From Prevotella sp. (GTDB lineage: Bacteria > Bacteroidota > Bacteroidia > Bacteroidales > Bacteroidaceae), in assembly GCA_022511045.1 (NCBI GenBank), contig JAFLSF010000008.1, positions 1,607-55,935 of the forward strand: a stretch of 54,329 bases of DNA, in the 5' to 3' direction. Positions 1 to 54,329 of this stretch are shown here, piece by piece (positions within the stretch are counted from its first letter, which is position 1; each line of letters begins with the position of its first letter). The notes under the pieces are model-generated. The model did no database searches, was not told the origin of the DNA, and worked only from the letters and a program-made list of their open reading frames with translations. A program made the position numbers and the translations under genes.

Positions 1-388
1 GAATCTGGGTATCATTGGCAGTGTATCTTTTGTTGCCTAAATAGTATACACGATAGGCGGTAAATACCTCTCCTGCAGCAGTTCCATCATCAGAGATGGT
101 GAAAGTTGCATTACCATAGTTTGTGGTAAAAGACTCAGTGACAGCTACAATCTTACCTTTAATGTATACAGAGTTTGTTGACTCCTGCTGGTTAAGTGAC
201 TTTGCATAAGCAATAGCATCAGCAGTTGTGTAGGGGTCAGCCTTTGTGCCAGAGCCTGTAGGGTTGAATTCGAATACCTTGTCGCCCGTATTAGGACTGT
301 AGCCGTCTGGCTCGGGTACGTCAGAACATGCTGTAAATGCAAAAGCAGCAATGGCTATTGCAAATAATGATTTAATAGTCTTTTTCAT
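1..388 (-). CDS. Lipoprotein with OB-fold-like domain (3' end cut by window edge)
   Basis: The reading frame is open from an ATG at 388 leftwards to the window edge, so only about 129 N-terminal residues are visible; the ORF track misses it because the stop lies outside. The protein starts MKKTIKSLFAIAIAAF and has a lipobox ending FTAC, so it is probably a lipid-anchored envelope protein. After a short linker it shows a segment with the pattern YIKGKIVAV...TFTISDDG, which resembles the small OB-fold-like domains (DUF5689/DUF6359 type) common in Bacteroidales surface lipoproteins and secreted nucleases. It lies 35 bp downstream of the DUF5689 lipoprotein gene and is probably the third gene of the TonB receptor operon. 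Ligand unknown; the family placement is from pattern recognition only. Confidence 0.75.
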   Translation of the reverse strand, partial: MKKTIKSLFAIAIAAFAFTACSDVPEPDGYSPNTGDKVFEFNPTGSGTKADPYTTADAIAYAKSLNQQESTNSVYIKGKIVAVTESFTTNYGNATFTISDDGTAAGEVFTAYRVYYLGNKRYTANDTQI

Positions 389-423
389 ATTGGATATAGT
401 GTTTTGTTTTTATACTAAGGTTG

Positions 424-1395
424 TTACTCTGCGTCAATGTCTTCAAAATCGCGGATGATAAACTCCCACTCGTCCTTATAGCGCTTGACTACGCCTGTGA
501 CGTTGAATCTTCCTTTAGGCAATTTGTTGGCTGCAAAGTCAGCATAGCTGCTGGTGTAGAGAACTACGGCGCCGCTCTGCTGGGTGTCATACTGCATCTC
601 GTTGAACGACCACGAGGTTGAGAAACCTGGGACAACGAGTGCTGACTCGCCTGGGACGAAGGTAATACCGCTCATGTAGACTTCTGTGTCATTGTCGTAA
701 TAGCCTCCGTCGTGGATGGTGACGCACTTTAAAATGGCCAACTTGCCTTGGTCCTTTTCGAGGTCCCACGTGGTTTTGATGAAACTTCCATTGTAGGTTG
801 AGCAATCGGCAAAGAGTGCTCTCTCTACGGTCTCACCTATGGCAGGGAGTACACCAGCCCATCTGTCTAACTCCTTGCGGGTCAGCTTACGGTCGGTATA
901 GTTATAGTGGTCGTTCCATATTGACAGGGGCATACGGCCTACGCAATTGGTTCCGCTCTTGTCGAGATACTGCATACCAATAGTAGCCTGTTGGCGGTAG
1001 TTTCCAATGTGCAGCCCTTTCAAAGAAACAACAATTTCTTGACCTTCGGGCAGGAAACCAAAGCATCCGCCGTAGTTGATGCCGATGATGATAGCTGCCG
1101 TCTCGTCTTGGAGCGCAATCTCTTTGTACATGTTGCCTGTACGGTCATTGCAGGTTATGTAGCCTTTTATCTGTATGTCGTCTTCAATGACAGCATACTT
1201 GTTTTGTTCGGATGTTTCTGCTTTGTATTTCGCTTTCAGATCGCTGATGGTCATCAACTTTGTGCCATCCACTACAATGTTCGGGTTGCCGTAAGGAGCT
1301 GCCGTAATGTTGGGAGCGTCCCATTTCCCCTCGTCTTGACAAGCGGTAAACAATACTACACAGGCGGCTGCGATAATATATTTCATATTCTTCAT
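424..1395 (-). CDS. DUF5689-type surface lipoprotein
   Basis: A 323-residue protein with a signal peptide and lipobox (VLFTAC, Cys about residue 19), so likely lipid-anchored and, in Bacteroidales, probably surface exposed. Residues about 45-150 carry the DUF5689 pattern: TISDLKAKY, then IQIKGYITCNDRTGN, then EIALQDETAAIIIGI and a conserved IGNY stretch. This is an OB-fold-like domain usually paired with TonB-dependent receptors or secreted nucleases. The rest is not assignable. The gene follows the TonB receptor gene by 20 bp on the same strand and precedes another OB-fold-like lipoprotein, so all three probably form one outer-membrane complex. Binding of nucleic acid or another ligand is inference. 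A second methionine at residue 4 could also be the start. Confidence 0.8.
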   Translation of the reverse strand: MKNMKYIIAAACVVLFTACQDEGKWDAPNITAAPYGNPNIVVDGTKLMTISDLKAKYKAETSEQNKYAVIEDDIQIKGYITCNDRTGNMYKEIALQDETAAIIIGINYGGCFGFLPEGQEIVVSLKGLHIGNYRQQATIGMQYLDKSGTNCVGRMPLSIWNDHYNYTDRKLTRKELDRWAGVLPAIGETVERALFADCSTYNGSFIKTTWDLEKDQGKLAILKCVTIHDGGYYDNDTEVYMSGITFVPGESALVVPGFSTSWSFNEMQYDTQQSGAVVLYTSSYADFAANKLPKGRFNVTGVVKRYKDEWEFIIRDFEDIDAE

Positions 1396-1415
1396 AATTC
1401 GTTTCCTCCTCTGCT

Positions 1416-3953
1416 TTAGAATTTATAAGTTACATTCAGCATACCGTTGATGCCTTGTGCATAGAACTTCTTCGGATTCTTCTGGAAATTGTAGAGGCGA
1501 ATCTCGGAACCTGTTGCGCTGGTGCTCTGTCGGTTCTGTTCCATACCACCTGTACAGATGTCGGTGTTGTTCAGAATGTTGCTAAGCATCAGGTTAATGG
1601 AGATAGAGCGACCTTTCTTGAGGAACATACTTCTACCAATGCTGGCATCCAGCATGAAGCCGCCTTTACCCTCGGCTTGGCTCAAATCGGGGTTGACGCC
1701 GTTGGCCGTCTGGCTATCAACAGTAGACTTGTAGCGTACAACAGGAGAATAGTATAGGTAAATACGGTCGTAGTAGTTACCAATCAGGTCAATGTACCAG
1801 CCCTTGTTATGATAGCTCAAGTCAAGGCTTGCAGCAGAAAGCGGTGTACCGCCCTCGCGCATTCCCTTGTTTAGCACGACGTCGTTTCTGTATTGGCCGT
1901 CTTCTGAGAGCATGTAGACAACGTCGGCATTGTTATTGTATTTGGCTTCGCTGATGGTACCCAGGGCCTTGACGCTCAGCCAATCGGTAACCTTAACGTT
2001 CAGACCTAACTCAACGCCATAATATTCTTTCTGGACACCTGTCATAGAGATGTAAGAGAACGAGTTCTCAATATCTGAGTAAGCCATCGAATATTCGGTA
2101 ATGTCATTCATCTGGTTGTAATAGCCATTCAGACTGGCTTGTAACCAAGAGTTGCTTAGCATATAGCCAATTTCGGCACCGAAAACACGCTCAACCTTGA
2201 GGCCTTTTGCAAAGTCGTTGTTTACCTGCGGAGCTATGAATGCGGTTCTTGCCGTAGGAGACTTAGCTTCGTAGCTGAGGCTCAACACCAGATTGTTACC
2301 GCGACCTAAGTCGACGTTGGCACCAGCCTTAGCACCGCCATCAAGGAAATAAGCTGTACCGCCCTTGCCGTAAGAGTTGTTTGGAGCTAATCCATTACGC
2401 ATCTTACCGTCACGTTGCATAGAAGTGCCACCGATACGTCCGCTAATGAAAGCATGAGAGCCATTTTTTAGACGGGTGGAGTAGCTTGACCACAGAGTCG
2501 CTTTATTGACTAAGATATTGTAGTCATAAGCAAAACGGTCACCCACGCCAATTACCTTGTTGGGGTTGTTCATATCGTACTGAACTTCGTTAGCTGTCTC
2601 GGCATAGGTGCCTACAACGTAAGAGTTGATATTGTGGAAAGTGGTAGCGCCCAGCAGGTCTTCCATCGTTTGATAATGCATACCCTTGTTGGCGGACAGT
2701 GTGACTCCTAAATTTAACTCGTCGCGCTCACTCAGTTTCTTGCTCAAATTGCTGGTCAGATTGAAAGCCAACTGGTCGTCATGATAAGCCTGCAAGTAAT
2801 AAATAGCATCAGCACCTTGCAAGTTAGCATTTTGGTTGGCGTAGTACATGCGGTCCCAATTTATCTGGCGGTTCTCTTTCGAGGCAGACAGATAGTCATA
2901 GGCTGACTGCCAGCTGGCGCGGGCTCCCACAGTATTCTTTACGTTAGGCTCCCAAACATCGTAGAATGCACTCGGCATGCTGCTATAGTAGTCGGGAGCA
3001 GGGTTTGTACCATTATTATAATTAAGACGGGTGCTACTGTACATTTGGTACTTGGCTAAGAAACTAGTCACCAGCTTAGTCTTGTCATCAATCTTGAAGT
3101 CCCACGTTAGCAAAGCGGAAGGAGAGAAACTGTTAACAATACGGGAGCTACGCTTCTTGCCGTCTTGATAACCCCAGTTGGGGTTGTATTGGCGGTCGTT
3201 GGCTATCCAATACATCTCGTCAGTAGATGCTGATTGGGCTGCGCGCTCTGTAGGATTACCCCAAGTAACAAGTGAGACGGAATGGCGGTCGTTGAGAATC
3301 TTCTCAACACCCAGATAGTAACTCAGGGCATTGTAGAAAGTTCCCTCAACGTTGGCTGTCTCCATGTTTGCCCAGCGATAAGTCAGCGCACCAGAGAAAA
3401 TCCAGCCGTCCTTGCTGACACCAGAATTATAGGAGTACATACCACGAACGGTGTAGTTACGATTAGCTCCCGATAGTGACACTCGGTGTCCGGCAGGCAT
3501 GCTGCTGGGGCGGAAGTTGTAATTGTTGGAACCGCCAAGCGCAGTCATTGCGAAGTTGTTGCTTTCAAACGGCAAGACGTGTTCTGCGTTGCGCGTCTGA
3601 TTGTTAAGACCGCCGACAAACGAGAAATTAAACTCGCCGCGCTCTACGTCGTTCACAGGATTGCCATTGATGTACATTTCGTTGTACTTGCCGCCCAATG
3701 CCCTATACTTGAAACGGGCAGCGCTGAAGCGGTAGCCAACCTCACTGGCATAGACGTTGTGGCTGGAACCGACGATGCTGATGGTGTTCAGCGTGTTGTC
3801 GTCTTCGCCCAACTGTGCCTCGGTGAAGGTGAAAGCCGTATCGTCGTCCTCTGCGGCTTTCTGCTGCTCTGTCGCCGTTGTCTTCGTAGTCTGTGCAAAG
3901 GCTACAAACGGAAAACAGAGAGCAATCACAATTAATTTCAGCTCTTTTTGCAT
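1416..3953 (-). CDS. TonB-dependent outer membrane receptor
   Basis: An 845-residue outer membrane protein. It begins with a signal peptide (MQKELKLIVIALCF, cleavage near AFAQ), followed by an acidic, Thr/Gln-rich linker and a plug-like region (about residues 50-170, with YINGNPVNDVERGE). The rest is alternating aromatic/polar strands typical of a 22-strand barrel, ending in NVTYKF with the C-terminal aromatic expected for BamA-dependent insertion. It lacks the N-terminal carboxypeptidase-like domain often found in SusC proteins, and no SusD partner is adjacent; the partners are two OB-fold-like lipoproteins. It should import a substrate across the outer membrane using TonB energy; the substrate is unknown. 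It diverges from a secreted nuclease/phosphatase-fold gene across a 188-bp intergenic region. Confidence 0.85.
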   Translation of the reverse strand: MQKELKLIVIALCFPFVAFAQTTKTTATEQQKAAEDDDTAFTFTEAQLGEDDNTLNTISIVGSSHNVYASEVGYRFSAARFKYRALGGKYNEMYINGNPVNDVERGEFNFSFVGGLNNQTRNAEHVLPFESNNFAMTALGGSNNYNFRPSSMPAGHRVSLSGANRNYTVRGMYSYNSGVSKDGWIFSGALTYRWANMETANVEGTFYNALSYYLGVEKILNDRHSVSLVTWGNPTERAAQSASTDEMYWIANDRQYNPNWGYQDGKKRSSRIVNSFSPSALLTWDFKIDDKTKLVTSFLAKYQMYSSTRLNYNNGTNPAPDYYSSMPSAFYDVWEPNVKNTVGARASWQSAYDYLSASKENRQINWDRMYYANQNANLQGADAIYYLQAYHDDQLAFNLTSNLSKKLSERDELNLGVTLSANKGMHYQTMEDLLGATTFHNINSYVVGTYAETANEVQYDMNNPNKVIGVGDRFAYDYNILVNKATLWSSYSTRLKNGSHAFISGRIGGTSMQRDGKMRNGLAPNNSYGKGGTAYFLDGGAKAGANVDLGRGNNLVLSLSYEAKSPTARTAFIAPQVNNDFAKGLKVERVFGAEIGYMLSNSWLQASLNGYYNQMNDITEYSMAYSDIENSFSYISMTGVQKEYYGVELGLNVKVTDWLSVKALGTISEAKYNNNADVVYMLSEDGQYRNDVVLNKGMREGGTPLSAASLDLSYHNKGWYIDLIGNYYDRIYLYYSPVVRYKSTVDSQTANGVNPDLSQAEGKGGFMLDASIGRSMFLKKGRSISINLMLSNILNNTDICTGGMEQNRQSTSATGSEIRLYNFQKNPKKFYAQGINGMLNVTYKF

Positions 3954-3987
3954 AGTTATTATAATTAGTTGTTACATTTGATGCGTA

Positions 3988-3995
3988 CAAAGATA
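3988..3995 (-). promoter_or_regulatory. Possible -7 element for the TonB receptor operon
   Basis: On the minus strand this reads TATCTTTG, matching the Bacteroidetes -7 consensus TAnnTTTG, 34 bp before the receptor ATG. No convincing TTTG -33 element is seen 19-20 bp upstream, so this is a weak call. Confidence 0.45.
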
Positions 3996-4066
3996 CGGAT
4001 TATTTTTGAATAAGATAACTTTTTAAAAGAGAATTTTTAGGTGGGTAATAATTTTCCATGTTTTAT

Positions 4067-4097
4067 ATTGTTATATAAAAATAAATGTGTATCTTTG
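4067..4097 (+). promoter_or_regulatory. Bacteroidetes-type promoter for the EEP-family gene
   Basis: ATTG, a 19-bp spacer and TATCTTTG lie 45 bp before the ATG at 4142. This fits the TTTG-N19/20-TAnnTTTG promoter of Bacteroidetes with one mismatch in the -33 box. Confidence 0.6.
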
Positions 4098-4141
4098 CAA
4101 AAATATTACTTATACATCTTTTTAAGTTTAATTACTAAATC

Positions 4142-5197
4142 ATGAAAAGACAGCTTATATTACTCTCTGCATTTCTGATGCTGACGGTTTGGGCTCAGGC
4201 TCAAGAAAAGAAGTTTAATGGCTATGCTATTGGGTTCTACAATCTGGAAAACTTGTTTGATACTGAGCACGATGAAGGCAAGAATGACTATCAGTTCCTG
4301 CCCGATGGTAGTTATAAGTGGAACGAACTAAAATATCAACACAAGTTGCATAATATGGCAAAGGTGCTCTCAGAAATGGGAACAGACTTTAAGCCGTTGG
4401 CTAAGACGGGTTGTGCGGTGATTGGTGTTAGTGAGGTGGAGAATGCCCGTTGTATGCGGGACTTGTGTGACCAGCCTGAACTGAAGGCTCACAACTATCA
4501 ATTTGTTCACATAGAAGGACCAGATAAACGTGGTGTTGATTGTGCGCTAATTTATCAGCCCAGCCTGTTCACCGTACGCGATGTAAAATTAGTTCCTTAT
4601 GTCTATGAACTGCCAAAAGATTCTGCTCGTGCTACTCGTGGCTTTTTGACTGTTAGCGGAACACTGGCTGACGAGCATGTGGCTATTATTGTTAATCACT
4701 GGCCCAGTCGTTTTGCGGAGTCTTATTATCGCGAATGTGCAGCTCGGCAGTGTAAGGCCGTTAAGGACTCCTTGCTGCGTGAGGATCCTAATGTGAAAGT
4801 AATTATTATGGGCGATATGAATGACGACCCTACAAATCTCAGTATGATGGAAGGTTTGAAGTGTAAGAGTGAAGTTGATGAAGTTGGTTCCGATGATATG
4901 TACAATCCTTGGTATAACGTGCTTGTGAAAGAGAAACAGGGAACGTTGAAATATGATGGCCGTTGGAACTTGTTCGACCAGATTGTTCTTTCACCAGGTT
5001 TACTGAACCAGCACGGAACACAGGAGTTTTCTACGCTGAAATATTTCAAGCATCAGATTTTCCGTCGTGACTACTTATTCCAGACAGAAGGTAAGTATAA
5101 AGGTAATACTAAGCGTACGCATGCTGGGGGTGTGTGGCTTGATGGCTATAGTGATCACCTGCCTACGGTAGTCTACCTCATGAAAGAGAAGAAATAA
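4142..5197 (+). CDS. Secreted endonuclease/exonuclease/phosphatase-family protein
   Basis: A 351-residue protein with a signal peptide (MKRQLILLSAFLML, cleavage near WAQAQ) and no lipobox, so exported to periplasm or surface. The EEP fold motifs are all present: YNLENLFD (about 33-40), GVSEVEN with the metal-binding Glu, NHWPSR with the catalytic His, GDMNDDP (about 224-230), DQIVLS and a C-terminal SDHLPTVVY. This pattern fits a Mg-dependent phosphodiesterase acting on nucleic acid or another phosphate ester; the substrate cannot be read from sequence. It has its own promoter and lies 11 bp before uridine kinase, so the two are probably co-transcribed. Divergent OB-fold-like lipoproteins and a TonB receptor suggest a shared role in extracellular nucleic acid use, which is inference. 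Confidence 0.85.
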   Translation: MKRQLILLSAFLMLTVWAQAQEKKFNGYAIGFYNLENLFDTEHDEGKNDYQFLPDGSYKWNELKYQHKLHNMAKVLSEMGTDFKPLAKTGCAVIGVSEVENARCMRDLCDQPELKAHNYQFVHIEGPDKRGVDCALIYQPSLFTVRDVKLVPYVYELPKDSARATRGFLTVSGTLADEHVAIIVNHWPSRFAESYYRECAARQCKAVKDSLLREDPNVKVIIMGDMNDDPTNLSMMEGLKCKSEVDEVGSDDMYNPWYNVLVKEKQGTLKYDGRWNLFDQIVLSPGLLNQHGTQEFSTLKYFKHQIFRRDYLFQTEGKYKGNTKRTHAGGVWLDGYSDHLPTVVYLMKEKK

Positions 5198-5208
5198 TTT
5201 GTTTAAAG

Positions 5209-5823
5209 ATGACTATTATCGGAATTGCAGGCGGTACTGGTTCTGGAAAGACTACCGTTGTCAAAAGAATTGCCAGCGTATTGCCTCCTCATTGTGCGGC
5301 AGTTATTCCTCTTGACTCATATTACAATGATACGACAAGTATGACTGATGAGGAACGCAAAGCTATTAACTTTGACCATCCCGATGCTTTCGACTGGAAA
5401 TTACTTACAGACCATATCAAACAACTTAAAAATGGGCAGGCTGTTGAGCAGCCTACCTATTCATATATCCTTTCGAATCGTTTGCCAGAGACTATCCATA
5501 TAGAACCCAAGCCTGTAATTATTTTAGAGGGTATCATGACTCTGCACTACAAGAAGTTGCGTGATATGATGGACTTGAAAATCTTCGTTGATACTGATGC
5601 TGACGTGCGGCTTATCCGCAACATCCGTCGTGATGTAGTGGAACGTGGACGCACTGTAGATATGGTGCTCAACCGATATGAGCGGGTTCTCAAGCCAATG
5701 CACGATCAATTTATTGAGCCTACCAAGAAATTTGCAGACTTAATAATTCCCTGGGGAGGAGACAACAAAACAGGTATACATATCCTCAAAACTTATATTG
5801 AAGGAATTGTTACGAACGTTTAA
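5209..5823 (+). CDS. udk: Uridine kinase
   Basis: A cytoplasmic enzyme phosphorylating uridine and cytidine to UMP and CMP with ATP or GTP in pyrimidine salvage. The 204-residue length is usual for the family. The P-loop GGTGSGKTT is at residues 8-16, followed by the substrate region PLDSYYND, NFDHPDAFDW and QPTYSY. EGIMTLHY and DTDADVRLIRNIRRD then give the Walker B-like and lid regions. It lies 11 bp after the EEP-family gene and just before a histidine phosphatase gene, suggesting a three-gene transcript. Nearest alternatives are phosphoribulokinase-family paralogues, but length and motifs favour uridine kinase. Confidence 0.92.
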   Translation: MTIIGIAGGTGSGKTTVVKRIASVLPPHCAAVIPLDSYYNDTTSMTDEERKAINFDHPDAFDWKLLTDHIKQLKNGQAVEQPTYSYILSNRLPETIHIEPKPVIILEGIMTLHYKKLRDMMDLKIFVDTDADVRLIRNIRRDVVERGRTVDMVLNRYERVLKPMHDQFIEPTKKFADLIIPWGGDNKTGIHILKTYIEGIVTNV

Positions 5824-5833
5824 TGTATATTCT

Positions 5834-6442
5834 TTGGAAACAACTATTCTGCTGATACGTCATGGAGAGACTGTGGATAATGCGCTGCAAATTATGCAGG
5901 GGCAGACACAAGGTGAACTGAATGAACGGGGTAAGGAACAGGCTCGCCAAGTGGCAGAACGGTTGGCTGGTGAGCAGATTGATGCAGTTATAGCCAGTAA
6001 TCTGTGGCGAGCTATCCAGACGGCCGAGATTATAGCCACACCTCATGAGTTACCTGTTATGACTACTCCGTTGTTGGCAGAACGTGACTGGGGGTCTTTT
6101 ACTGGACGTTATGTTCCGGACTTGAAAGATGCCATTTGGCCTGATGATATTGAGAGTGAGGATAAACTCCTTGCGCGCGCACGTTCTTTTATAATATATA
6201 TAACAGCAACCTACCCGGGACAAAAAGTTGTGGCTGTTGGTCATGGGATTATCAATAAAGCAATTTTGGCTGTTTATGCTGGTTGCACAATGCGTGAGGT
6301 GCAGCGCATGATGAATGCTGAGGTGCGTATATTAACGACGTCCTCCAAAAGAGCGGCCGCCTTGTGTGCTATGTCCTGCTCCACGAGTACTCCCACTGTT
6401 ACTATGGGAGAGGCTGTTATTACTACGGCCTCCGCCGAATGA
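5834..6442 (+). CDS. Histidine phosphatase family protein (phosphoglycerate mutase-like)
   Basis: A phosphatase of the RHG superfamily. LIRHGET near the N-terminus holds the phospho-accepting His; SNLWRAIQTAE and the later VGHGIINKA hold the second Arg and His. The track starts at a TTG at 5798, inside udk. No ATG precedes the RHG motif, and the TTG at 5834 gives METTILLIRHG, the usual start for this family, so it is preferred. The C-terminal 36 residues beyond EVRIL are Ser/Thr/Ala-rich and do not look like the family; they are encoded opposite the end of the convergent gene. Either the stop was lost and the protein extended, or a frameshift lies near 6335. The substrate is unknown; co-transcription with udk is likely. 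Confidence 0.78.
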   Translation: METTILLIRHGETVDNALQIMQGQTQGELNERGKEQARQVAERLAGEQIDAVIASNLWRAIQTAEIIATPHELPVMTTPLLAERDWGSFTGRYVPDLKDAIWPDDIESEDKLLARARSFIIYITATYPGQKVVAVGHGIINKAILAVYAGCTMREVQRMMNAEVRILTTSSKRAAALCAMSCSTSTPTVTMGEAVITTASAE

Positions 6443-7144
6443 ACCCGTATTGTTGCGATTCCCGCTAAATGACCCCTGTGAATGTATAGGAGTACTGCGG
6501 TTATTATTTCTATGGACAGTGGTACGGGTAGAACTGTTACGGATACCGCCTATATGGGAATTCCTGTTAGAAGGTCTTCCTGCGTGGTGATTAGTAGTGG
6601 GGTGTGAAGTTTTGTGATGGTGGAAATCGCCGCGATTCCAGCGATCTAACATGCCGAAATGTGAGCGTCCCACAGGACGGTAGTGAGTTTGTCTGCCATG
6701 ATAGTAACCCATCCCGCCTACAACGTGCCAAGCATGGTTTCCACGATAAGAGGCATAAAAAACAGGGCGACCGAAATAAAAATAATCGCGGTGTGGATAG
6801 CGGAGATATATGCCGAAATGCCAATAACCATCGCTCCAAGTAAGAGGGCGATAAAAATAGGAGGCAGCGCAAAATGCTGACCACTGCCAATCCAGCAGTA
6901 CAAAACTAAGGTCACGATTGCGGCGTTCCCAATAGTTTCCATACACATCATCGTAACTTGTCACTCCCATTAGGTAGTCCAAGTTAATTTCGTAGGCGGC
7001 TTCATATTGTTCGTCAGTGAGGTTTAGCTCGTAAGCCATTTTGTCCGTCAGAAAAAGCGCTTCGTTACGAGCCTGTTCATAATTCATAGCTTTAGCTGTA
7101 ACCAGTGTTAGCAGCATCGTTAGGGTTATTATTGTTTTCTTCAT
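6332..7144 (-). CDS. Secreted protein with low-complexity His/Ser/Asn/Gly-rich tail
   Basis: Function not recognised. The track begins with MCMKK; the ATG at 7144 (MKKTIITLTMLL) gives a normal signal peptide cleaving near AKA, so it is preferred. Residues about 20-60 resemble the helical region LTDEQYEAAYEINLDYL seen in small secreted Bacteroidales proteins, followed by a Tyr/Trp/Phe-rich stretch (YFYRPLTW, FYFGRPVFY). The last about 110 residues are disordered-looking, rich in His, Asn, Ser, Arg and Gly, ending GGRSFGGRR. The gene has its own strong promoter (7184-7215) and its 3' end overlaps the histidine phosphatase ORF by 111 bp. An envelope location is inferred from the signal peptide. 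Confidence 0.7.
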   Translation of the reverse strand: MKKTIITLTMLLTLVTAKAMNYEQARNEALFLTDKMAYELNLTDEQYEAAYEINLDYLMGVTSYDDVYGNYWERRNRDLSFVLLDWQWSAFCAASYFYRPLTWSDGYWHFGIYLRYPHRDYFYFGRPVFYASYRGNHAWHVVGGMGYYHGRQTHYRPVGRSHFGMLDRWNRGDFHHHKTSHPTTNHHAGRPSNRNSHIGGIRNSSTRTTVHRNNNRSTPIHSQGSFSGNRNNTGSFGGGRSNNSLSHSNSGSTRGAGHSTQGGRSFGGRR

Positions 7145-7183
7145 ACACATAGGATTGGGAATTGATTAACTTCTATTTTGCTG

Positions 7184-7215
7184 CAAAGTTAAAAAGGCAG
7201 AGATAATATTTCAAA
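7184..7215 (-). promoter_or_regulatory. Bacteroidetes-type promoter for the low-complexity secreted protein
   Basis: On the minus strand: TTTG, a 20-bp spacer, then TAACTTTG, a full match to the Bacteroidetes consensus. The -7 box ends about 40 bp before the ATG at 7144. Confidence 0.8.
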
Positions 7216-7273
7216 GGAATTCCCCTACTTTTTAAGGGGAAAATCCCTACCGAGTGAAAAAAGATGTTTAAAG

Positions 7274-7305
7274 TTTGGGATATTAGTGGATATTGTGTAT
7301 CTTTG
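7274..7305 (+). promoter_or_regulatory. Promoter of the tmRNA gene
   Basis: TTTG, a 20-bp spacer and TATCTTTG match the Bacteroidetes consensus exactly. The predicted start is about 15 nt before the mature tmRNA 5' end, leaving a short leader for RNase P removal. Confidence 0.85.
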
Positions 7306-7326
7306 CATCCGCTAATACTATTACTT

Positions 7327-7723
7327 GGGGTTGACTGGATTTGACAGCAGGCCGAGATGGTACGTAAGCATGCGGAGTGATGATTGTATACTCCATAATC
7401 TATTCAGTCGAACAATTAATTGGCGAAAACACTTACGCTCTCGCTGCCTAAACGAAGTACAGTAGTTTACTGGCTTTATCCCCTTACAAGGTAGGGGGAC
7501 GAGACATCGCTCCAAGGGTGTGGTTCCGAATCTGAGGATTAAGCGGTGCAGGAAAATCGGAAATAGTCATGCGGATACCTTGGCTACATGATGAAATTTT
7601 AGAGGATAAGGATATGATTGGTAGTTCGGGTCTTGTCATGTCACGAAAATGAAGTCCGAAATAAGCATGTAGAAAGCGTATGGTTTCCCTGTTTGGACGA
7701 GGGTTCGATTCCCTCCAGCTCCA
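7327..7723 (+). ncRNA. ssrA: tmRNA (transfer-messenger RNA)
   Basis: Rescues stalled ribosomes by acting as tRNA-Ala and then as mRNA for a degradation tag. The 5' end GGGGTTGACTGGATTTGACA pairs with the 3' acceptor strand CAGCTCC (7 bp, including G-U pairs), followed by discriminator A. GGGTTCGATTCCC forms the T arm. An internal reading frame encodes GENTYALAA and then TAA, fitting Bacteroidales tags that end ...YALAA. The 3' CCA is not encoded (the DNA reads ACAA after the stem), so the end would be added by nucleotidyltransferase. No clear terminator is seen before the Wzi-like gene, 61 bp downstream. The 5' end is set by acceptor stem pairing. Confidence 0.93.
7422..7451 (+). other. tmRNA tag-peptide reading frame
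   Basis: Codons for GENTYALAA followed by TAA inside ssrA; the alanine charged on the tmRNA would precede it, giving (A)GENTYALAA. The C-terminal ALAA is the usual ClpXP-type degron. Confidence 0.85.
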
Positions 7724-7784
7724 CAATCGATTCGCTTGTATATAGGAATGAAGATTAATATTGCAGCGCATTTATAACCATTGT

Positions 7785-9317
7785 ATGAAAAAACTATTAA
7801 CATTAATATTGTGGTTATGTAGCGTAGTAATTATGGCGCAACATGAGCATTCGTTGTTAGATTCATTGTATTACAGGGGTGAAATACAGACGATCATCTC
7901 GTGTGGAAGTCATACTCCGCTGTGGCTTAATGCTAACCGATATGGATTAAGTTCACTGAAACGGGCTAACGGCTATCTTCGCGGAGCTGTGGAACGACCA
8001 TTATCAATAGATTCCTTACGTCGATGGGGAATAGGTTATGGGCTGGATATGGCACTGGCTACAGGCTTTACTAGTACGTTGGTTGTTCAACAGGCTTATG
8101 GAGAGGTTCGTTGGCTAAAAGGAATATTGACAATAGGTGCCAAGGAACAGCCGATGGAATTGAAGAACTCAGAGTTGTCTACAGGTTCACAGACGTTGGG
8201 CATTAACGCCCGTCCTGTGCCAGAGGTGCGCTTGTCGCTGCCTAATTATTGGACTATTCCTTATACTAAAAAGTGGCTAGCTATTAAGGGACATGTGGCT
8301 TATGGTATGTATACCGACGGTAATTGGCAGAAGGATTTTACACATCGTCAGTCGCGGTATATTGAGCATGCTTTGCATCATACTAAGGCTGGCTATCTGC
8401 GTATTGGTCCGAAGAATATCACTGTGGAATTAGGACTGGAGATGGCGTGCCAGTTTGGTGGAACTTCTTATCTTCCAAACAATGGCAGTGAGGAGGTTTA
8501 TAAGAATGCTCACAATTTGAAAGCTTTCTATCATGCTATGATACCTATGGGCAATGATGTGACGGATGGTGGATGGAATAATGCCGAAGGTAATCATCTG
8601 GGTAGTTGGGTGGCTCGTGTAAATCTTGATTATAAAACGTTTAATCTTGGCATTTATGCCGACCATTTTTTTGAAGACAATTCGTCAATGTTACATATTA
8701 GTTATGATGGTTGGGGCAGTGGTGATGAAGCATGGTCAAAAAAGGATAATCGTTACTTTGTACATTCTTTTAAAGATTGGTTGTTAGGAGTCGAATTGAA
8801 GTTGAAACAGGTGACGTGGCTGAACGATATTGTGATAGAATATATGTATACAAAGTATCAGGGTGGGCCGATCTATCATGACCATACAAAAGCCATTAGC
8901 GAACATATCTGTGGACGAGATAATTTTTATAATCATAACTTGCAAACGGGATGGCAACACTGGGGACAAGTGATGGGTAATCCCCTGTACCGCTCGCCGT
9001 CATACAATGAAGACGGAAAAGTGATGGTGAAGAATAACCGCTTTAAAGCTTGGCATTTAGGTTTGTCTGGTGATCCCATGAATCGCTTGCATTATCGTTT
9101 GTTGATTACATGGCAACGGAGTTCCGGTACCTATGATGAATTATTGCGCGACCCACAAGAAACATTAAATATGATGGGGGAAGCGACCTGTCAGTTACAA
9201 AAAGGCTGGTTGTTGAAAGGTGCTGTGGCATTCGACTCTGGAAAAGTATATGGCAATAACGTTGGTTGCCAACTGACGATAGTTAAAACTGGAATTTTTA
9301 ATCTGAGAAGAAAATGA
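7785..9317 (+). CDS. Wzi-family capsule assembly outer membrane protein
   Basis: A 510-residue predicted outer membrane beta-barrel of the capsule-assembly Wzi family. The track's start at 7761 lies upstream; the ATG at 7785 begins a clean signal peptide (MKKLLTLILWLCSVVIMAQ) and is chosen. Family-like features are a conserved N-terminal region (TPLWLNANRYGLSS), GEVRWLKGILTIGAKEQPME, the long alternating strands throughout, and the NPLYRSPSYN segment. In E. coli, Wzi anchors capsule at the surface; here the gene opens polysaccharide locus A. Its end overlaps the next lipoprotein gene by 4 bp (ATGA), so the two are translationally coupled. It lies just downstream of ssrA with no clear promoter of its own. 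Confidence 0.85.
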   Translation: MKKLLTLILWLCSVVIMAQHEHSLLDSLYYRGEIQTIISCGSHTPLWLNANRYGLSSLKRANGYLRGAVERPLSIDSLRRWGIGYGLDMALATGFTSTLVVQQAYGEVRWLKGILTIGAKEQPMELKNSELSTGSQTLGINARPVPEVRLSLPNYWTIPYTKKWLAIKGHVAYGMYTDGNWQKDFTHRQSRYIEHALHHTKAGYLRIGPKNITVELGLEMACQFGGTSYLPNNGSEEVYKNAHNLKAFYHAMIPMGNDVTDGGWNNAEGNHLGSWVARVNLDYKTFNLGIYADHFFEDNSSMLHISYDGWGSGDEAWSKKDNRYFVHSFKDWLLGVELKLKQVTWLNDIVIEYMYTKYQGGPIYHDHTKAISEHICGRDNFYNHNLQTGWQHWGQVMGNPLYRSPSYNEDGKVMVKNNRFKAWHLGLSGDPMNRLHYRLLITWQRSSGTYDELLRDPQETLNMMGEATCQLQKGWLLKGAVAFDSGKVYGNNVGCQLTIVKTGIFNLRRK

Positions 9318-9754
9318 TACAACGGTTTTTATATTTAATAGGTGTATGTTTGATAATGAGTGGTTGTCATACAGTGATTTCAGATAATGGTGATTTGGAT
9401 GGCCTGTGGCAGCAGACAACTATAGAGAATCTACAAACAGGAGTTATAAGCGATGGTCGTGATGTGGGTAGTGGAGTGACTTGGGCTTTTCAAGGTCCGC
9501 TATTGTCTATGCGTGATGGTGCAACGGAGATAATCTATCGCTTTCAAATGGGTGGTGATATACTGAAGGTGTATAATCCCTATTTTTCAGGACGTTTTAC
9601 CGACGTGGCGGATGATATTGCTATTATAGATGCATCGCAGCTCAATGTCTTTGGAGTTTACCAACTGGAAGAATATTTTAAAATATTGCAACTTGATGGT
9701 AGCACAATGATATTGGAGTCATCTCATGTGCGGTTGTCGTTTCGTAAATACTGA
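9314..9754 (+). CDS. Small lipocalin-like lipoprotein
   Basis: A 146-residue protein with a lipobox (LIMSGC, Cys about 18), so lipid-anchored. After the anchor it reads LDGLWQQTTIE, then WAFQGPLLSMRDG, IYRFQMGGD and a final TMILESSHVRLSFRK, a pattern of short beta strands resembling the small lipocalin-like domains of Bacteroidales. It is coupled to the Wzi-like gene by a 4-bp overlap, suggesting it works with that barrel in the outer membrane. No enzymatic motif is seen. The lipocalin label is by general pattern only. Confidence 0.7.
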   Translation: MIQRFLYLIGVCLIMSGCHTVISDNGDLDGLWQQTTIENLQTGVISDGRDVGSGVTWAFQGPLLSMRDGATEIIYRFQMGGDILKVYNPYFSGRFTDVADDIAIIDASQLNVFGVYQLEEYFKILQLDGSTMILESSHVRLSFRKY

Positions 9755-9775
9755 TAAGGGAAGGCGTTGCACTAC

Positions 9776-10345
9776 TTAAAATATTTTTCCAGATATGATA
9801 TTTGCGAATGTTCGGAAAAGTATTTTTGCATCCATCCAGAGTGACTGGTGCTCTAAATAATATAAGTCTAACTCCAGCCGATATAACATCTTCTCAAGAG
9901 TGTCAGTATAGCCATTGTATAGAGTAGCATACGAGGTGACACCAGGACGTATCTGATATAACTTTGTGTAACGTGAGTCACACTCCATAATCTGGTTTAT
10001 GTAATACTGTCGTTCCGGGCGATAGCCCACAAATGCCATATCGCCTATCAAAACATTCCATAGTTGAGGTAGTTCATCTAAATGGTGGTCACGCAGGAAT
10101 TTGCCGATTTTCGTTACTCGCTGTTCGCTTTCGTGTTGATAGAGCGCAACACCATCTTTTTCGGCATCCACAACCATGCTACGAAACTTATAAATGTAAA
10201 ACGGCCGTCCTCCTAAACCTATGCGCTCCTGCTTATAGATAGCAGGACCACCACTAATCTTTATGGCCAAGTAGCACAGTAGAATCAGTGGCGAGAAAAG
10301 TATCAGACACAGGGCTGACAGACAGAAGTCTATGGCACGTTTCAT
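9776..10345 (-). CDS. Initiating sugar-phosphate transferase (PglC/WcaJ-type, minimal form)
   Basis: A 189-residue phosphoglycosyl transferase of the bacterial sugar transferase family, which moves a sugar-1-phosphate onto undecaprenyl phosphate to start a repeat unit. It has one hydrophobic N-terminal segment (FCLSALCLILFSPLILLCYL), the YKFRSM motif, the catalytic Asp-Glu in HLDELPQLWNVL, and FVGYRPER. The small size matches the catalytic core (PglC-like), without the extra membrane domain of WcaJ/WbaP. It overlaps the upstream WecA/MraY-type gene by 4 bp, so locus A has two lipid-linked initiating enzymes side by side. Which sugar is used cannot be read from sequence. Confidence 0.88.
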   Translation of the reverse strand: MKRAIDFCLSALCLILFSPLILLCYLAIKISGGPAIYKQERIGLGGRPFYIYKFRSMVVDAEKDGVALYQHESEQRVTKIGKFLRDHHLDELPQLWNVLIGDMAFVGYRPERQYYINQIMECDSRYTKLYQIRPGVTSYATLYNGYTDTLEKMLYRLELDLYYLEHQSLWMDAKILFRTFANIISGKIF

Positions 10346-11424
10346 TTCTTAGACTTTATCTTTAAGTTGATAGCAATATTTAACATACAATACATCACAA
10401 TATTGACTATAAGAATCATAGTGATTGATAGGGTATGGTAAAGTACATAAGTCAATAGGTTTATAGTGATAATAAATACCAGTATGAGAACTAATGCTTG
10501 GTGTTGGGTTAATCCGGCGCGCATTAATTTGTGGTGGATATGATTCTTGTCGGCATCAAATAAAGGTTGGTGATGGAACAGTCGATAAAAAGTTACTCTG
10601 ACGACATCAGCCACAGGAACAAACAATAATGTTAATGGAACTAACAGGGCCTCTGGGCGTAAAGGCCAGATATAAGGAACGTCCATAGCGCTCTTGATGG
10701 ACAAGAATCCTAATGTGAATCCCAGTGATAGTGATCCGCTGTCACCCATAAATATTTTAGTATTCTTTTCCACACTACCAAACAAGTTAAAATAGAGGAA
10801 AGTTACCAAAGCTCCCATCATGCCTGCTGCCAGTATGGTGTAAGTGTTGGTAAAAACACCATATTGACAGAAATACACTAGAAACCCACCAAGTGCTAAT
10901 AGTGATACACTAGCTGCCAGACCATCAATGCCATCAATAAGATTAATAGCATTGTCTATAAACACGATGACAAAGATGGTGAGCGGAATACCTACCATAG
11001 CAGGCATTTCATAGATGCCAAACAGTCCGTATAGGTTATTTATATACAATCCAGATAGTGGTAAAAGTGTAGCAGCACATATTTGTGCAATAAATTTTGT
11101 AGTTGCACTCAGCCCTATCAGATCATCAATAATACCAGTGAAATACATGATAGCTAATCCTACCAAAAAACTGGTACTCCAAATGGTCAGTGGATGATCT
11201 AAATCTGCATAAAAAGTAATAATAACTAGACATACCGCAAAAGCCAACACCATACTTGGAAAGAAAGAAATACCCCCCATGCGTGGTATAGCATAGGTGT
11301 GGATTTTTCGTTCATTGGGTATGTCGTAGATTTTTTTTCGTTTACAATAATCAAGAATGATAGGAGTAAAGACTACTCCACAAACCATACTTAAAATAAA
11401 GGCAGCAAGTAAATATATTGTCAT
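10342..11424 (-). CDS. WecA/MraY-family polyprenyl-phosphate sugar-1-P transferase
   Basis: A 360-residue multi-spanning inner membrane enzyme transferring a HexNAc-1-phosphate from a UDP-sugar to undecaprenyl phosphate. Diagnostic motifs are present: FTGIIDDLIGLSATTKF (Mg-binding DD), NLIDGIDGLA, FMGDSGSLSLGF and HIHHKLMRAGL (HxHH). These match the WecA/TagO/WbpL branch. About ten hydrophobic helices are visible. It precedes the PglC-like gene with a 4-bp overlap. It might start an O-antigen or wall-type glycan separate from that of PglC; this is inference. The 232-bp region upstream separates it from a divergent glycosyltransferase gene. Confidence 0.88.
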   Translation of the reverse strand: MTIYLLAAFILSMVCGVVFTPIILDYCKRKKIYDIPNERKIHTYAIPRMGGISFFPSMVLAFAVCLVIITFYADLDHPLTIWSTSFLVGLAIMYFTGIIDDLIGLSATTKFIAQICAATLLPLSGLYINNLYGLFGIYEMPAMVGIPLTIFVIVFIDNAINLIDGIDGLAASVSLLALGGFLVYFCQYGVFTNTYTILAAGMMGALVTFLYFNLFGSVEKNTKIFMGDSGSLSLGFTLGFLSIKSAMDVPYIWPLRPEALLVPLTLLFVPVADVVRVTFYRLFHHQPLFDADKNHIHHKLMRAGLTQHQALVLILVFIITINLLTYVLYHTLSITMILIVNIVMYCMLNIAINLKIKSKK

Positions 11425-11656
11425 GTAGTAATCGTCTTTTTACTATATAACTCTAGTAACACATAAAATATTGTACAATGAACTGGAAATATTTGGGTAA
11501 TGAGTAATGAACTAGAGGGTGGCCTAAGCACAGATAATATCCTCTTTAACGTGTAAAGTTCTCATAGCCAATGAGTATTGGTCTCGTTTTAATAAAGGAA
11601 AACAAAAAGATGATAATAGGTACAATACTTTTGATATTGTTACGTTTTAAACACAT
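11425..11656. other. Divergent intergenic region, no clear promoter
   Basis: AT-rich, between the leftward WecA-like gene and the rightward GT2 gene. A small hairpin CCAAT-GAGT-ATTGG lies near 11574-11587. No full Bacteroidetes promoter could be found in either direction. Confidence 0.4.
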
Positions 11657-12418
11657 ATGGCCTATAATGTGAGAATATCAATAGTCACTGCTACATATAA
11701 TAGTGTTAAAACCTTGGGGGATACTATTAAGTCTGTGCAGGAGCAGACTTATGGTGATATTGAATATATTATTGTGGATGGTGGCTCTAACGATGGTACT
11801 CTAGAGCTGATACAACGTTATGAGCCGTTGTTTAATGGCCGTATGAAATGGATTTCAGAGAAAGATGACGGTATTTATGATGCAATGAATAAAGGTATTA
11901 AAATGGCTACAGGCGATATCGTTGGATTTTTAAACTCTGACGACTATTTTACAACAAATGATGTAATAGAGCGGATGGCAGTAACTTTTGATAATAATAT
12001 AGATGCTGTTTATGGTGACATCCATTTTATTCGTAACGGGCAACCTGACAGGTGTATACGTTATTATAGTTCAAAGTATTTCCGCCCCCTATGGCTACGG
12101 TTTGGTTTTATGCCCGCTCATCCCTCTTTCTATTGCCGACGTGAAGTCTATAATAGGGTAGGGCTATATAAAACTGATTACAAAATAGGGTCGGATTACG
12201 AGATGATGGTGCGTCTTTTTATGGTTCATCATATTAGGGCAAAATATTTTCCTATAGACTTTGTTACTATGAGAATAGGGGGGGCAAGTACTCGTAATAT
12301 TAGGAGTCGTCTGCAGCTTATTAAAGACGATGTCCGCAGTTGTCGTGAGAATGGAATTTATACAAATATGTTTTTTATTTGTACAAAATTCCTTTATAAG
12401 ATTTTTGAATTCATTTAG
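11657..12418 (+). CDS. Family 2 glycosyltransferase
   Basis: A 253-residue soluble GT-A fold enzyme expected to add one sugar to the lipid-linked repeat unit at the inner face of the membrane. Motifs: ISIVTATYNSVKTL at the start, EYIIVDGGSNDGTLE, GIYDAMNKGI, then FLNSDDYF with the metal-binding Asp pair, and SDYEMMVRLF late. It resembles WcaA/WcaE-type transferases. Donor and acceptor unknown. It starts a rightward two-gene unit with the next glycosyltransferase; its TAG stop overlaps the GTG preceding the next gene. The DNA is visibly AT-rich compared with flanking genes, as is usual for acquired polysaccharide genes. Confidence 0.88.
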   Translation: MAYNVRISIVTATYNSVKTLGDTIKSVQEQTYGDIEYIIVDGGSNDGTLELIQRYEPLFNGRMKWISEKDDGIYDAMNKGIKMATGDIVGFLNSDDYFTTNDVIERMAVTFDNNIDAVYGDIHFIRNGQPDRCIRYYSSKYFRPLWLRFGFMPAHPSFYCRREVYNRVGLYKTDYKIGSDYEMMVRLFMVHHIRAKYFPIDFVTMRIGGASTRNIRSRLQLIKDDVRSCRENGIYTNMFFICTKFLYKIFEFI

Positions 12419-12426
12419 TGTTTTTT

Positions 12427-13503
12427 ATGAAGTTAGTCTATGATAATATAATATTTGGTATTCAACGTTTTGGAGGAATATCAGTAGTATGGCAAGAGTT
12501 GCTAGAGAGAATGCCAAAAATGATGCAAGATATTGCGTATGTTGATATAAAAGCGGAACAATTAGGCAACAACTATTCAAGAGGAAAGTTAATAATTCCT
12601 GCAAACTCTATAGTTCAAACTATCCAATGTCCCAAATTATTACGTTATTTACCTGTCCAACTTTATTCTAAAGAACCATTTTTATTTCATTCTTCCTATT
12701 ATCGTTATTGCACTCATCCTAAAGCTATAAATATTACGACAGTCCATGATTTTACTTATGAATTGTTTGTAAAAGGGTTTAAACAGAAATTACATACTTG
12801 GCAGAAATTCTCAGCGATACGTCATTCTGCTGCGATAGTGTGTATATCTGAACAAACGAAAAAAGATTTATTGAGATTGATGCCTGATATTGATGAAACG
12901 AAGGTAAATGTTATTTATAATGGAGTGTCGGACAAATTTCATGTCCTGAATGAAAAACTAGAAGTACAGTTGCCGTTTACTATTCAATCTTATGTAATAT
13001 TTATAGGACGGCGTGATTTTTATAAGAATTTCGATATAGTTGTTAAAAGTGTTTCAGCTACCTATTTGAATCTGTTAATAATAGGCAGTCCGCTCAATGA
13101 AATAGAAAAGTCATATATAAATAAGTTCTTGTCTCCTCACCGCTATAAATGCATGAGTCAGATTACAGATACACAACTTAACGAATTGTATAATTATGCA
13201 GCGGGGCTAGTATATCCTTCTTCTTATGAAGGATTTGGCTTACCAATCCTTGAGGCTCAACGAGCTGGTTGTCCTGTTATAGCATTGAATGTATCGTCTA
13301 TTCCAGAAGTCATTGGCAAGACACCTCTGATAATGAATAAATTATCAGAGGAAGAATTGATAGTCAAATTAAGGTTGTTAGCTAATTGGGAATTAATGAG
13401 ACAAGTACGCCAGGATGGGTTCTCTAATTCAAGATGTTTCAGTTGGTCAAAAATGGTTGAAGGGTATGCTCTGCTTTATCAAAGGTTAGCGCAAACTATA
13501 TAA
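12427..13503 (+). CDS. Family 4 glycosyltransferase
   Basis: A 358-residue GT-B fold transferase. The track starts at a GTG at 12418; the ATG at 12427 (MKLVYDNIIFG) is more likely. The C-terminal half holds the donor-site pattern: VIFIGRRDFYKNFDIV, then YPSSYEGFGLPILEAQRAG with the E-x7-E signature, and VSSIPEVIG. The N-terminal region FGIQRFGGIS is typical of the glycine-rich acceptor loop. Sugar specificity is unknown. The 3' end overlaps the convergent GT4 gene by 8 bp. Codon use is AT-rich. It forms an operon with the preceding GT2 gene. Confidence 0.88.
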   Translation: MKLVYDNIIFGIQRFGGISVVWQELLERMPKMMQDIAYVDIKAEQLGNNYSRGKLIIPANSIVQTIQCPKLLRYLPVQLYSKEPFLFHSSYYRYCTHPKAINITTVHDFTYELFVKGFKQKLHTWQKFSAIRHSAAIVCISEQTKKDLLRLMPDIDETKVNVIYNGVSDKFHVLNEKLEVQLPFTIQSYVIFIGRRDFYKNFDIVVKSVSATYLNLLIIGSPLNEIEKSYINKFLSPHRYKCMSQITDTQLNELYNYAAGLVYPSSYEGFGLPILEAQRAGCPVIALNVSSIPEVIGKTPLIMNKLSEEELIVKLRLLANWELMRQVRQDGFSNSRCFSWSKMVEGYALLYQRLAQTI

Positions 13504-14620
13504 TCTCCAAATAGACGAGTAGTCTTTCTATGATTCTCTCCCAATCATAATCTTTCAACTGCTGGGGATTAACAGTAGGTTTCTCACGTATTATATTTAA
13601 TATAGTTTGTTGCCATCTTTTTCTATCATAATCTTCAATAGTGTAAGCTCCATCTTTTCCTTTAGCAACCTCTATCATAGCTGTATTATGAGCAGTTATA
13701 ATAGGACAACCGCATAATAGAGCTTCTAATTGTGGCATCCCAAGTCCTTCCATCAGGGCCGCAGAAACGAAACAATTAGCACAGCAGTAAAGCAAAGCTA
13801 ATTCCTCGTTGTTAATATAACCACAGAAAATGGTAGATTCTTTTGGAAAGGAAGGGGATAGTATAGTGTCTTTTATGTCAGAATTTTTCCACCCTTTACC
13901 ACCAACAACAACTAATTGTATCTCATATTTTTGATATAGTTCAGGGATGATGTTTAGCAAAAACTTTAAGTTCTTTCTTGGTTCCAGAGATCCTACAAAA
14001 AGTATAAATTGATTTTTTATGCCGTATTTTTGTTTTATATTCTGCTGTTCCTCATGTGATAAATCCCTACGATAAAATACTTTGCGGTCTACTGCCCCTC
14101 CTATAAAAATATTTTGACAAAATCGAGTACGAAAATGCTCTTCAACTTTTGAGTTCGTATAGTATGAGTTTGCCCAAATGTAAGTTGCATTTGTGATGGC
14201 TTGCTTAAAACAAAAGATAGTTGCTATTCTATTTGTCCAGGACATTGTGTGTGGCATTTCGATATTGACAACATCATGAACAGTTATGATTGTTTTTGTT
14301 GTTGATGGAATGAAATAAGGTAGATGAGGGACAGGAGTATAATAAAGATCGATATGCAGTTTACGGCATAAATAAGGCACTAATAATTGTAATATAAAGA
14401 TATTTGGTAATTTGCGTGGGAAAAGTGTAGAATAATTAAGTAAAAAAAGATTATCAGAGTGGTAGAATAGTTCAGTTCTACTATCTATCTCTTTTGGAAG
14501 TAATATATAAAAAATATCTGATGGTCTTTGCTTTATCCATTCAGAAATAGCACTTGTAAAAAAGTTTCCAACGCCAGCAGAAAACTTACACCATGAACGT
14601 CCATCAACGAGTATTTTCAT
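13496..14620 (-). CDS. Family 4 glycosyltransferase
   Basis: A 374-residue GT-B fold enzyme. The N-terminus MKILVDGRSWCKFSAGVGNF carries the Gly-containing loop; the C-terminal half shows FILFVGSLEPRKNLKFLLN and VSAALMEGLGMPQLEALLCG, with the E-x7-E donor-binding motif, and a PIITAHNTAMIEV stretch. It would add a sugar to the repeat unit; donor unknown. It is the last gene of the long leftward operon of locus A, 5 bp after the GT2 gene. The 3' end overlaps the convergent GT4 gene. The DNA is very AT-rich. Confidence 0.87.
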   Translation of the reverse strand: MKILVDGRSWCKFSAGVGNFFTSAISEWIKQRPSDIFYILLPKEIDSRTELFYHSDNLFLLNYSTLFPRKLPNIFILQLLVPYLCRKLHIDLYYTPVPHLPYFIPSTTKTIITVHDVVNIEMPHTMSWTNRIATIFCFKQAITNATYIWANSYYTNSKVEEHFRTRFCQNIFIGGAVDRKVFYRRDLSHEEQQNIKQKYGIKNQFILFVGSLEPRKNLKFLLNIIPELYQKYEIQLVVVGGKGWKNSDIKDTILSPSFPKESTIFCGYINNEELALLYCCANCFVSAALMEGLGMPQLEALLCGCPIITAHNTAMIEVAKGKDGAYTIEDYDRKRWQQTILNIIREKPTVNPQQLKDYDWERIIERLLVYLEII

Positions 14621-14625
14621 AATAT

Positions 14626-15534
14626 TTATATCTGAATTATAACAAATAATTGTTTAAAGAGTTTCCATTTTTCTGTAATAGAAATATTAGGATTCAACCA
14701 AACACTTTGTCTTAAAATAGGATGTATAATACGATATATATAATACTTCCATTGAGGTTCTGTAAGTCGAAAATATATATACTCACTTCTCTGTTGTCTG
14801 AGAGTATCCCTAAGAAATTTAGAACATTCCTCTTTTTTAGAGGATTCTCCTTCTAAATGAACAATCTGAGGACCATGCATAACGATGTTGTTATATCCAT
14901 GTAACATAAACCTGTGTTCCATCTCGGTTTCTTCAAAATACATAAAAAAAGCTGGATGGAATGATCCACATTCGTCTAATACCTTTCGACTAATAAATAA
15001 GTCAGCTCCAGTCACATAGTCAACCTTCATCCATTTCTCTGGGTAGCTTATATCGGGTAACTTGAATAGATGTAAGCTTTTTAACATCGGAGTCCAGATG
15101 AGTTTTTGGATGTCATCTCTCATTTTGGGAAATTTTCCATAAGAGTGAATAATATTGCCCTGATAGTCCTTTAAATAACATCCTAATGCGCCTATTCTAC
15201 CTTGAAATTGTTTATAAAAGTCATAAAACATCTTTATTGCATTATTCTTAAGCAATGTGTCAGAGTTAAGAAAAAAAATATATTGTCCTCTAGCATATTC
15301 TAACCCTTTGTTATTAGCAGTCCCAAATCCAAGATTTTTACCAGTAGGGATGAATAATATATGTTTGTTCTCAGACAATGCCTCAATAGAACCGTCGGTA
15401 GAACCATTGTCTACAACAATGATTTCATAACTAATACCTTTTGTATGTAAAACAATACTATCAATACATGGCTTAAGGACATGCAATGTATTGTAATTAA
15501 CAATTATAATGGAAACATTTATATTTGCTTTCAT
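14626..15534 (-). CDS. Family 2 glycosyltransferase (rhamnosyltransferase-like)
   Basis: The track's ORF begins at 15648, but the first 38 residues have no family character and overlap the neighbouring gene. The ATG at 15534 gives MKANINVSIIIVNYN, the standard GT2 start, and creates a 4-bp ATGA overlap with the upstream gene, so 302 residues are annotated. Motifs: EIIVVDNGSTDGS, NLGFGTANNKG, FFLNSDTLL (metal site) and MYFEETEMEHRFMLHGY. This pattern fits the WcaA/RfbN-like transferases that often add rhamnose or related sugars; the actual donor is unknown. Part of the leftward operon of locus A. Confidence 0.87.
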   Translation of the reverse strand: MKANINVSIIIVNYNTLHVLKPCIDSIVLHTKGISYEIIVVDNGSTDGSIEALSENKHILFIPTGKNLGFGTANNKGLEYARGQYIFFLNSDTLLKNNAIKMFYDFYKQFQGRIGALGCYLKDYQGNIIHSYGKFPKMRDDIQKLIWTPMLKSLHLFKLPDISYPEKWMKVDYVTGADLFISRKVLDECGSFHPAFFMYFEETEMEHRFMLHGYNNIVMHGPQIVHLEGESSKKEECSKFLRDTLRQQRSEYIYFRLTEPQWKYYIYRIIHPILRQSVWLNPNISITEKWKLFKQLFVIIQI

Positions 15535-16253
15535 TGTTTGAAGATGGTTTTTATTACTTTCTGGCGCCACAAACCGAATCGCAAACGAATGTCTCGGTAA
15601 AAAATCATAGGAATAGTATCCATGCCATATATTACTTTGGCTGCCCAAGATTGTTCAGCACACCATAATCCGTTGGAGACTCCACCATCTTTTACGAATG
15701 CAATAGGAGTACTAATCTTTAAATATTGTGAAGCAGGAATAGCTAAAAAAAACAACAAATCACTGACAATGTATGGATGGGTAACAATATAGTAGCCATA
15801 TTGTTGATGTAAACTTTTACGATAGATGGCATTTTGGTGATGTATTTCACCTTTTTCCCTGTTTGTTTTATGCAGTTCTCTAGTACCATCATTATGATAT
15901 AAATAAAAGTCGCTGTATATAAATGACTTGCTTTGTGGAATTTCTTGATTAAAGATATTACTAAGTATATGTTCTGATGTAAATATATCACCAGCGTTTA
16001 AACATATAATCCATTCGCCTGTAGCTAAACGCACTCCTTTGTTTAATGCATCATAGATTCCGTTGTCTGGCTCACTAATTAAAATATCTATTTTATCATT
16101 ATAATGTTTTAGCACTTCTGTACTTCCATCTGTACTTCCTCCATCTATTATAATATACTCTTTGTCTGAATAGGTCTGAGAAATGACACTTATTATTGTC
16201 TTTTCCAAATCCTCTTGACAATTATAACAAATAGTAATAATAGATACTTTCAT
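15531..16253 (-). CDS. Family 2 glycosyltransferase
   Basis: A 240-residue GT-A fold transferase: MKVSIITICYNCQEDL, EYIIIDGGSTDGSTEV, GIYDALNKGVRLATGEW, then LNAGDIF in place of the more common NSDD metal motif. It resembles WcaE-type transferases of colanic-acid-like pathways. The C-terminal part is basic and may contact the membrane. Coupled to the next gene by an ATGA overlap; 80 bp separate it from the upstream flippase gene, with no promoter found there. Donor sugar unknown. Confidence 0.87.
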   Translation of the reverse strand: MKVSIITICYNCQEDLEKTIISVISQTYSDKEYIIIDGGSTDGSTEVLKHYNDKIDILISEPDNGIYDALNKGVRLATGEWIICLNAGDIFTSEHILSNIFNQEIPQSKSFIYSDFYLYHNDGTRELHKTNREKGEIHHQNAIYRKSLHQQYGYYIVTHPYIVSDLLFFLAIPASQYLKISTPIAFVKDGGVSNGLWCAEQSWAAKVIYGMDTIPMIFYRDIRLRFGLWRQKVIKTIFKQ

Positions 16254-16333
16254 GCACTATATATCCTTTTTTGTTCTCTATAGTTTCTTCTGCAAAGATA
16301 ATACTTTTTTTTCGAAATTGCATAAAAGATAGC

Positions 16334-17677
16334 TTATATTCTCCAAAAATCTTTTGCCGTTCCATTGAGTATTTTATGGAATTGAAGCATATTTACAAAA
16401 ATACTAGGGGCTGTGCATAAACACATGATAATCATAAACCAAAAGATGCTGTGTGTCTGTTGGGTGACGAACCACTCCAAAGGAATGAAAATAATAGTCA
16501 TGATAGTCATATATAATTGTAAGCGAAGTGCTCCGATGCCATTAAGAAAATAGGAATAGCGCATACTAAGTATTAATAAGTAGATATAAATAGCCATTAG
16601 AATAGTCATTCCGTATGGAACATGACAATTATTTCCAATCCACACTTTATAAAGCCAAGGAGATATTATTACCATTAGTACAAGTAAAAAACCAATGCAT
16701 ATTGACATTAGAGACATCTTTCGATTTGCTTCCCATATCCATGCAATGTCACCACGTTCATAAGCATCGGTAGTTGCATTCCAAAATGGCATGCAAATGA
16801 CAGAAAATAGAGCCATCACTAAGGTAATATAACGGTAAGCGATTTGGTAAGGTGTCACCATCTCTGGGGTGAAGAATTGTGATATTAGAATATTTGCTGT
16901 CATAAATTGGATGATAGCTGCTATTTGTAACCAAAAGAACTTTATCCCAATAGAGCCTAATTCTAAAGATGAATGCAAGTTGACAAATGTAAGAGATGGA
17001 CGTAGGTTAGGGTAGCGATAATAAAATGTATAAGGATAAGCAAGTAAATAAGCCAATAAAGGTGCTGCCGTATTGACAGTAACAATACAAAAAAATGATG
17101 CGTGATGGTTGATGTATAGTAACCAAGTAGCGATCAAAGCAAGGGTTTGGCCAATAGCTATGAGTAAATTGCTGATCGCAGGTAATTGCAAACCCATATA
17201 AATATTTCCAATAAATTTGAGGACAAAGGTCATGCAGACCAATGTTATTGCGCTGAACAAAGCTAAACGAAGTTCAGGGATTTGTTCTGGAATAACGTTT
17301 AATATACTATAAATGTTGACTTTCCAGACAAATATCAGTAAAACAAATAAAATAGGAAAAATAAGACAAATCAACATAGCCGCTGTTGAACTGACAATTT
17401 TACGAGCCTCCAGCCATTCTCCGTGAGCTACATGGGTTGCCAGTCTATTACGTAGTCCGTTACCTAGTCCAATATCCATTTGATCAATCCACACTAAGAG
17501 ACTACTTACGGTAAGCCATACGCCGTTTTGGTAAGCACCTAAACAATTAAGTGTCAAAGGAACCATCAATAATACTACCGCAGCTGACCATCCCTTTAAA
17601 ACCAATGATATAGTGATATTGGCATACAAAAAACGGGAACGTGTATTAGAACAATAATTAGCTGACTGTTTGTTCAT
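16334..17677 (-). CDS. Wzx-type polysaccharide repeat-unit flippase (locus A)
   Basis: A 447-residue integral membrane protein with about twelve hydrophobic segments. It fits the oligosaccharide flippase (Wzx, MATE-like) family that moves lipid-linked repeat units to the periplasmic face. The N-terminal region LVLKGWSAAVVLLMVPLTLN followed by YQNGVWLTVSSLLVWIDQMDIGLGNGLRNRLA is the family's typical first two helices, with the conserved GLGNGLRN loop. It overlaps the Wzz-Wzy fusion gene by 20 bp. A second flippase lies in locus B, implying two separate polysaccharides. Confidence 0.88.
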   Translation of the reverse strand: MNKQSANYCSNTRSRFLYANITISLVLKGWSAAVVLLMVPLTLNCLGAYQNGVWLTVSSLLVWIDQMDIGLGNGLRNRLATHVAHGEWLEARKIVSSTAAMLICLIFPILFVLLIFVWKVNIYSILNVIPEQIPELRLALFSAITLVCMTFVLKFIGNIYMGLQLPAISNLLIAIGQTLALIATWLLYINHHASFFCIVTVNTAAPLLAYLLAYPYTFYYRYPNLRPSLTFVNLHSSLELGSIGIKFFWLQIAAIIQFMTANILISQFFTPEMVTPYQIAYRYITLVMALFSVICMPFWNATTDAYERGDIAWIWEANRKMSLMSICIGFLLVLMVIISPWLYKVWIGNNCHVPYGMTILMAIYIYLLILSMRYSYFLNGIGALRLQLYMTIMTIIFIPLEWFVTQQTHSIFWFMIIMCLCTAPSIFVNMLQFHKILNGTAKDFWRI

Positions 17678-19658
17678 GAGTTGAAATTTGCATTCGGTTC
17701 TGAGTTAGTAAAAATACGATGACACAGAATTCTATAAATAAGATTGCAGTTTGTAGCAAGTTCTCATTGTAAAATTGTATAAGGATTACTTCTACAAGGA
17801 AAGTATATATACAACAATATACGGGAATACCCTGTCGACATTTGGAATATATCCACCCAAAAGTACTACCATATAAAATACCGAAAAATGCTACTCCTCG
17901 CATTCCAAAATCATTGTAGAAAGGTTGCATGATGGTATATACGTTTGTTGGTATAGGAACAAATACAAATTCTTGTAACCTATTTATATATTGGAAATTA
18001 AAGCCTAATTTATTTATATATGGATAGATTGAATTGAATGTGTTAGCACCAAAATTATCTGTAATTGTAATTGTCAATCTGTCAAAAGCAACAATAGGAG
18101 ATGTGACATATATAGCAAAAAAGTCGGAAAAGCTAATCTCCGTTGTACTATTGGCATCTGACCGCATTATATTGAAAAAGAAAAAAAAGACAATTATAAC
18201 AGCCATAGATAGTCCTATAGTTCGTATTTTAATATATTTTTTTTCATATAAAACGAATAGTGTGCCAAGTATCATAATTAAAATACCACTTTTTTCCATC
18301 ATCGCTAACTCAAGCAGCATGTTGGCTATAATACTTATTATGAGTTGCCATTTGGGAATTCGAGGATATAACCATATTGCTACAACAAAAACAGCAAAAT
18401 TAACACCTTGGGTATAATTTAACCAGCCAGCGGTGACATTTTCTTCTAGTATGAGTAGGCGGATATTTAAGAAAATATTGTCCAGATCGAACATACTGAC
18501 TACATCCCAGATGGTTTTTGCATATAGAATAGTCATTAAGATGGAAAGTACAAATAGAAAATGGAATAAATTCATATTGGCATGAACTACTTTCCTAAAA
18601 TCCACTTTATCTCTTATTTGTGGGTTATCAAAAAGCCAATAAGATATGATAGATGTAGGAATAAATGTTATAATCCATAAAATAAGACATTTGATAAATT
18701 TTGGACCGATAGGATAAAGAAAATTGCCTTGTGTTTTGTATAGTAAAAAAACAATACTCCAAATTGCTATGGTAAGTATCCAGGGAGAGAAAATATCGCC
18801 GAAATCTGTAATCAATATTCTCTCTTTCTTGATTTTTATATATTGTTGATAGAAGAAAACAAGAATTAGAGAAATAGAAAGAAAACTAAGGATATAACTT
18901 GCAAGATGTTCATTGGTAGTTTGAGGGACAGAAATGCTTTTTATCGTTACGAATGAATCTACAGTCTTATGTATCAATGCTTCTTTACGAACACAATCAG
19001 TAGTTGCATCTTTATATTCTTTATAAGTAAGATTAAGTTTTCGCCGTAATTCTTCTGCTTTAGTTTTTTCTTGGTAAGCATGATAATTAAAGTGGGAGTC
19101 GAAGTATCCTGTGTATTCTTTCTGTGCTTGCTTATATGCTGATGCAGTCTGAATATATTTTAATTTGGCATTTTCCAAATCAGAACGTGCAATGTCTTGT
19201 CGATAGGATGTAATACGGTGCTGCAGTGTGTGCACAATACTATCAAGTAACTGGGCCGCAATAAGAGCATCTTTATCAGTAAATTGTATGAGGAGTGTGT
19301 TGGTTTTGCTGTGGTATGAATATTCAATGTTGTCAATAATAGTTTCGATGGTGTCCGTAACACCCAAATACTCTCCATATGTCATTTGTTGCTTAATAAG
19401 TTGCATATGTGATATGGAACGGGCAAAGTCTTCTGTCTTTAATAATTGACAATAAATTTCAATATCATTCATGCCTGTATTGGCTCTGATACCAAGCAAA
19501 GATTTGATTCCAATCTTTTTTCCTATTGCTAAATCGGTTTCTCTGTATTCATCACTAATTTTAGTATATGCCGAATACTTTTTAGGTACACAAATCCACA
19601 CTACTATGGCGAGTAGTGTTGCTAAAATGGTGGTGAATATGTATGGATGTTTTTTCAA
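17658..19658 (-). CDS. Wzz-Wzy fusion: chain-length regulator joined to repeat-unit polymerase
   Basis: A 666-residue membrane protein with two parts. Residues 1-275 look like a complete Wzz-type domain: an N-terminal transmembrane helix (IFTTILATLLAIVVWICV), a periplasmic part with coiled-coil helices (about 150-225), and a second helix after VPQTTNEH (SYILSFLSISLILVFFY). Residues about 285-660 form a multi-helix polymerase of the oligosaccharide repeat unit polymerase type, with the typical late segment MQPFYNDFGMRGVAFFGILYG. There is no stop or frame change between the parts. Polymerase and chain-length regulator are normally separate proteins. A stand-alone Wzz gene lies immediately upstream and wzx downstream. 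Single-protein function is inference; an assembly artefact is unlikely because both parts share one clean frame. Confidence 0.85.
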   Translation of the reverse strand: MKKHPYIFTTILATLLAIVVWICVPKKYSAYTKISDEYRETDLAIGKKIGIKSLLGIRANTGMNDIEIYCQLLKTEDFARSISHMQLIKQQMTYGEYLGVTDTIETIIDNIEYSYHSKTNTLLIQFTDKDALIAAQLLDSIVHTLQHRITSYRQDIARSDLENAKLKYIQTASAYKQAQKEYTGYFDSHFNYHAYQEKTKAEELRRKLNLTYKEYKDATTDCVRKEALIHKTVDSFVTIKSISVPQTTNEHLASYILSFLSISLILVFFYQQYIKIKKERILITDFGDIFSPWILTIAIWSIVFLLYKTQGNFLYPIGPKFIKCLILWIITFIPTSIISYWLFDNPQIRDKVDFRKVVHANMNLFHFLFVLSILMTILYAKTIWDVVSMFDLDNIFLNIRLLILEENVTAGWLNYTQGVNFAVFVVAIWLYPRIPKWQLIISIIANMLLELAMMEKSGILIMILGTLFVLYEKKYIKIRTIGLSMAVIIVFFFFFNIMRSDANSTTEISFSDFFAIYVTSPIVAFDRLTITITDNFGANTFNSIYPYINKLGFNFQYINRLQEFVFVPIPTNVYTIMQPFYNDFGMRGVAFFGILYGSTFGWIYSKCRQGIPVYCCIYTFLVEVILIQFYNENLLQTAILFIEFCVIVFLLTQNRMQISTHEQTVS

Positions 19659-19683
19659 AAAGTACTACAACTTATGGTAGTTA

Positions 19684-20748
19684 TTATATATTGATGAATT
19701 GCTCATGGTTTTTCCATGCCAGTATTCCTGTGCGGAGCATGAAACCAAGTAGCATCCATATAATCAGGGAAACAACCTTTGGACGGCTACTATGTTTGAT
19801 AGGTACAGTGGCCCGTTGTATGACGGTAAAAGCGGGGGTGCGCTCTTGAACCTTTGCCAGAGCTAATTGACGTTGCTCAACTACTTGTTGATAGATATTG
19901 TATTTTAACTGCATATCATTTTCAAGGTCTTCCTCTTTCATACGATAACTTTGCAGAATAACCTCTTGGTTGGCATCAGCATAGGCAGCATAAGTCTGGC
20001 GTGCTTTGTCGTATTGTTGGCGTGCGTCAGCATATAATTGGTTCATGTACTCCAAGTCGTTGCGGGCTTTCTTGGTGCGATAGTCTGTAATAGCTCGTTG
20101 CAGGTGGATCTGTACACTATCCGCTACAGTTGCGGCTATCAGTGGATCTTGATCTTCAATGACAATCGTAATGACATTTGTCTTTTTATCTACGGAACAA
20201 TCAATATTACGCGAAATGGTTTTTGCAATATCGTCTTCTTTCTTAGTTAGACGAAAAGGATTCACCTTGTGGCCTGGACCTGGCTCATTATCTGATTTTA
20301 GTTTCTCCATAAGATTAAGAATCCAAGCCTTTGGGTATGCATCTATGGCCAGTTCTTGATGATTCTGTAGATAGTCTTGATAAGTATACTGCTCACCAGT
20401 TTTGTCTTTGGTGACCTTAATAGGGAATAGCCCGACAATAAAATCAGTGGAGCCTACTAAATCTGGGTATATCTCTGGATAGATAGCATCGCCTGTCTGT
20501 CCCATCTTCATATTCATACCTACCATTGAGGCCAGAGAAGATATACTGCCAGAAAAACCATTGCCAGATTCTTCTGGAGCCAATATTACAGTAGACTTGT
20601 AAACTTTAGGCGTTCCGAAAGCTAAGAGTACACCAATGACACCAGCCGTGAGTGAATAGATACAAATCTTACGACGGTCAGTCCAAAGGATTCTGATAAC
20701 CTGTGTAAGGTTAATATTGATTATATTATTGCTTTTGCTTTCTTCCAT
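19684..20748 (-). CDS. Wzz/chain-length determinant protein (locus A)
   Basis: A 354-residue polysaccharide co-polymerase without a kinase domain. It has an N-terminal helix (ICIYSLTAGVIGVLLAFG), the Wzz signature KVYKSTVILAPEE, a Gly/Ser/Met-rich loop (SGSISSLASMVGMNMKMG), a long helical periplasmic part (about 200-290) and a second helix after IKHSSRPK (VSLIIWMLLGFML). It sets chain length or bridges polymerase and exporter. It lies 12 bp after the SLBB export gene and 25 bp before the Wzz-Wzy fusion, so two Wzz domains are encoded in tandem. The Pro-rich motif common before the last helix is present in reduced form (VPIKHSSRP). Confidence 0.88.
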   Translation of the reverse strand: MEESKSNNIININLTQVIRILWTDRRKICIYSLTAGVIGVLLAFGTPKVYKSTVILAPEESGNGFSGSISSLASMVGMNMKMGQTGDAIYPEIYPDLVGSTDFIVGLFPIKVTKDKTGEQYTYQDYLQNHQELAIDAYPKAWILNLMEKLKSDNEPGPGHKVNPFRLTKKEDDIAKTISRNIDCSVDKKTNVITIVIEDQDPLIAATVADSVQIHLQRAITDYRTKKARNDLEYMNQLYADARQQYDKARQTYAAYADANQEVILQSYRMKEEDLENDMQLKYNIYQQVVEQRQLALAKVQERTPAFTVIQRATVPIKHSSRPKVVSLIIWMLLGFMLRTGILAWKNHEQFINI

Positions 20749-20760
20749 ATTTTACTCTTT

Positions 20761-23385
20761 TTACTTCAACAGGTTAGTAAGAGTTGCACCCATAGTTGCA
20801 ATGGAGGCTGCAGTACTACCGATTGCAAGATATTCAGTGATGCTCATCTTACGATTCATAGCTTTTTGTGGAACAACGATTTCGCAACCAGGGCGAATCT
20901 TTGCGCCATCATTGACTTTGGCCACAGTACCATTCATATATATAATATATGCTTGGTTCTTTTTAGCATAGCGGTTATAGCCGCCAGCCTGATTGATGTA
21001 ATATTTGGCACTCTTACCTTCCATATAGGCTACGCTGTTGGGATACATCACCTCACCGTCAATCTTCACAGTACCGCTATACATTGGAATAAAGATATGG
21101 TCGCCTTCACGAAGTACAATATCAGCATCTCCACCAGGATTGGCTAAAGCTTTGTCAAGCTCAATACCAACATGATAAGTTTCTGGAATTTCTGTAATTT
21201 CCTCCTTGTCAATTGTCTGTGTCATTTCATCAATGGATCGGCTGTTGTTAATAGCTATCTCTTGCATGATACGCTCTTTCTCTTCTTTGCGCATTTTGGC
21301 TAGTTCTTCCAGACGAATGCGCTCGGCTTCATTAACCTTGCGTTCTAATCGGGCTCCTGGGATATAGGCCATATCCGTACCACCTCCTGCACGTTTGAAA
21401 AGGTCGCTCAGACGCTCATTTTTCTTGGTAAGGGTATAAGTGCCTCCAAACATGACCTCACCTTCAATAGTCACATTCTGCTGAGTGACGTAGCCAGGAC
21501 TCTGGCGGACATATACCTCATCGAAAGGCATCAGTTTAAAGGCAGGCTGGCCATCAATTACGAAACCGTCTTTCAACGAGAATTTAAAGGTCTGTGCCAG
21601 AATAGAGTCTGAAGTCAAAGCATTGGGGTTAGAGATGCGGCGAGAGACTAAGACGTTGTGCATCGAGGCATTCTCTTTTAGACCACCAGCCTGTAGAACG
21701 AAATCTTCCAAGGTCTCGTTGTCAGCATACTTATAAGTACCTGGATACATGACCTCACCATGAATGGCGATAGTTTGCTGAACGCGTGACTCTTGCTTGG
21801 TGGGAATGAACAGCACATCTTCGTTCTTCAACGGAATATCGGCTATGATGCCGCTCATGATGCCCTCAATGTCTACGGCTACGACCTCTAAGGTGCGGTC
21901 TGCTTTCATGCGGTGCATAACGGCATGTTGCGTAAAGGCCTCTTCGGTGACGCCTTCGGCATTTTCCAATAGGGTCTTTACACTATAGATGTTCTTGCCT
22001 ATCTGGTACATACCAGGACGGAATACAGCACCTTTCACTTCTACCATGTTTGAATAGCGGGGCAGAATAGAATCAACGCTAACGGAGTCGTTGTCGGCCA
22101 TGTGGAACGAGGCCATGTCGAACTCGTTGACGTTATAGACCGAGTACTGGGAACCAGACTTGCGAACAACACGTACCGACTTGCGGTAAGCATCTCCAGT
22201 AAAACCACCCGCATAGTCAATCAATGTGCCGACGCTCTCGTCCTTTTTCATCTCATAGTACATGGGACGCTTAACCTTACCAGTCACGTTCACCAAGCAA
22301 TCATAAGAGCCTACAACGATAACGTCGTCGTCGCCCAGACGAACATTCCCGCTCAGTTTTCCGTTTAAAATATAGTCATATACGTCAACGGTGCTCACCA
22401 ACTTGTTGTGCCGATATACTTTGATGTTACGCAAAGTACCAATCTCATTGGGACCACCCGCCATATAGAGAGCATGGAATACGGACGAGAAAGCTGATAA
22501 TGTGTAAGTACCAGGAGCCTTGACTTCGCCCATCACATTGACGACGATAGTACGTGTCTGGCCTACCGAAAGGCGAATTTTGGAACTGCTATAACGGGCT
22601 CCCAACTGATTGCGGACACGATTGTTAGCTTGTGCTACCGTCAGCCCAGCCACTTGGATGGGGCCAAAGTCCTCAATGACGATGAAGCCATCGGGGGTGA
22701 CAGTTTCTTGAATACTCTTTTGCGAGGCACCGTAGATGTCGACGAACACCGCATCGCCAGCTCCTAATATATAGTTTTCGGGTGTGGCAATGTTCATGTT
22801 TGGCTCGAAAGTCAAGTCCTCGTTGTTGAAGATGTCGTGTCCGAATATCTTCTTCCCGTCTTTACCTTCTTCTCGCTCCTTGTCTTTCAGATAGTTGCGT
22901 ATAACTTGGCGGTCGTAGATGTCCAAAGAGTCTGGCAGGAAATCATCCAACTCAGCCTTCATTTCAGTAGCATCTTCTTGCAGGTAACGCTTATTCTTGC
23001 CGTATTTGCTCAGCTTATCTTTCTGTTGGTTGCGTTGTTTGGCAAGTCTATCGTCCTTTAGTTTTTCCGTAGAGCTATTTTTCTCTTTACCGTTGTTGCG
23101 GCGCAGACGTTCGTCAATCATTTCGTCGTCCGTCATATCTTTATCTTTGACGGCGCCCAGTCCCTGATTTTTCTGCATACGCTCGGCCTTCTGGCGGACG
23201 CGGCGGATTTGGTCAATAGTGACGCCTTTCTGTATTAACTTGGTGACTATTTCCTGTTGTGACGAGCCAGCTTTCTGCTCCTTCATCACAAATTTGATAA
23301 TCTGGTCGTCCGACATTGACGATTGTGCGCTGATGCTGGTCAAGACAAACATTAGCATGCATAGTGAGAGAAAAACTTTCTTCAT
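20761..23385 (-). CDS. SLBB-domain polysaccharide export outer membrane protein (Wza-like)
   Basis: An 874-residue exported protein (signal peptide MKKVFLSLCMLMFVL...SISAQ, no lipobox). Residues about 25-150 are charged and helical, unlike E. coli Wza. The polysaccharide export domain begins near YILGAGDAVFVDIYG and QETVTPDGFIVIEDFGPIQVAGLT. Several SLBB repeats follow, each showing the pattern V..GEV..PGTY.L (GEVKAPGTYTL, GAVFRPGMYQI, GEVMYPGTYKY, GEVMFGGTYTL, GEVMYPNSVAY). The long size suggests a tall periplasmic channel. It would carry the polymer across the outer membrane. It precedes the Wzz gene by 12 bp. A C-terminal hydrophobic stretch (YLAIGSTAASIATMGATLTNLL) could anchor it. Confidence 0.9.
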   Translation of the reverse strand: MKKVFLSLCMLMFVLTSISAQSSMSDDQIIKFVMKEQKAGSSQQEIVTKLIQKGVTIDQIRRVRQKAERMQKNQGLGAVKDKDMTDDEMIDERLRRNNGKEKNSSTEKLKDDRLAKQRNQQKDKLSKYGKNKRYLQEDATEMKAELDDFLPDSLDIYDRQVIRNYLKDKEREEGKDGKKIFGHDIFNNEDLTFEPNMNIATPENYILGAGDAVFVDIYGASQKSIQETVTPDGFIVIEDFGPIQVAGLTVAQANNRVRNQLGARYSSSKIRLSVGQTRTIVVNVMGEVKAPGTYTLSAFSSVFHALYMAGGPNEIGTLRNIKVYRHNKLVSTVDVYDYILNGKLSGNVRLGDDDVIVVGSYDCLVNVTGKVKRPMYYEMKKDESVGTLIDYAGGFTGDAYRKSVRVVRKSGSQYSVYNVNEFDMASFHMADNDSVSVDSILPRYSNMVEVKGAVFRPGMYQIGKNIYSVKTLLENAEGVTEEAFTQHAVMHRMKADRTLEVVAVDIEGIMSGIIADIPLKNEDVLFIPTKQESRVQQTIAIHGEVMYPGTYKYADNETLEDFVLQAGGLKENASMHNVLVSRRISNPNALTSDSILAQTFKFSLKDGFVIDGQPAFKLMPFDEVYVRQSPGYVTQQNVTIEGEVMFGGTYTLTKKNERLSDLFKRAGGGTDMAYIPGARLERKVNEAERIRLEELAKMRKEEKERIMQEIAINNSRSIDEMTQTIDKEEITEIPETYHVGIELDKALANPGGDADIVLREGDHIFIPMYSGTVKIDGEVMYPNSVAYMEGKSAKYYINQAGGYNRYAKKNQAYIIYMNGTVAKVNDGAKIRPGCEIVVPQKAMNRKMSITEYLAIGSTAASIATMGATLTNLLK

Positions 23386-23450
23386 ATAGTGGTTCTCGTT
23401 TTGTTCTTTAGTTATACATTATATTATATAATAACTGATTTTTCGCATAT

Positions 23451-24605
23451 TTATTGCAAAGCGGTAAAGAAATTGTGTGCATACCGTTCCTTGCTGAATA
23501 GTTGGGAGCGTTTCAAAGCCGCCTCACTCATTTTTCGGCACTTCTCTGGATGGTGGTAAAGGTCGAGAATTGCCTTTGCTAGGTTATCCGTCAAATGTTC
23601 ATCTGTGTCAACTATGACGGCGCAACTCTTGTCAACCACCTCTGGAATACCTCCTCGGCGGGTGGTGACGAGCGGAAGCCCAGCCGCCAAAGCCTCGACA
23701 CAAGTCAGACCAAACGGCTCGTCCCACGTAGAGGGCAGGGCAGCTACATCAGCTTGTTGCAGGTACTGTCCCATCTTCACATAGTCTACATAACCCGTAA
23801 AAATGATACTCTCTAATCCTTTGGCGGCCTCTTGTAATTGGTGTAGGAAAGACGACGTTGATGTGTGGTTACCTAACGAGGCGCTACCTAATACCATCAG
23901 TCTGATGTCAGTATGCTCTTTCAATTGTCGCATAGCTTGAATGAGTGGTAGTATGCCTTTTTCTGGTATCAGGCGACCCGTGAAGACGATGGTGAACTCC
24001 TTGCGTGGGGAGGAGGACGAGGTGCGGGGCGCAAAGGCCTTTAGGTCGATGCCGTTAAGCACCGTCTTACATTTAGTGTCCTGTACATTGAGGGTGCGGA
24101 CACGACTTGTAATGTAGTTGGAGACGTTCAGAATTCGCCATGCAGCATCATAAATCTGCTGGCAATTCTGTGTTTCGTTGTTCAACAGGTCGTTATGCAA
24201 GTGATATACCAGTCTGGCCTTTGTCGCATCTTTCAGTTTCAACGCATATCCAGGACGATTCTCCAGCACAATAATGTCGTACTTCTGACGGCGAATATCT
24301 CTAAGAGCCTCATTCAGAAAGTATTCAATGGAGTGGTGGTAGTAGCCTTTGCCGTGAGTCAGCTGGTAGAGTTTCCGCTTCAACCTCACCCATAGGCCGC
24401 TGGTCTTGATGTATTTATAGTGGTTCACTTCCGACCGAAGGGCAGGGTGTTGCTCCACGTTTGGGTGCCAAACACTATACACGGTGATGTCGTGTAGCCG
24501 TTTCTGCTCGTTGTCCTCCAGATAGAAGTCCACGAGATTTTCCACCGCCCCGCCTTGTACGGCGGGAACGGGCAAGATTCCAGATGTCAAGACTGCTACT
24601 TTCAT
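23451..24605 (-). CDS. Family 4 glycosyltransferase
   Basis: A 384-residue GT-B enzyme. The track begins at 24749, but the first 48 residues have no family character and run into the upstream gene; the ATG at 24605 gives MKVAVLTSGILPVPAVQGGAVE, the standard GT4 start with its Gly loop. The C-terminal half has TIVFTGRLIPEKGILPLIQ and PSTWDEPFGLTCVEALAAG (E-x7-E) plus TTRRGGIPEVV. It starts 4 bp after the DUF6078-like gene. The DNA is richer in GC than the glycosyltransferase genes at 11.7-16.3 kb. Donor unknown. Confidence 0.88.
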   Translation of the reverse strand: MKVAVLTSGILPVPAVQGGAVENLVDFYLEDNEQKRLHDITVYSVWHPNVEQHPALRSEVNHYKYIKTSGLWVRLKRKLYQLTHGKGYYHHSIEYFLNEALRDIRRQKYDIIVLENRPGYALKLKDATKARLVYHLHNDLLNNETQNCQQIYDAAWRILNVSNYITSRVRTLNVQDTKCKTVLNGIDLKAFAPRTSSSSPRKEFTIVFTGRLIPEKGILPLIQAMRQLKEHTDIRLMVLGSASLGNHTSTSSFLHQLQEAAKGLESIIFTGYVDYVKMGQYLQQADVAALPSTWDEPFGLTCVEALAAGLPLVTTRRGGIPEVVDKSCAVIVDTDEHLTDNLAKAILDLYHHPEKCRKMSEAALKRSQLFSKERYAHNFFTALQ

Positions 24606-24609
24606 GACT

Positions 24610-25047
24610 TTACCACACATAGTCCTCAACCTCCGAATCGAATTTGAGAGGCTGGGTCCAGTCGCAATTGCGACACACGTCCTCAATGGTGGCCAGCACG
24701 TCGGGTGGGATAGGGCGCTCGCCACGATGGTATTTATAGTAGGTGGCACGGCAGGACTTGCCTATGAGTTCGTTCTTGATGGCGCGCTCCGTATGGCTCG
24801 GCATATCGTGGTAAAAGCCTGTCATGCCTACGGGCAGGCGCCGTATCTGATTGTCGCGGAAGTATTCGCAAGTGCCGTCCTGACTCTTGGCATAGTAGGG
24901 GCTCACACATGTCGTTGTGTGTTGCTTGGGGTCAGTATATTTGCCCACCTCGTAGCGCAGGCACTGGGCGTGGCGAGGACAATGCTCATTGTAGCAGCAA
25001 AGGTACGTTGCAGCCTTCTCGCGAAACAGTTTTGTCTTGTCTTCCAT
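24610..25047 (-). CDS. Cys-rich DUF6078-like protein, first gene of locus A operon
   Basis: A 145-residue protein without signal peptide or membrane segment, so probably cytoplasmic. It shows spaced cysteines (YLCCYNEHCPRHAQCLRYEVG, TTTCVSPYY, DGTCEYF, VCRNCDW) that resemble the DUF6078 family of Bacteroidales and may bind zinc. The region ERAIKNELIGKSCRATYYKYHRGERPIPPDV resembles part of a helix-turn-helix-like segment, but no DNA-binding domain can be named. It is the first gene after the strong promoter at 25079-25110 and 4 bp ahead of a glycosyltransferase gene. Position suggests a regulator or folding factor for the operon, which is inference. Confidence 0.65.
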   Translation of the reverse strand: MEDKTKLFREKAATYLCCYNEHCPRHAQCLRYEVGKYTDPKQHTTTCVSPYYAKSQDGTCEYFRDNQIRRLPVGMTGFYHDMPSHTERAIKNELIGKSCRATYYKYHRGERPIPPDVLATIEDVCRNCDWTQPLKFDSEVEDYVW

Positions 25048-25078
25048 TTGTTGAAATATGGTTTTGTGTTTCCATCTG

Positions 25079-25110
25079 CAAAGGTAATCATTTTGTTTGA
25101 AGTATGCAAA
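25079..25110 (-). promoter_or_regulatory. Promoter of the locus A exopolysaccharide operon
   Basis: On the minus strand: TTTG, a 20-bp spacer and TACCTTTG, a perfect Bacteroidetes promoter, with the -7 box 31 bp before the first ATG (25047). It probably drives the run of nine leftward genes down to 13496. Confidence 0.85.
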
Positions 25111-25225
25111 CGGGTAGCCTGATATTTTGCCTTTTTTCGCGGATAAACGCCTTGTTGTGCTTCAGTGCAGGCTTCGCAATCCGCAAGAACGGCTTAGGCA
25201 CTGGGTGAGGAGTAAGCTCACCATT

Positions 25226-25324
25226 TGTATACTCCCTGTATACAAGTTGTATACCAGGTGTATACAGTTTGTATATCAGGCGTATACAACTTGTATAGGC
25301 CGTGCATACAAGTGGTATACAACC
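25226..25324. repeat. Nine-unit 11-bp tandem array built on TGTATAC
   Basis: Nine units start at 25226 and every 11 bp after it (25237, 25248, 25259, 25270, 25281, 25292, 25303, 25314). Each is TGTATAC or a one-base variant, then a 4-bp spacer (AAGT, CAGG, AACT and others). GTATAC is palindromic and the 11-bp step puts every core on nearly the same face of the helix. The array lies about 115 bp upstream of the locus A promoter and 210 bp upstream of the rightward glycosyltransferase gene at 25534. The rest of the 25048-25533 gap holds that promoter and a weak -7-like TATTTTTG at 25463. Open frames on both strands through the array are a by-product of the repeat. Confidence 0.85.
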
Positions 25325-25533
25325 GCCTCGCAACGATTGACAATACTCCTCACGGCAATTGTCTAATGTCCTTAACATGACTTATCGCACTTATTCCGCC
25401 ATAAAGTAGCACTGCAGAGATGAAAAAAGGAGCAAGTAGTACGGGATATGAGAATTTTTTTGTATTTTTGCACTCGCATTTAAGCACCATGACAAATGCT
25501 GATAGAAGGGTTTAGACGAGCCAAATCCGTTAA

Positions 25534-26652
25534 ATGAAAATACTGTTTCTGATATATCATGGATTCTCTGAAGTGAGTGGAATATCAAAGAAGATTCACT
25601 ATCAGATAAATGGTCTGCGACAACTTGGCCATCAGGTCTTTGTCTGTACATACGACATTAAGGACGATGGGCATAGGGTGAGGTTTATTGACGATAAGCC
25701 CTTACAGGATTTTGGCAATGGACGGCTGGCCGCAATGAGAAAAAGATGTTGTTACGGAGCCGTAGTGAAATTTGCTGTTGAGAACAAGATAGACTTCGTG
25801 TATGCTCGTTCATTCCACAACGCAAACCCTTTCACTATAAGGATGTTTAAGGAATTCAAAAGGGCGGGGATAAAAAGTGTGATTGAGATTCCAACATATC
25901 CTTATGACCAAGAATATAGAGGGTATGGTAAGAAAGACCAGTTGGAGTTGGCTATAGATAAAATCTTTCGCAAAAGGTTGGCAAAGCAGACCGATGCTAT
26001 AGTGACGTTTACGCAAGAAAAAGAAATATTCGGGCAACGCACGATAAGAATATCGAATGGTATTGAATTAGAGGCTATACCTTTGAAGAAGGCTGAGCGA
26101 CAAGTGAGAAAAGAAAGCTTGAACTTCATCGGTGTAGCTGAGGTGCATTATTGGCACGGATTCGATAGGCTCATTGCAGGCATCGGAGAGTATTACAACA
26201 ATGGTGGAACGAGGTCCGTAGCATTTCATATCATTGGAGGAATAGCCGATGAAGATATGCGTGGCTTTACTGGTCTAATAGAAAAATACGGCATTAAGGA
26301 TAAAGTCGTATTTCATGGGCAGAAGTTTGGGAAAGAGCTAAATGCTTTGTTTGAAGATGCAGACTTTGCGGTGGCAAGTCTTGGAAGGCACCGTAGCGGA
26401 ATAACTTATATCAAGACACTCAAGAACCGAGAATATGCTGCACGTGGTCTGGGGTTTATCTATTCCGAGATTGATGATGACTTCGAAGCTAAACCATATA
26501 TATTAAAAGCGGCGGCGAATGACGCGCCTATAGACATAGAGCAAATGATAGACTTTGTGGACCATCTGACTATAACGCCAGAAGAAATCCGTAAGAGTAT
26601 CTATGACTTGACTTGGGAAAGGCAGATGGAAAGAGTTATCAGCGAGATATAA
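25534..26652 (+). CDS. Family 4-like glycosyltransferase
   Basis: A 372-residue GT-B fold protein. The N-terminus MKILFLIYHGFSEVSGISKKI has the acceptor loop; DFVYARSFHNANPF and ISNGIELEAIPL are typical GT4 elements; NFIGVAEVHYWHGFDRLI starts the donor domain. The last part (FADAVASLGRHRSG-like region, then LKNREYAARGLGFIY) replaces the usual E-x7-E with a Lys/Arg/Glu motif seen in a GT subgroup acting on capsular sugars. It is the only rightward gene between the two loci and has no operon partner; the convergent acyltransferase ends 20 bp later. Donor and acceptor unknown. Confidence 0.8.
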   Translation: MKILFLIYHGFSEVSGISKKIHYQINGLRQLGHQVFVCTYDIKDDGHRVRFIDDKPLQDFGNGRLAAMRKRCCYGAVVKFAVENKIDFVYARSFHNANPFTIRMFKEFKRAGIKSVIEIPTYPYDQEYRGYGKKDQLELAIDKIFRKRLAKQTDAIVTFTQEKEIFGQRTIRISNGIELEAIPLKKAERQVRKESLNFIGVAEVHYWHGFDRLIAGIGEYYNNGGTRSVAFHIIGGIADEDMRGFTGLIEKYGIKDKVVFHGQKFGKELNALFEDADFAVASLGRHRSGITYIKTLKNREYAARGLGFIYSEIDDDFEAKPYILKAAANDAPIDIEQMIDFVDHLTITPEEIRKSIYDLTWERQMERVISEI

Positions 26653-26672
26653 ACAGGCGTGCCCCTTTCTCG

Positions 26673-27671
26673 TTAATGAAAAATAGCTTTCTCAATCCAC
26701 TTGTTGCGGTGTAACAGAAGTGAAAAAAGGTAACCTCCTGTAATTCCTATAATGGTCTGTATGATAGCCGTTACGATGAGGGTAGATTGTTCGGATAAAG
26801 ATTCGCTTGGAATATAACCTGCCAATTGTTTAGCCCAAAGGAGGAAGGGTATCTCAATGCAGAAGATTGTAAGTGAATGGTGTCCGATGTGTTGCAAACT
26901 CCTGCCTATAAAACTATCTTGAAGGAGCCGCGAGAAAGCAACAAGTAATACACTACCAGTGAGAGCGGCAAGGAGATATGTAATGACGGAGGACCCGTAT
27001 AAGCGTACGGAGAGATTGATGTCGTTACAGAATGGTAGGAGGAGCAGATATACTACAATTAAAGGTAATACAATAGGAGCGGGAATCCGCTTGGAGAAGC
27101 AATCGGGGAAGTTTAGGCGAAATACCGTACCTGCATACATGACAATAGCCATAAGAAATGCCGTATCAATGCTCCAAGGAAGGAGTATGGGGAGCGTCTC
27201 CATCATGGCTGTAATGATAAGATACAGAGAGATAATATAGTATTGGTAGCGGGAATGGTAGACTATCAGATAGTATAGCAAGTAAGTCACCACCATGCAA
27301 GTTAAAAACCACATGGGATAATTACCGACAATAAATAAGTTGTAAATGTCTGGTTCCGTTCCAAAGGGGTAGAGACAATAGCGTGAATAGATGACTCCGA
27401 AGATGGCTCGTAAGGAGAAATCGTGAAAATAGAGGATGAGTAGGAGGTTAAAGAATAGGTAGGGCTTGAGCAACTTAATGGCGTGACGTGCAAAGTTGTC
27501 CTTTAGACTCACGCTGATGTTGGAGGATGTGTAGCCAGAACAAAAGAAGAAGACGGGCACGAAGAAAGCTAATGTCGGAAACATCAGTTCTGGATACACG
27601 GTGTGAGAAAGTACTGCAAGAATAATACCCAACCCTTTGGCAATGTCTATGTAGTCAAGTCGTTGCTTCAT
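26673..27671 (-). CDS. Acyltransferase family 3 membrane protein
   Basis: A 332-residue inner membrane protein with about ten hydrophobic helices. The first motif RLDYIDIAKGLGIILAVLSHT carries the conserved His, and the FFVPVFFFCSGYTSS motif follows, as in OafA/NodX-type acyltransferase 3 proteins that O-acetylate or otherwise acylate sugars. The track starts at a TTG at 27677; the ATG at 27671 is preferred. As the last gene of the leftward locus B operon it probably decorates the repeat unit. The acyl group and the sugar modified are unknown. Confidence 0.87.
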   Translation of the reverse strand: MKQRLDYIDIAKGLGIILAVLSHTVYPELMFPTLAFFVPVFFFCSGYTSSNISVSLKDNFARHAIKLLKPYLFFNLLLILYFHDFSLRAIFGVIYSRYCLYPFGTEPDIYNLFIVGNYPMWFLTCMVVTYLLYYLIVYHSRYQYYIISLYLIITAMMETLPILLPWSIDTAFLMAIVMYAGTVFRLNFPDCFSKRIPAPIVLPLIVVYLLLLPFCNDINLSVRLYGSSVITYLLAALTGSVLLVAFSRLLQDSFIGRSLQHIGHHSLTIFCIEIPFLLWAKQLAGYIPSESLSEQSTLIVTAIIQTIIGITGGYLFSLLLHRNKWIEKAIFH

Positions 27672-27677
27672 TGTCAA

Positions 27678-28601
27678 TTATCTCATGTGTGTAAGGTGTA
27701 GTCGCCATATCAGATAATCGCGCCATTGAAATAGTTTTGTCATCAGAACTTGGCTTCGGCAATAATAGCGTAATGTCAGATTGACGAATCGTCGCGGATA
27801 GTCGCGCATAGAGTCTGGGGTCACAATGAAGTGTGAGTAATCGGTGATTCTATCTTTCATGAATCCACGATGTTGGAAGTGCGCATAAAGGGATTCCTTT
27901 CTCTCCCATTTTCCGTTATGGTAACGAATCATATAGAGCTTGTTGTCAATATGCTCAAAAAGAACATTCTCCCATCCTCTGTTCAGACTACAAAAGTGAT
28001 AGGACTGCTTAGGTTTGGAAACATTATCAAAGGGTTCCTCCAACCAACAATCTTTTGGTCGGCAATCTTTCCATTTGTCACTACATCCTTGGTGGTCAAA
28101 CTCGTCGAAAAAGGTTATTGAGGATGTTGTGAATGCGTCTTTGTAGCTTTGATAGCCATCGGCTTGTTGCATGAAAAAGGCGTTGGCATCTTGGTCGTTG
28201 CGCAACAAAGTGAGATGTCCCCATCCTAACAAAAACTTGTGTGAAAGAGCTTCTTCAGTAATGAAAGTCCTAATGTCTCCATATACGAGATCCAAATCGC
28301 CGAATCCCCAGAAATCATATCCTTTAATATAGTCTTGTAGAATGTAACCATAGGCCTGCTTATACTCACAAAGTTTATAAGGTCTGTCCAGCACTATGGA
28401 GAAGTCAAACGCTTTTTGAACTATCTGCTGAAAGTCGGAGAACTGCATCTTGTGTACGATGATATTCTTTGCAGGCTCTACGTTAGCATCAGTAAAGAAC
28501 ATAAAGTCAACGGATGGGTTCCGTAAAGCAGAAACACGCCACATCTTATATTGGACTGGAAGAATTCCAAAATACGGGAATATTAGGACAATGGATTTCA
28601 T
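27678..28601 (-). CDS. DUF6625-like putative glycosyltransferase
   Basis: A 307-residue protein without signal peptide. It starts MKSIVLIFPYFGILPVQYKMW and continues NPSVDFMFFTDA, CEYKQAYGYILQDYI and WGFGDLDLVYGD; the Asp-x-Asp suggests a metal-dependent GT-A fold. These patterns fit DUF6625-type proteins found in polysaccharide loci. It lies between a GT2 gene (3 bp) and the acyltransferase gene. Its reaction has not been established from sequence; transferase activity is inferred from the DLD motif and the neighbourhood. Confidence 0.75.
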   Translation of the reverse strand: MKSIVLIFPYFGILPVQYKMWRVSALRNPSVDFMFFTDANVEPAKNIIVHKMQFSDFQQIVQKAFDFSIVLDRPYKLCEYKQAYGYILQDYIKGYDFWGFGDLDLVYGDIRTFITEEALSHKFLLGWGHLTLLRNDQDANAFFMQQADGYQSYKDAFTTSSITFFDEFDHQGCSDKWKDCRPKDCWLEEPFDNVSKPKQSYHFCSLNRGWENVLFEHIDNKLYMIRYHNGKWERKESLYAHFQHRGFMKDRITDYSHFIVTPDSMRDYPRRFVNLTLRYYCRSQVLMTKLFQWRDYLIWRLHLTHMR

Positions 28602-28604
28602 AGT

Positions 28605-29405
28605 TTAATGATGTAGGCGATTGATAATCTTAATACATAATGTAAGCCATTTGCGAGTTAGAGGTTTCTTTAAAAGCATCATGAGTTTATACATGGTGCT
28701 TTTGTCTAACTGATATAAGACTTCATAGTCCTGAATAGCACCTGAAGGAAGATAACTTGAGATAACCTGTCGATGTTCTTGAAGACGCCTTTCGTTCTGC
28801 TCGGCACTAATGCCGTCTGGTTCTCGGCGGCAAATAATGTCATCAATGAATAGAACGGAACATTGCTCTACGCAAATTTTCTGAATATAGAATTTAACAT
28901 CGGCAACCAGCCTAAATGCTTCATCATAAGGGGAGGCCTCAAATAGTTTACGTCGGAAGAAAGTGCTTTGGTGTGGGAGTGTATGGTGAATGAAAGTCAG
29001 CATAGAGATATATGGTGGTAGGATTGTGGAAAATCCCTGTTGGGTAGATACGTCGAAATGGTAGTCTTTACCTACAATTAGGTCCGTAGTCAGATTCTGC
29101 TCAGCAAGATGTTGAAGAACCTTTTCGTCATAGAAACAATCCCCGGAATTCATGAAATTAAGATAGTCGCCCGTAGCTTTTCGAATTCCTTTATTCATCG
29201 CATTATAGACACCCTTATCTTGCTCTGATACCCAATAAGTAATATGCTCGTCATATTCTTTGAGTATGTCTGCGCTACCATCCGTAGACCCTCCGTCAAT
29301 TACAATGTATTCGAAATCTTGGAAAGTCTGGTGAATTACACTCTCAATAGTCCTCCGTAGTCCCTCTTTATTATTATAATTAACGGTTATAATGGAATAT
29401 TTCAT
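28605..29405 (-). CDS. Family 2 glycosyltransferase
   Basis: A 266-residue GT-A enzyme: MKYSIITVNYNNKEGL, EYIVIDGGSTDGSADI, GVYNAMNKGIRKATGDY and NFMNSGDCFY, where Asn-Ser-Gly-Asp replaces the usual NSDD metal site. It matches WcaE-like transferases. It overlaps the upstream flippase gene by 4 bp (ATGA). Donor unknown. The altered metal motif also occurs in active WcaE-like enzymes, so it does not by itself imply loss of function. Confidence 0.87.
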   Translation of the reverse strand: MKYSIITVNYNNKEGLRRTIESVIHQTFQDFEYIVIDGGSTDGSADILKEYDEHITYWVSEQDKGVYNAMNKGIRKATGDYLNFMNSGDCFYDEKVLQHLAEQNLTTDLIVGKDYHFDVSTQQGFSTILPPYISMLTFIHHTLPHQSTFFRRKLFEASPYDEAFRLVADVKFYIQKICVEQCSVLFIDDIICRREPDGISAEQNERRLQEHRQVISSYLPSGAIQDYEVLYQLDKSTMYKLMMLLKKPLTRKWLTLCIKIINRLHH

Positions 29406-30934
29406 TGCTTTCTTCTGTTTTTGATTCTATAAAGGCTATCTTTGGCACCTTTGGCAAATAGAATGGTTGCCGTTAGGTCAATAGTCAAGAAGAGGAGTGT
29501 ACCGATAATTGCGTATTCTATCCATATCCAGATACTCTGATAGGGATTAACTGGAATAAGGTATAGGGCGTATGTAGCCGATATAAAAGCAAAGGCAGAA
29601 ATCAAATAGTTGCGTAGGACGCCCTTCCAATAAATATTTACAGACTCTTTAAAACCAGATGTAAACAAGTAATAAGGTTTCCATATCACCACAATTGGGA
29701 TGAGACTGGCAATCTTGCCTAATAGTATTCCGACAATACCCCACTTTAGTCCGCAGATGATGGTGACAATAACGTTGATGATAAGTTCAGCCCATGCAGA
29801 CCATACATCAGCGTATAAGCCGTGAGCATAATTAAATGCGTTAACGGAATCGCGTGAATTGGTGATATATATATATAGTATAAGCAGAATAAGAATATTG
29901 TGTTCCATGATATACTCTGCTCCTAACCAATGAGCAATGAATGGCTCTAAAAAATTATATAAAAAGAAACAGAGAATAGCGGCGATAGTATGCTGAATAG
30001 TGGTGTATTCCCAAAATACTTTTAACATCTGTTTTTTGTTGCCCTCAGCCACTAAATTTCCTATACTCGCCCCAACACTGCCCGTGATAGCAGAAAAAAG
30101 GGATATGAGTTTGGAGATAATAATCATATAATTGCCGTAAAATGCAACCATTTTCAGAGATACAAAGAAGAATATGAATAATTCATCGCTCTTTACCAAG
30201 ACAAAATCTTTAATCTTGTGGATGAAGACTTGTTTGGTCTTGGCAATAACTTCTGGGTATTTCCTTAATAGCAGTTTTCCTTGTTTCTTATCTACTTTAA
30301 GCCAAGGATACTCTTTATTGATCTTCCAGTTAAGAATAACGCATCCAATGATGCCAAACAGGAATTCAATGCCAACCCATATATAGAGATTCCGATAGCT
30401 ATAGGCTAAAAGTATCTGCAAAGCTATCTTTAAAAGATTGGCCGATTGCAGGTAAATAGCGACCAGATAGTTTTTCTGGTCTGCCGTGAGCAAGATTTGT
30501 CGGTAATTGATGAAATATCCAATAAGTGAAGATCCCAATAAAGAGTAAAATGAAAAATAAATGATTCCTAATCCTAATGCTGCTTTTGCGAATATAAACG
30601 GAAAGAAAAGGCTAATGATAAAAGCTCCCCCCAAAATGATATATCCAATCCAGTTGTACAAATATCCTAATAACGAGAGAATTTCCTGGACTTTCTCGCG
30701 ATTCTTGGATTGTAGAGGTTTGAAAAGAAAATACCCGATACTAGCAGATATGCCCAATTCGGTTAAGTTAAGGTACCCTAGAATGTTACCTAACGTACCT
30801 GTTAGACCTATAAATTCAGTTCCAAGACAATCTAAAAAGATTTTACGAGAGAAAAAGGCAAGAAAAAGGGATAGGAAGTAAAAAAGCAAATTCACTTCCG
30901 CATTTAGCATGCTTTTATGTACTCGTTCACCCAT
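29402..30934 (-). CDS. Wzx-type polysaccharide flippase (locus B)
   Basis: A 510-residue inner membrane protein with about 12-14 hydrophobic segments. It fits the MATE-like repeat-unit exporters: LLFYFLSLFLAFFSRKIFLDCLG, then LTGTLGNILGYLNLTELGIS, and charged cytoplasmic loops (KIKDFVLVKSDELF). It differs in sequence from the locus A flippase, so this is not a recent duplication. It would flip the locus B repeat unit. It precedes a GT2 gene with a 4-bp overlap and follows another GT2 gene after 6 bp. Confidence 0.87.
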   Translation of the reverse strand: MGERVHKSMLNAEVNLLFYFLSLFLAFFSRKIFLDCLGTEFIGLTGTLGNILGYLNLTELGISASIGYFLFKPLQSKNREKVQEILSLLGYLYNWIGYIILGGAFIISLFFPFIFAKAALGLGIIYFSFYSLLGSSLIGYFINYRQILLTADQKNYLVAIYLQSANLLKIALQILLAYSYRNLYIWVGIEFLFGIIGCVILNWKINKEYPWLKVDKKQGKLLLRKYPEVIAKTKQVFIHKIKDFVLVKSDELFIFFFVSLKMVAFYGNYMIIISKLISLFSAITGSVGASIGNLVAEGNKKQMLKVFWEYTTIQHTIAAILCFFLYNFLEPFIAHWLGAEYIMEHNILILLILYIYITNSRDSVNAFNYAHGLYADVWSAWAELIINVIVTIICGLKWGIVGILLGKIASLIPIVVIWKPYYLFTSGFKESVNIYWKGVLRNYLISAFAFISATYALYLIPVNPYQSIWIWIEYAIIGTLLFLTIDLTATILFAKGAKDSLYRIKNRRKQ

Positions 30935-30940
30935 TAACTT

Positions 30941-32146
30941 TTAGTTATCGTGAGTAGTATGAATGAAATCAGTGTTTTTACGGTCTATTTTCAAGAGGTT
31001 AAGCACCATCCTCCAGACAAGTATAGGCAGGGAAAGTAATTTGCCAAAGACAGAATGTTTGCGCAATTGTTTGGGGGTAGACACATATAACGACAAACAA
31101 ATAAATAAGAACAGTAACCACCACTTAATACACCACTCACGTGATAATAAGGTAATAATCAATGCCATGAAGAACGTCAATACAATGAGCATAGAGCGAG
31201 GGATGAGTGCCTGCTGGATGGTTTTATCAATAAAATCAATATTGCCTGTTAGAATTGCCTTGGGGATGTAAGGTAACAAAGATAATAGACTTTGTATTTG
31301 AGCAGTCATCCAGCGCAAACGTTGTTTCTGGAAATTGTCCTTATTAGAAACCTTTTCATCGTAGACGTAAATGCCGTCCTCATAGTGGATATATATATTC
31401 TGTTTCAGTAGTAGGGCTTCTAACTCACGGTCTTCACCAGCTGTGGATAGTTTGTATACATTATTACAAAACCACTTGTAATCAAAGCACATACCACTAC
31501 CGATAAGTGCTGATGATAGTCCAATGCGATTATGTGCTTTGCGGAAAATTGTGTTGTTAATCTCCTCACTGACACCGTCGAGCACTGCAATGTTGTTATT
31601 GGAATTCTTTGCACATCGATGGCACTGAATAGCCTTGTATCCTTTAGTACAGGTGTTGTTGAGGCGATCCAAAAAATCGGACTCTACTATATTGTCTGCA
31701 TCCAAGATTACTATGTAATCGTAATCTTCCTCTTTTCCTTTGAAATAATCCATAGCATATTGCATAGCTTTGGCTTTTGAACTTTTCTCGAAAATTGGTT
31801 GTAGTAGAGTGATAGGTAGTTGAGAGAGTTGCTCGTTAGTCTCTGGCTGCATGTGGTCAGAAATGACACATACATGGAAGTTTGCATAGGGATAATATTG
31901 TCCGAGAAAAGTATGGACAGAATTGACAATAACACTGTCTTCATTATAAGCAGGATATAGTATAAGGAATTTGTAGTAGTGTGATTCACTAGTGATACTT
32001 TTTCTCCCTATGTAAGAAGCTAAACGTGATGACTGCTTTTTTCCAAGCATGGAGATAAGTGCAAAGAACAAAATATAGCCTCCCGATGTAGCCAATAAAA
32101 TCCATATTAGGATTTCTATAACGTGAAAGATGTACCAGATAATCAT
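30941..32146 (-). CDS. Membrane-bound family 2 glycosyltransferase (intact active site)
   Basis: A 401-residue processive-type GT2 with an N-terminal helix, a cytoplasmic catalytic domain and C-terminal helices (SMLIVLTFFMALIITLL and following). All catalytic signatures are present: YPAYNEDSVI, DADN at residues 149-152, GED at about 237-239 and QRLRW at 275-279. This architecture resembles NdvB/hyaluronan-synthase-like enzymes that add sugars at the membrane. The gene directly downstream of the degenerate paralogue (1-bp gap) is probably co-regulated with it. Donor sugar unknown. Confidence 0.85.
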   Translation of the reverse strand: MIIWYIFHVIEILIWILLATSGGYILFFALISMLGKKQSSRLASYIGRKSITSESHYYKFLILYPAYNEDSVIVNSVHTFLGQYYPYANFHVCVISDHMQPETNEQLSQLPITLLQPIFEKSSKAKAMQYAMDYFKGKEEDYDYIVILDADNIVESDFLDRLNNTCTKGYKAIQCHRCAKNSNNNIAVLDGVSEEINNTIFRKAHNRIGLSSALIGSGMCFDYKWFCNNVYKLSTAGEDRELEALLLKQNIYIHYEDGIYVYDEKVSNKDNFQKQRLRWMTAQIQSLLSLLPYIPKAILTGNIDFIDKTIQQALIPRSMLIVLTFFMALIITLLSREWCIKWWLLFLFICLSLYVSTPKQLRKHSVFGKLLSLPILVWRMVLNLLKIDRKNTDFIHTTHDN

Positions 32147-32147
32147 T

Positions 32148-33314
32148 CTACAGTTTTTTGTTGACGATTTTTTTGAGTTTCATGCCGATAGGCGTTCTCG
32201 ATAATATTGAACTCGCCAGAATGAACGGTACAAGGAAGAAGGTATGGTCCCACTTGTCATCAACCAGATAGTTTGGCGTTGCTAAAGCAAAAATTAGAAT
32301 GATAAGTGCAAAGAGTAACCACCACTTGATGGCTAATGAGAAATAGATAAACGGAATGACAATACTCATTAATATAATGATAGCCATGAGTATCATGCGT
32401 GGAATGAGTAGCCATTGCAGCATTTTATCAATTAGGTCGTATTGATGGTTGATGAGACCACCTGGCAAATAGCGGATATTGCGAAGAATATTGGATAATT
32501 GGGAAACAATCCAGTGTCTATGTTGTCGATTGAAATCCTCAGCCAAACGCTCTTTTTCATCGAATACCATAATATCGTCGAAGTAGTCAATATAAATATG
32601 CTGACGCATCAGCATGATCTCCAATTCTTTATCATCCCATACTGTTTGAACTTTCATGATGTTTTGTTTAAACCAGTTGAAATCAAATGCTACACCCGAA
32701 CGAGCTGTAGCTGACGACAGGCCAAGAACAACATGACCACGACGGAATATAGAGTTGTTAACTTCCTCGAATATAGCACTCAAACGTGCAGGTGCAGTAT
32801 CGTGGTTCTGGGAGACACAATGCATTTGAATAGCCTTGGTACCTGCCGACTCATAAGCTTGATTAACTTGAGATAAAAACTCTGGCTCAACAACGCTACC
32901 TGGGTTTAATATGATGACAACATCATATATTTTAAGTCGTGGTAGATTATTGATAGCCAACTGGAGGGATTTTGCTCTAGAGTTTTTTTGAAAATTAGGC
33001 GTCAATAAAGTAATGGGTTGTTGGGCTAATCGAAAATTACTCATCTCGCCCAGCTGATCTGCAATAACTGTGACATCGAACTGTCGTTGTGGATAAAATT
33101 GCCCTAAAATGGAGGTAACGGTTCGCTCTGTAGCCAATCCATTCTTATATGCTGGTATCAAAATGATGAATCGATTCTCTTTTCGTGTTTTGGGGATTTC
33201 AGTATGGCGGCTGAACATGGATGATAATGCGAAAATGCCCATGTACAACACTGTCATAGATACAAAGATAAACAATGTGAGGTCGGTATAATATAAAATA
33301 TCCCAGAAATTCAT
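32148..33314 (-). CDS. Degenerate paralogue of the membrane GT2 (likely pseudoenzyme)
   Basis: A 388-residue paralogue of the next gene with the same layout (N-terminal helix, GT-A domain, C-terminal helices) and clear co-linear similarity (ILGQFYP vs FLGQYYP; FDFNWFKQNIMKVQT vs FDYKWFCNNVYKLST). The catalytic sites are altered: the DAD metal motif is NPG (residues 137-139), the GED site is WDD, and the QRLRW motif is QHRHW (264-268). The reading frame is intact over the full length, so this is not a broken gene. It may be a non-catalytic partner that stabilises or steers the active paralogue; that is inference. An unusual active site cannot be excluded. Confidence 0.8.
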   Translation of the reverse strand: MNFWDILYYTDLTLFIFVSMTVLYMGIFALSSMFSRHTEIPKTRKENRFIILIPAYKNGLATERTVTSILGQFYPQRQFDVTVIADQLGEMSNFRLAQQPITLLTPNFQKNSRAKSLQLAINNLPRLKIYDVVIILNPGSVVEPEFLSQVNQAYESAGTKAIQMHCVSQNHDTAPARLSAIFEEVNNSIFRRGHVVLGLSSATARSGVAFDFNWFKQNIMKVQTVWDDKELEIMLMRQHIYIDYFDDIMVFDEKERLAEDFNRQHRHWIVSQLSNILRNIRYLPGGLINHQYDLIDKMLQWLLIPRMILMAIIILMSIVIPFIYFSLAIKWWLLFALIILIFALATPNYLVDDKWDHTFFLVPFILASSILSRTPIGMKLKKIVNKKL

Positions 33315-33318
33315 AATG

Positions 33319-34227
33319 TTATGATTTTATAAAGTGATTGACACCGCGAAAGGTTGCTTTTGCCAAATCAGGCCGAGCATTGATGAGGTGTTTGATAATA
33401 TCCTTACTTGCTACAATGGTTATTAAGTAGAAGTAGGATAATAAGCGTGAAACATGATGATTATTGCGTCTGACGAATAGTAAGCGATTACGGGTTATAT
33501 AATATGTTCTCATTGAGCTTTGTTGACCTGTTGACTGGCTCTCTTTATGATAAATTGTGACGGCAGGCTCATACCAAATGTCATATCCAGCACGGCGAAT
33601 CATTAGTGACCAGTCTAGCTCCTCATAATAGAGGAAATAACACTCGGGCATTAACCCTGCTTTCTTTATTGCATCGCGTCTAACAAGCATGGCAGCTCCA
33701 TGAGCATAAGGAGTAGGATGGGGAAGGTTGTATTGTCCATAATCTGTCTCACCAAAGCCAATGGAATGATTACGCAAGGTTATAGGGGAGAGTGGAGTAT
33801 AACCTGCAAACTGAATAGGATTACCATCCCATGAAAAACAGATTTTTGGGCAAATAATTCCAATCTTTGAATCTGCCTCCAACCTTTCTATCAATGGTTG
33901 AAAAATGTTTTTCACTCTTTCTTCCTTATCAATATTTTTTAGATATAATAATGTATCATTATTAAGGAAGAATAAATATTTACCATGTGCTGCTTGAATA
34001 CCAAGATTGTTACCTCCAGCAAAACCAAGATTCTTGCTACTGCGAATAACTGTTATCTGGGGAAAACGCTGCTCTATAATTGTTGCTTCGTCTTCATGAG
34101 AGGCATTGTCTACCACGATTACCTCCATGGATGTGTCTTCTAAAGGTAATGTATTCATCAATGCACAGGTATCTTCTAGTCCGTTGTAATTGATGGTGAT
34201 GACAGATAGCTTACACTCTTGATGCAC
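33319..34227 (-). CDS. Family 2 glycosyltransferase (rhamnosyltransferase-like)
   Basis: A 302-residue GT-A protein: KLSVITINYNGLEDT, EVIVVDNASHED, NLGFAGGNNLGI, FLNNDTLLY (metal site), then ELDWSLMIRRAGYDI with the catalytic acidic pair, and YEPAVTIYHKES. It belongs with the WcaA/RfbN-like group. The start is a GTG at 34227, which overlaps the ligase/polymerase gene by 17 bp; the first in-frame ATG is far inside the conserved domain. The C-terminal 40 residues may be a membrane anchor (YFYLITIVA). Donor unknown. Confidence 0.86.
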   Translation of the reverse strand: MHQECKLSVITINYNGLEDTCALMNTLPLEDTSMEVIVVDNASHEDEATIIEQRFPQITVIRSSKNLGFAGGNNLGIQAAHGKYLFFLNNDTLLYLKNIDKEERVKNIFQPLIERLEADSKIGIICPKICFSWDGNPIQFAGYTPLSPITLRNHSIGFGETDYGQYNLPHPTPYAHGAAMLVRRDAIKKAGLMPECYFLYYEELDWSLMIRRAGYDIWYEPAVTIYHKESQSTGQQSSMRTYYITRNRLLFVRRNNHHVSRLLSYFYLITIVASKDIIKHLINARPDLAKATFRGVNHFIKS

Positions 34228-35734
34228 GTTTCTTTTCCAACTTCAGCCGTTCTTTTTCTATTTGTATTGCAAGCAGCTCTTTTTCGTATTCATTCCACTC
34301 GTTTTCTATCCAAGGTAGTACATAAACAATACTCAATCCGCCGTAAAAAATTAGACAATTGGGGAATTGCATTAGAACTTGGTTCCCGTAACCACCTAAT
34401 TGCTGCGATACAAAGGCACAACAAAACCCAGCTCCTATGCCTCGCAAGGATGGGCTCTTAATGCGAAAGAATACAATGCAACAAGCACCTATTAGCATAA
34501 CTGCTGTACAAATAAGGAAGATTGTGATACCGATAACTCCTGTATGAATCCAAATGAATACATACTCAGAGTCGGGTGGTACGGTAGCCATAAAAGTATA
34601 TTTGTTATTAGCAGGAGCATTTTGATATCCAATATGCATACCAATTCCCCAAGGTGCTTCTGCCATATACTTTTTCATAGCTTCCTGATTGATCGAACGA
34701 GTGTTAGCCGATGCGTCATCTTTATTAAAGGCTGAGCGCATACGTCTAATTTGCTGATTGCTATTACCTATAGTAGTAAATGCCAGAAAGAAAAAAGCCA
34801 AACCAAAGAAAATTGTAAATGGAATTGCAATTTTAAAGGATTTGGAAAGGAAAATATATGTAAAAAATCCTGCTATCATACAGGCGATGGCTGTACGTGT
34901 TCCAGATGGGAACATAGCCCAGATACAAATAATACCTGTAATAAGGAAGAATATCTTGTGTTTTTTTACTTTACTATTGATACCAAAGATGATGAAAGCT
35001 ACAGCTGTAGACGCAATACCAATACCAAAGTTAGCAGCATCACTATATATGGAAAAATATCGAGTAAGTGTTCCTGCCTGTAGGATATGGGTAGAGCGGC
35101 CACGAGTTTGAAGCCATGCATTTTCTGCAGCAGTAAAGCCTAAATGTTGTTGTTTCCATACCCAAAAAGCAGCGAAAAGTGCTAAAGCTCCCCAAACATA
35201 TAGATAATTAACAAGAACTTTGGGATTTGTAATATATAATATATATACAATAAAAGCATATAATAGCTGGAATGCCATCATACGGGCGGCTGTATACCAA
35301 CTGCCAATATCAATACCGATGCCACATGTATCGTTAAGGACTTCCAAGGTGCAGTATGCACACCATATGAATAATGCTACTAACATGGCATTGGCTGCTC
35401 TATGGAACTTTGCTTCTTTTACATCAAGTATAGCCAATGCAATGAGAATAATTTCCAGTAGCTCATTATACATAGACATGGGAATTCCGTTAGGTAGACT
35501 AACATTGTGCCACTGGATTATATAATTGATACCCATTAGTGCCCAAAATACATATAGCCGATGTTCGAAAGAGCTGACGGCCAACATGGCTATAATGGGT
35601 AATAAGCAGACTACAGCAAATGCAGAAAATCCAGCAACATTGAACTGGTAAAGTGCTAGCAAAAATAGGAGAAAGAGTAATATTACTCTTCCTCCGTGAT
35701 CCCTAGCGTATGTTTTGAACGCAGTGCTTACCAT
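34211..35734 (-). CDS. O-antigen ligase/polymerase-family membrane protein
   Basis: A 507-residue inner membrane protein with about eleven helices and one larger periplasmic loop (about residues 325-385, with MHIGYQNAPANNKYTFMATVPPDSE-type residues). This architecture matches the Wzy_C/WaaL superfamily, which either polymerises repeat units or ligates polymer to a carrier. It starts with the ATG overlapping the Wzz gene stop (TAATG). The C-terminal tail is long and charged (KELLAIQIEKERLKLEKK), probably cytoplasmic. In locus B no other polymerase is present, so a polymerase role is likely; ligation cannot be excluded. Confidence 0.83.
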   Translation of the reverse strand: MVSTAFKTYARDHGGRVILLFLLFLLALYQFNVAGFSAFAVVCLLPIIAMLAVSSFEHRLYVFWALMGINYIIQWHNVSLPNGIPMSMYNELLEIILIALAILDVKEAKFHRAANAMLVALFIWCAYCTLEVLNDTCGIGIDIGSWYTAARMMAFQLLYAFIVYILYITNPKVLVNYLYVWGALALFAAFWVWKQQHLGFTAAENAWLQTRGRSTHILQAGTLTRYFSIYSDAANFGIGIASTAVAFIIFGINSKVKKHKIFFLITGIICIWAMFPSGTRTAIACMIAGFFTYIFLSKSFKIAIPFTIFFGLAFFFLAFTTIGNSNQQIRRMRSAFNKDDASANTRSINQEAMKKYMAEAPWGIGMHIGYQNAPANNKYTFMATVPPDSEYVFIWIHTGVIGITIFLICTAVMLIGACCIVFFRIKSPSLRGIGAGFCCAFVSQQLGGYGNQVLMQFPNCLIFYGGLSIVYVLPWIENEWNEYEKELLAIQIEKERLKLEKKRASRV

Positions 35735-37917
35735 TACTTTGCGTGTTCGTTCTCTGTTGCTGTCAAACCTAACTGTGACATTCGATAAACAAAGTTACTG
35801 AACTTCGTATAAGGAGGTAATTGGCCAACAAATTCTTCAACAGCATAACGGCTTGCTTCAGTGAGATACATATAAAGAGAGTTTTTATGCTCCTCGTCAA
35901 GCATAGCTTGTACTTCCTTGAGTGCTTTCTGGTCAACGTCTTTCCATGTGCGATTAGCACGTGTAATCATAAGGTTGATGGTTCCCATATTTAATAAAGC
36001 AGGGGAAATAGAGTTGTCATTTAAATTAGGATATTCAATGATAGCTATTTCATCAGGAAGTATGTCTGGACATAAATCTTTAATATCCTTTGCCAAAATA
36101 AATCTGCTATCTTCTGCCAGGAAATCTTCATCATAGGTCAAACGACGTACTTGCAAACCAAGAGAAATCCAATAATTCTCTAACTCCTGAGCCAAAAAAC
36201 TCTTACCATTACCCGAATCGGTGGAAATAAGGTTAAGTACATTCTGCTGTCCTTCTTGAAAATGAGGGAGAAGCGCCTTACTCAACTGTTTCATAGACAT
36301 ATCAGCAATTGTCTTGTTGAAACGACGATAACGTAGATTGCTCTCTTTGGGGAAACAGCCCAATACAGGTATCTTGGTGATGCGCTCTGAACGCATACGA
36401 TCCCGAAGTGTACGATCAAGCATCTCAATGAGTAAGAAGTAAAGTGCTGTGAGCGCAAAAGCCAACATAAATGCTCCTAAAAGTATCATTATACGATTAG
36501 TTGGCTGAGCATTCAAAGGGAACATTGGCGGGTTAAGCACGCGGAGAGTTGCCGTTGACATCTGAAGGTTCTTTTGACGCAAACGAGCTGCATTCAAAGC
36601 TTTCAGCATTTCAATATAATTTGCCTCAATGAAAGCAATATGACGATCCTTACGATCAAGGGTGGCACCAATAGGCGCATAATAGAAATATTGTCTGTCA
36701 AGATTGTCTTTCATTATGTTGGTGGCACTCTCTTCGGCTTTGGTTTTTTCCAAAAGAAGCAATTGTTCTAACCATTTTTGTAACAACTCATGTGCTTTGA
36801 CGCCAGTATCAGTACTATAGATAGATGCTTCAATATCCTTAGTTAATTGGGTTACACGTCCTGTTGCAGTCTGTAGGTCGCGCTGAGCCTTAGCCAATTC
36901 TTCTTGAGATTCATTGTTGTTGCCACCACCCTCACTACTCATTAGACGGAGGTTTGAGATGCGGGATTGAATACGAGATATGTCGCGCACTTGACTTGTG
37001 AACTCCTGATTGGAGCGAATGAGTTGGGCACGATTACCTAACTGGCGTTCCAAATAGTCGAGTAGTGCTTTAGATGAAGTACGATTCAACAGCTGGTCAT
37101 TACGGAAATTCTGCTGTTGAGCCTCCAAAATCGTTAATTGTTTAGTCTGCTCTCCGTAATTGATGATACGTTTAGAGATGTTATAACGGATGAGATCATC
37201 CTCGGCATTGGTCAATATACGCCATAGACGATGTACCTCACGTTCGAAGAATTTAATTACGTTGCCTGTCTCACCAAAACGGATTTGTTGATATTGGCGG
37301 GCAAATACATCATTGAGAATATCCAGCGTATTATAAACAACACCAGCATCGTTACCAGAATAAGCAATGTCAATAATATCACTCTGCGGGAGTTGCAGAA
37401 CTTTTAGTCGGCTGGTAATATTATTGATGCCGAAATAAGGGTGGTAATTTAAGATACTAAATAAAAAATTATCCTGTGAAGGCTTTTCATAAGCCTTTAG
37501 GTTTGAATAAGTTGCTGATTCGCTGTTACGGTTAATAAGGGCCTTGACCTCGGGAGGTACAATAGCGTTTAGTTGGCGATAGTGTTCTGCAGAAATATAA
37601 TTATTGTTCTTATTTGGATTGCCATACATCATACAGCGTGCGAACAAACGAAGAGACACTTCATGGATAGTGTTGTCTGTAGTGATAATTAACATAAGGT
37701 TGGCAATATTAGTTTGAGCGTTGCCACCTACAGAACCGTTACCTCCTTCTAAATTGTATCCCGTTATCATACCTGTGTAGATGGTTGTGTTGGCATCATA
37801 GATACGTTCCATGTTGCGAGTCAAAAACCAAGCTACAATAAGTGCTATCAGAGGTAAAGTAACTAAATACCAACGTATCTTATAAAGGAAACGGACAAAA
37901 TATCTGAACAAATCCAT
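35734..37917 (-). CDS. Wzz/GumC-type co-polymerase with a degenerate C-terminal kinase domain
   Basis: A 727-residue protein. N-terminal Wzz domain: first helix YLVTLPLIALIVAWFL, signature YDANTTIYTGM, long coiled-coil periplasmic helices (about 230-420), second helix PTNRIMILLGAFMLAFALTALYF. The C-terminal part (from about 545) resembles a BY-kinase/ParA-type nucleotide-binding domain. A P-loop-like STDSGNGKS remains, but the Walker A' region reads LTYDED and the Walker B region IIEYPNL in place of the usual Asp-rich motif, and the C-terminal Tyr cluster is missing. It probably has lost kinase activity and acts as a co-polymerase scaffold. It lies 28 bp after the TolC-family gene. Confidence 0.85.
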   Translation of the reverse strand: MDLFRYFVRFLYKIRWYLVTLPLIALIVAWFLTRNMERIYDANTTIYTGMITGYNLEGGNGSVGGNAQTNIANLMLIITTDNTIHEVSLRLFARCMMYGNPNKNNNYISAEHYRQLNAIVPPEVKALINRNSESATYSNLKAYEKPSQDNFLFSILNYHPYFGINNITSRLKVLQLPQSDIIDIAYSGNDAGVVYNTLDILNDVFARQYQQIRFGETGNVIKFFEREVHRLWRILTNAEDDLIRYNISKRIINYGEQTKQLTILEAQQQNFRNDQLLNRTSSKALLDYLERQLGNRAQLIRSNQEFTSQVRDISRIQSRISNLRLMSSEGGGNNNESQEELAKAQRDLQTATGRVTQLTKDIEASIYSTDTGVKAHELLQKWLEQLLLLEKTKAEESATNIMKDNLDRQYFYYAPIGATLDRKDRHIAFIEANYIEMLKALNAARLRQKNLQMSTATLRVLNPPMFPLNAQPTNRIMILLGAFMLAFALTALYFLLIEMLDRTLRDRMRSERITKIPVLGCFPKESNLRYRRFNKTIADMSMKQLSKALLPHFQEGQQNVLNLISTDSGNGKSFLAQELENYWISLGLQVRRLTYDEDFLAEDSRFILAKDIKDLCPDILPDEIAIIEYPNLNDNSISPALLNMGTINLMITRANRTWKDVDQKALKEVQAMLDEEHKNSLYMYLTEASRYAVEEFVGQLPPYTKFSNFVYRMSQLGLTATENEHAK

Positions 37918-37945
37918 AGTAGCTTATTTTATGTTATAAAGATTA

Positions 37946-38887
37946 TTATTGTTGTGACTTAGCCCTTTTAGAGGCCCTTCTATCGGCCTGTTCTAATTTA
38001 CGGTATTTCTTCTCGTCTTCGGAAGCTGCTTTTCTAATGCTTTTGGCAACAGCCTTGTTTTCTTTCCGAATCTGTTTTTCTGTCATCTCCTCATCATCCA
38101 GTGTAATATCTGTCGTGGTATTGGTGAGGATTGGAGTATGTGTAAGAATCTCCAGCGTGATAATATCGGTAGTAATAGAGGTCTGTAAAGCTTGATATTG
38201 AGATACGACATCAATCTCATGGAGTTTAGTCCATGCAAAGTCTTCAATGCTCATGTTACCTTGATGGAAATCTTCTTGATTTAAGGCACCCGCTCCTTGG
38301 TATGCAGCAGCGGCTTCACCAGAGGTTTTTAAAGCAACCAAATTGTTAGTAATTCTAATATATAGGGTAGCGATCTCTAGTTTCAATTCGTCAAAAGCCC
38401 TGTCCTTTTCAATACGCGCCTTTTCTGCCTCCAGTTTCTTACGATGTACGGCTGCTCTGAGATCCAAGATGTCTTCTAAAGGAACACTGACGTTGACACC
38501 AACATTCCAATAGCTTTGTTCTGAACCCTGAAATTGGTAGATAGTTGTATAACTCTGAGTGGAGTTGTTATTACCCCACATATCAGTCTTTCCGTAGCTA
38601 TAGCTAGCATGTCCATAAACATAAGAGAAGATGTGCCGTTTTTGCTTAGAAACTTCTGCCTGCGCAATCTCTTGAGCCTTGGCCATTGAGAGTATTCGAG
38701 GATTCTGCTTTGCATTCTCATAAAGAACACCAAGTGGCGGAAGGTGGAATGATGAAAAATTGATAGTTTTGTTCTCGCTTGAATCAAAGAATCCAGCACT
38801 GATACCGCTATTGTTGTACTGGGCATGACTCACTAATGCCGTTGTAACAAAGGCGGTGGTAAGGAGGATATGTTTTAAACTCTTCAT
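37946..38887 (-). CDS. Short TolC-family outer membrane protein
   Basis: The track starts at 38899; the ATG at 38887 (MKSLKHILLTTAF) is a better signal peptide start, cleaving near VSHAQ. The 313-residue protein shows TolC-like features: LYENAKQNPRILSMAKAQEIAQAEV, YSYGKTDMWG strands, and WNVGVNVSVPLEDILDLRAAV followed by a coiled-coil stretch. Usual TolC proteins are about 430-480 residues with two internal repeats; here about one and a half are present and the C-terminal 60 residues are highly charged (RKENKAVAKSIRKAASEDEK). In a locus without an SLBB protein it may provide the outer membrane exit; this is inference. Confidence 0.75.
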   Translation of the reverse strand: MKSLKHILLTTAFVTTALVSHAQYNNSGISAGFFDSSENKTINFSSFHLPPLGVLYENAKQNPRILSMAKAQEIAQAEVSKQKRHIFSYVYGHASYSYGKTDMWGNNNSTQSYTTIYQFQGSEQSYWNVGVNVSVPLEDILDLRAAVHRKKLEAEKARIEKDRAFDELKLEIATLYIRITNNLVALKTSGEAAAAYQGAGALNQEDFHQGNMSIEDFAWTKLHEIDVVSQYQALQTSITTDIITLEILTHTPILTNTTTDITLDDEEMTEKQIRKENKAVAKSIRKAASEDEKKYRKLEQADRRASKRAKSQQ

Positions 38888-38912
38888 TAGTATGGACAAG
38901 TTTAATAAGGGT

Positions 38913-40121
38913 TTATACGTTTTCTTTTTGGATAAAAGCTGTTAAAGTACGGAATATAATCTTCATATCAAGCATGAAATTATAGGTCTGCCCGTAGGTG
39001 ATGTCCAATTGCTTACGCTCTTCGGCAGACATATTGCCACCTTTTCCACGTTCTTCGACCTGCCAAAGTCCTGTCAGTCCAGCAGGGGCAATAAATCTGT
39101 CAATATGGGCATCAACTGTAAGTTTCTCTGCTTCGTAAAGTGGTAGTGGGCGATTGCCGACAACGGACATCTCTCCCTTGAGAATGTTAAATAACTGTGG
39201 CAGTTCGTCAATACTATATTTGCGGATGAAGCGACCAACTTTTGTGACGCGCGGGTCATTTTCAATTTTGACGAAAGCATTGTTGACATCATCTTCTTTC
39301 TTCTTGCTGAAATCACTCTCTGCCACAACAAAGTCATCGCCAACCAGCATACTCTCCTCGTCACTAAACATCATTTCAGACTCCATGCCCATGCTCATCA
39401 TATCCATTTCAGCTTGTTCGCCTAAAGGAGCAATGATAGTAGTCTTTGCCTCGTCTACCATTTCTTGATGGTCAGCATACTGATTATGGTCTTTGCTCAG
39501 CTCTTTTAGTCTTTGCTCAGCATCCACATACATACTGCGGAATTTTAGAAAATCGAAAACTGTATAGTTTGTTCCCACACGTTTCGACTTGAAAATGATA
39601 GGACCTCTACTTTCCAGACGGATAGCGATAGCAGTTAAAATGAATATAGGGGACAATAGAACGATAGCGATGCAAGAAAACAGAATGTCAAACAACCGTT
39701 TCCATACGGGAATCTTGAACTTCAATATTCCGTATCTTGGAGCCTTGTCATCGAATAGGATATTCTCGCGGTCAGAGATGAATTGTATCTTCTTGTTGAA
39801 ATCTGTAATGGTAGCTCCTGCAATGATGGTGTCGTTGATGCCGCATTTGGTGTAGATGTCCCTTTCTTCAGGAGGCATCGTTTCGGTAATAAGTACAATG
39901 TATACATTGCGGCATTTCTTGCGCAGATAGGTGATTGCCGTAATGTCTTCATTCCGAACACTACGCTCATAAAACACCAAAAAATGTTCATTGGCAACAT
40001 GTTGAGTACATATCTGGGCGGCATCCTTGTAGGCATTGGTCATACGCACCAACTGTCCTGGAATGTATTTTAGACGTTCCTGTGTTTTTGGGTTGTCGCC
40101 TAAGTATACTACACCTATCAT
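38913..40121 (-). CDS. Initiating sugar transferase with receiver-like N-terminus and acidic/Met-rich insert
   Basis: A 402-residue protein. Residues 1-125 look like a response-regulator receiver fold without the phospho-accepting Asp (FLVFYERSVRNEDI at the expected place). Residues about 140-400 form a bacterial sugar transferase domain: KRLFDILFSCIAIVLLSPIFIL helix, FDFLKFRSMYVDAE, SIDELPQLFNILKG with the catalytic Asp-Glu, GNRPLPLYEAE and GLTGLWQVEERG. Between FRSM and the SIDELPQ motif lies an insert of about 70 residues rich in Met, Asp, Glu and Ser (EMDMMSMGMESEMM). It starts the locus B repeat unit on undecaprenyl phosphate. The receiver gene lies 37 bp upstream in the same operon. The receiver-like assignment is by fold pattern and needs a structure check. 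Confidence 0.82.
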   Translation of the reverse strand: MIGVVYLGDNPKTQERLKYIPGQLVRMTNAYKDAAQICTQHVANEHFLVFYERSVRNEDITAITYLRKKCRNVYIVLITETMPPEERDIYTKCGINDTIIAGATITDFNKKIQFISDRENILFDDKAPRYGILKFKIPVWKRLFDILFSCIAIVLLSPIFILTAIAIRLESRGPIIFKSKRVGTNYTVFDFLKFRSMYVDAEQRLKELSKDHNQYADHQEMVDEAKTTIIAPLGEQAEMDMMSMGMESEMMFSDEESMLVGDDFVVAESDFSKKKEDDVNNAFVKIENDPRVTKVGRFIRKYSIDELPQLFNILKGEMSVVGNRPLPLYEAEKLTVDAHIDRFIAPAGLTGLWQVEERGKGGNMSAEERKQLDITYGQTYNFMLDMKIIFRTLTAFIQKENV

Positions 40122-40158
40122 ATATTATATAATAATGTATACAACTTCTTTCCTTTTT

Positions 40159-40530
40159 CTATTCGTTAGGAAGGATCTTCTTGACACGAATCTTCAGCTC
40201 CATAGGATTAAACGGCTTTACAATATAGTCTACTGCACCAACCTCCAACAGACGGATGCGCTCGCTGGTAGAGTCCTCGCTTGACAGCATGATAACGGGA
40301 ATATGGCGGAACAACTCATTCTGCTTAATCCACTCCAAAAAATCGTCGCCACGCATCCCCGGCATACGAATATCAGAGATAATGAGGTCGGGAGTGTTGC
40401 CTGCTTGTAACCACTTTACACCCTGTAGTCCATCTGGCAGCCACTGGACGTCATAATCACTCATCAAATAGATAGAGAGCACTTTTGCGATGGTCTCTTT
40501 GTCGTCAAGAATTAGTATTTTCTTCTTCAT
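40159..40530 (-). CDS. Single-domain (CheY-like) response regulator
   Basis: A 123-residue receiver domain with no output domain. The track starts at 40551, but the ATG at 40530 (MKKKILILDDKE) is the natural start. Acid pocket Asp9/Asp10, phospho-accepting Asp53 in IISDIRMPG, Ser83/Ser84 in MLSSED and Lys105 in IVKPF are all present, so it should be phosphorylated by a histidine kinase; no kinase gene is in the window. It is the first gene of the locus B operon, followed by a transferase with a receiver-like domain. Regulation by protein contact is plausible because no DNA-binding domain is present. Confidence 0.88.
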   Translation of the reverse strand: MKKKILILDDKETIAKVLSIYLMSDYDVQWLPDGLQGVKWLQAGNTPDLIISDIRMPGMRGDDFLEWIKQNELFRHIPVIMLSSEDSTSERIRLLEVGAVDYIVKPFNPMELKIRVKKILPNE

Positions 40531-40607
40531 ATATGAATAAAATCTTAACAAATATTTGCCTTTTGTTGCACAAGGTTGTTGTGAACGTCCTTGTATTCTT
40601 TGCGATG

Positions 40608-40641
40608 CAAAGGTAAAAAAATATTTTTAATTGTAGTCAAA
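40608..40641 (-). promoter_or_regulatory. Probable promoter of the locus B exopolysaccharide operon
   Basis: On the minus strand: TTTG, a 22-bp spacer and TACCTTTG, about 78 bp upstream of the response regulator ATG. Both boxes are perfect, but the spacer is 2-3 bp longer than usual. Confidence 0.6.
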
Positions 40642-40675
40642 TAATAATAAAAAAATGCTGAAAAACTCTAAAAAA

Positions 40676-40707
40676 GTTGCAAATAAGAAAGAAAAGGAGG
40701 AAATTTG
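40676..40707 (+). promoter_or_regulatory. Possible promoter for xylB-xylA
   Basis: GTTG, a 20-bp spacer and GAAATTTG; each box differs from the consensus at one position. It lies 43 bp before the xylB ATG. Confidence 0.4.
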
Positions 40708-40750
40708 TAGAGTAAAAGAATAAAGCAATATTGTTTAATGAATAACAAAT

Positions 40751-42268
40751 ATGGCAAATAAATATCTTTTAGGCCTTGATATTGGTAGTTCATCTGTCAA
40801 GGCATCATTGGTCAATGTCGACAGTGGGAAGTGTGTCGCATCCGCTTTTTATCCAGAAAAAGAAGCCCCTATTATGGCTCTTAAGGCTGGATGGGCTGAA
40901 CAGAATCCGCAGATGTGGTGGGATAATACTAAATTAGCAGTGAAGAAGGTGATGACAGATGCTCAGGTAATCTCGGAAGATGTGGTTGCTGTGGGCATTT
41001 CGTATCAGATGCACGGCTTAGTTTGCATCGATAAAAAATTGCAAGTCTTACGTCCAGCTATTATCTGGTGCGATTCTCGAGCTGTTTCTTATGGAGAAAG
41101 AGCATTTAGAGATTTAGGAGAAGGATGTTGTTTGAAACATCTACTGAATTCCCCGGGAAATTTTACCGCAGCTAAATTAGCTTGGGTAAAAGAAAACGAA
41201 CCAGATATTTATCATAAGATATATAGAATCATGCTCCCAGGCGACTATATCGCCATGCGCCTTTCTGGCCAAGTCAATACAACAGTCAGTGGCCTCAGTG
41301 AGGGAATGTTTTGGGACTTTAAAAAGAACCGATTGGCTCAGTTTCTACTGGATTATTACGGATTTGACACCTCGTTGATTCCCGATATTGTTCCGACTTT
41401 TGGCCATCAAAGTGAAGTCAGTGCAGAAGCCGCCGTAGAGTTGGGGTTAAAGGCTAATACGCCAATTACCTATCGAGCTGGTGATCAACCCAATAATGCT
41501 TTGTCTTTGAATGTGATGAATCCAGGAGAAATCGCTGCTACAGCAGGAACAAGCGGAGTGGTATATGGCGTATCAGACGAAATCAATTACGATCCCAAGA
41601 GCCGTGTCAATACCTTTGCCCATGTCAATCATTTAATGAAAAGTAAAGGGAAAGAGGCGAAGGATGATACTCGACTCGGGATACTGCTCTGTATCAACGG
41701 TACTGGAATTCTTAATTCGTGGATTCACCAGCATATAACCCCCCAAGTGAATTATGACGAAATGAACGTCATGGCCTCTCTGGTTCCTATTGGCAGTGAG
41801 GGCCTTTCCGTTCTTCCGTTTGGTAATGGCGCTGAGCGTGTGTTGCAAAATCGCGAGGTAGGTTGCTCTATACACGGGCTGAATTTCAATAAACATACTG
41901 AGGCTCACCTGATTCGTGCCGCTCAAGAGGGTATTGTATTCTCGTTCTGTTATGGTATGGAAATTATGCAACAGATGGGAATGGATATTAAGAAGATTCA
42001 TGCTGGCCGTGCTAACATGTTCAAATCACCATTATTCCGCGACACTCTCGCTTCGGTTAGTGGTGCCGTTATTGATGTTTATAAAACGGATGGTGCCGAT
42101 GGTGCTGCAAAGGGAGCCGGTATGGGTGTTGGCATATATAAAGATAGCCACGAGGCCTTTGCTTCTTTGGAGAATTTCGCTCATATTGAGCCAGATGTTG
42201 TCCAGCAGGCTGAATATCAGTCGGCCTATGGACGATGGAAAGAGACTTTGGAACATGCAATCAAGTAA
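40751..42268 (+). CDS. xylB: Xylulokinase
   Basis: A 505-residue FGGY-family kinase phosphorylating D-xylulose to xylulose-5-phosphate for the pentose phosphate pathway. Motifs: YLLGLDIGSSSVKASLV (ATPase phosphate-1), WAEQNPQMWW, SYQMHGLVC, IWCDSRA, and AATAGTSGVVYGV plus the late GCAAKGAGMG-like region (DGAAKGAGMGVGIY). The xylose isomerase gene follows 40 bp downstream, which decides substrate among FGGY kinases. No xylose transporter or regulator gene is adjacent. Length and domain order match bacterial xylulokinases. Confidence 0.92.
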   Translation: MANKYLLGLDIGSSSVKASLVNVDSGKCVASAFYPEKEAPIMALKAGWAEQNPQMWWDNTKLAVKKVMTDAQVISEDVVAVGISYQMHGLVCIDKKLQVLRPAIIWCDSRAVSYGERAFRDLGEGCCLKHLLNSPGNFTAAKLAWVKENEPDIYHKIYRIMLPGDYIAMRLSGQVNTTVSGLSEGMFWDFKKNRLAQFLLDYYGFDTSLIPDIVPTFGHQSEVSAEAAVELGLKANTPITYRAGDQPNNALSLNVMNPGEIAATAGTSGVVYGVSDEINYDPKSRVNTFAHVNHLMKSKGKEAKDDTRLGILLCINGTGILNSWIHQHITPQVNYDEMNVMASLVPIGSEGLSVLPFGNGAERVLQNREVGCSIHGLNFNKHTEAHLIRAAQEGIVFSFCYGMEIMQQMGMDIKKIHAGRANMFKSPLFRDTLASVSGAVIDVYKTDGADGAAKGAGMGVGIYKDSHEAFASLENFAHIEPDVVQQAEYQSAYGRWKETLEHAIK

Positions 42269-42308
42269 AAAAGTTAATAAATAATTTACAAACTAAATAA
42301 CATACAAA

Positions 42309-43628
42309 ATGGCAAAAGAGTATTTCGCCTTTACAGGCAAGATTCCTTTCGAAGGACAAGAGAGTAAGAACGTGATGGCTTTCCACTACTATGAGCCAGA
42401 GCGTGTAGTGATGGGAAAGAAAATGAAGGATTGGCTGAAGTTTGCTATGGCTTGGTGGCACACTTTGGGTGGAGCCTCTGCCGACCAGTTTGGCGGTCAG
42501 ACTCGCAGTTACGACTGGGACAAGGCTACCGATCCCATTCAACGTGCAAAGGACAAAATGGACGCTGGCTTTGAGATTATGGATAAATTAGGCATTGAGT
42601 ATTTCTGCTTCCACGATGTTGACCTTGTGGAGGAGGGAGAGACCATTGCCGAATATGAGGCTCGCATGAAAGCAATTACCGACTATGCCTTGGAGAAGAT
42701 GCAGCAATACCCCAACATTAAGAATTTGTGGGGAACTGCCAATGTCTTCAGCAACAAACGTTATATGAACGGTGCATCCACCAATCCTGATTTTGACGTT
42801 GTTGCTCGCGCCATTGTACAGATTAAAAACTCCATCGATGCTACTATCAAGTTAGGTGGCCAGAACTACGTTTTTTGGGGTGGCCGCGAGGGTTATATGT
42901 CGTTACTCAATACCGACCAGAAGCGTGAGAAGGAACACATGGCTACGATGCTCCGTATGGCTCGCGACTATGCTCGCAGCAAAGGTTTCCAAGGCACATT
43001 CCTCATTGAGCCTAAGCCTATGGAACCCTCAAAGCATCAGTATGACGTTGACACGGAAACGGTTATCGGCTTCCTCCGTGCTCACGGACTGGATAAGGAC
43101 TTTAAGGTAAATATTGAAGTGAACCATGCTACGTTGGCTGGTCATACGTTCGAACATGAATTGGCTTGTGCTGTCGACGCAGGCATGTTAGGCAGCATTG
43201 ATGCAAATCGCGGCGATGCTCAGAACGGCTGGGATACCGACCAGTTCCCCATCGACAATTACGAACTGACGCAGGCCATGATGGAGGTTATTCGCAATGG
43301 TGGTCTAGGCAATGGAGGAACAAATTTTGATGCCAAGATTCGCCGCAACTCGACAGACCTCGAAGATCTCTTTATTGCACACATTAGCGGTATGGACGCG
43401 ATGGCTCGTGCGTTGCTTAATGCTGCCGATATTCTTGAGCACTCGGAGCTATCAAAGATGAAGCAAGAGCGTTATGCCTCTTTTGATAGTGGGCTCGGAA
43501 AAGATTTCGAAGACGGCAAACTCTCATTGGAGCAGGTCTATGAGTACGGTAAGCAAGTGGAAGAACCCCGTCAGACTTCCGGCAAGCAGGAGAAGTATGA
43601 GGCTATTGTTGCCCTGTACACCAAATAA
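42309..43628 (+). CDS. xylA: Xylose isomerase
   Basis: A 439-residue TIM-barrel enzyme converting D-xylose to D-xylulose using divalent metal. Family motifs: WHTLGGASADQFGG, YFCFHDVDL, FWGGREGY, EPKPMEPSKHQYD, NHATLAGHTFEHEL and GSIDANRGD, which include the catalytic His and metal-binding Glu/Asp residues. This long form is the group II type typical of Bacteroidetes. It follows xylB by 40 bp and is read in the same direction. It ends 19 bp from the convergent butyrate kinase gene; no terminator hairpin is obvious there. Confidence 0.95.
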   Translation: MAKEYFAFTGKIPFEGQESKNVMAFHYYEPERVVMGKKMKDWLKFAMAWWHTLGGASADQFGGQTRSYDWDKATDPIQRAKDKMDAGFEIMDKLGIEYFCFHDVDLVEEGETIAEYEARMKAITDYALEKMQQYPNIKNLWGTANVFSNKRYMNGASTNPDFDVVARAIVQIKNSIDATIKLGGQNYVFWGGREGYMSLLNTDQKREKEHMATMLRMARDYARSKGFQGTFLIEPKPMEPSKHQYDVDTETVIGFLRAHGLDKDFKVNIEVNHATLAGHTFEHELACAVDAGMLGSIDANRGDAQNGWDTDQFPIDNYELTQAMMEVIRNGGLGNGGTNFDAKIRRNSTDLEDLFIAHISGMDAMARALLNAADILEHSELSKMKQERYASFDSGLGKDFEDGKLSLEQVYEYGKQVEEPRQTSGKQEKYEAIVALYTK

Positions 43629-43647
43629 AGAGTACTCCCTCTCAACA

Positions 43648-44715
43648 TTATTGGTATACTTTTGCTTCCCGTTTTCCCTGTAGTACGGCGAGTGCGTTTA
43701 GGGCGAGTGCCTCCATCTCGTCCTCGCCAGGGAAGGTGTAGACGGGAGCCAGAAAACCGATACGGCGGCGTAGCTCGCTGACGATGTAGTCAGAATGAGC
43801 CATGCCGCCTGTCAGTAGGATAGCATCAATATTGCCGCAGAGCACAGCCGCTTCTGCGGCAATATTTTTGGCAATATGGTAGAGCATGGCCTCAACAACC
43901 GTTTGGGCATGCTGGTCGCCCTTGCGAATACGCTCTAAAATCTCACGCATATTGTTAGTGCCAAGATGGGCATTGAGACCTGCCTGACCAGCAATGCGTT
44001 TCAGAAGTTGCTTCTCGCTGTATTTCCCACTGAAACATAAACGGATGAGGTCAGCGGCAGGTAGACTTCCTGCACGCTCTGGTGAGAAAGGACCCTCGCC
44101 GTCCAAAGCGTTGTTGGCATCAATAGCGCGCCCGTGTTCATGGGCTGCAACACTAATGCCACCGCCCAAATGACAGATTATAAGGTTCAAATCCTCGTAT
44201 TCTTTACCTATTTCTCGGGCATAGCGGCGGGCTATTGCGCGTTGGTTCAAGGCATGCCAAATAGCAATACGCGGCATCAGCGGACTTCCACTGATGCGAG
44301 CCAATGGCGACAATTCATCCACTACTCCTGGATCGGCAATAAACGAGCGACAATTGGGAATAGTACTCGCAATTTCGTAGGCTATCAGACACCCTAAATT
44401 ACAAGCATGATTGTGCATGACGCATCCATGCAGCGTATCGTCTAACATTTGTCTGTTAATTTCGTATACACCGCCACTGATGGGCTTGACCAACCCTCCG
44501 CGTCCAATGACGGCATCGAATTCCAATGGGATTCCAGCCTGCTGGAGCTCGTCGAGTACCAGTTGTCGGCGTAGGTCCTGTTGCTCGGTAATGGCGTCAA
44601 AAGGAGCCAGTTCTTCGGCAGTGTGGGTGATGTTACGAAGCAATAACGGCTTCTCGTTCTCGTAGACCGCCATCTTGGTGGAAGTCGAACCTGGGTTTAC
44701 GACGAGTATTTTCAT
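43648..44715 (-). CDS. buk: Butyrate kinase
   Basis: A 355-residue acetokinase-fold enzyme converting butyryl-phosphate plus ADP into butyrate plus ATP, or the reverse. The track starts at a TTG at 44727; the ATG at 44715 gives MKILVVNPGSTSTKMAVY, the family start. Motifs: NPGSTSTK, GRGGLVKP, HNHACNLGCLIAYEI, CHLGGGISVAAHEHGRAID and LTGGMAHSDY. The phosphate acyltransferase gene lies 25 bp upstream, giving the usual ptb-buk pair. In Bacteroidales the pair may also act on branched-chain acids, so the physiological acid is not certain. Confidence 0.9.
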   Translation of the reverse strand: MKILVVNPGSTSTKMAVYENEKPLLLRNITHTAEELAPFDAITEQQDLRRQLVLDELQQAGIPLEFDAVIGRGGLVKPISGGVYEINRQMLDDTLHGCVMHNHACNLGCLIAYEIASTIPNCRSFIADPGVVDELSPLARISGSPLMPRIAIWHALNQRAIARRYAREIGKEYEDLNLIICHLGGGISVAAHEHGRAIDANNALDGEGPFSPERAGSLPAADLIRLCFSGKYSEKQLLKRIAGQAGLNAHLGTNNMREILERIRKGDQHAQTVVEAMLYHIAKNIAAEAAVLCGNIDAILLTGGMAHSDYIVSELRRRIGFLAPVYTFPGEDEMEALALNALAVLQGKREAKVYQ

Positions 44716-44740
44716 GGGTTTAGGCAAATAAGGTAAAAGG

Positions 44741-45571
44741 TCAGATAACGGAGATGGCTAACAGGATGCTGTTGAACTTATCTTCGGCGGAATCGCCGCG
44801 AGAGGGTACGATAACGGGAGCCGAGGTACCACAGAGAATGCCAGCTGTGCGGGCTCCAGCAAAGAGTGTAAGGGTCTTGTAGAAAGTGTTGCCAGCCTCA
44901 ATGTCTGGTAGCACCAATACGTCAGCCTCGCCTCCAATAGGCGAAACGAGTCCCTTGGCTTGCAGGGCTTTCAGACTACAAGCACACTTGACATCCATCG
45001 GCCCGTCGACAATGCAAGGTCCAAACTCGCCATTCTCGGACCGTTGTTTGATGTCAGCATATCCGTCGACAAAAGGAAATTGTTTGCTACCATGCTCGGC
45101 ACAATGGAGTAGGGCGATGCGTGGCTCCCCGATGCCCAACTGATGGCAAATGCGGGCAGCATAGCGAACTTGTTCTATGCGTTGTTCATGTGTAGGGTAG
45201 GGGATAACGGCGGCATCAGTGAAGAACAGCAACTTCTCGTAGGCTGGTATCTCAGCGACAGCAAGGTGTGTCAGCACATGACCCGCAGGCAACAGCCCAT
45301 CTTCTTTGTTTAGCACGGCCCTCAGCAACTGGTCTGTGCCAATGAGACCTTTCATCAGCACATCGGCCTTTCCTTGCCTCACTAATGCTACAGCCTTGGC
45401 GGCGGCCTGCTCGGGGCGGTCGTCTTCTATGTCTATCACGTCGGCAAAGGACTTTGCCCTGTGGAGAGCCTCGCGGGTAGCCTCGTCATGGGCACATATG
45501 GCAGCAATGCGCCGCCGTTGGTTGCCTTGCTGGTAGTGTCGTTCTTTTAGTTCTTCAAAGGTTTTAATCAT
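44741..45571 (-). CDS. ptb: Phosphate butyryltransferase (phosphate acyltransferase)
   Basis: A 276-residue enzyme moving a short acyl group between CoA and phosphate, supplying the acyl phosphate for the kinase encoded next. Family features: VLMKGLIGTDQLLRAVL, LTHLAVAEIPAYEKLLFFTDAAV, ALLHCAEHGSKQFP, IVDGPMDVKCA and ADVLVLPDIEAGNTFYK. Length is usual for Ptb and shorter than Pta. It is the first gene of the ptb-buk pair; no clear promoter is visible in the 61 bp separating it from fcl, so transcription may read through from fcl. Confidence 0.9.
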   Translation of the reverse strand: MIKTFEELKERHYQQGNQRRRIAAICAHDEATREALHRAKSFADVIDIEDDRPEQAAAKAVALVRQGKADVLMKGLIGTDQLLRAVLNKEDGLLPAGHVLTHLAVAEIPAYEKLLFFTDAAVIPYPTHEQRIEQVRYAARICHQLGIGEPRIALLHCAEHGSKQFPFVDGYADIKQRSENGEFGPCIVDGPMDVKCACSLKALQAKGLVSPIGGEADVLVLPDIEAGNTFYKTLTLFAGARTAGILCGTSAPVIVPSRGDSAEDKFNSILLAISVI

Positions 45572-45632
45572 TATTGGTAGTGTGTTTTTTAGTTTTTTCG
45601 GGGATGTCGGATGCCTTATCTTTTTCGGTAGG

Positions 45633-46805
45633 CTATCCTAAACTGGATTTATACCACTCAAAGAGTCGGCGTACGCCCTCGTCGATCTCTACCTTGTGTG
45701 TCCATCCTAAAGAGTGGAGTTTGGACACGTCTATGAGTTTGCGCATCGTACCGTCTGGCTTGGTAGTATCAAACTCCACCGTACCTGTGAAGCCTACGGT
45801 GCTGACTACTAACTCGGAGAGTGCACGAATGGTGAGCTCTTTGCCTGTACCGACGTTGATGTGGCAGTTGCGTATTTCGCCTAATTGTGGTATAGCTCCG
45901 CCGCGACCAACAGCGTGGTTGCGGTCTACGGCACCATCGGTTGAGACACCATAATGAACCGACGAATATTTCTCAATGCCGATAATGTCCTTAAAATCGA
46001 CGTTCAGTAGCACGTGGACGGAAGCATCGGCCATATCTTCGCTCCATAAAAATTCGCGGAGTGGCGTGCCTGTTCCCCATAATACCACTTTATTATTATA
46101 AATGCCATACTTGGCCAACACGCTCAAAATATCGTCACATGATGACGAGCCATTAACTCCCTCGACGGGACGAATGTCAAGGTCGCGTCGGATGGCCAGC
46201 CAGTCATCGTCGTGAATAAGTTTAGCCAGATACACCTTACGCATCATAGCTGGCATGACGTGCGAATTTTCCAGATGGAAGTTATCGTTGGGGCCGTAAA
46301 GGTTGGTAGGCATGACGGCTATGTAGTTAGTGCCGTATTGCAGGTTGTAACTCTCACACATCTTTAGTCCCGCAATCTTGGCAATGGCGTACTCCTCGTT
46401 GGTATACTCCAAAGGCGACGTCAGCAAGTAGTCCTCGCGCATGGGTTGGGGCGCATTTTTCGGATAGATGCAGGTCGAGCCCAAAAAGAGCAATTTCTGA
46501 ACGTTGTGGGCATAAGCCTCGGAGATGACGTTGCATTGCATCTGCATGTTCTGCATGATGAAGTCGGCGCGATAGAGCGAATTGGCCATGATGCCGCCAA
46601 CAAATGCGGCTGCTAACACAACGACCTGCGGACGTTCCTCGTCGAAGAATTGGCGCACGGCCTGTTGGTCTGTTAGGTCCAACTCCTTATGACTTCGCCC
46701 GATAAGGTTGCTATAGCCCCGTTTCTCCAAATTGTTCCAGATGGCAGAGCCCACCAGGCCATGATGGCCAGCAACGTATATTTTGGTATTCCTATCCATA
46801 TTCAT
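45633..46805 (-). CDS. fcl: GDP-L-fucose synthase
   Basis: A 390-residue NADPH-dependent epimerase/reductase making GDP-L-fucose from GDP-4-keto-6-deoxymannose. The track begins at a TTG (46817); ATG codons at 46805 and 46799 are better starts. Motifs: KIYVAGHHGLVGSAIW (nucleotide loop), FVGGIMANS, FLGSTCIYP and the catalytic YAIAK. Residues about 190-290 contain extra segments compared with E. coli Fcl (about 320 aa), as seen in other Bacteroidales enzymes. A strong promoter lies upstream. With gmd and manC nearby it can supply fucose to the polysaccharide loci or to surface proteins. Confidence 0.92.
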   Translation of the reverse strand: MNMDRNTKIYVAGHHGLVGSAIWNNLEKRGYSNLIGRSHKELDLTDQQAVRQFFDEERPQVVVLAAAFVGGIMANSLYRADFIMQNMQMQCNVISEAYAHNVQKLLFLGSTCIYPKNAPQPMREDYLLTSPLEYTNEEYAIAKIAGLKMCESYNLQYGTNYIAVMPTNLYGPNDNFHLENSHVMPAMMRKVYLAKLIHDDDWLAIRRDLDIRPVEGVNGSSSCDDILSVLAKYGIYNNKVVLWGTGTPLREFLWSEDMADASVHVLLNVDFKDIIGIEKYSSVHYGVSTDGAVDRNHAVGRGGAIPQLGEIRNCHINVGTGKELTIRALSELVVSTVGFTGTVEFDTTKPDGTMRKLIDVSKLHSLGWTHKVEIDEGVRRLFEWYKSSLG

Positions 46806-46830
46806 ACTGGTCGACAAGTTGTTCTGGATG

Positions 46831-46862
46831 CAAAGTTAAGCCTTTTCCGCGATACCACCAAA
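46831..46862 (-). promoter_or_regulatory. Promoter of fcl
   Basis: On the minus strand: TTTG, a 20-bp spacer and TAACTTTG, a perfect Bacteroidetes promoter ending 25 bp before the ATG at 46805. Confidence 0.82.
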
Positions 46863-46928
46863 CTTTTCGTACTTTCATCGCCAACGAATCGGCATTTTGT
46901 TAAACACGAGTATTATTCTTGTCATTTT

Positions 46929-46994
46929 TGAGCCCTATTCTCAAAGGCGGTGAGGACTATCCTCGTTGCTTGTGAGGCCTATCCTCAAAAAACA
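46929..46994. repeat. Three-unit 22-bp tandem repeat (TGAGnnCTATnCTC core)
   Basis: Units start at 46929, 46951 and 46973, exactly 22 bp apart, with cores TGAGCCCTATTCTC, TGAGGACTATCCTC and TGAGGCCTATCCTC. Each core is an imperfect palindrome (GAGnnnTATnCTC), separated by 8 bp of varying sequence. The array lies between the fcl promoter and the gmd terminator. A related array is at 53330-53411. Confidence 0.8.
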
Positions 46995-47028
46995 GCAAGG
47001 TACGCTTCCTAAATGAGCGTACCTTGCT
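46986..47028 (-). terminator. Rho-independent terminator after gmd
   Basis: On the minus strand a perfect 12-bp stem (AGCAAGGTACGC / GCGTACCTTGCT) with an 11-nt loop is followed by GTTTTTTG. It lies 20-60 bp past the gmd stop and ends the glnS-to-gmd transcript. Confidence 0.9.
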
Positions 47029-47048
47029 TGCTTGTTTTTAAATTAGTT

Positions 47049-48134
47049 TTATTCTTTGTCCATCTGTGCTTTGAGGAACAGTTTCTTAACGAATTTCATG
47101 TCGTGTTGCACCATAATCTTCACCAGTTCGGGGAAAGAAGTCTTTTGCGGATTCCATCCAAGCTTAGCTTTAGCTTTGGATGGGTCACCCAAAAGTTGGT
47201 CTACTTCGGCAGGGCGGAAATACTTCGGGTCAACCTCAACGAGCGCTTTGCCCGTAGCCTTGTCATACCCCTTCTCGTCGATACCGTCTCCGCGCCACTC
47301 CAGTTCAATGCCTACCTCGTGGAAGGCCAACGTGGCAAACTCGCGGACAGTATGGTATTCGCCTGTAGCAATGACAAAGTCGTCGGGCTCGGGCTGCTGT
47401 AGGATAAGCCACATACACTCTATATAGTCTTTGGCATAGCCCCAGTCACGCAATGAGTTCAAGTTGCCTAAATAGAGCTTGTCTTGATAACCGAGGGCGA
47501 TGCGGGCGGCTGCCAACGTGATTTTACGCGTGACGAAAGTCTCGCCGCGACGCTCAGACTCGTGGTTGAAAAGAATACCGTTGCAACAGAACATATTGTA
47601 CGACTCGCGGTAGTTCTTCATTATCCAGAATCCATAAAGCTTCGCAACAGCGTAAGGGGAGCGAGGATAGAAGGGCGTAGTCTCTGATTGAGGGACTTCT
47701 TGTACCTTACCATATAGTTCTGAGGTGGAGGCTTGATAAATGCGACAAGTATCTGCCAACCCGCAGATGCGAACGGCCTCTAACAGGCGGAGTACACCGT
47801 TTGCGTCGGTATCAGCCGTATATTCGGGTACGTCGAACGATACTTTAACGTGGCTCTGTGCTGCTAAATTGTATATTTCAGTAGGGCGAACCTCGCCGAT
47901 GACGCGGATGAGGGAAGACGAGTCGGTCATATCGGCCCAATGAAGGTTTACCAGACGGGCTTTCTTCATGTCGCGAACCCATTCGTCCAGATAGAGATGC
48001 TCGATGCGTGCCGTGTTGAACGAGGACGAACGACGCATGAGGCCGTGCACTTCGTAGCCTTTATCAATGAGGAATTCGGCAAGATACGAACCATCTTGTC
48101 CTGTGATACCAGTAATTAAAGCAATTTTCTTCAT
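47049..48134 (-). CDS. gmd: GDP-mannose 4,6-dehydratase
   Basis: A 361-residue short-chain dehydratase converting GDP-D-mannose to GDP-4-keto-6-deoxy-D-mannose, the precursor of GDP-L-fucose and GDP-D-rhamnose. Motifs: [18 protein letters not shown] (NAD(P) loop), [31 protein letters not shown], the catalytic YAVAK, and [17 protein letters not shown]. Length and motifs match the family fully. It is the last gene of the leftward glnS-TPR-dedA-manC-gmd run, followed by a strong terminator. The GDP-fucose synthase gene lies just beyond under a separate promoter. Confidence 0.95.
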
Positions 48135-48198
48135 ATTCCTTCTATAATATTATTAGATAATGTGTTTATTCCTTTTATGATATGAGGTCATTTCTGGC

Positions 48199-49269
48199 TT
48201 ACTTGTCCTGTCCTGAAAACTGCTTGATACGCTGTTCCTCGGAGAGTTTGCAAATAAGCAGCGTGTCGTCGTTCTCAGCGACAATGTAGCCATCAAGTCC
48301 TTGAACGACCACTTTCTTCTCCTGCGTGGTGTGTATCATGCAATTATGGGTCTCGAAAAGACTAATATCCTGTCCGATGCAAACATTGCCGTAGAGGTCT
48401 TTCTTGGACTGTTGTTGCAACGAGCCCCACGTACCCAAGTCGCTCCATCCGAAGTCGGAGGGACAAACGAAAATTTCTTCTGCTTTCTCCATAATAGCAT
48501 AGTCGACGCTGATGTTCTCGCACTCGGGGAACAGCTCGTCAATTTTTTCGTGCTCTTGTGGAGTACCGTAGACAGGCAACATGCTCTCGAAAATCTTCGA
48601 CATAGTAGGCTGGTAAATACGGAAAGCATTGACAATAGTATTGACGTTCCAAATGAAAATGCCTGCGTTCCAGAAATAGTTGTTCTTTGAGATATATTGT
48701 TTGGCTGTCTGCAAGTCGGGCTTCTCGCGGAAAGAATCTACGCGGAATATCTCCTTATTGCGTAGCGACTGGGCCGAAAGGTTGGCTTCAATATAGCCGT
48801 AACCCGTTTCGGGGCGTGAGGGCTTCATGCCTAACGTGACAATAGCATCGCTCTCGCTGGTAAACTTCAAGCATTGTGAGATGACGCGACGAAATTCCTC
48901 GGTATCCAATACAATATGGTCGCTGGGCGACACAACGATGTTTGCCTTAGCATCTTTTGACTTGATGCGCCACGAAACATAAGCGATACAGGGTGCCGTG
49001 TTACGGCGACAAGGCTCACAAAGAATGTGGTCGGATGGCATATCGGGCAGTTGTGCAGCCACGATGTCAGCATAGTCCTTGTTGGTTACTACCCAGACGT
49101 TCTCAGCAGGAACGATGGTGGCAAAACGTTCGACGGTCAGTTGCAGCAACGATTTGCCGATACCCAGCACGTCAATAAACTGCTTGGGCTTTTCGTGTGT
49201 ACTCATTGGCCAGAAGCGACTACCTACGCCGCCTGCCATAATAACGAGATGGTTGTTAATCCTGGTCAT
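48199..49269 (-). CDS. manC: Mannose-1-phosphate guanylyltransferase
   Basis: A 356-residue nucleotidyltransferase making GDP-mannose from GTP and mannose-1-phosphate. Motifs: LVIMAGGVGSRFWPMSTHEKPKQFIDV (GTP-binding signature and KPKQF), ILCEPCRRNTAPCIAY, SPSDHIVLD, GYGYIEAN and DFGWSDLGTWGSL. It lacks the C-terminal phosphomannose isomerase domain of the two-domain ManC form, as is common in Bacteroidetes. It supplies GDP-mannose for gmd and for mannosyltransferases of the polysaccharide loci. The gap to gmd is 64 bp with no promoter visible; dedA lies 3 bp upstream. Confidence 0.93.
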   Translation of the reverse strand: MTRINNHLVIMAGGVGSRFWPMSTHEKPKQFIDVLGIGKSLLQLTVERFATIVPAENVWVVTNKDYADIVAAQLPDMPSDHILCEPCRRNTAPCIAYVSWRIKSKDAKANIVVSPSDHIVLDTEEFRRVISQCLKFTSESDAIVTLGMKPSRPETGYGYIEANLSAQSLRNKEIFRVDSFREKPDLQTAKQYISKNNYFWNAGIFIWNVNTIVNAFRIYQPTMSKIFESMLPVYGTPQEHEKIDELFPECENISVDYAIMEKAEEIFVCPSDFGWSDLGTWGSLQQQSKKDLYGNVCIGQDISLFETHNCMIHTTQEKKVVVQGLDGYIVAENDDTLLICKLSEEQRIKQFSGQDK

Positions 49270-49272
49270 ACT

Positions 49273-49899
49273 TTATACTTTCTTTTTCTTGATGTAGGTC
49301 TTGATAATAAAATAGCCGATGGCCACAATGACTAAGGCAATGATGATGAGTTTAATATACTCGGCATATTCTGCAATCTTACTGTCTAACAGCTCCTCGG
49401 GCACAATAGTATGCAGATACCAGCCCAGAACTGCTAAAATGGAGTGCCACACGCTGGCTCCAATTGTTGTGTAGAGCAAGAATTTCCAATAATTCATCTT
49501 GGCCAGTCCTGCGGGTATGCTAATCAAGTGGCGTATTCCTGGTATGAGGCGACCTGTTAGCGTAGCCACAATGCCGTGATCGTCGAAATAACGCTCCGAC
49601 TTTTCCACTTTCTCTTGATTGAGCAGACACATCTTGCCCCATTTGCTGTTAGCAAAGCGATAAATGACAGGACGGCCAACAAAGTAGGCTACCACGTAGT
49701 TGATGCTGGCTCCGATATCTGCTCCGATGGTGGAAAAGAGAATGACCAGCCAGATGTCCAACTCGCCGCTGGCCGCATGATAGGCAGCAGGAGTTACGAC
49801 AAACTCGCTGGGAACGGGAACTACGGTACTCTCCAACAGCATGAGCAGTAGGATTGTGCCGTAATTGAGATTATGGAGGAGGGAAGTGATGATTTGCAT
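49273..49899 (-). CDS. DedA-family membrane protein
   Basis: A 208-residue inner membrane protein of the DedA/SNARE-associated (VTT domain) family, thought to act in lipid carrier recycling or membrane homeostasis. The typical segments are LLESTVVPVPSEFVVTPA, the TIGADIGASINYVVAYFVGRPVIYR re-entrant loop, and GRLIPGIRHLISIPAGLAKM with its conserved Arg. About five hydrophobic stretches are visible. Some DedA proteins flip undecaprenyl phosphate, which would suit the neighbouring glycan genes, but the subgroup cannot be assigned here. It lies 11 bp after the TPR gene and 3 bp before manC. Confidence 0.88.
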   Translation of the reverse strand: MQIITSLLHNLNYGTILLLMLLESTVVPVPSEFVVTPAAYHAASGELDIWLVILFSTIGADIGASINYVVAYFVGRPVIYRFANSKWGKMCLLNQEKVEKSERYFDDHGIVATLTGRLIPGIRHLISIPAGLAKMNYWKFLLYTTIGASVWHSILAVLGWYLHTIVPEELLDSKIAEYAEYIKLIIIALVIVAIGYFIIKTYIKKKKV

Positions 49900-49910
49900 T
49901 TGAGGATTTT

Positions 49911-51350
49911 CTAATTGAATGATTTGCTGTTGATGGCGTTCTTCATGTAGACGTAGTAGTCCCTCACCTCCATGCTTTCTGGAAGCATGGGACCCAATGT
50001 CGCTTTAGCCTCGTTAGGATTCTTCTCGCAAGCTAACTTGAGATAATAGAGAAATTCCTTGGTGTAGCCTAATTCGTAGCAGCACAACGCCATGTAGGAG
50101 TATCCGTCGTTGAAGTCTAACTGCATTTGGTGAATGAGGACGAAGAACTTTTTGAACATCTCGTAGCAGGCGTGAATATAGTGATTGTCAAAAAGGGAAA
50201 TGATGATGCGCAGCAACACGGCAGGTTCGCTGTCAGACTGAACGATAGCTTGTGTAAACGACTGTTCGGCCGCCTCCACCTGTCCGTTCTCTAATTGCAA
50301 GTGACCTCTGATAACCATAATGTCTATATGGTCGCACTTCAGCGTCTCAGTCTTGTCGAGCATCTCCATAGCTTTGTCCAATTGTTTCTGGATGCTGTAG
50401 CAAAAGGCTAACTCTTGATAGAGTTGTGGCAGATAAGGCTCGTCGCCGAGAACCATCTCTAATACCGCTTCCAGCTGCTCGGTGGCTTCCTTGTACTGTC
50501 CTAAACTGGCCAGACAAATGCCTAAGTGGAAAACTCCGTAGTCATCTTCGGGCTCTATTTCAGTATAACGACGAAAATACTTCAGCGCCTCCTCGAAGTT
50601 GCCCAAGCGCACCAGCCCGTTGGCCTTGCTCACCAGTCCTTCTGGGTCATTAGGGTCAATGGCCAGCACAAACTCGCTGCTGTCAATGGCCTCGCTGTAC
50701 TCCTCGTTCATGTATTGTGCTGAGGCCAACGCGTTCCAATACTGCTTTGAGTAAGGGTCGTGGTCTATTAGCTCGTTAAAAAGCCGTTGCGAGTCCTTAT
50801 ACTTGCCCAGTCCAAAAAGGGTTCGGGCCATCAGTTCCTTGAAATCTACGCTGTCGTCGCCTTTCGAGCGAAGCATCCATTCGTAGGCTTTGTCGCTGAC
50901 ACCATAATCTATATATAGGTTGGCGCAGTCGCGGATAAAGTCCTCATACTCGTCTGCGGGTATGGTTAGCCCGTAGTCCCTCAGATAGCGGTCGGCCTGC
51001 TCCGTCTCGCCTTTGGCAATCATGATTTCTGCCCGCAGGTAGTGATAGTCTGGGTCGTCCCGCTTCTCAATGGCATTGGCATATAGGAGGGCTGTTTCAT
51101 ATTCGTTAAATTGAAGAGCCTCGCGAGCCATAAAGACGTTGGGCAGCGTAGCGTTAGGATAGAGTTCTAAAGCGTGATTGACGGCGTCAACAGCCTTTTC
51201 GTGCTCCTCCATCATGTTGTAGTAGTCGGCAATATCCACCAAGTCATCAGCATCCATAAAGGGGTACGAGCCCGACTCTACGGCCGTCTCGTAGTTTTCC
51301 AGCAGTTCGCGGAAATCCTCGCTTTTGAAATACTCTTGGTTGAATTGCAT
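49911..51350 (-). CDS. Tetratricopeptide repeat protein
   Basis: A 479-residue protein made largely of TPR helices, with no signal peptide, so probably cytoplasmic. Repeats are seen through the protein, for example YYNMMEEHEKAVDAVNHALELYPNATLP, YWNALASAQYMNEEYSEAID and GNFEEALKYFRRYTEIEPEDD. The family gives protein-protein contacts; no enzymatic domain is present. The partner is unknown. It sits between glnS (11 bp) and dedA (11 bp) in one leftward run, an association that says little about function. Confidence 0.88.
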   Translation of the reverse strand: MQFNQEYFKSEDFRELLENYETAVESGSYPFMDADDLVDIADYYNMMEEHEKAVDAVNHALELYPNATLPNVFMAREALQFNEYETALLYANAIEKRDDPDYHYLRAEIMIAKGETEQADRYLRDYGLTIPADEYEDFIRDCANLYIDYGVSDKAYEWMLRSKGDDSVDFKELMARTLFGLGKYKDSQRLFNELIDHDPYSKQYWNALASAQYMNEEYSEAIDSSEFVLAIDPNDPEGLVSKANGLVRLGNFEEALKYFRRYTEIEPEDDYGVFHLGICLASLGQYKEATEQLEAVLEMVLGDEPYLPQLYQELAFCYSIQKQLDKAMEMLDKTETLKCDHIDIMVIRGHLQLENGQVEAAEQSFTQAIVQSDSEPAVLLRIIISLFDNHYIHACYEMFKKFFVLIHQMQLDFNDGYSYMALCCYELGYTKEFLYYLKLACEKNPNEAKATLGPMLPESMEVRDYYVYMKNAINSKSFN

Positions 51351-51361
51351 GATGCCTGCCC

Positions 51362-53101
51362 CTAACTTTTCAGTCCTACGGTCTTGTTGAATACGAGATG
51401 TTCTGGAGTGGAGTCGAGATCAAGGGTGAAATAGCCGATGCGCTGGAACTGCAAGAAGTCGCCAGCCTGCTTCTCCTTCAAATACTGCTCTACATAACAG
51501 TTCTTGACAACCTTTAAGGATTCGGGATTCAGCAGTTCGCGGAAGTCCCGCTCGTCGGCAGAGGGATTCTCGATAGAGAACAGACGGTCGTACAAGCGAA
51601 CTTCAGCCTGTATGGCATCTTGGCAGTTTACCCAATGCAGCGTCTTTCCCTTGATTTTTCGGTCGGCACCAGGCAGTCCGCTACGTGTCTTTGGGTCGTA
51701 AGTGGCATAGATGGTTGTCACATTGCCCTCGGCATCTTTGTCGCACGGATGCTCCTCGTCACATTTTATTATATAGGCGTTCTTCAGACGCACTTCCTTG
51801 CCAGGAGCCAGACGCATAAACTTCTTCTCGGCCACCTCTTGGAAATCGCTACGCTCTATCCATAGTTCGCGGCTGAACGTGACCTTATGTGTGCCGTCGG
51901 CCTCGTTCTCGGGATTGTTCACCGCTTCCATTTCTTCAGTCTGTCCTTCGGGATAGTTGGTCAGCACAAGCCTTACGGGGTCAAGTACGGCGCTGACGCG
52001 GCAGGCTTTCTTATTCAGGTCCTCACGAACGCAAGACTCCAGCAGGGCGTGGTCGTTCAGCGCGTCAAACTTGGTGTAACCGATGGAGTCGACAAAGTTG
52101 CGGATGCTCTGCGACGAATAGCCGCGCCGACGCATACCGCACACGGTCGGCATACGGGGGTCGTCCCAGCCGCAGACCAGCCCCTCATCCACCAACGCTT
52201 TCAACTTACGTTTCGACATGACGGTGTAGGTCAGGTTCAGACGGTTGAACTCTATCTGGCGGGTTCCGTCGTAGTGGCTGAGAATATCGGGGTTAAAGTC
52301 CTTGCGAGTCTCCTCGTCCAATTCGCCCATATATTCGCGCAAAAGGTCTACAAACTTGTCGTACAACGGGCGGTGGGGCACAAACTCCAGCGTGCAGATG
52401 CTATGGGTAACACCCTCAAAATAGTCCGACTGTCCGTGAGCGAAGTCGTACATGGGGTAGGCGTGCCACTTGGTACCCGTGCGGTGGTGGGGAATATGGA
52501 TAATGCGATAGATGATGGGGTCGCGGAAGTGCATGTTTGGATTTGCCATATCTAACTTGGCGCGCAACACCATGCTTCCCTCTATGGCCTCAGGCGTGTT
52601 CATCTGGGCAAACAACTGCAAGTTCTCCTCCACAGGACGGTCGCGATATGGGCTGGGGCGTCCAGGCTGGGTAGGCGTACCCTTCTGCTCGGCAATCTGC
52701 TCAGAAGTCTGCTCGTCCACATAGGCCAGCCCTTTCTTAATAAGCCAGACGGCAAAGTCCCACAACTTCTCGAAATAGTCGGAGGCATAGTAAACATTCT
52801 CCCAATGGAAGCCCAGCCACTTGATGTCGCTCATAATATTCTCCACATACTCCGTATTCTCCTTAGTGGGATTCGTGTCGTCAAAGCGCAGGTTGCACGT
52901 TCCGCCAAACTTTTCAGCCGCACCGAAGTCCATGCAAATAGCCTTAGCGTGTCCAATGTGTATATATCCGTTGGGCTCTGGTGGGAAACGCGTCTGCAAT
53001 CGTCCGCCGTTCTTCCCTGCTTCCAAATCCTCCTTCACAAACTGCTCCACGAAGCTGAGGCTCTTTTTCTCCTCACCCGTCGTCATATTCTTCTCTTCCA
53101 T
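51362..53101 (-). CDS. glnS: Glutamine--tRNA ligase
   Basis: A class I aminoacyl-tRNA synthetase charging tRNA-Gln. The track starts at 53131; the ATG at 53101 (MEEKNMTTGEEK) is preferred because the earlier residues read like untranslated leader. The catalytic signatures are present: FPPEPNGYIHIGHAKAIC (HIGH) and a KMSKS-type YTVMSKRKL. TNYPEGQTEEMEAVNNPE and the following anticodon-binding barrels complete the enzyme at about 579 residues, a normal length. It begins the leftward glnS-TPR-dedA-manC-gmd run. Confidence 0.95.
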   Translation of the reverse strand: MEEKNMTTGEEKKSLSFVEQFVKEDLEAGKNGGRLQTRFPPEPNGYIHIGHAKAICMDFGAAEKFGGTCNLRFDDTNPTKENTEYVENIMSDIKWLGFHWENVYYASDYFEKLWDFAVWLIKKGLAYVDEQTSEQIAEQKGTPTQPGRPSPYRDRPVEENLQLFAQMNTPEAIEGSMVLRAKLDMANPNMHFRDPIIYRIIHIPHHRTGTKWHAYPMYDFAHGQSDYFEGVTHSICTLEFVPHRPLYDKFVDLLREYMGELDEETRKDFNPDILSHYDGTRQIEFNRLNLTYTVMSKRKLKALVDEGLVCGWDDPRMPTVCGMRRRGYSSQSIRNFVDSIGYTKFDALNDHALLESCVREDLNKKACRVSAVLDPVRLVLTNYPEGQTEEMEAVNNPENEADGTHKVTFSRELWIERSDFQEVAEKKFMRLAPGKEVRLKNAYIIKCDEEHPCDKDAEGNVTTIYATYDPKTRSGLPGADRKIKGKTLHWVNCQDAIQAEVRLYDRLFSIENPSADERDFRELLNPESLKVVKNCYVEQYLKEKQAGDFLQFQRIGYFTLDLDSTPEHLVFNKTVGLKS

Positions 53102-53128
53102 AGTTATAAATAATGTGTAATTTGCATG

Positions 53129-53136
53129 CAAAGTTA
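53129..53136 (-). promoter_or_regulatory. Possible -7 element for glnS
   Basis: On the minus strand this reads TAACTTTG, 27 bp before the chosen glnS ATG. No TTTG -33 box lies 19-21 bp upstream, so the call is weak. Confidence 0.4.
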
Positions 53137-53207
53137 CAATAATTCCCCCAAAATTACCCCGCTTTCTGCACTTTTTTGCATCAAAATCGAAAAAAGTTGC
53201 AAAAAAG

Positions 53208-53239
53208 TTTGGTAGATTGATTTAAATCAATTACCTTTG
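53208..53239 (+). promoter_or_regulatory. Strong Bacteroidetes-type promoter, pointing to a candidate small RNA
   Basis: TTTG, a 20-bp spacer and TACCTTTG: a perfect match in both boxes and spacing. No protein-coding frame follows; an intrinsic terminator lies about 60-90 bp downstream. Confidence 0.82.
53216..53231. promoter_or_regulatory. CRP/FNR-like 16-bp perfect palindrome inside the promoter spacer
   Basis: ATTGATTTAAATCAAT is a perfect palindrome that contains TTGAT-N4-ATCAA, the classical FNR/CRP-family box. It exactly fills the space between the -33 and -7 boxes, so a bound regulator would be expected to block or remodel transcription. Confidence 0.65.
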
Positions 53240-53244
53240 CACCG

Positions 53245-53330
53245 TTATCCTGAATACAATCTTTTTACCTTAAAGACTAATACCTATTAGCGATAGATGC
53301 CTTTCATTGTGAAGTGAGGGGCATTTTTTG
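53245..53330 (+). ncRNA. Candidate small RNA of about 85 nt
   Basis: Bounded by a perfect promoter (53208-53239) and a strong intrinsic terminator (53297-53330), with no plausible protein frame between them. The first 50 nt contain short self-complementary stretches (TAATACCTATTA). The only frame near the 3' end is a six-codon ATG frame inside the terminator stem, not regarded as real. Target and function unknown; the start is estimated as about 6 nt after the -7 box. Confidence 0.55.
53297..53330 (+). terminator. Intrinsic terminator of the candidate small RNA
   Basis: A stem of about 12 bp (with three G-U pairs) formed by ATGCCTTTCATT and its partner ending GAGGGGCAT, then TTTTTTG. Confidence 0.8.
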
Positions 53331-53411
53331 TTCTCCTATACTCGTTGGCCGTGAGTCCTATACCCATCGTTTTTGAGTCCTATTCTCGCCGCCCGTGAGT
53401 CCTATTCAGCG
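53330..53411. repeat. 22-bp tandem repeat, four units (TGAGTCCTAT core)
   Basis: Units start at 53330, 53352, 53374 and 53396, exactly 22 bp apart; the last three begin TGAGTCCTAT and the first reads GTTCTCCTAT. The same core and period occur in the array at 46929-46994. A further TGAGTCCATT copy is at 53461, about three periods on. The array starts at the end of the small-RNA terminator. Confidence 0.75.
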
Positions 53412-53432
53412 TACATATATCTTCGGCAAAAA

Positions 53433-53626
53433 GTGACACAGAATACAGTATACATTTTTTTGAGTCCATTTCCTTATTTTCTGGAAAAACCTTATATACA
53501 ATATTCTATAATATATATATAATATATTATATATATATTATAGTGTTATAACATCCTCTATTCCTTACAAGATAGAGAGCGCTCATTTTCCGACTTCAAA
53601 AAACTGTATTCTGTATTCTGTGTCAC
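53433..53626. mobile_element. MITE-like inverted-repeat element, about 194 bp, no coding capacity
   Basis: The left end (GTGACACAGAATACAGTATA...) and right end (...GTATTCTGTGTCAC) are inverted copies over 31 bp with about three mismatches. The inside has no ORF and holds a 38-bp perfect AT palindrome close to the centre. A clear target-site duplication could not be found, so it may be a transposon remnant, a regulatory hairpin or a bidirectional terminator-like structure. Confidence 0.5.
53506..53543. repeat. Perfect 38-bp AT palindrome
   Basis: CTATAATATATATAT, AATATATT and ATATATATATTATAG form an uninterrupted palindrome of only A/T except the two end bases. It could extrude as a cruciform or form a long hairpin. 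It lies 5 bp off the centre of the surrounding 194-bp inverted repeat. Confidence 0.9.
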
Positions 53627-53753
53627 GTTCACAAAAGTACTCTCGCTCGAAAAAGTCCAAAATACTTTTGTTTTTCTCCTCGCTTATTCTTTCACCTCTG
53701 ACCTTTAGTCAAGGTAGGCTGCACCTCGAAAATAAAAATAAATACAGATTTAT

Positions 53754-53784
53754 TTTGTATTTCGCTCGGTTTGCACTACCTTTG
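53754..53784 (+). promoter_or_regulatory. Bacteroidetes-type promoter before a structured region
   Basis: TTTG, a 19-bp spacer and TACCTTTG, a perfect match. Downstream sequence is GC-rich and strongly self-complementary, without a credible protein frame. Confidence 0.75.
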
Positions 53785-53790
53785 TAGCCG

Positions 53791-53965
53791 ACTCTTGAAG
53801 TCCGAGCCAGACGGGGCGTGGCGGAAGCGTCTGCTCTTGCCCCAGTCAGACAAGGTTTGCGGCTACTCACGCCGTGTTGCGTAAAAGGTTCTGCCCTTGT
53901 TCGCGACAAAGTCGGGAGGGAGAGGGTCACTATATTAGGAAAGCGTTTACAAGCGCTTTGTTCTT
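53791..53965 (+). ncRNA. Candidate structured non-coding RNA, about 170 nt
   Basis: Downstream of the promoter at 53754-53784. Helices visible by eye: GACGGGGC paired with GCCCCAGTC (one bulged A), enclosing a hairpin GCGGA-AGCG-TCTGC; ACAAGG with CCTTGT, enclosing GCGGC with GCCGT; and GTTGCG with CGCGAC. AAAGCG-N8-CGCTTT followed by GTTCTTG near 53940-53965 could be the end. It is not a recognisable RNase P, SRP or tRNA sequence (none of their core motifs is present). The opposite-strand ORF 53709-54026 is an unlikely protein. Confidence 0.4.
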
Positions 53966-54329
53966 GACAAATAGGAATCTCGCAAATTTCTGATGTAGTC
54001 AGAGCATAGCAACGGTAGATGCTCATGGGATGTTATATAGGCTCCCTTGCATTTCATCCATACCCTTATTGTGTCTATATGACACATTCAAGAAAGTGGA
54101 GAAGTAAGTGTATAGGGATTATTATATAGACACATCGGCGTGGGCTTCGTGTAGTCCAAAACGCTATAAAATCAGTTGCTGAAGAATTGAATGTCCTTGT
54201 GCGTAAACAACTGAAAATAAGGAAAGAATCGGCAAAAACAGAATCTTAAATTATCCTAACAAGACCGCATTTAATTCGGGATGATTGGGAACAGTCTTGG
54301 GAAAATTTCCTAACTTTGTGCTGCAAATT
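53966..54329. other. Intergenic stretch with a palindrome and a possible remnant reading frame
   Basis: No confident gene. A palindrome TGTGTC-TATAT-GACACA lies at 54070-54086, and its left half returns inverted (ATATAGACACA) at 54124-54134. A frame from an ATG at 54079 reads 16 residues, meets TAG at 54127 and then continues open for 39 codons (VAEELNVLVRKQLKIRKE) to TAA at 54249, as in a degraded small gene. A -7-like TAACTTTG is at 54311-54318, without a clear -33 box, just before the window edge. Confidence 0.35.

Follow-up and report, generated by a model that had tools for sequence, protein, structure and literature searches.

A gene joining a Wzz-like domain to a predicted repeat-unit polymerase in surface polysaccharide loci of Prevotella

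Introduction

How the chain-length ring and the polymerase fit together in Wzx/Wzy-type systems is debated, the ring being regarded either as a scaffold for several polymerases or as a ring around one. The closest described complex is WzzE-WzyE of enterobacterial common antigen (PDB 8c0e), in which the two proteins occur at about 8:1 and Wzy, a polymerase of ~50 Å, lies in the ring lumen and fills a cavity of ~57 Å (PMC10030265). The TM2 helix of Wzz faces this cavity, and TM2 chimeras disturb length control (PMC10030265). TM2 has also been implicated in contact with Wzy, which is kept at low expression, and cytoplasmic parts are reported to mediate oligomer contacts (PMC12004945).

In this communication we describe a gene in which a Wzz-like chain is covalently joined to a polymerase. 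As in WzzE-WzyE, a Wzz of the PCP-1 type is combined with Wzy, and the fusion is made through the same helix that faces the Wzy-holding cavity; unlike WzzE-WzyE, which consists of two separate proteins, the fused loci always contain a second, separate Wzz as well. Two other systems, Wzc (PCP-2a) and KpsE (PCP-3), have a periplasmic fold like that of the fused Wzz part (Foldseek). Wzc, too, continues beyond TM2 into a further domain, but this is a cytoplasmic tyrosine kinase rather than a polymerase, and the partner of KpsE is an ABC transporter, whereas the fusion carries the polymerase itself. Split wzz1-wzz2-wzy loci (L040, L085, L092 and others) share with the fused loci two Wzz paralogues, TIGR04370-type polymerases and the kind of operon, but they encode Wzz2 and Wzy by two genes, and each product has a helix of its own where the fusion has a single one. 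Full-text searches of the open-access literature turned up no account of a natural Wzz-Wzy fusion.

The fused locus

The window, by which we mean the whole stretch of 54,329 nucleotides of Prevotella sp. DNA that was analysed, contains the following genes.

20761..23385 (-), Wza-like outer-membrane export protein, 874 aa, with Poly_export and SLBB repeats (Pfam)
19684..20748 (-), separate full-length Wzz (wzz1), 354 aa, ATG start
17658..19658 (-), wzz-wzy fusion gene, 666 aa, TTG start, single open frame
16334..17677 (-), Wzx-type flippase, 447 aa, whose homologues match MatE / Polysacc_synt
15531-16253 (-), glycosyltransferase, Pfam GT2
14626-15648 (-), glycosyltransferase, Pfam GT2
13496-14620 (-), glycosyltransferase, Pfam GT1

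A sequence-only reading of the window had proposed a natural Wzz-Wzy fusion at 17658-19658. This proved correct, the 666-codon minus-strand frame having no internal stop and its product containing both domains. The wzz1 gene lies 25 bp upstream, and its product matches Pfam Wzz with a score of 29.1 (cut-off 25.5). The flippase gene overlaps the 3′ end of the fusion by 20 bp; the window flippase itself has no Pfam match, but among the eight proteins of the flippase alignment MatE was found in seven and Polysacc_synt in four. Three glycosyltransferase genes follow on the same strand (13496..16253). At 874 aa and with many SLBB repeats, the Wza-like protein (20761-23385) is large; Wza of the E. 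coli type is shorter.

For comparison we assembled 25 fused loci, the window included, and 27 loci with separate genes. The main order of the fused loci is wza - wzz1 - fusion - wzx - glycosyltransferases. The separate Wzz gene that the same reading had placed just upstream is present, in full-length form, in all 25, and directly upstream in 24. Locus L101 (1142-7681) has three Wzz-like parts, namely a full-length Wzz, a short free Wzz and the fused one, and here it is the short free Wzz that directly precedes the fusion. The split relatives likewise encode both Wzz paralogues, together with a free polymerase, and show several gene orders; the second Wzz has a gene to itself, as a rule next to wzz1. 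In L040-L042, L076-L096, L102 and L103 the polymerase is free and a shorter second Wzz stands next to the full-length one; this two-Wzz arrangement is general in the Prevotella relatives, and no description of its role was found.

Start codon and composition

The window fusion was taken to begin with TTG because an in-frame stop lies three codons 5′ of it and no other conventional start retains TM1. TTG in the corresponding position, directly ahead of TM1, begins 16 of the 25 fusions, the other nine (L038 among them in this tally) beginning with ATG. For wzz1 in the same set of loci the figures are 46/52 for ATG and 2/52 for TTG (first-start rule). An earlier formulation, that TTG begins all fusions, was dropped when wider sampling gave the nine ATG starts. 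Retention of TTG despite divergence to about 40-50% identity suggests selection for weak initiation. The TTG start would thus fit low expression of the fusion, in line with the low Wzy expression that has been reported (PMC12004945), but this is suggestive only: the TTG genes are kin by descent, and with nine ATG starts such a limitation is not general.

The fusion is AT-rich, its GC content being 31% in the polymerase part and 34% in the Wzz part, versus 41% in wzz1 and 46% in wza, which agrees with an exchange of this segment. For the window we rejected programmed frameshifting from wzz1, since wzz1 ends 25 bp upstream of the TTG; the fusion-frame stop just before the TTG also contradicts it.

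The Wzz-like and polymerase halves

The product of the fusion gene is divided as follows.

18834..19658 (-), Wzz/PCP-like domain, about residues 1-275 (hhalign, AF2, Foldseek)
18822..18905 (-), shared helix, residues 252-279, Wzz TM2 in place of polymerase helix 1
17661..18800 (-), oligosaccharide repeat-unit polymerase (Wzy) domain, residues 287-666, TIGR04370

Domain searches recovered both halves, though with different ease. TIGR04370 is matched well above its cut-off, but the fused Wzz part scores only 16.7 bits against PF02706 (Wzz), under the gathering cut-off of 25.5. It is nevertheless clearly related to the upstream Wzz by hhalign (99.7%, E=2.5e-27, 258 columns) and by fold. An AF2 model of the fusion based on 71 sequences (pLDDT 88.7, pTM 0.82), which replaced a seven-sequence model with pLDDT 58.5, has a co-polymerase fold in the Wzz part, with TM1 at residues 5-23, TM2 at 252-279 and a periplasmic body consisting of an alpha/beta base and long helices (131-188 and 195-230). 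Foldseek matched this part to WzzE, including the WzzE of the WzzE:WzyE study, and to Wzc and KpsE, with E from 2.4e-6; a PDB sequence search with the fusion profile gave chance hits only.

In the main fusion clade the Wzz part is missing a cytoplasmic N-terminus of ~25 residues and about 45 periplasmic residues, and the proline-rich motif that precedes TM2 in Wzz1 is eroded or absent. The window's own rows in the alignment used here were faulty, being reduced to one residue, so that the shortening rests on the other rows and on hhalign. Several residues of the Wzz part are nearly invariant. Judged by profile comparison and modelling, the N-terminal half is a divergent, shortened Wzz-like domain; we call it divergent because it falls under the Pfam cut-off and its homology was recognized through hhalign to Wzz1. 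The claim that the domain is complete and has two membrane helices must accordingly be modified: both helices are present, but the domain is shortened and TM2 is shared with the polymerase. Profile searches gave no kinase match in the region after TM2, TIGR04370 being found there instead.

The TIGR04370 match extends over residues 287-649 (E=2.9e-41, 141.8 bits, cut-off 40) and covers positions 6-395 of the 396 in the model. All 25 fusions match at E<=0.01, the best at 1.6e-55. R400 is invariant in 48/48 fused and split polymerases, and with the PTN/PFxxDF motifs included conservation is 47-48/48; in the window fusion these latter form VPxPTNVY...PFxxDF at residues 567-584. G411 is invariant in the 25 fusions and gives, with R400, an RX10G spacing in the window. 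A motif of the RX10G type with a conserved arginine has reportedly been described for P. aeruginosa Wzy, to which R400/G411 may be equivalent. The fusion thus resembles other TIGR04370 polymerases in its full-length match and conserved motifs, and probably has polymerase activity; it differs from its free relatives in that their first helix is replaced by Wzz TM2.

The junction

Each of the 27 split loci has two hydrophobic segments at the place corresponding to the junction, one per gene: TM2 at the end of the second Wzz, and a helix of the polymerase's own at its beginning, 5-8 residues before F[S/A]PW. All 25 fusions have a single hydrophobic segment before the FSPW-type motif, and between this segment and [FKP][S/A]PW lie 15-26 linker residues (median 21); in the AF2 model of the window fusion the junction is one helix. 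Wzz TM2 therefore substitutes for the first polymerase helix in the fusions. Polymerase topology would be kept by this substitution, since under the positive-inside rule both helices would run from periplasm to cytoplasm. Genome G600 was considered as a frameshifted fusion and rejected; its locus is truly split, and two distinct helices are present.

Distribution

A scan of GTDB-species genomes together with whole-genome searches identified the 25 distinct fused genes. The other 24 are unbroken and 29-51% identical to the window fusion. Of 299 genomes sampled from the window's genus, 18 have the fused frame, and a 399-genome sample of the family yielded three further fusions outside the genus. 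Beyond the family, no strong full-length fusion of Wzz to a polymerase of this kind was found in 393 genomes of the order or in 346 of the phylum. One carrier is an isolate, Prevotella sp. tc2-28 (L023), and another fused locus (L105) lies on a 3.3-Mb single contig. In genome G049 a fused locus adjoins, back to back, a conventional pair of separate wzz and wzy genes (L036 4398-6661 (-), 7176-14041 (+)), so that a single genome contains both architectures. The sequence-only reading had named split orthologues, with a frameshift joining the genes in the window, as a finding that would speak against it; given 24 unbroken homologues from independent genomes, one of them an isolate and one on the 3.3-Mb contig, the Wzz-Wzy fusion is a conserved gene and not an artefact.

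Phylogeny and module exchange

Wzz2, whether fused or free, forms a clade apart from Wzz1 with support of 100/100, and from these trees the fused N-terminal half is best described as a second, shortened Wzz paralogue. The split/fused state changes three times on each domain tree. A repeated origin of the fusion is not claimed, a single origin not being rejected (AU p=0.14 and 0.15).

In three fusion genes the halves differ in their nearest relatives.

L025 4556-6562, mosaic fusion gene
L114 3219-5183, mosaic fusion gene
L023 4546-6552, mosaic fusion gene

Between L025 and L114 identity is 74% for the Wzz part but only 38% for the polymerase and 50% for the flippase; between L025 and L023 the corresponding values are 54%, 87% and 93%, and the change occurs at about residue 240, immediately ahead of TM2. 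Unlike Wzz parts on similar polymerases occur in other pairs too, such as L097 and L108, with 27% identity in the Wzz part and 70% in the polymerase. In the mosaic loci the flippase gene follows the polymerase half and not the Wzz half. Recombination near the junction has exchanged the polymerase modules, and wzx apparently with them, on the Wzz anchor. For the metagenome-derived members chimeric assembly is conceivable, but the mosaic pattern recurs.

A possible arrangement of the complex

The reading that we favour, with a probability of roughly 0.55, is that the fusion would act as a minority subunit seating the polymerase in a ring of separate Wzz within a Wzx/Wzy-type surface polysaccharide system; it would be the dedicated 'polymerase-seating' subunit of the chain-length ring. 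Wzz TM2 continues through a cytoplasmic linker of ~21 residues into the polymerase, in place of its helix 1. One fused subunit and some seven subunits of the Wzz encoded upstream would assemble together, the 8:1 stoichiometry applied here being taken from the enterobacterial system, and one polymerase would thereby be placed inside each ring. In the main fusion clade, the weak-type TTG start would hold the number of fused subunits below that of the separate Wzz. That the upstream Wzz and the fusion could form mixed oligomers had been suggested before, and the constant presence of a separate Wzz, in 24 of 25 loci immediately upstream, strengthens this. Because eight fused polymerases would be too large for the cavity and separate Wzz is always present, the best-supported arrangement is a mixed ring containing a single fused subunit.

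The fused Wzz might, however, not enter a ring, since the N-terminus and proline-rich motif are lost and cytoplasmic parts are reported to mediate oligomer contacts (PMC12004945). It would then be a mere membrane tether or processivity clamp near the active site of a polymerase sitting in a Wzz1-only ring. The loss of ~45 periplasmic residues, and Wzz parts down to 26-29% identity on similar polymerases, would suit such a role. We consider it unlikely, as the AF2 model keeps the full PCP fold, several Wzz-part residues are nearly invariant, and in the split relatives the second Wzz persists as a gene in its own right, normally next to wzz1.

A homo-oligomer of the fusion alone, with Wzz and Wzy at 1:1 and the separate Wzz serving another purpose, is improbable. 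One chain does contain both halves, and its Wzz part includes TM1, TM2 and a periplasmic body (AF2), but that part is shortened, every fused locus has a separate Wzz, and eight polymerases of ~50 Å exceed the TM2-lined cavity of ~57 Å (PMC10030265). The earlier statement that the fusion fixes the ratio at 1:1 is not supported on these grounds, nor does it agree with the frequent weak-type TTG and the published ~8:1.

Still harder to accept is a precursor that is cut after synthesis into separate Wzz2 and Wzy. Although the split relatives encode the two separately and the linker varies in sequence and is polar, cleavage there would yield a polymerase lacking helix 1, which is lost in all 25 fusions. 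An assembly error or frameshift joining two genes, conceivable for a window from a 98-contig assembly, is refuted by the independent unbroken homologues cited above.

Significance

In Prevotella-type gut and rumen bacteria, evolution has joined Wzz and Wzy via the helix that faces the cavity, the joint occupying one and the same topological position in all fusions found, and has always kept a second Wzz beside the fusion. The fusion may be a natural covalent snapshot in which a specialised Wzz paralogue seats exactly one polymerase in a mixed ring, TM2 doubles as helix 1 and polymerase modules differing in specificity are swapped, an interpretation of the whole that we put forward tentatively, at somewhat less than even odds. 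The split relatives offer ready comparison systems. The fusion offers a natural test of how Wzz and Wzy fit, and a stable single chain through which the structure of the complex might be solved; it constrains the geometry of ring and polymerase independently of enterobacterial cryo-EM, and suggests that polymerase helix 1 lies against Wzz TM2.

Follow-up and report, generated by a model that had tools for sequence, protein, structure and literature searches.

A BTnc060-like small RNA of Prevotella with a conserved FNR-like palindrome in its promoter spacer

Introduction

Several described systems bear on the locus studied here. The FopS RNAs are paralogous Bacteroides sRNAs that are bound by RbpB; a genome contains 12-15 copies, and the RNAs are about 65-70 nt long (PMC11697453). 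SnoA (BTnc284) is a nitrite-responsive RNA at the hcpR-hcp locus, where it lies antisense in the hcp promoter (PMC13370916). For the regulator HcpR2 the predicted regulon consists of hcp only in most Bacteroides; the motif predicted for HcpR2 in Bacteroides is GTAACnnnnGTTAC, and the same work quotes TTGATnnnnATCAA as the FNR/DNR consensus (PMC1274295). The -33/-7 promoter motif of Bacteroidota has been described as well (PMC7366714). BTnc060 is represented in Rfam by the family RF04184 and originates from the B. thetaiotaomicron transcriptome; no mention of it by name was found in the literature that we searched.

The DNA analyzed in this study, referred to as the window, is a stretch of 54,329 nucleotides from Prevotella sp. 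(GenBank assembly GCA_022511045.1, contig JAFLSF010000008.1). It contains, next to glnS, an sRNA gene with a palindrome between its promoter boxes. sRNAs of this kind are already known; what is new is the spacer operator, which occurs in some Prevotella lineages.

Results

A small RNA gene beside glnS

An initial annotation of this DNA had described a promoter with a perfect TTGAT-N4-ATCAA palindrome in its spacer, which leads, with no protein frame, to a terminator about 90 bp further on. This description holds up, and the anatomy of the locus is as follows.

53208..53211, + strand: -33 element TTTG of a Bacteroidota (sigma-ABfr type) promoter, from the sequence, with a 20-nt spacer to the -7 element
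53212..53231: promoter spacer of 20 nt, from the sequence
53217..53230, no strand assigned: operator candidate TTGATTTAAATCAA, an FNR-like palindrome in the spacer, from the sequence and from 20 distinct loci of Prevotellaceae, L073 among them, that have it at the same position
53232..53239, + strand: -7 element TACCTTTG, from the sequence and the consensus across copies
53243..53329, + strand: small RNA of the BTnc060 (RF04184) type, class A (GAATACAATC), with a promoter-based predicted start; assignment from Rfam, relatives and the core alignment
53243..53289, + strand: 5' region CGTTATCCTGAATACAATCTTTTTACCTTAAAGACTAATACCTATT, single-stranded and almost invariant, the presumed seed; consensus at the 90% level from 106 distinct sequences, with no pairing in the consensus fold
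53295..53329, + strand: intrinsic terminator with a hairpin at 53295-53326 and a T-run to about 53329, from a terminator scan and compensatory stem changes in relatives
51362..53100, - strand: glnS (glutaminyl-tRNA synthetase by sequence), the divergent neighbour, from the ORF list, with its start ATG near 53100

The whole promoter (53208-53239) has the form TTTG-N20-TACCTTTG, and the palindrome in its spacer is symmetric across all 14 bases. A scan for E. coli-type sigma-70 promoters was blind to it because the promoter is of the Bacteroidota type. With the usual promoter spacing the transcript is predicted to start at about 53243 and, with an end at about 53329, to be about 87 nt long. The ORF list contains no frame of at least 60 aa that covers it.

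The terminator scan is weak when taken alone, as shuffled sequence yields similar numbers. The stem, however, covaries among 106 distinct copies: both sides change while the pairs are kept, and one pair, for example, is GC in 50 copies and CG in 40. The same alignment and its consensus fold show hardly any variation and no pairing in the 5' region, CGTTATCCTGAAnACAATCTTTTTACCTTAAA...CTAATACCTATT. In folding calculations the 91-nt stretch with the RNA reached -22.7 kcal/mol (z -3.4), a value that was equalled by none of 200 shuffles. Furthermore, the conserved block among relatives starts at the RNA start predicted from the promoter. The near-invariant 5' core, the covarying terminator stem and the start of the conserved block together are strong evidence for an RNA gene, and we have very little doubt that the sRNA gene is real.

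Relationship to BTnc060

When Rfam was searched with a cut-off on the E value, RF04184 (BTnc060, a Bacteroides sRNA) was hit at 53184-53327, with 57.8 bits and an E value of 5.3e-8. The match spans model positions 1-213, and its score is below the gathering score of 228.9. This family had escaped the initial annotation, which was right in proposing an sRNA gene. The same model gave 239.8 bits with B. finegoldii, which is above gathering, and 144.2 bits with Phocaeicola, which is below; altogether, the tested relatives in Prevotella, Phocaeicola, Parabacteroides and Bacteroides matched the family. The gathering threshold of RF04184 thus fits close Bacteroides copies. Since 57.8 bits falls under a threshold tuned to such copies, the locus RNA is best regarded, from its sequence, as a BTnc060-type homologue and not as a formal Rfam member. 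SnoA/BTnc284, BatR/BTnc167, GibS and FopS were considered as identities of the RNA and were ruled out by locus, length, copy number or name. At gathering level Rfam gave no match at the sRNA site; in the window only a tmRNA gene (7327-7726, E 1.8e-54) was found at this level.

Conservation in relatives, which the initial annotation had named as a check, turned out to be wide. By DNA search, 116 of the 120 genomes sampled from the genus have a relative of the sRNA, as do 92 of the 121 from the family (24 of 30 genera), which places it among the most conserved small RNAs that we saw in this analysis across Bacteroidaceae. The host genome, which is 89% complete, shows one copy; across the family sample, in which at most 7 candidates were scored per genome, there are 1-4 matches per genome.

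Two classes of copies and their neighbours

The copies fall into two classes. Class A (GAATACAATC) is mostly flanked by glnS, which is divergent, and by a convergent mltG-like gene, the latter named by sequence resemblance. Class B (GAAAACAATC) is found at other loci, often ahead of an rplU-like ORF. In many Prevotella genomes, rplU-like ORFs or other genes lie downstream of box-less class B paralogues (e.g. L087, L111, L120 and L128).

Because class B relatives are often located roughly 200-400 nt upstream of the rplU-like ORF, we considered that the RNA might be a cis-acting leader or attenuator and not a trans-acting sRNA. However, at the locus and its orthologs the next gene downstream is either missing or convergent. 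The window terminates at the contig end downstream of the sRNA, and no co-directional ORF of at least 60 aa starts between the terminator and this end. A leader is therefore very improbable. The RNA appears to stand alone, since its orthologs run into a convergent gene and not into a co-directional one.

The DNA behind the sRNA is rich in repeats. A 28-nt direct repeat occurs in three copies at 22-nt spacing right after the terminator (53334-53405). It is followed by a MITE-like element (53430-53629) with 34-nt inverted repeats, which are 91% complementary and 132 nt apart, and with an AT-rich palindrome inside; this element has 54 matches in the genome, many of them at contig ends. A repeat of about 45 bp with the TACCTTTG promoter element (53740-53790) is present in about 17 copies in the genome and in many relatives of the genus. 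Downstream of this repeat promoter lies the stretch 53777-54144, which occurs a second time (92%) at G000:C66:105-475; its fold surpasses that of most shuffles (z -2.65), and it is possibly a structured RNA. A phage origin was rejected, as there was no phage match. A plasmid origin was also rejected, because the matches in the plasmid collection include long non-mobilizable, chromosomal-looking records.

Distribution and conservation of the promoter box

We scanned 84,980 genomes with the pattern TTTG-N5-TTGAT-N4-ATCAA-N-TA-N2-TTTG, which combines promoter and box. Of its 24 matches, 21 fall in Bacteroidales; the remaining 3 are in unrelated groups and serve as an estimate of the chance level. 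Where a family or genus is given, the Bacteroidales matches belong to Prevotellaceae, with the exception of one Bacteroidaceae record; the rest are titled Bacteroidales only. Behind 19 of the 21 promoters lies the sRNA, counting L073 with its diverged core. The promoters at L062 and L060 do not lead to the sRNA: at L060 an unrelated ORF follows, and at L062 (66-97), in a Bacteroidaceae genome, the exact promoter and box run straight into an ORF resembling that of ribosomal protein L21 (rplU). glnS is the neighbour of most box-bearing copies too.

Conservation of the arms is partly ascertained, as the scan required exact arms. The centre of the box was not part of the search pattern, and it is nonetheless conserved as WTAA (of 20 loci, T/A in 19, T in 20, A in 19 and A in 18). 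To the left of the box, by contrast, four of five spacer bases vary in these loci. In a sample drawn by similarity, using the RNA and its promoter in a DNA search, there are six copies with the box (L001-L005 and L007); in L006, L009 and L106 the box is partial. Among class A copies the box score is bimodal, with 24 perfect boxes, 2 at a score of 9, 3 at 8 and the remainder at 7 or less. No box was found in 51 class B copies, which include second copies inside box-bearing genomes, and none in nine Bacteroidaceae relatives. When placed on a tree of glnS, the box is spread over deep branches and at least three gains or losses are needed. The spacer is 20 nt long in all 19 box copies and in most boxless ones.

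We then asked how far a palindrome kept by descent only, as a feature of base composition or DNA shape in a strong promoter with no protein bound to it, could explain these data. A-rich tracts in mid-spacer are common in boxless copies too, and 2.8% of shuffles of the locus spacer contained a 5-4-5 palindrome of some kind. The exact TTGAT-N4-ATCAA, on the other hand, arose at a rate of only about 5e-5 from shuffled spacers of boxless class A copies. The comparative evidence for the box is much stronger than these shuffle statistics: arms and position are identical in about 20 diverged loci in which the flanking spacer bases vary, and the box is either present or absent in a bimodal manner. A palindrome without a protein is hence hardly credible. 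Judged from the alignments, the box is a real, lineage-restricted trait of some Prevotella lineages, that is, a conserved cis element and not a product of chance, and it very probably functions as an operator.

Repression or activation

The box is centred at about -19.5 from the predicted start and spans about -26 to -13; this is not the position of an activator, near -41.5 or farther upstream. Activators normally sit upstream of the promoter. As the box is centred inside the promoter, and the spacing is a normal 20 nt in box and boxless copies, the regulator probably acts as a repressor.

The same sRNA and operator could also be subject to activation, if the promoter is remodelled by a MerR-type spacer binder or by a CRP/FNR activator of an unusual kind. 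Palindromes located between the boxes of a promoter are the sites of MerR-type activators, and the genome encodes one MerR-family protein. However, MerR promoters have longer spacers, while the spacers here are ordinary with and without the box. Moreover, no activator is needed because the promoter boxes are near consensus. Activation is on this evidence improbable.

Candidate regulators

The arms of the box agree exactly with the FNR/DNR consensus, and the initial annotation had taken the box for a switch thrown by a redox, nitrosative or nutrient regulator of the CRP/FNR family. This reading is partly supported: the consensus match and three regulators of the CRP/FNR type with cNMP-binding domains encoded in the genome (P0001, P0002 and P0003) speak for the family. 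A link to redox, nitrosative or nutrient signals is hypothetical. The expectation that the same box precedes other genes was not confirmed: TTGAT-N4-ATCAA occurs at 13 further sites in the genome, mostly inside ORFs and never with an embedded promoter, so that no regulon is visible.

The gene of P0001 adjoins lepA, and the recognition helix of the protein carries PETLSR. FNR proteins have the recognition pattern ExxSR, which the P0001 residues seem to fit; the pattern was not seen in P0002 and P0003. P0001 gave no match to Pfam HTH_Crp_2, and the closest PDB structure to P0002 is 1zyb. On reading the three sequences we found no N-terminal cysteine cluster, with P0001 having two cysteines, and oxygen sensing through an Fe-S FNR is accordingly considered unlikely. 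P0001 and P0002 are present in nearly all genomes of the genus with or without the box; co-occurrence therefore gave no signal and singles out neither of them. The sRNA promoter contains no match to GTAACnnnnGTTAC, and HcpR is disfavoured as the regulator, since HcpR2 of Bacteroides is predicted to use this motif.

A further reading keeps the sRNA and the repressor site and assigns the latter to a regulator from another family than CRP/FNR, so that the likeness to FNR would be coincidental. The four central bases are strongly conserved, whereas a classical FNR box leaves them free; the genome is without a visible FNR regulon, and the published HcpR motif of Bacteroides is different (PMC1274295). 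This reading has to explain, on the other hand, why the arms are exactly those of TTGATnnnnATCAA (PMC1274295) and why a regulator with FNR-like recognition residues is encoded. We regard it as possible but rather unlikely, and give membership of the regulator in the CRP/FNR family an even chance.

Discussion

The explanation that we favour overall, with a probability of roughly 0.5, is that a BTnc060-type sRNA is repressed via its spacer operator by a regulator that is probably of the CRP/FNR family. Based on the family, the structure and the conservation of the operator, we propose the following model. The locus would encode a stand-alone, trans-acting sRNA of the BTnc060 (RF04184) family of about 87 nt, in which a single-stranded, near-invariant 5' region of about 46 nt is the likely seed for pairing with mRNAs and is followed by the intrinsic terminator. 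A strong housekeeping promoter of the Bacteroidota type presumably drives transcription. Some Prevotella lineages, among them the one studied here, have the spacer of this promoter filled by the putative operator TTGAT-WTAA-ATCAA. A dimeric regulator on the operator would cover DNA needed by RNA polymerase and so repress the sRNA; when the regulator leaves its active state, the sRNA would be released to act on mRNAs. The likeliest class is CRP/FNR, and among the three candidates P0001, beside lepA, has the FNR-like ExxSR. A search of six genomes for targets complementary to the core returned, beyond the sRNA genes, scattered matches with 2 mismatches and none that was convincing.

A more tentative idea concerns the family as a whole. 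Copies of the sRNA in Bacteroidaceae that share a seed may have been split by promoter evolution, with class A under a CRP/FNR-type repressor and class B free of the operator; in the host species, where one copy was found, the whole function of the RNA would then be under that repressor. We know of no earlier FNR-box-controlled sRNA in Bacteroidota. The operator, present in some lineages and missing in others, offers a direct handle on the signal that controls the sRNA, and a comparison of box-bearing with boxless copies would show the rewiring of a shared sRNA.

With HcpR2 the proposed system shares control by the CRP/FNR family through a 5-4-5 palindrome, although the predicted motif there is GTAACnnnnGTTAC and not TTGATnnnnATCAA as here. 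SnoA/BTnc284 resembles the scenario of the initial annotation, being an RNA of Bacteroidota that is linked both to nitrosative stress and to a regulator of the CRP/FNR family; the RNA described here, in contrast, adjoins glnS and thus has another locus and another relation to its gene. Like FopS, it is multicopy in its clade and combines a single-stranded 5' stretch and a terminator with a canonical sigma-ABfr promoter. It differs from FopS in copy number, with 1-4 BTnc060-type matches per genome (at most 7 candidates scored) and one in the host genome as compared to 12-15, and probably in length, which is predicted at about 87 nt as compared to about 65-70 nt. In an end-to-end alignment with BTnc060, the core RNA, the position of the Bacteroidota promoter and the terminator correspond. 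Compared to BTnc060, the locus RNA is without the upstream part of the 213-nt model, and its neighbour is glnS, whereas phoU and riboflavin synthase are the neighbours in B. finegoldii. The operator, absent from the nine Bacteroidaceae relatives, is present here.
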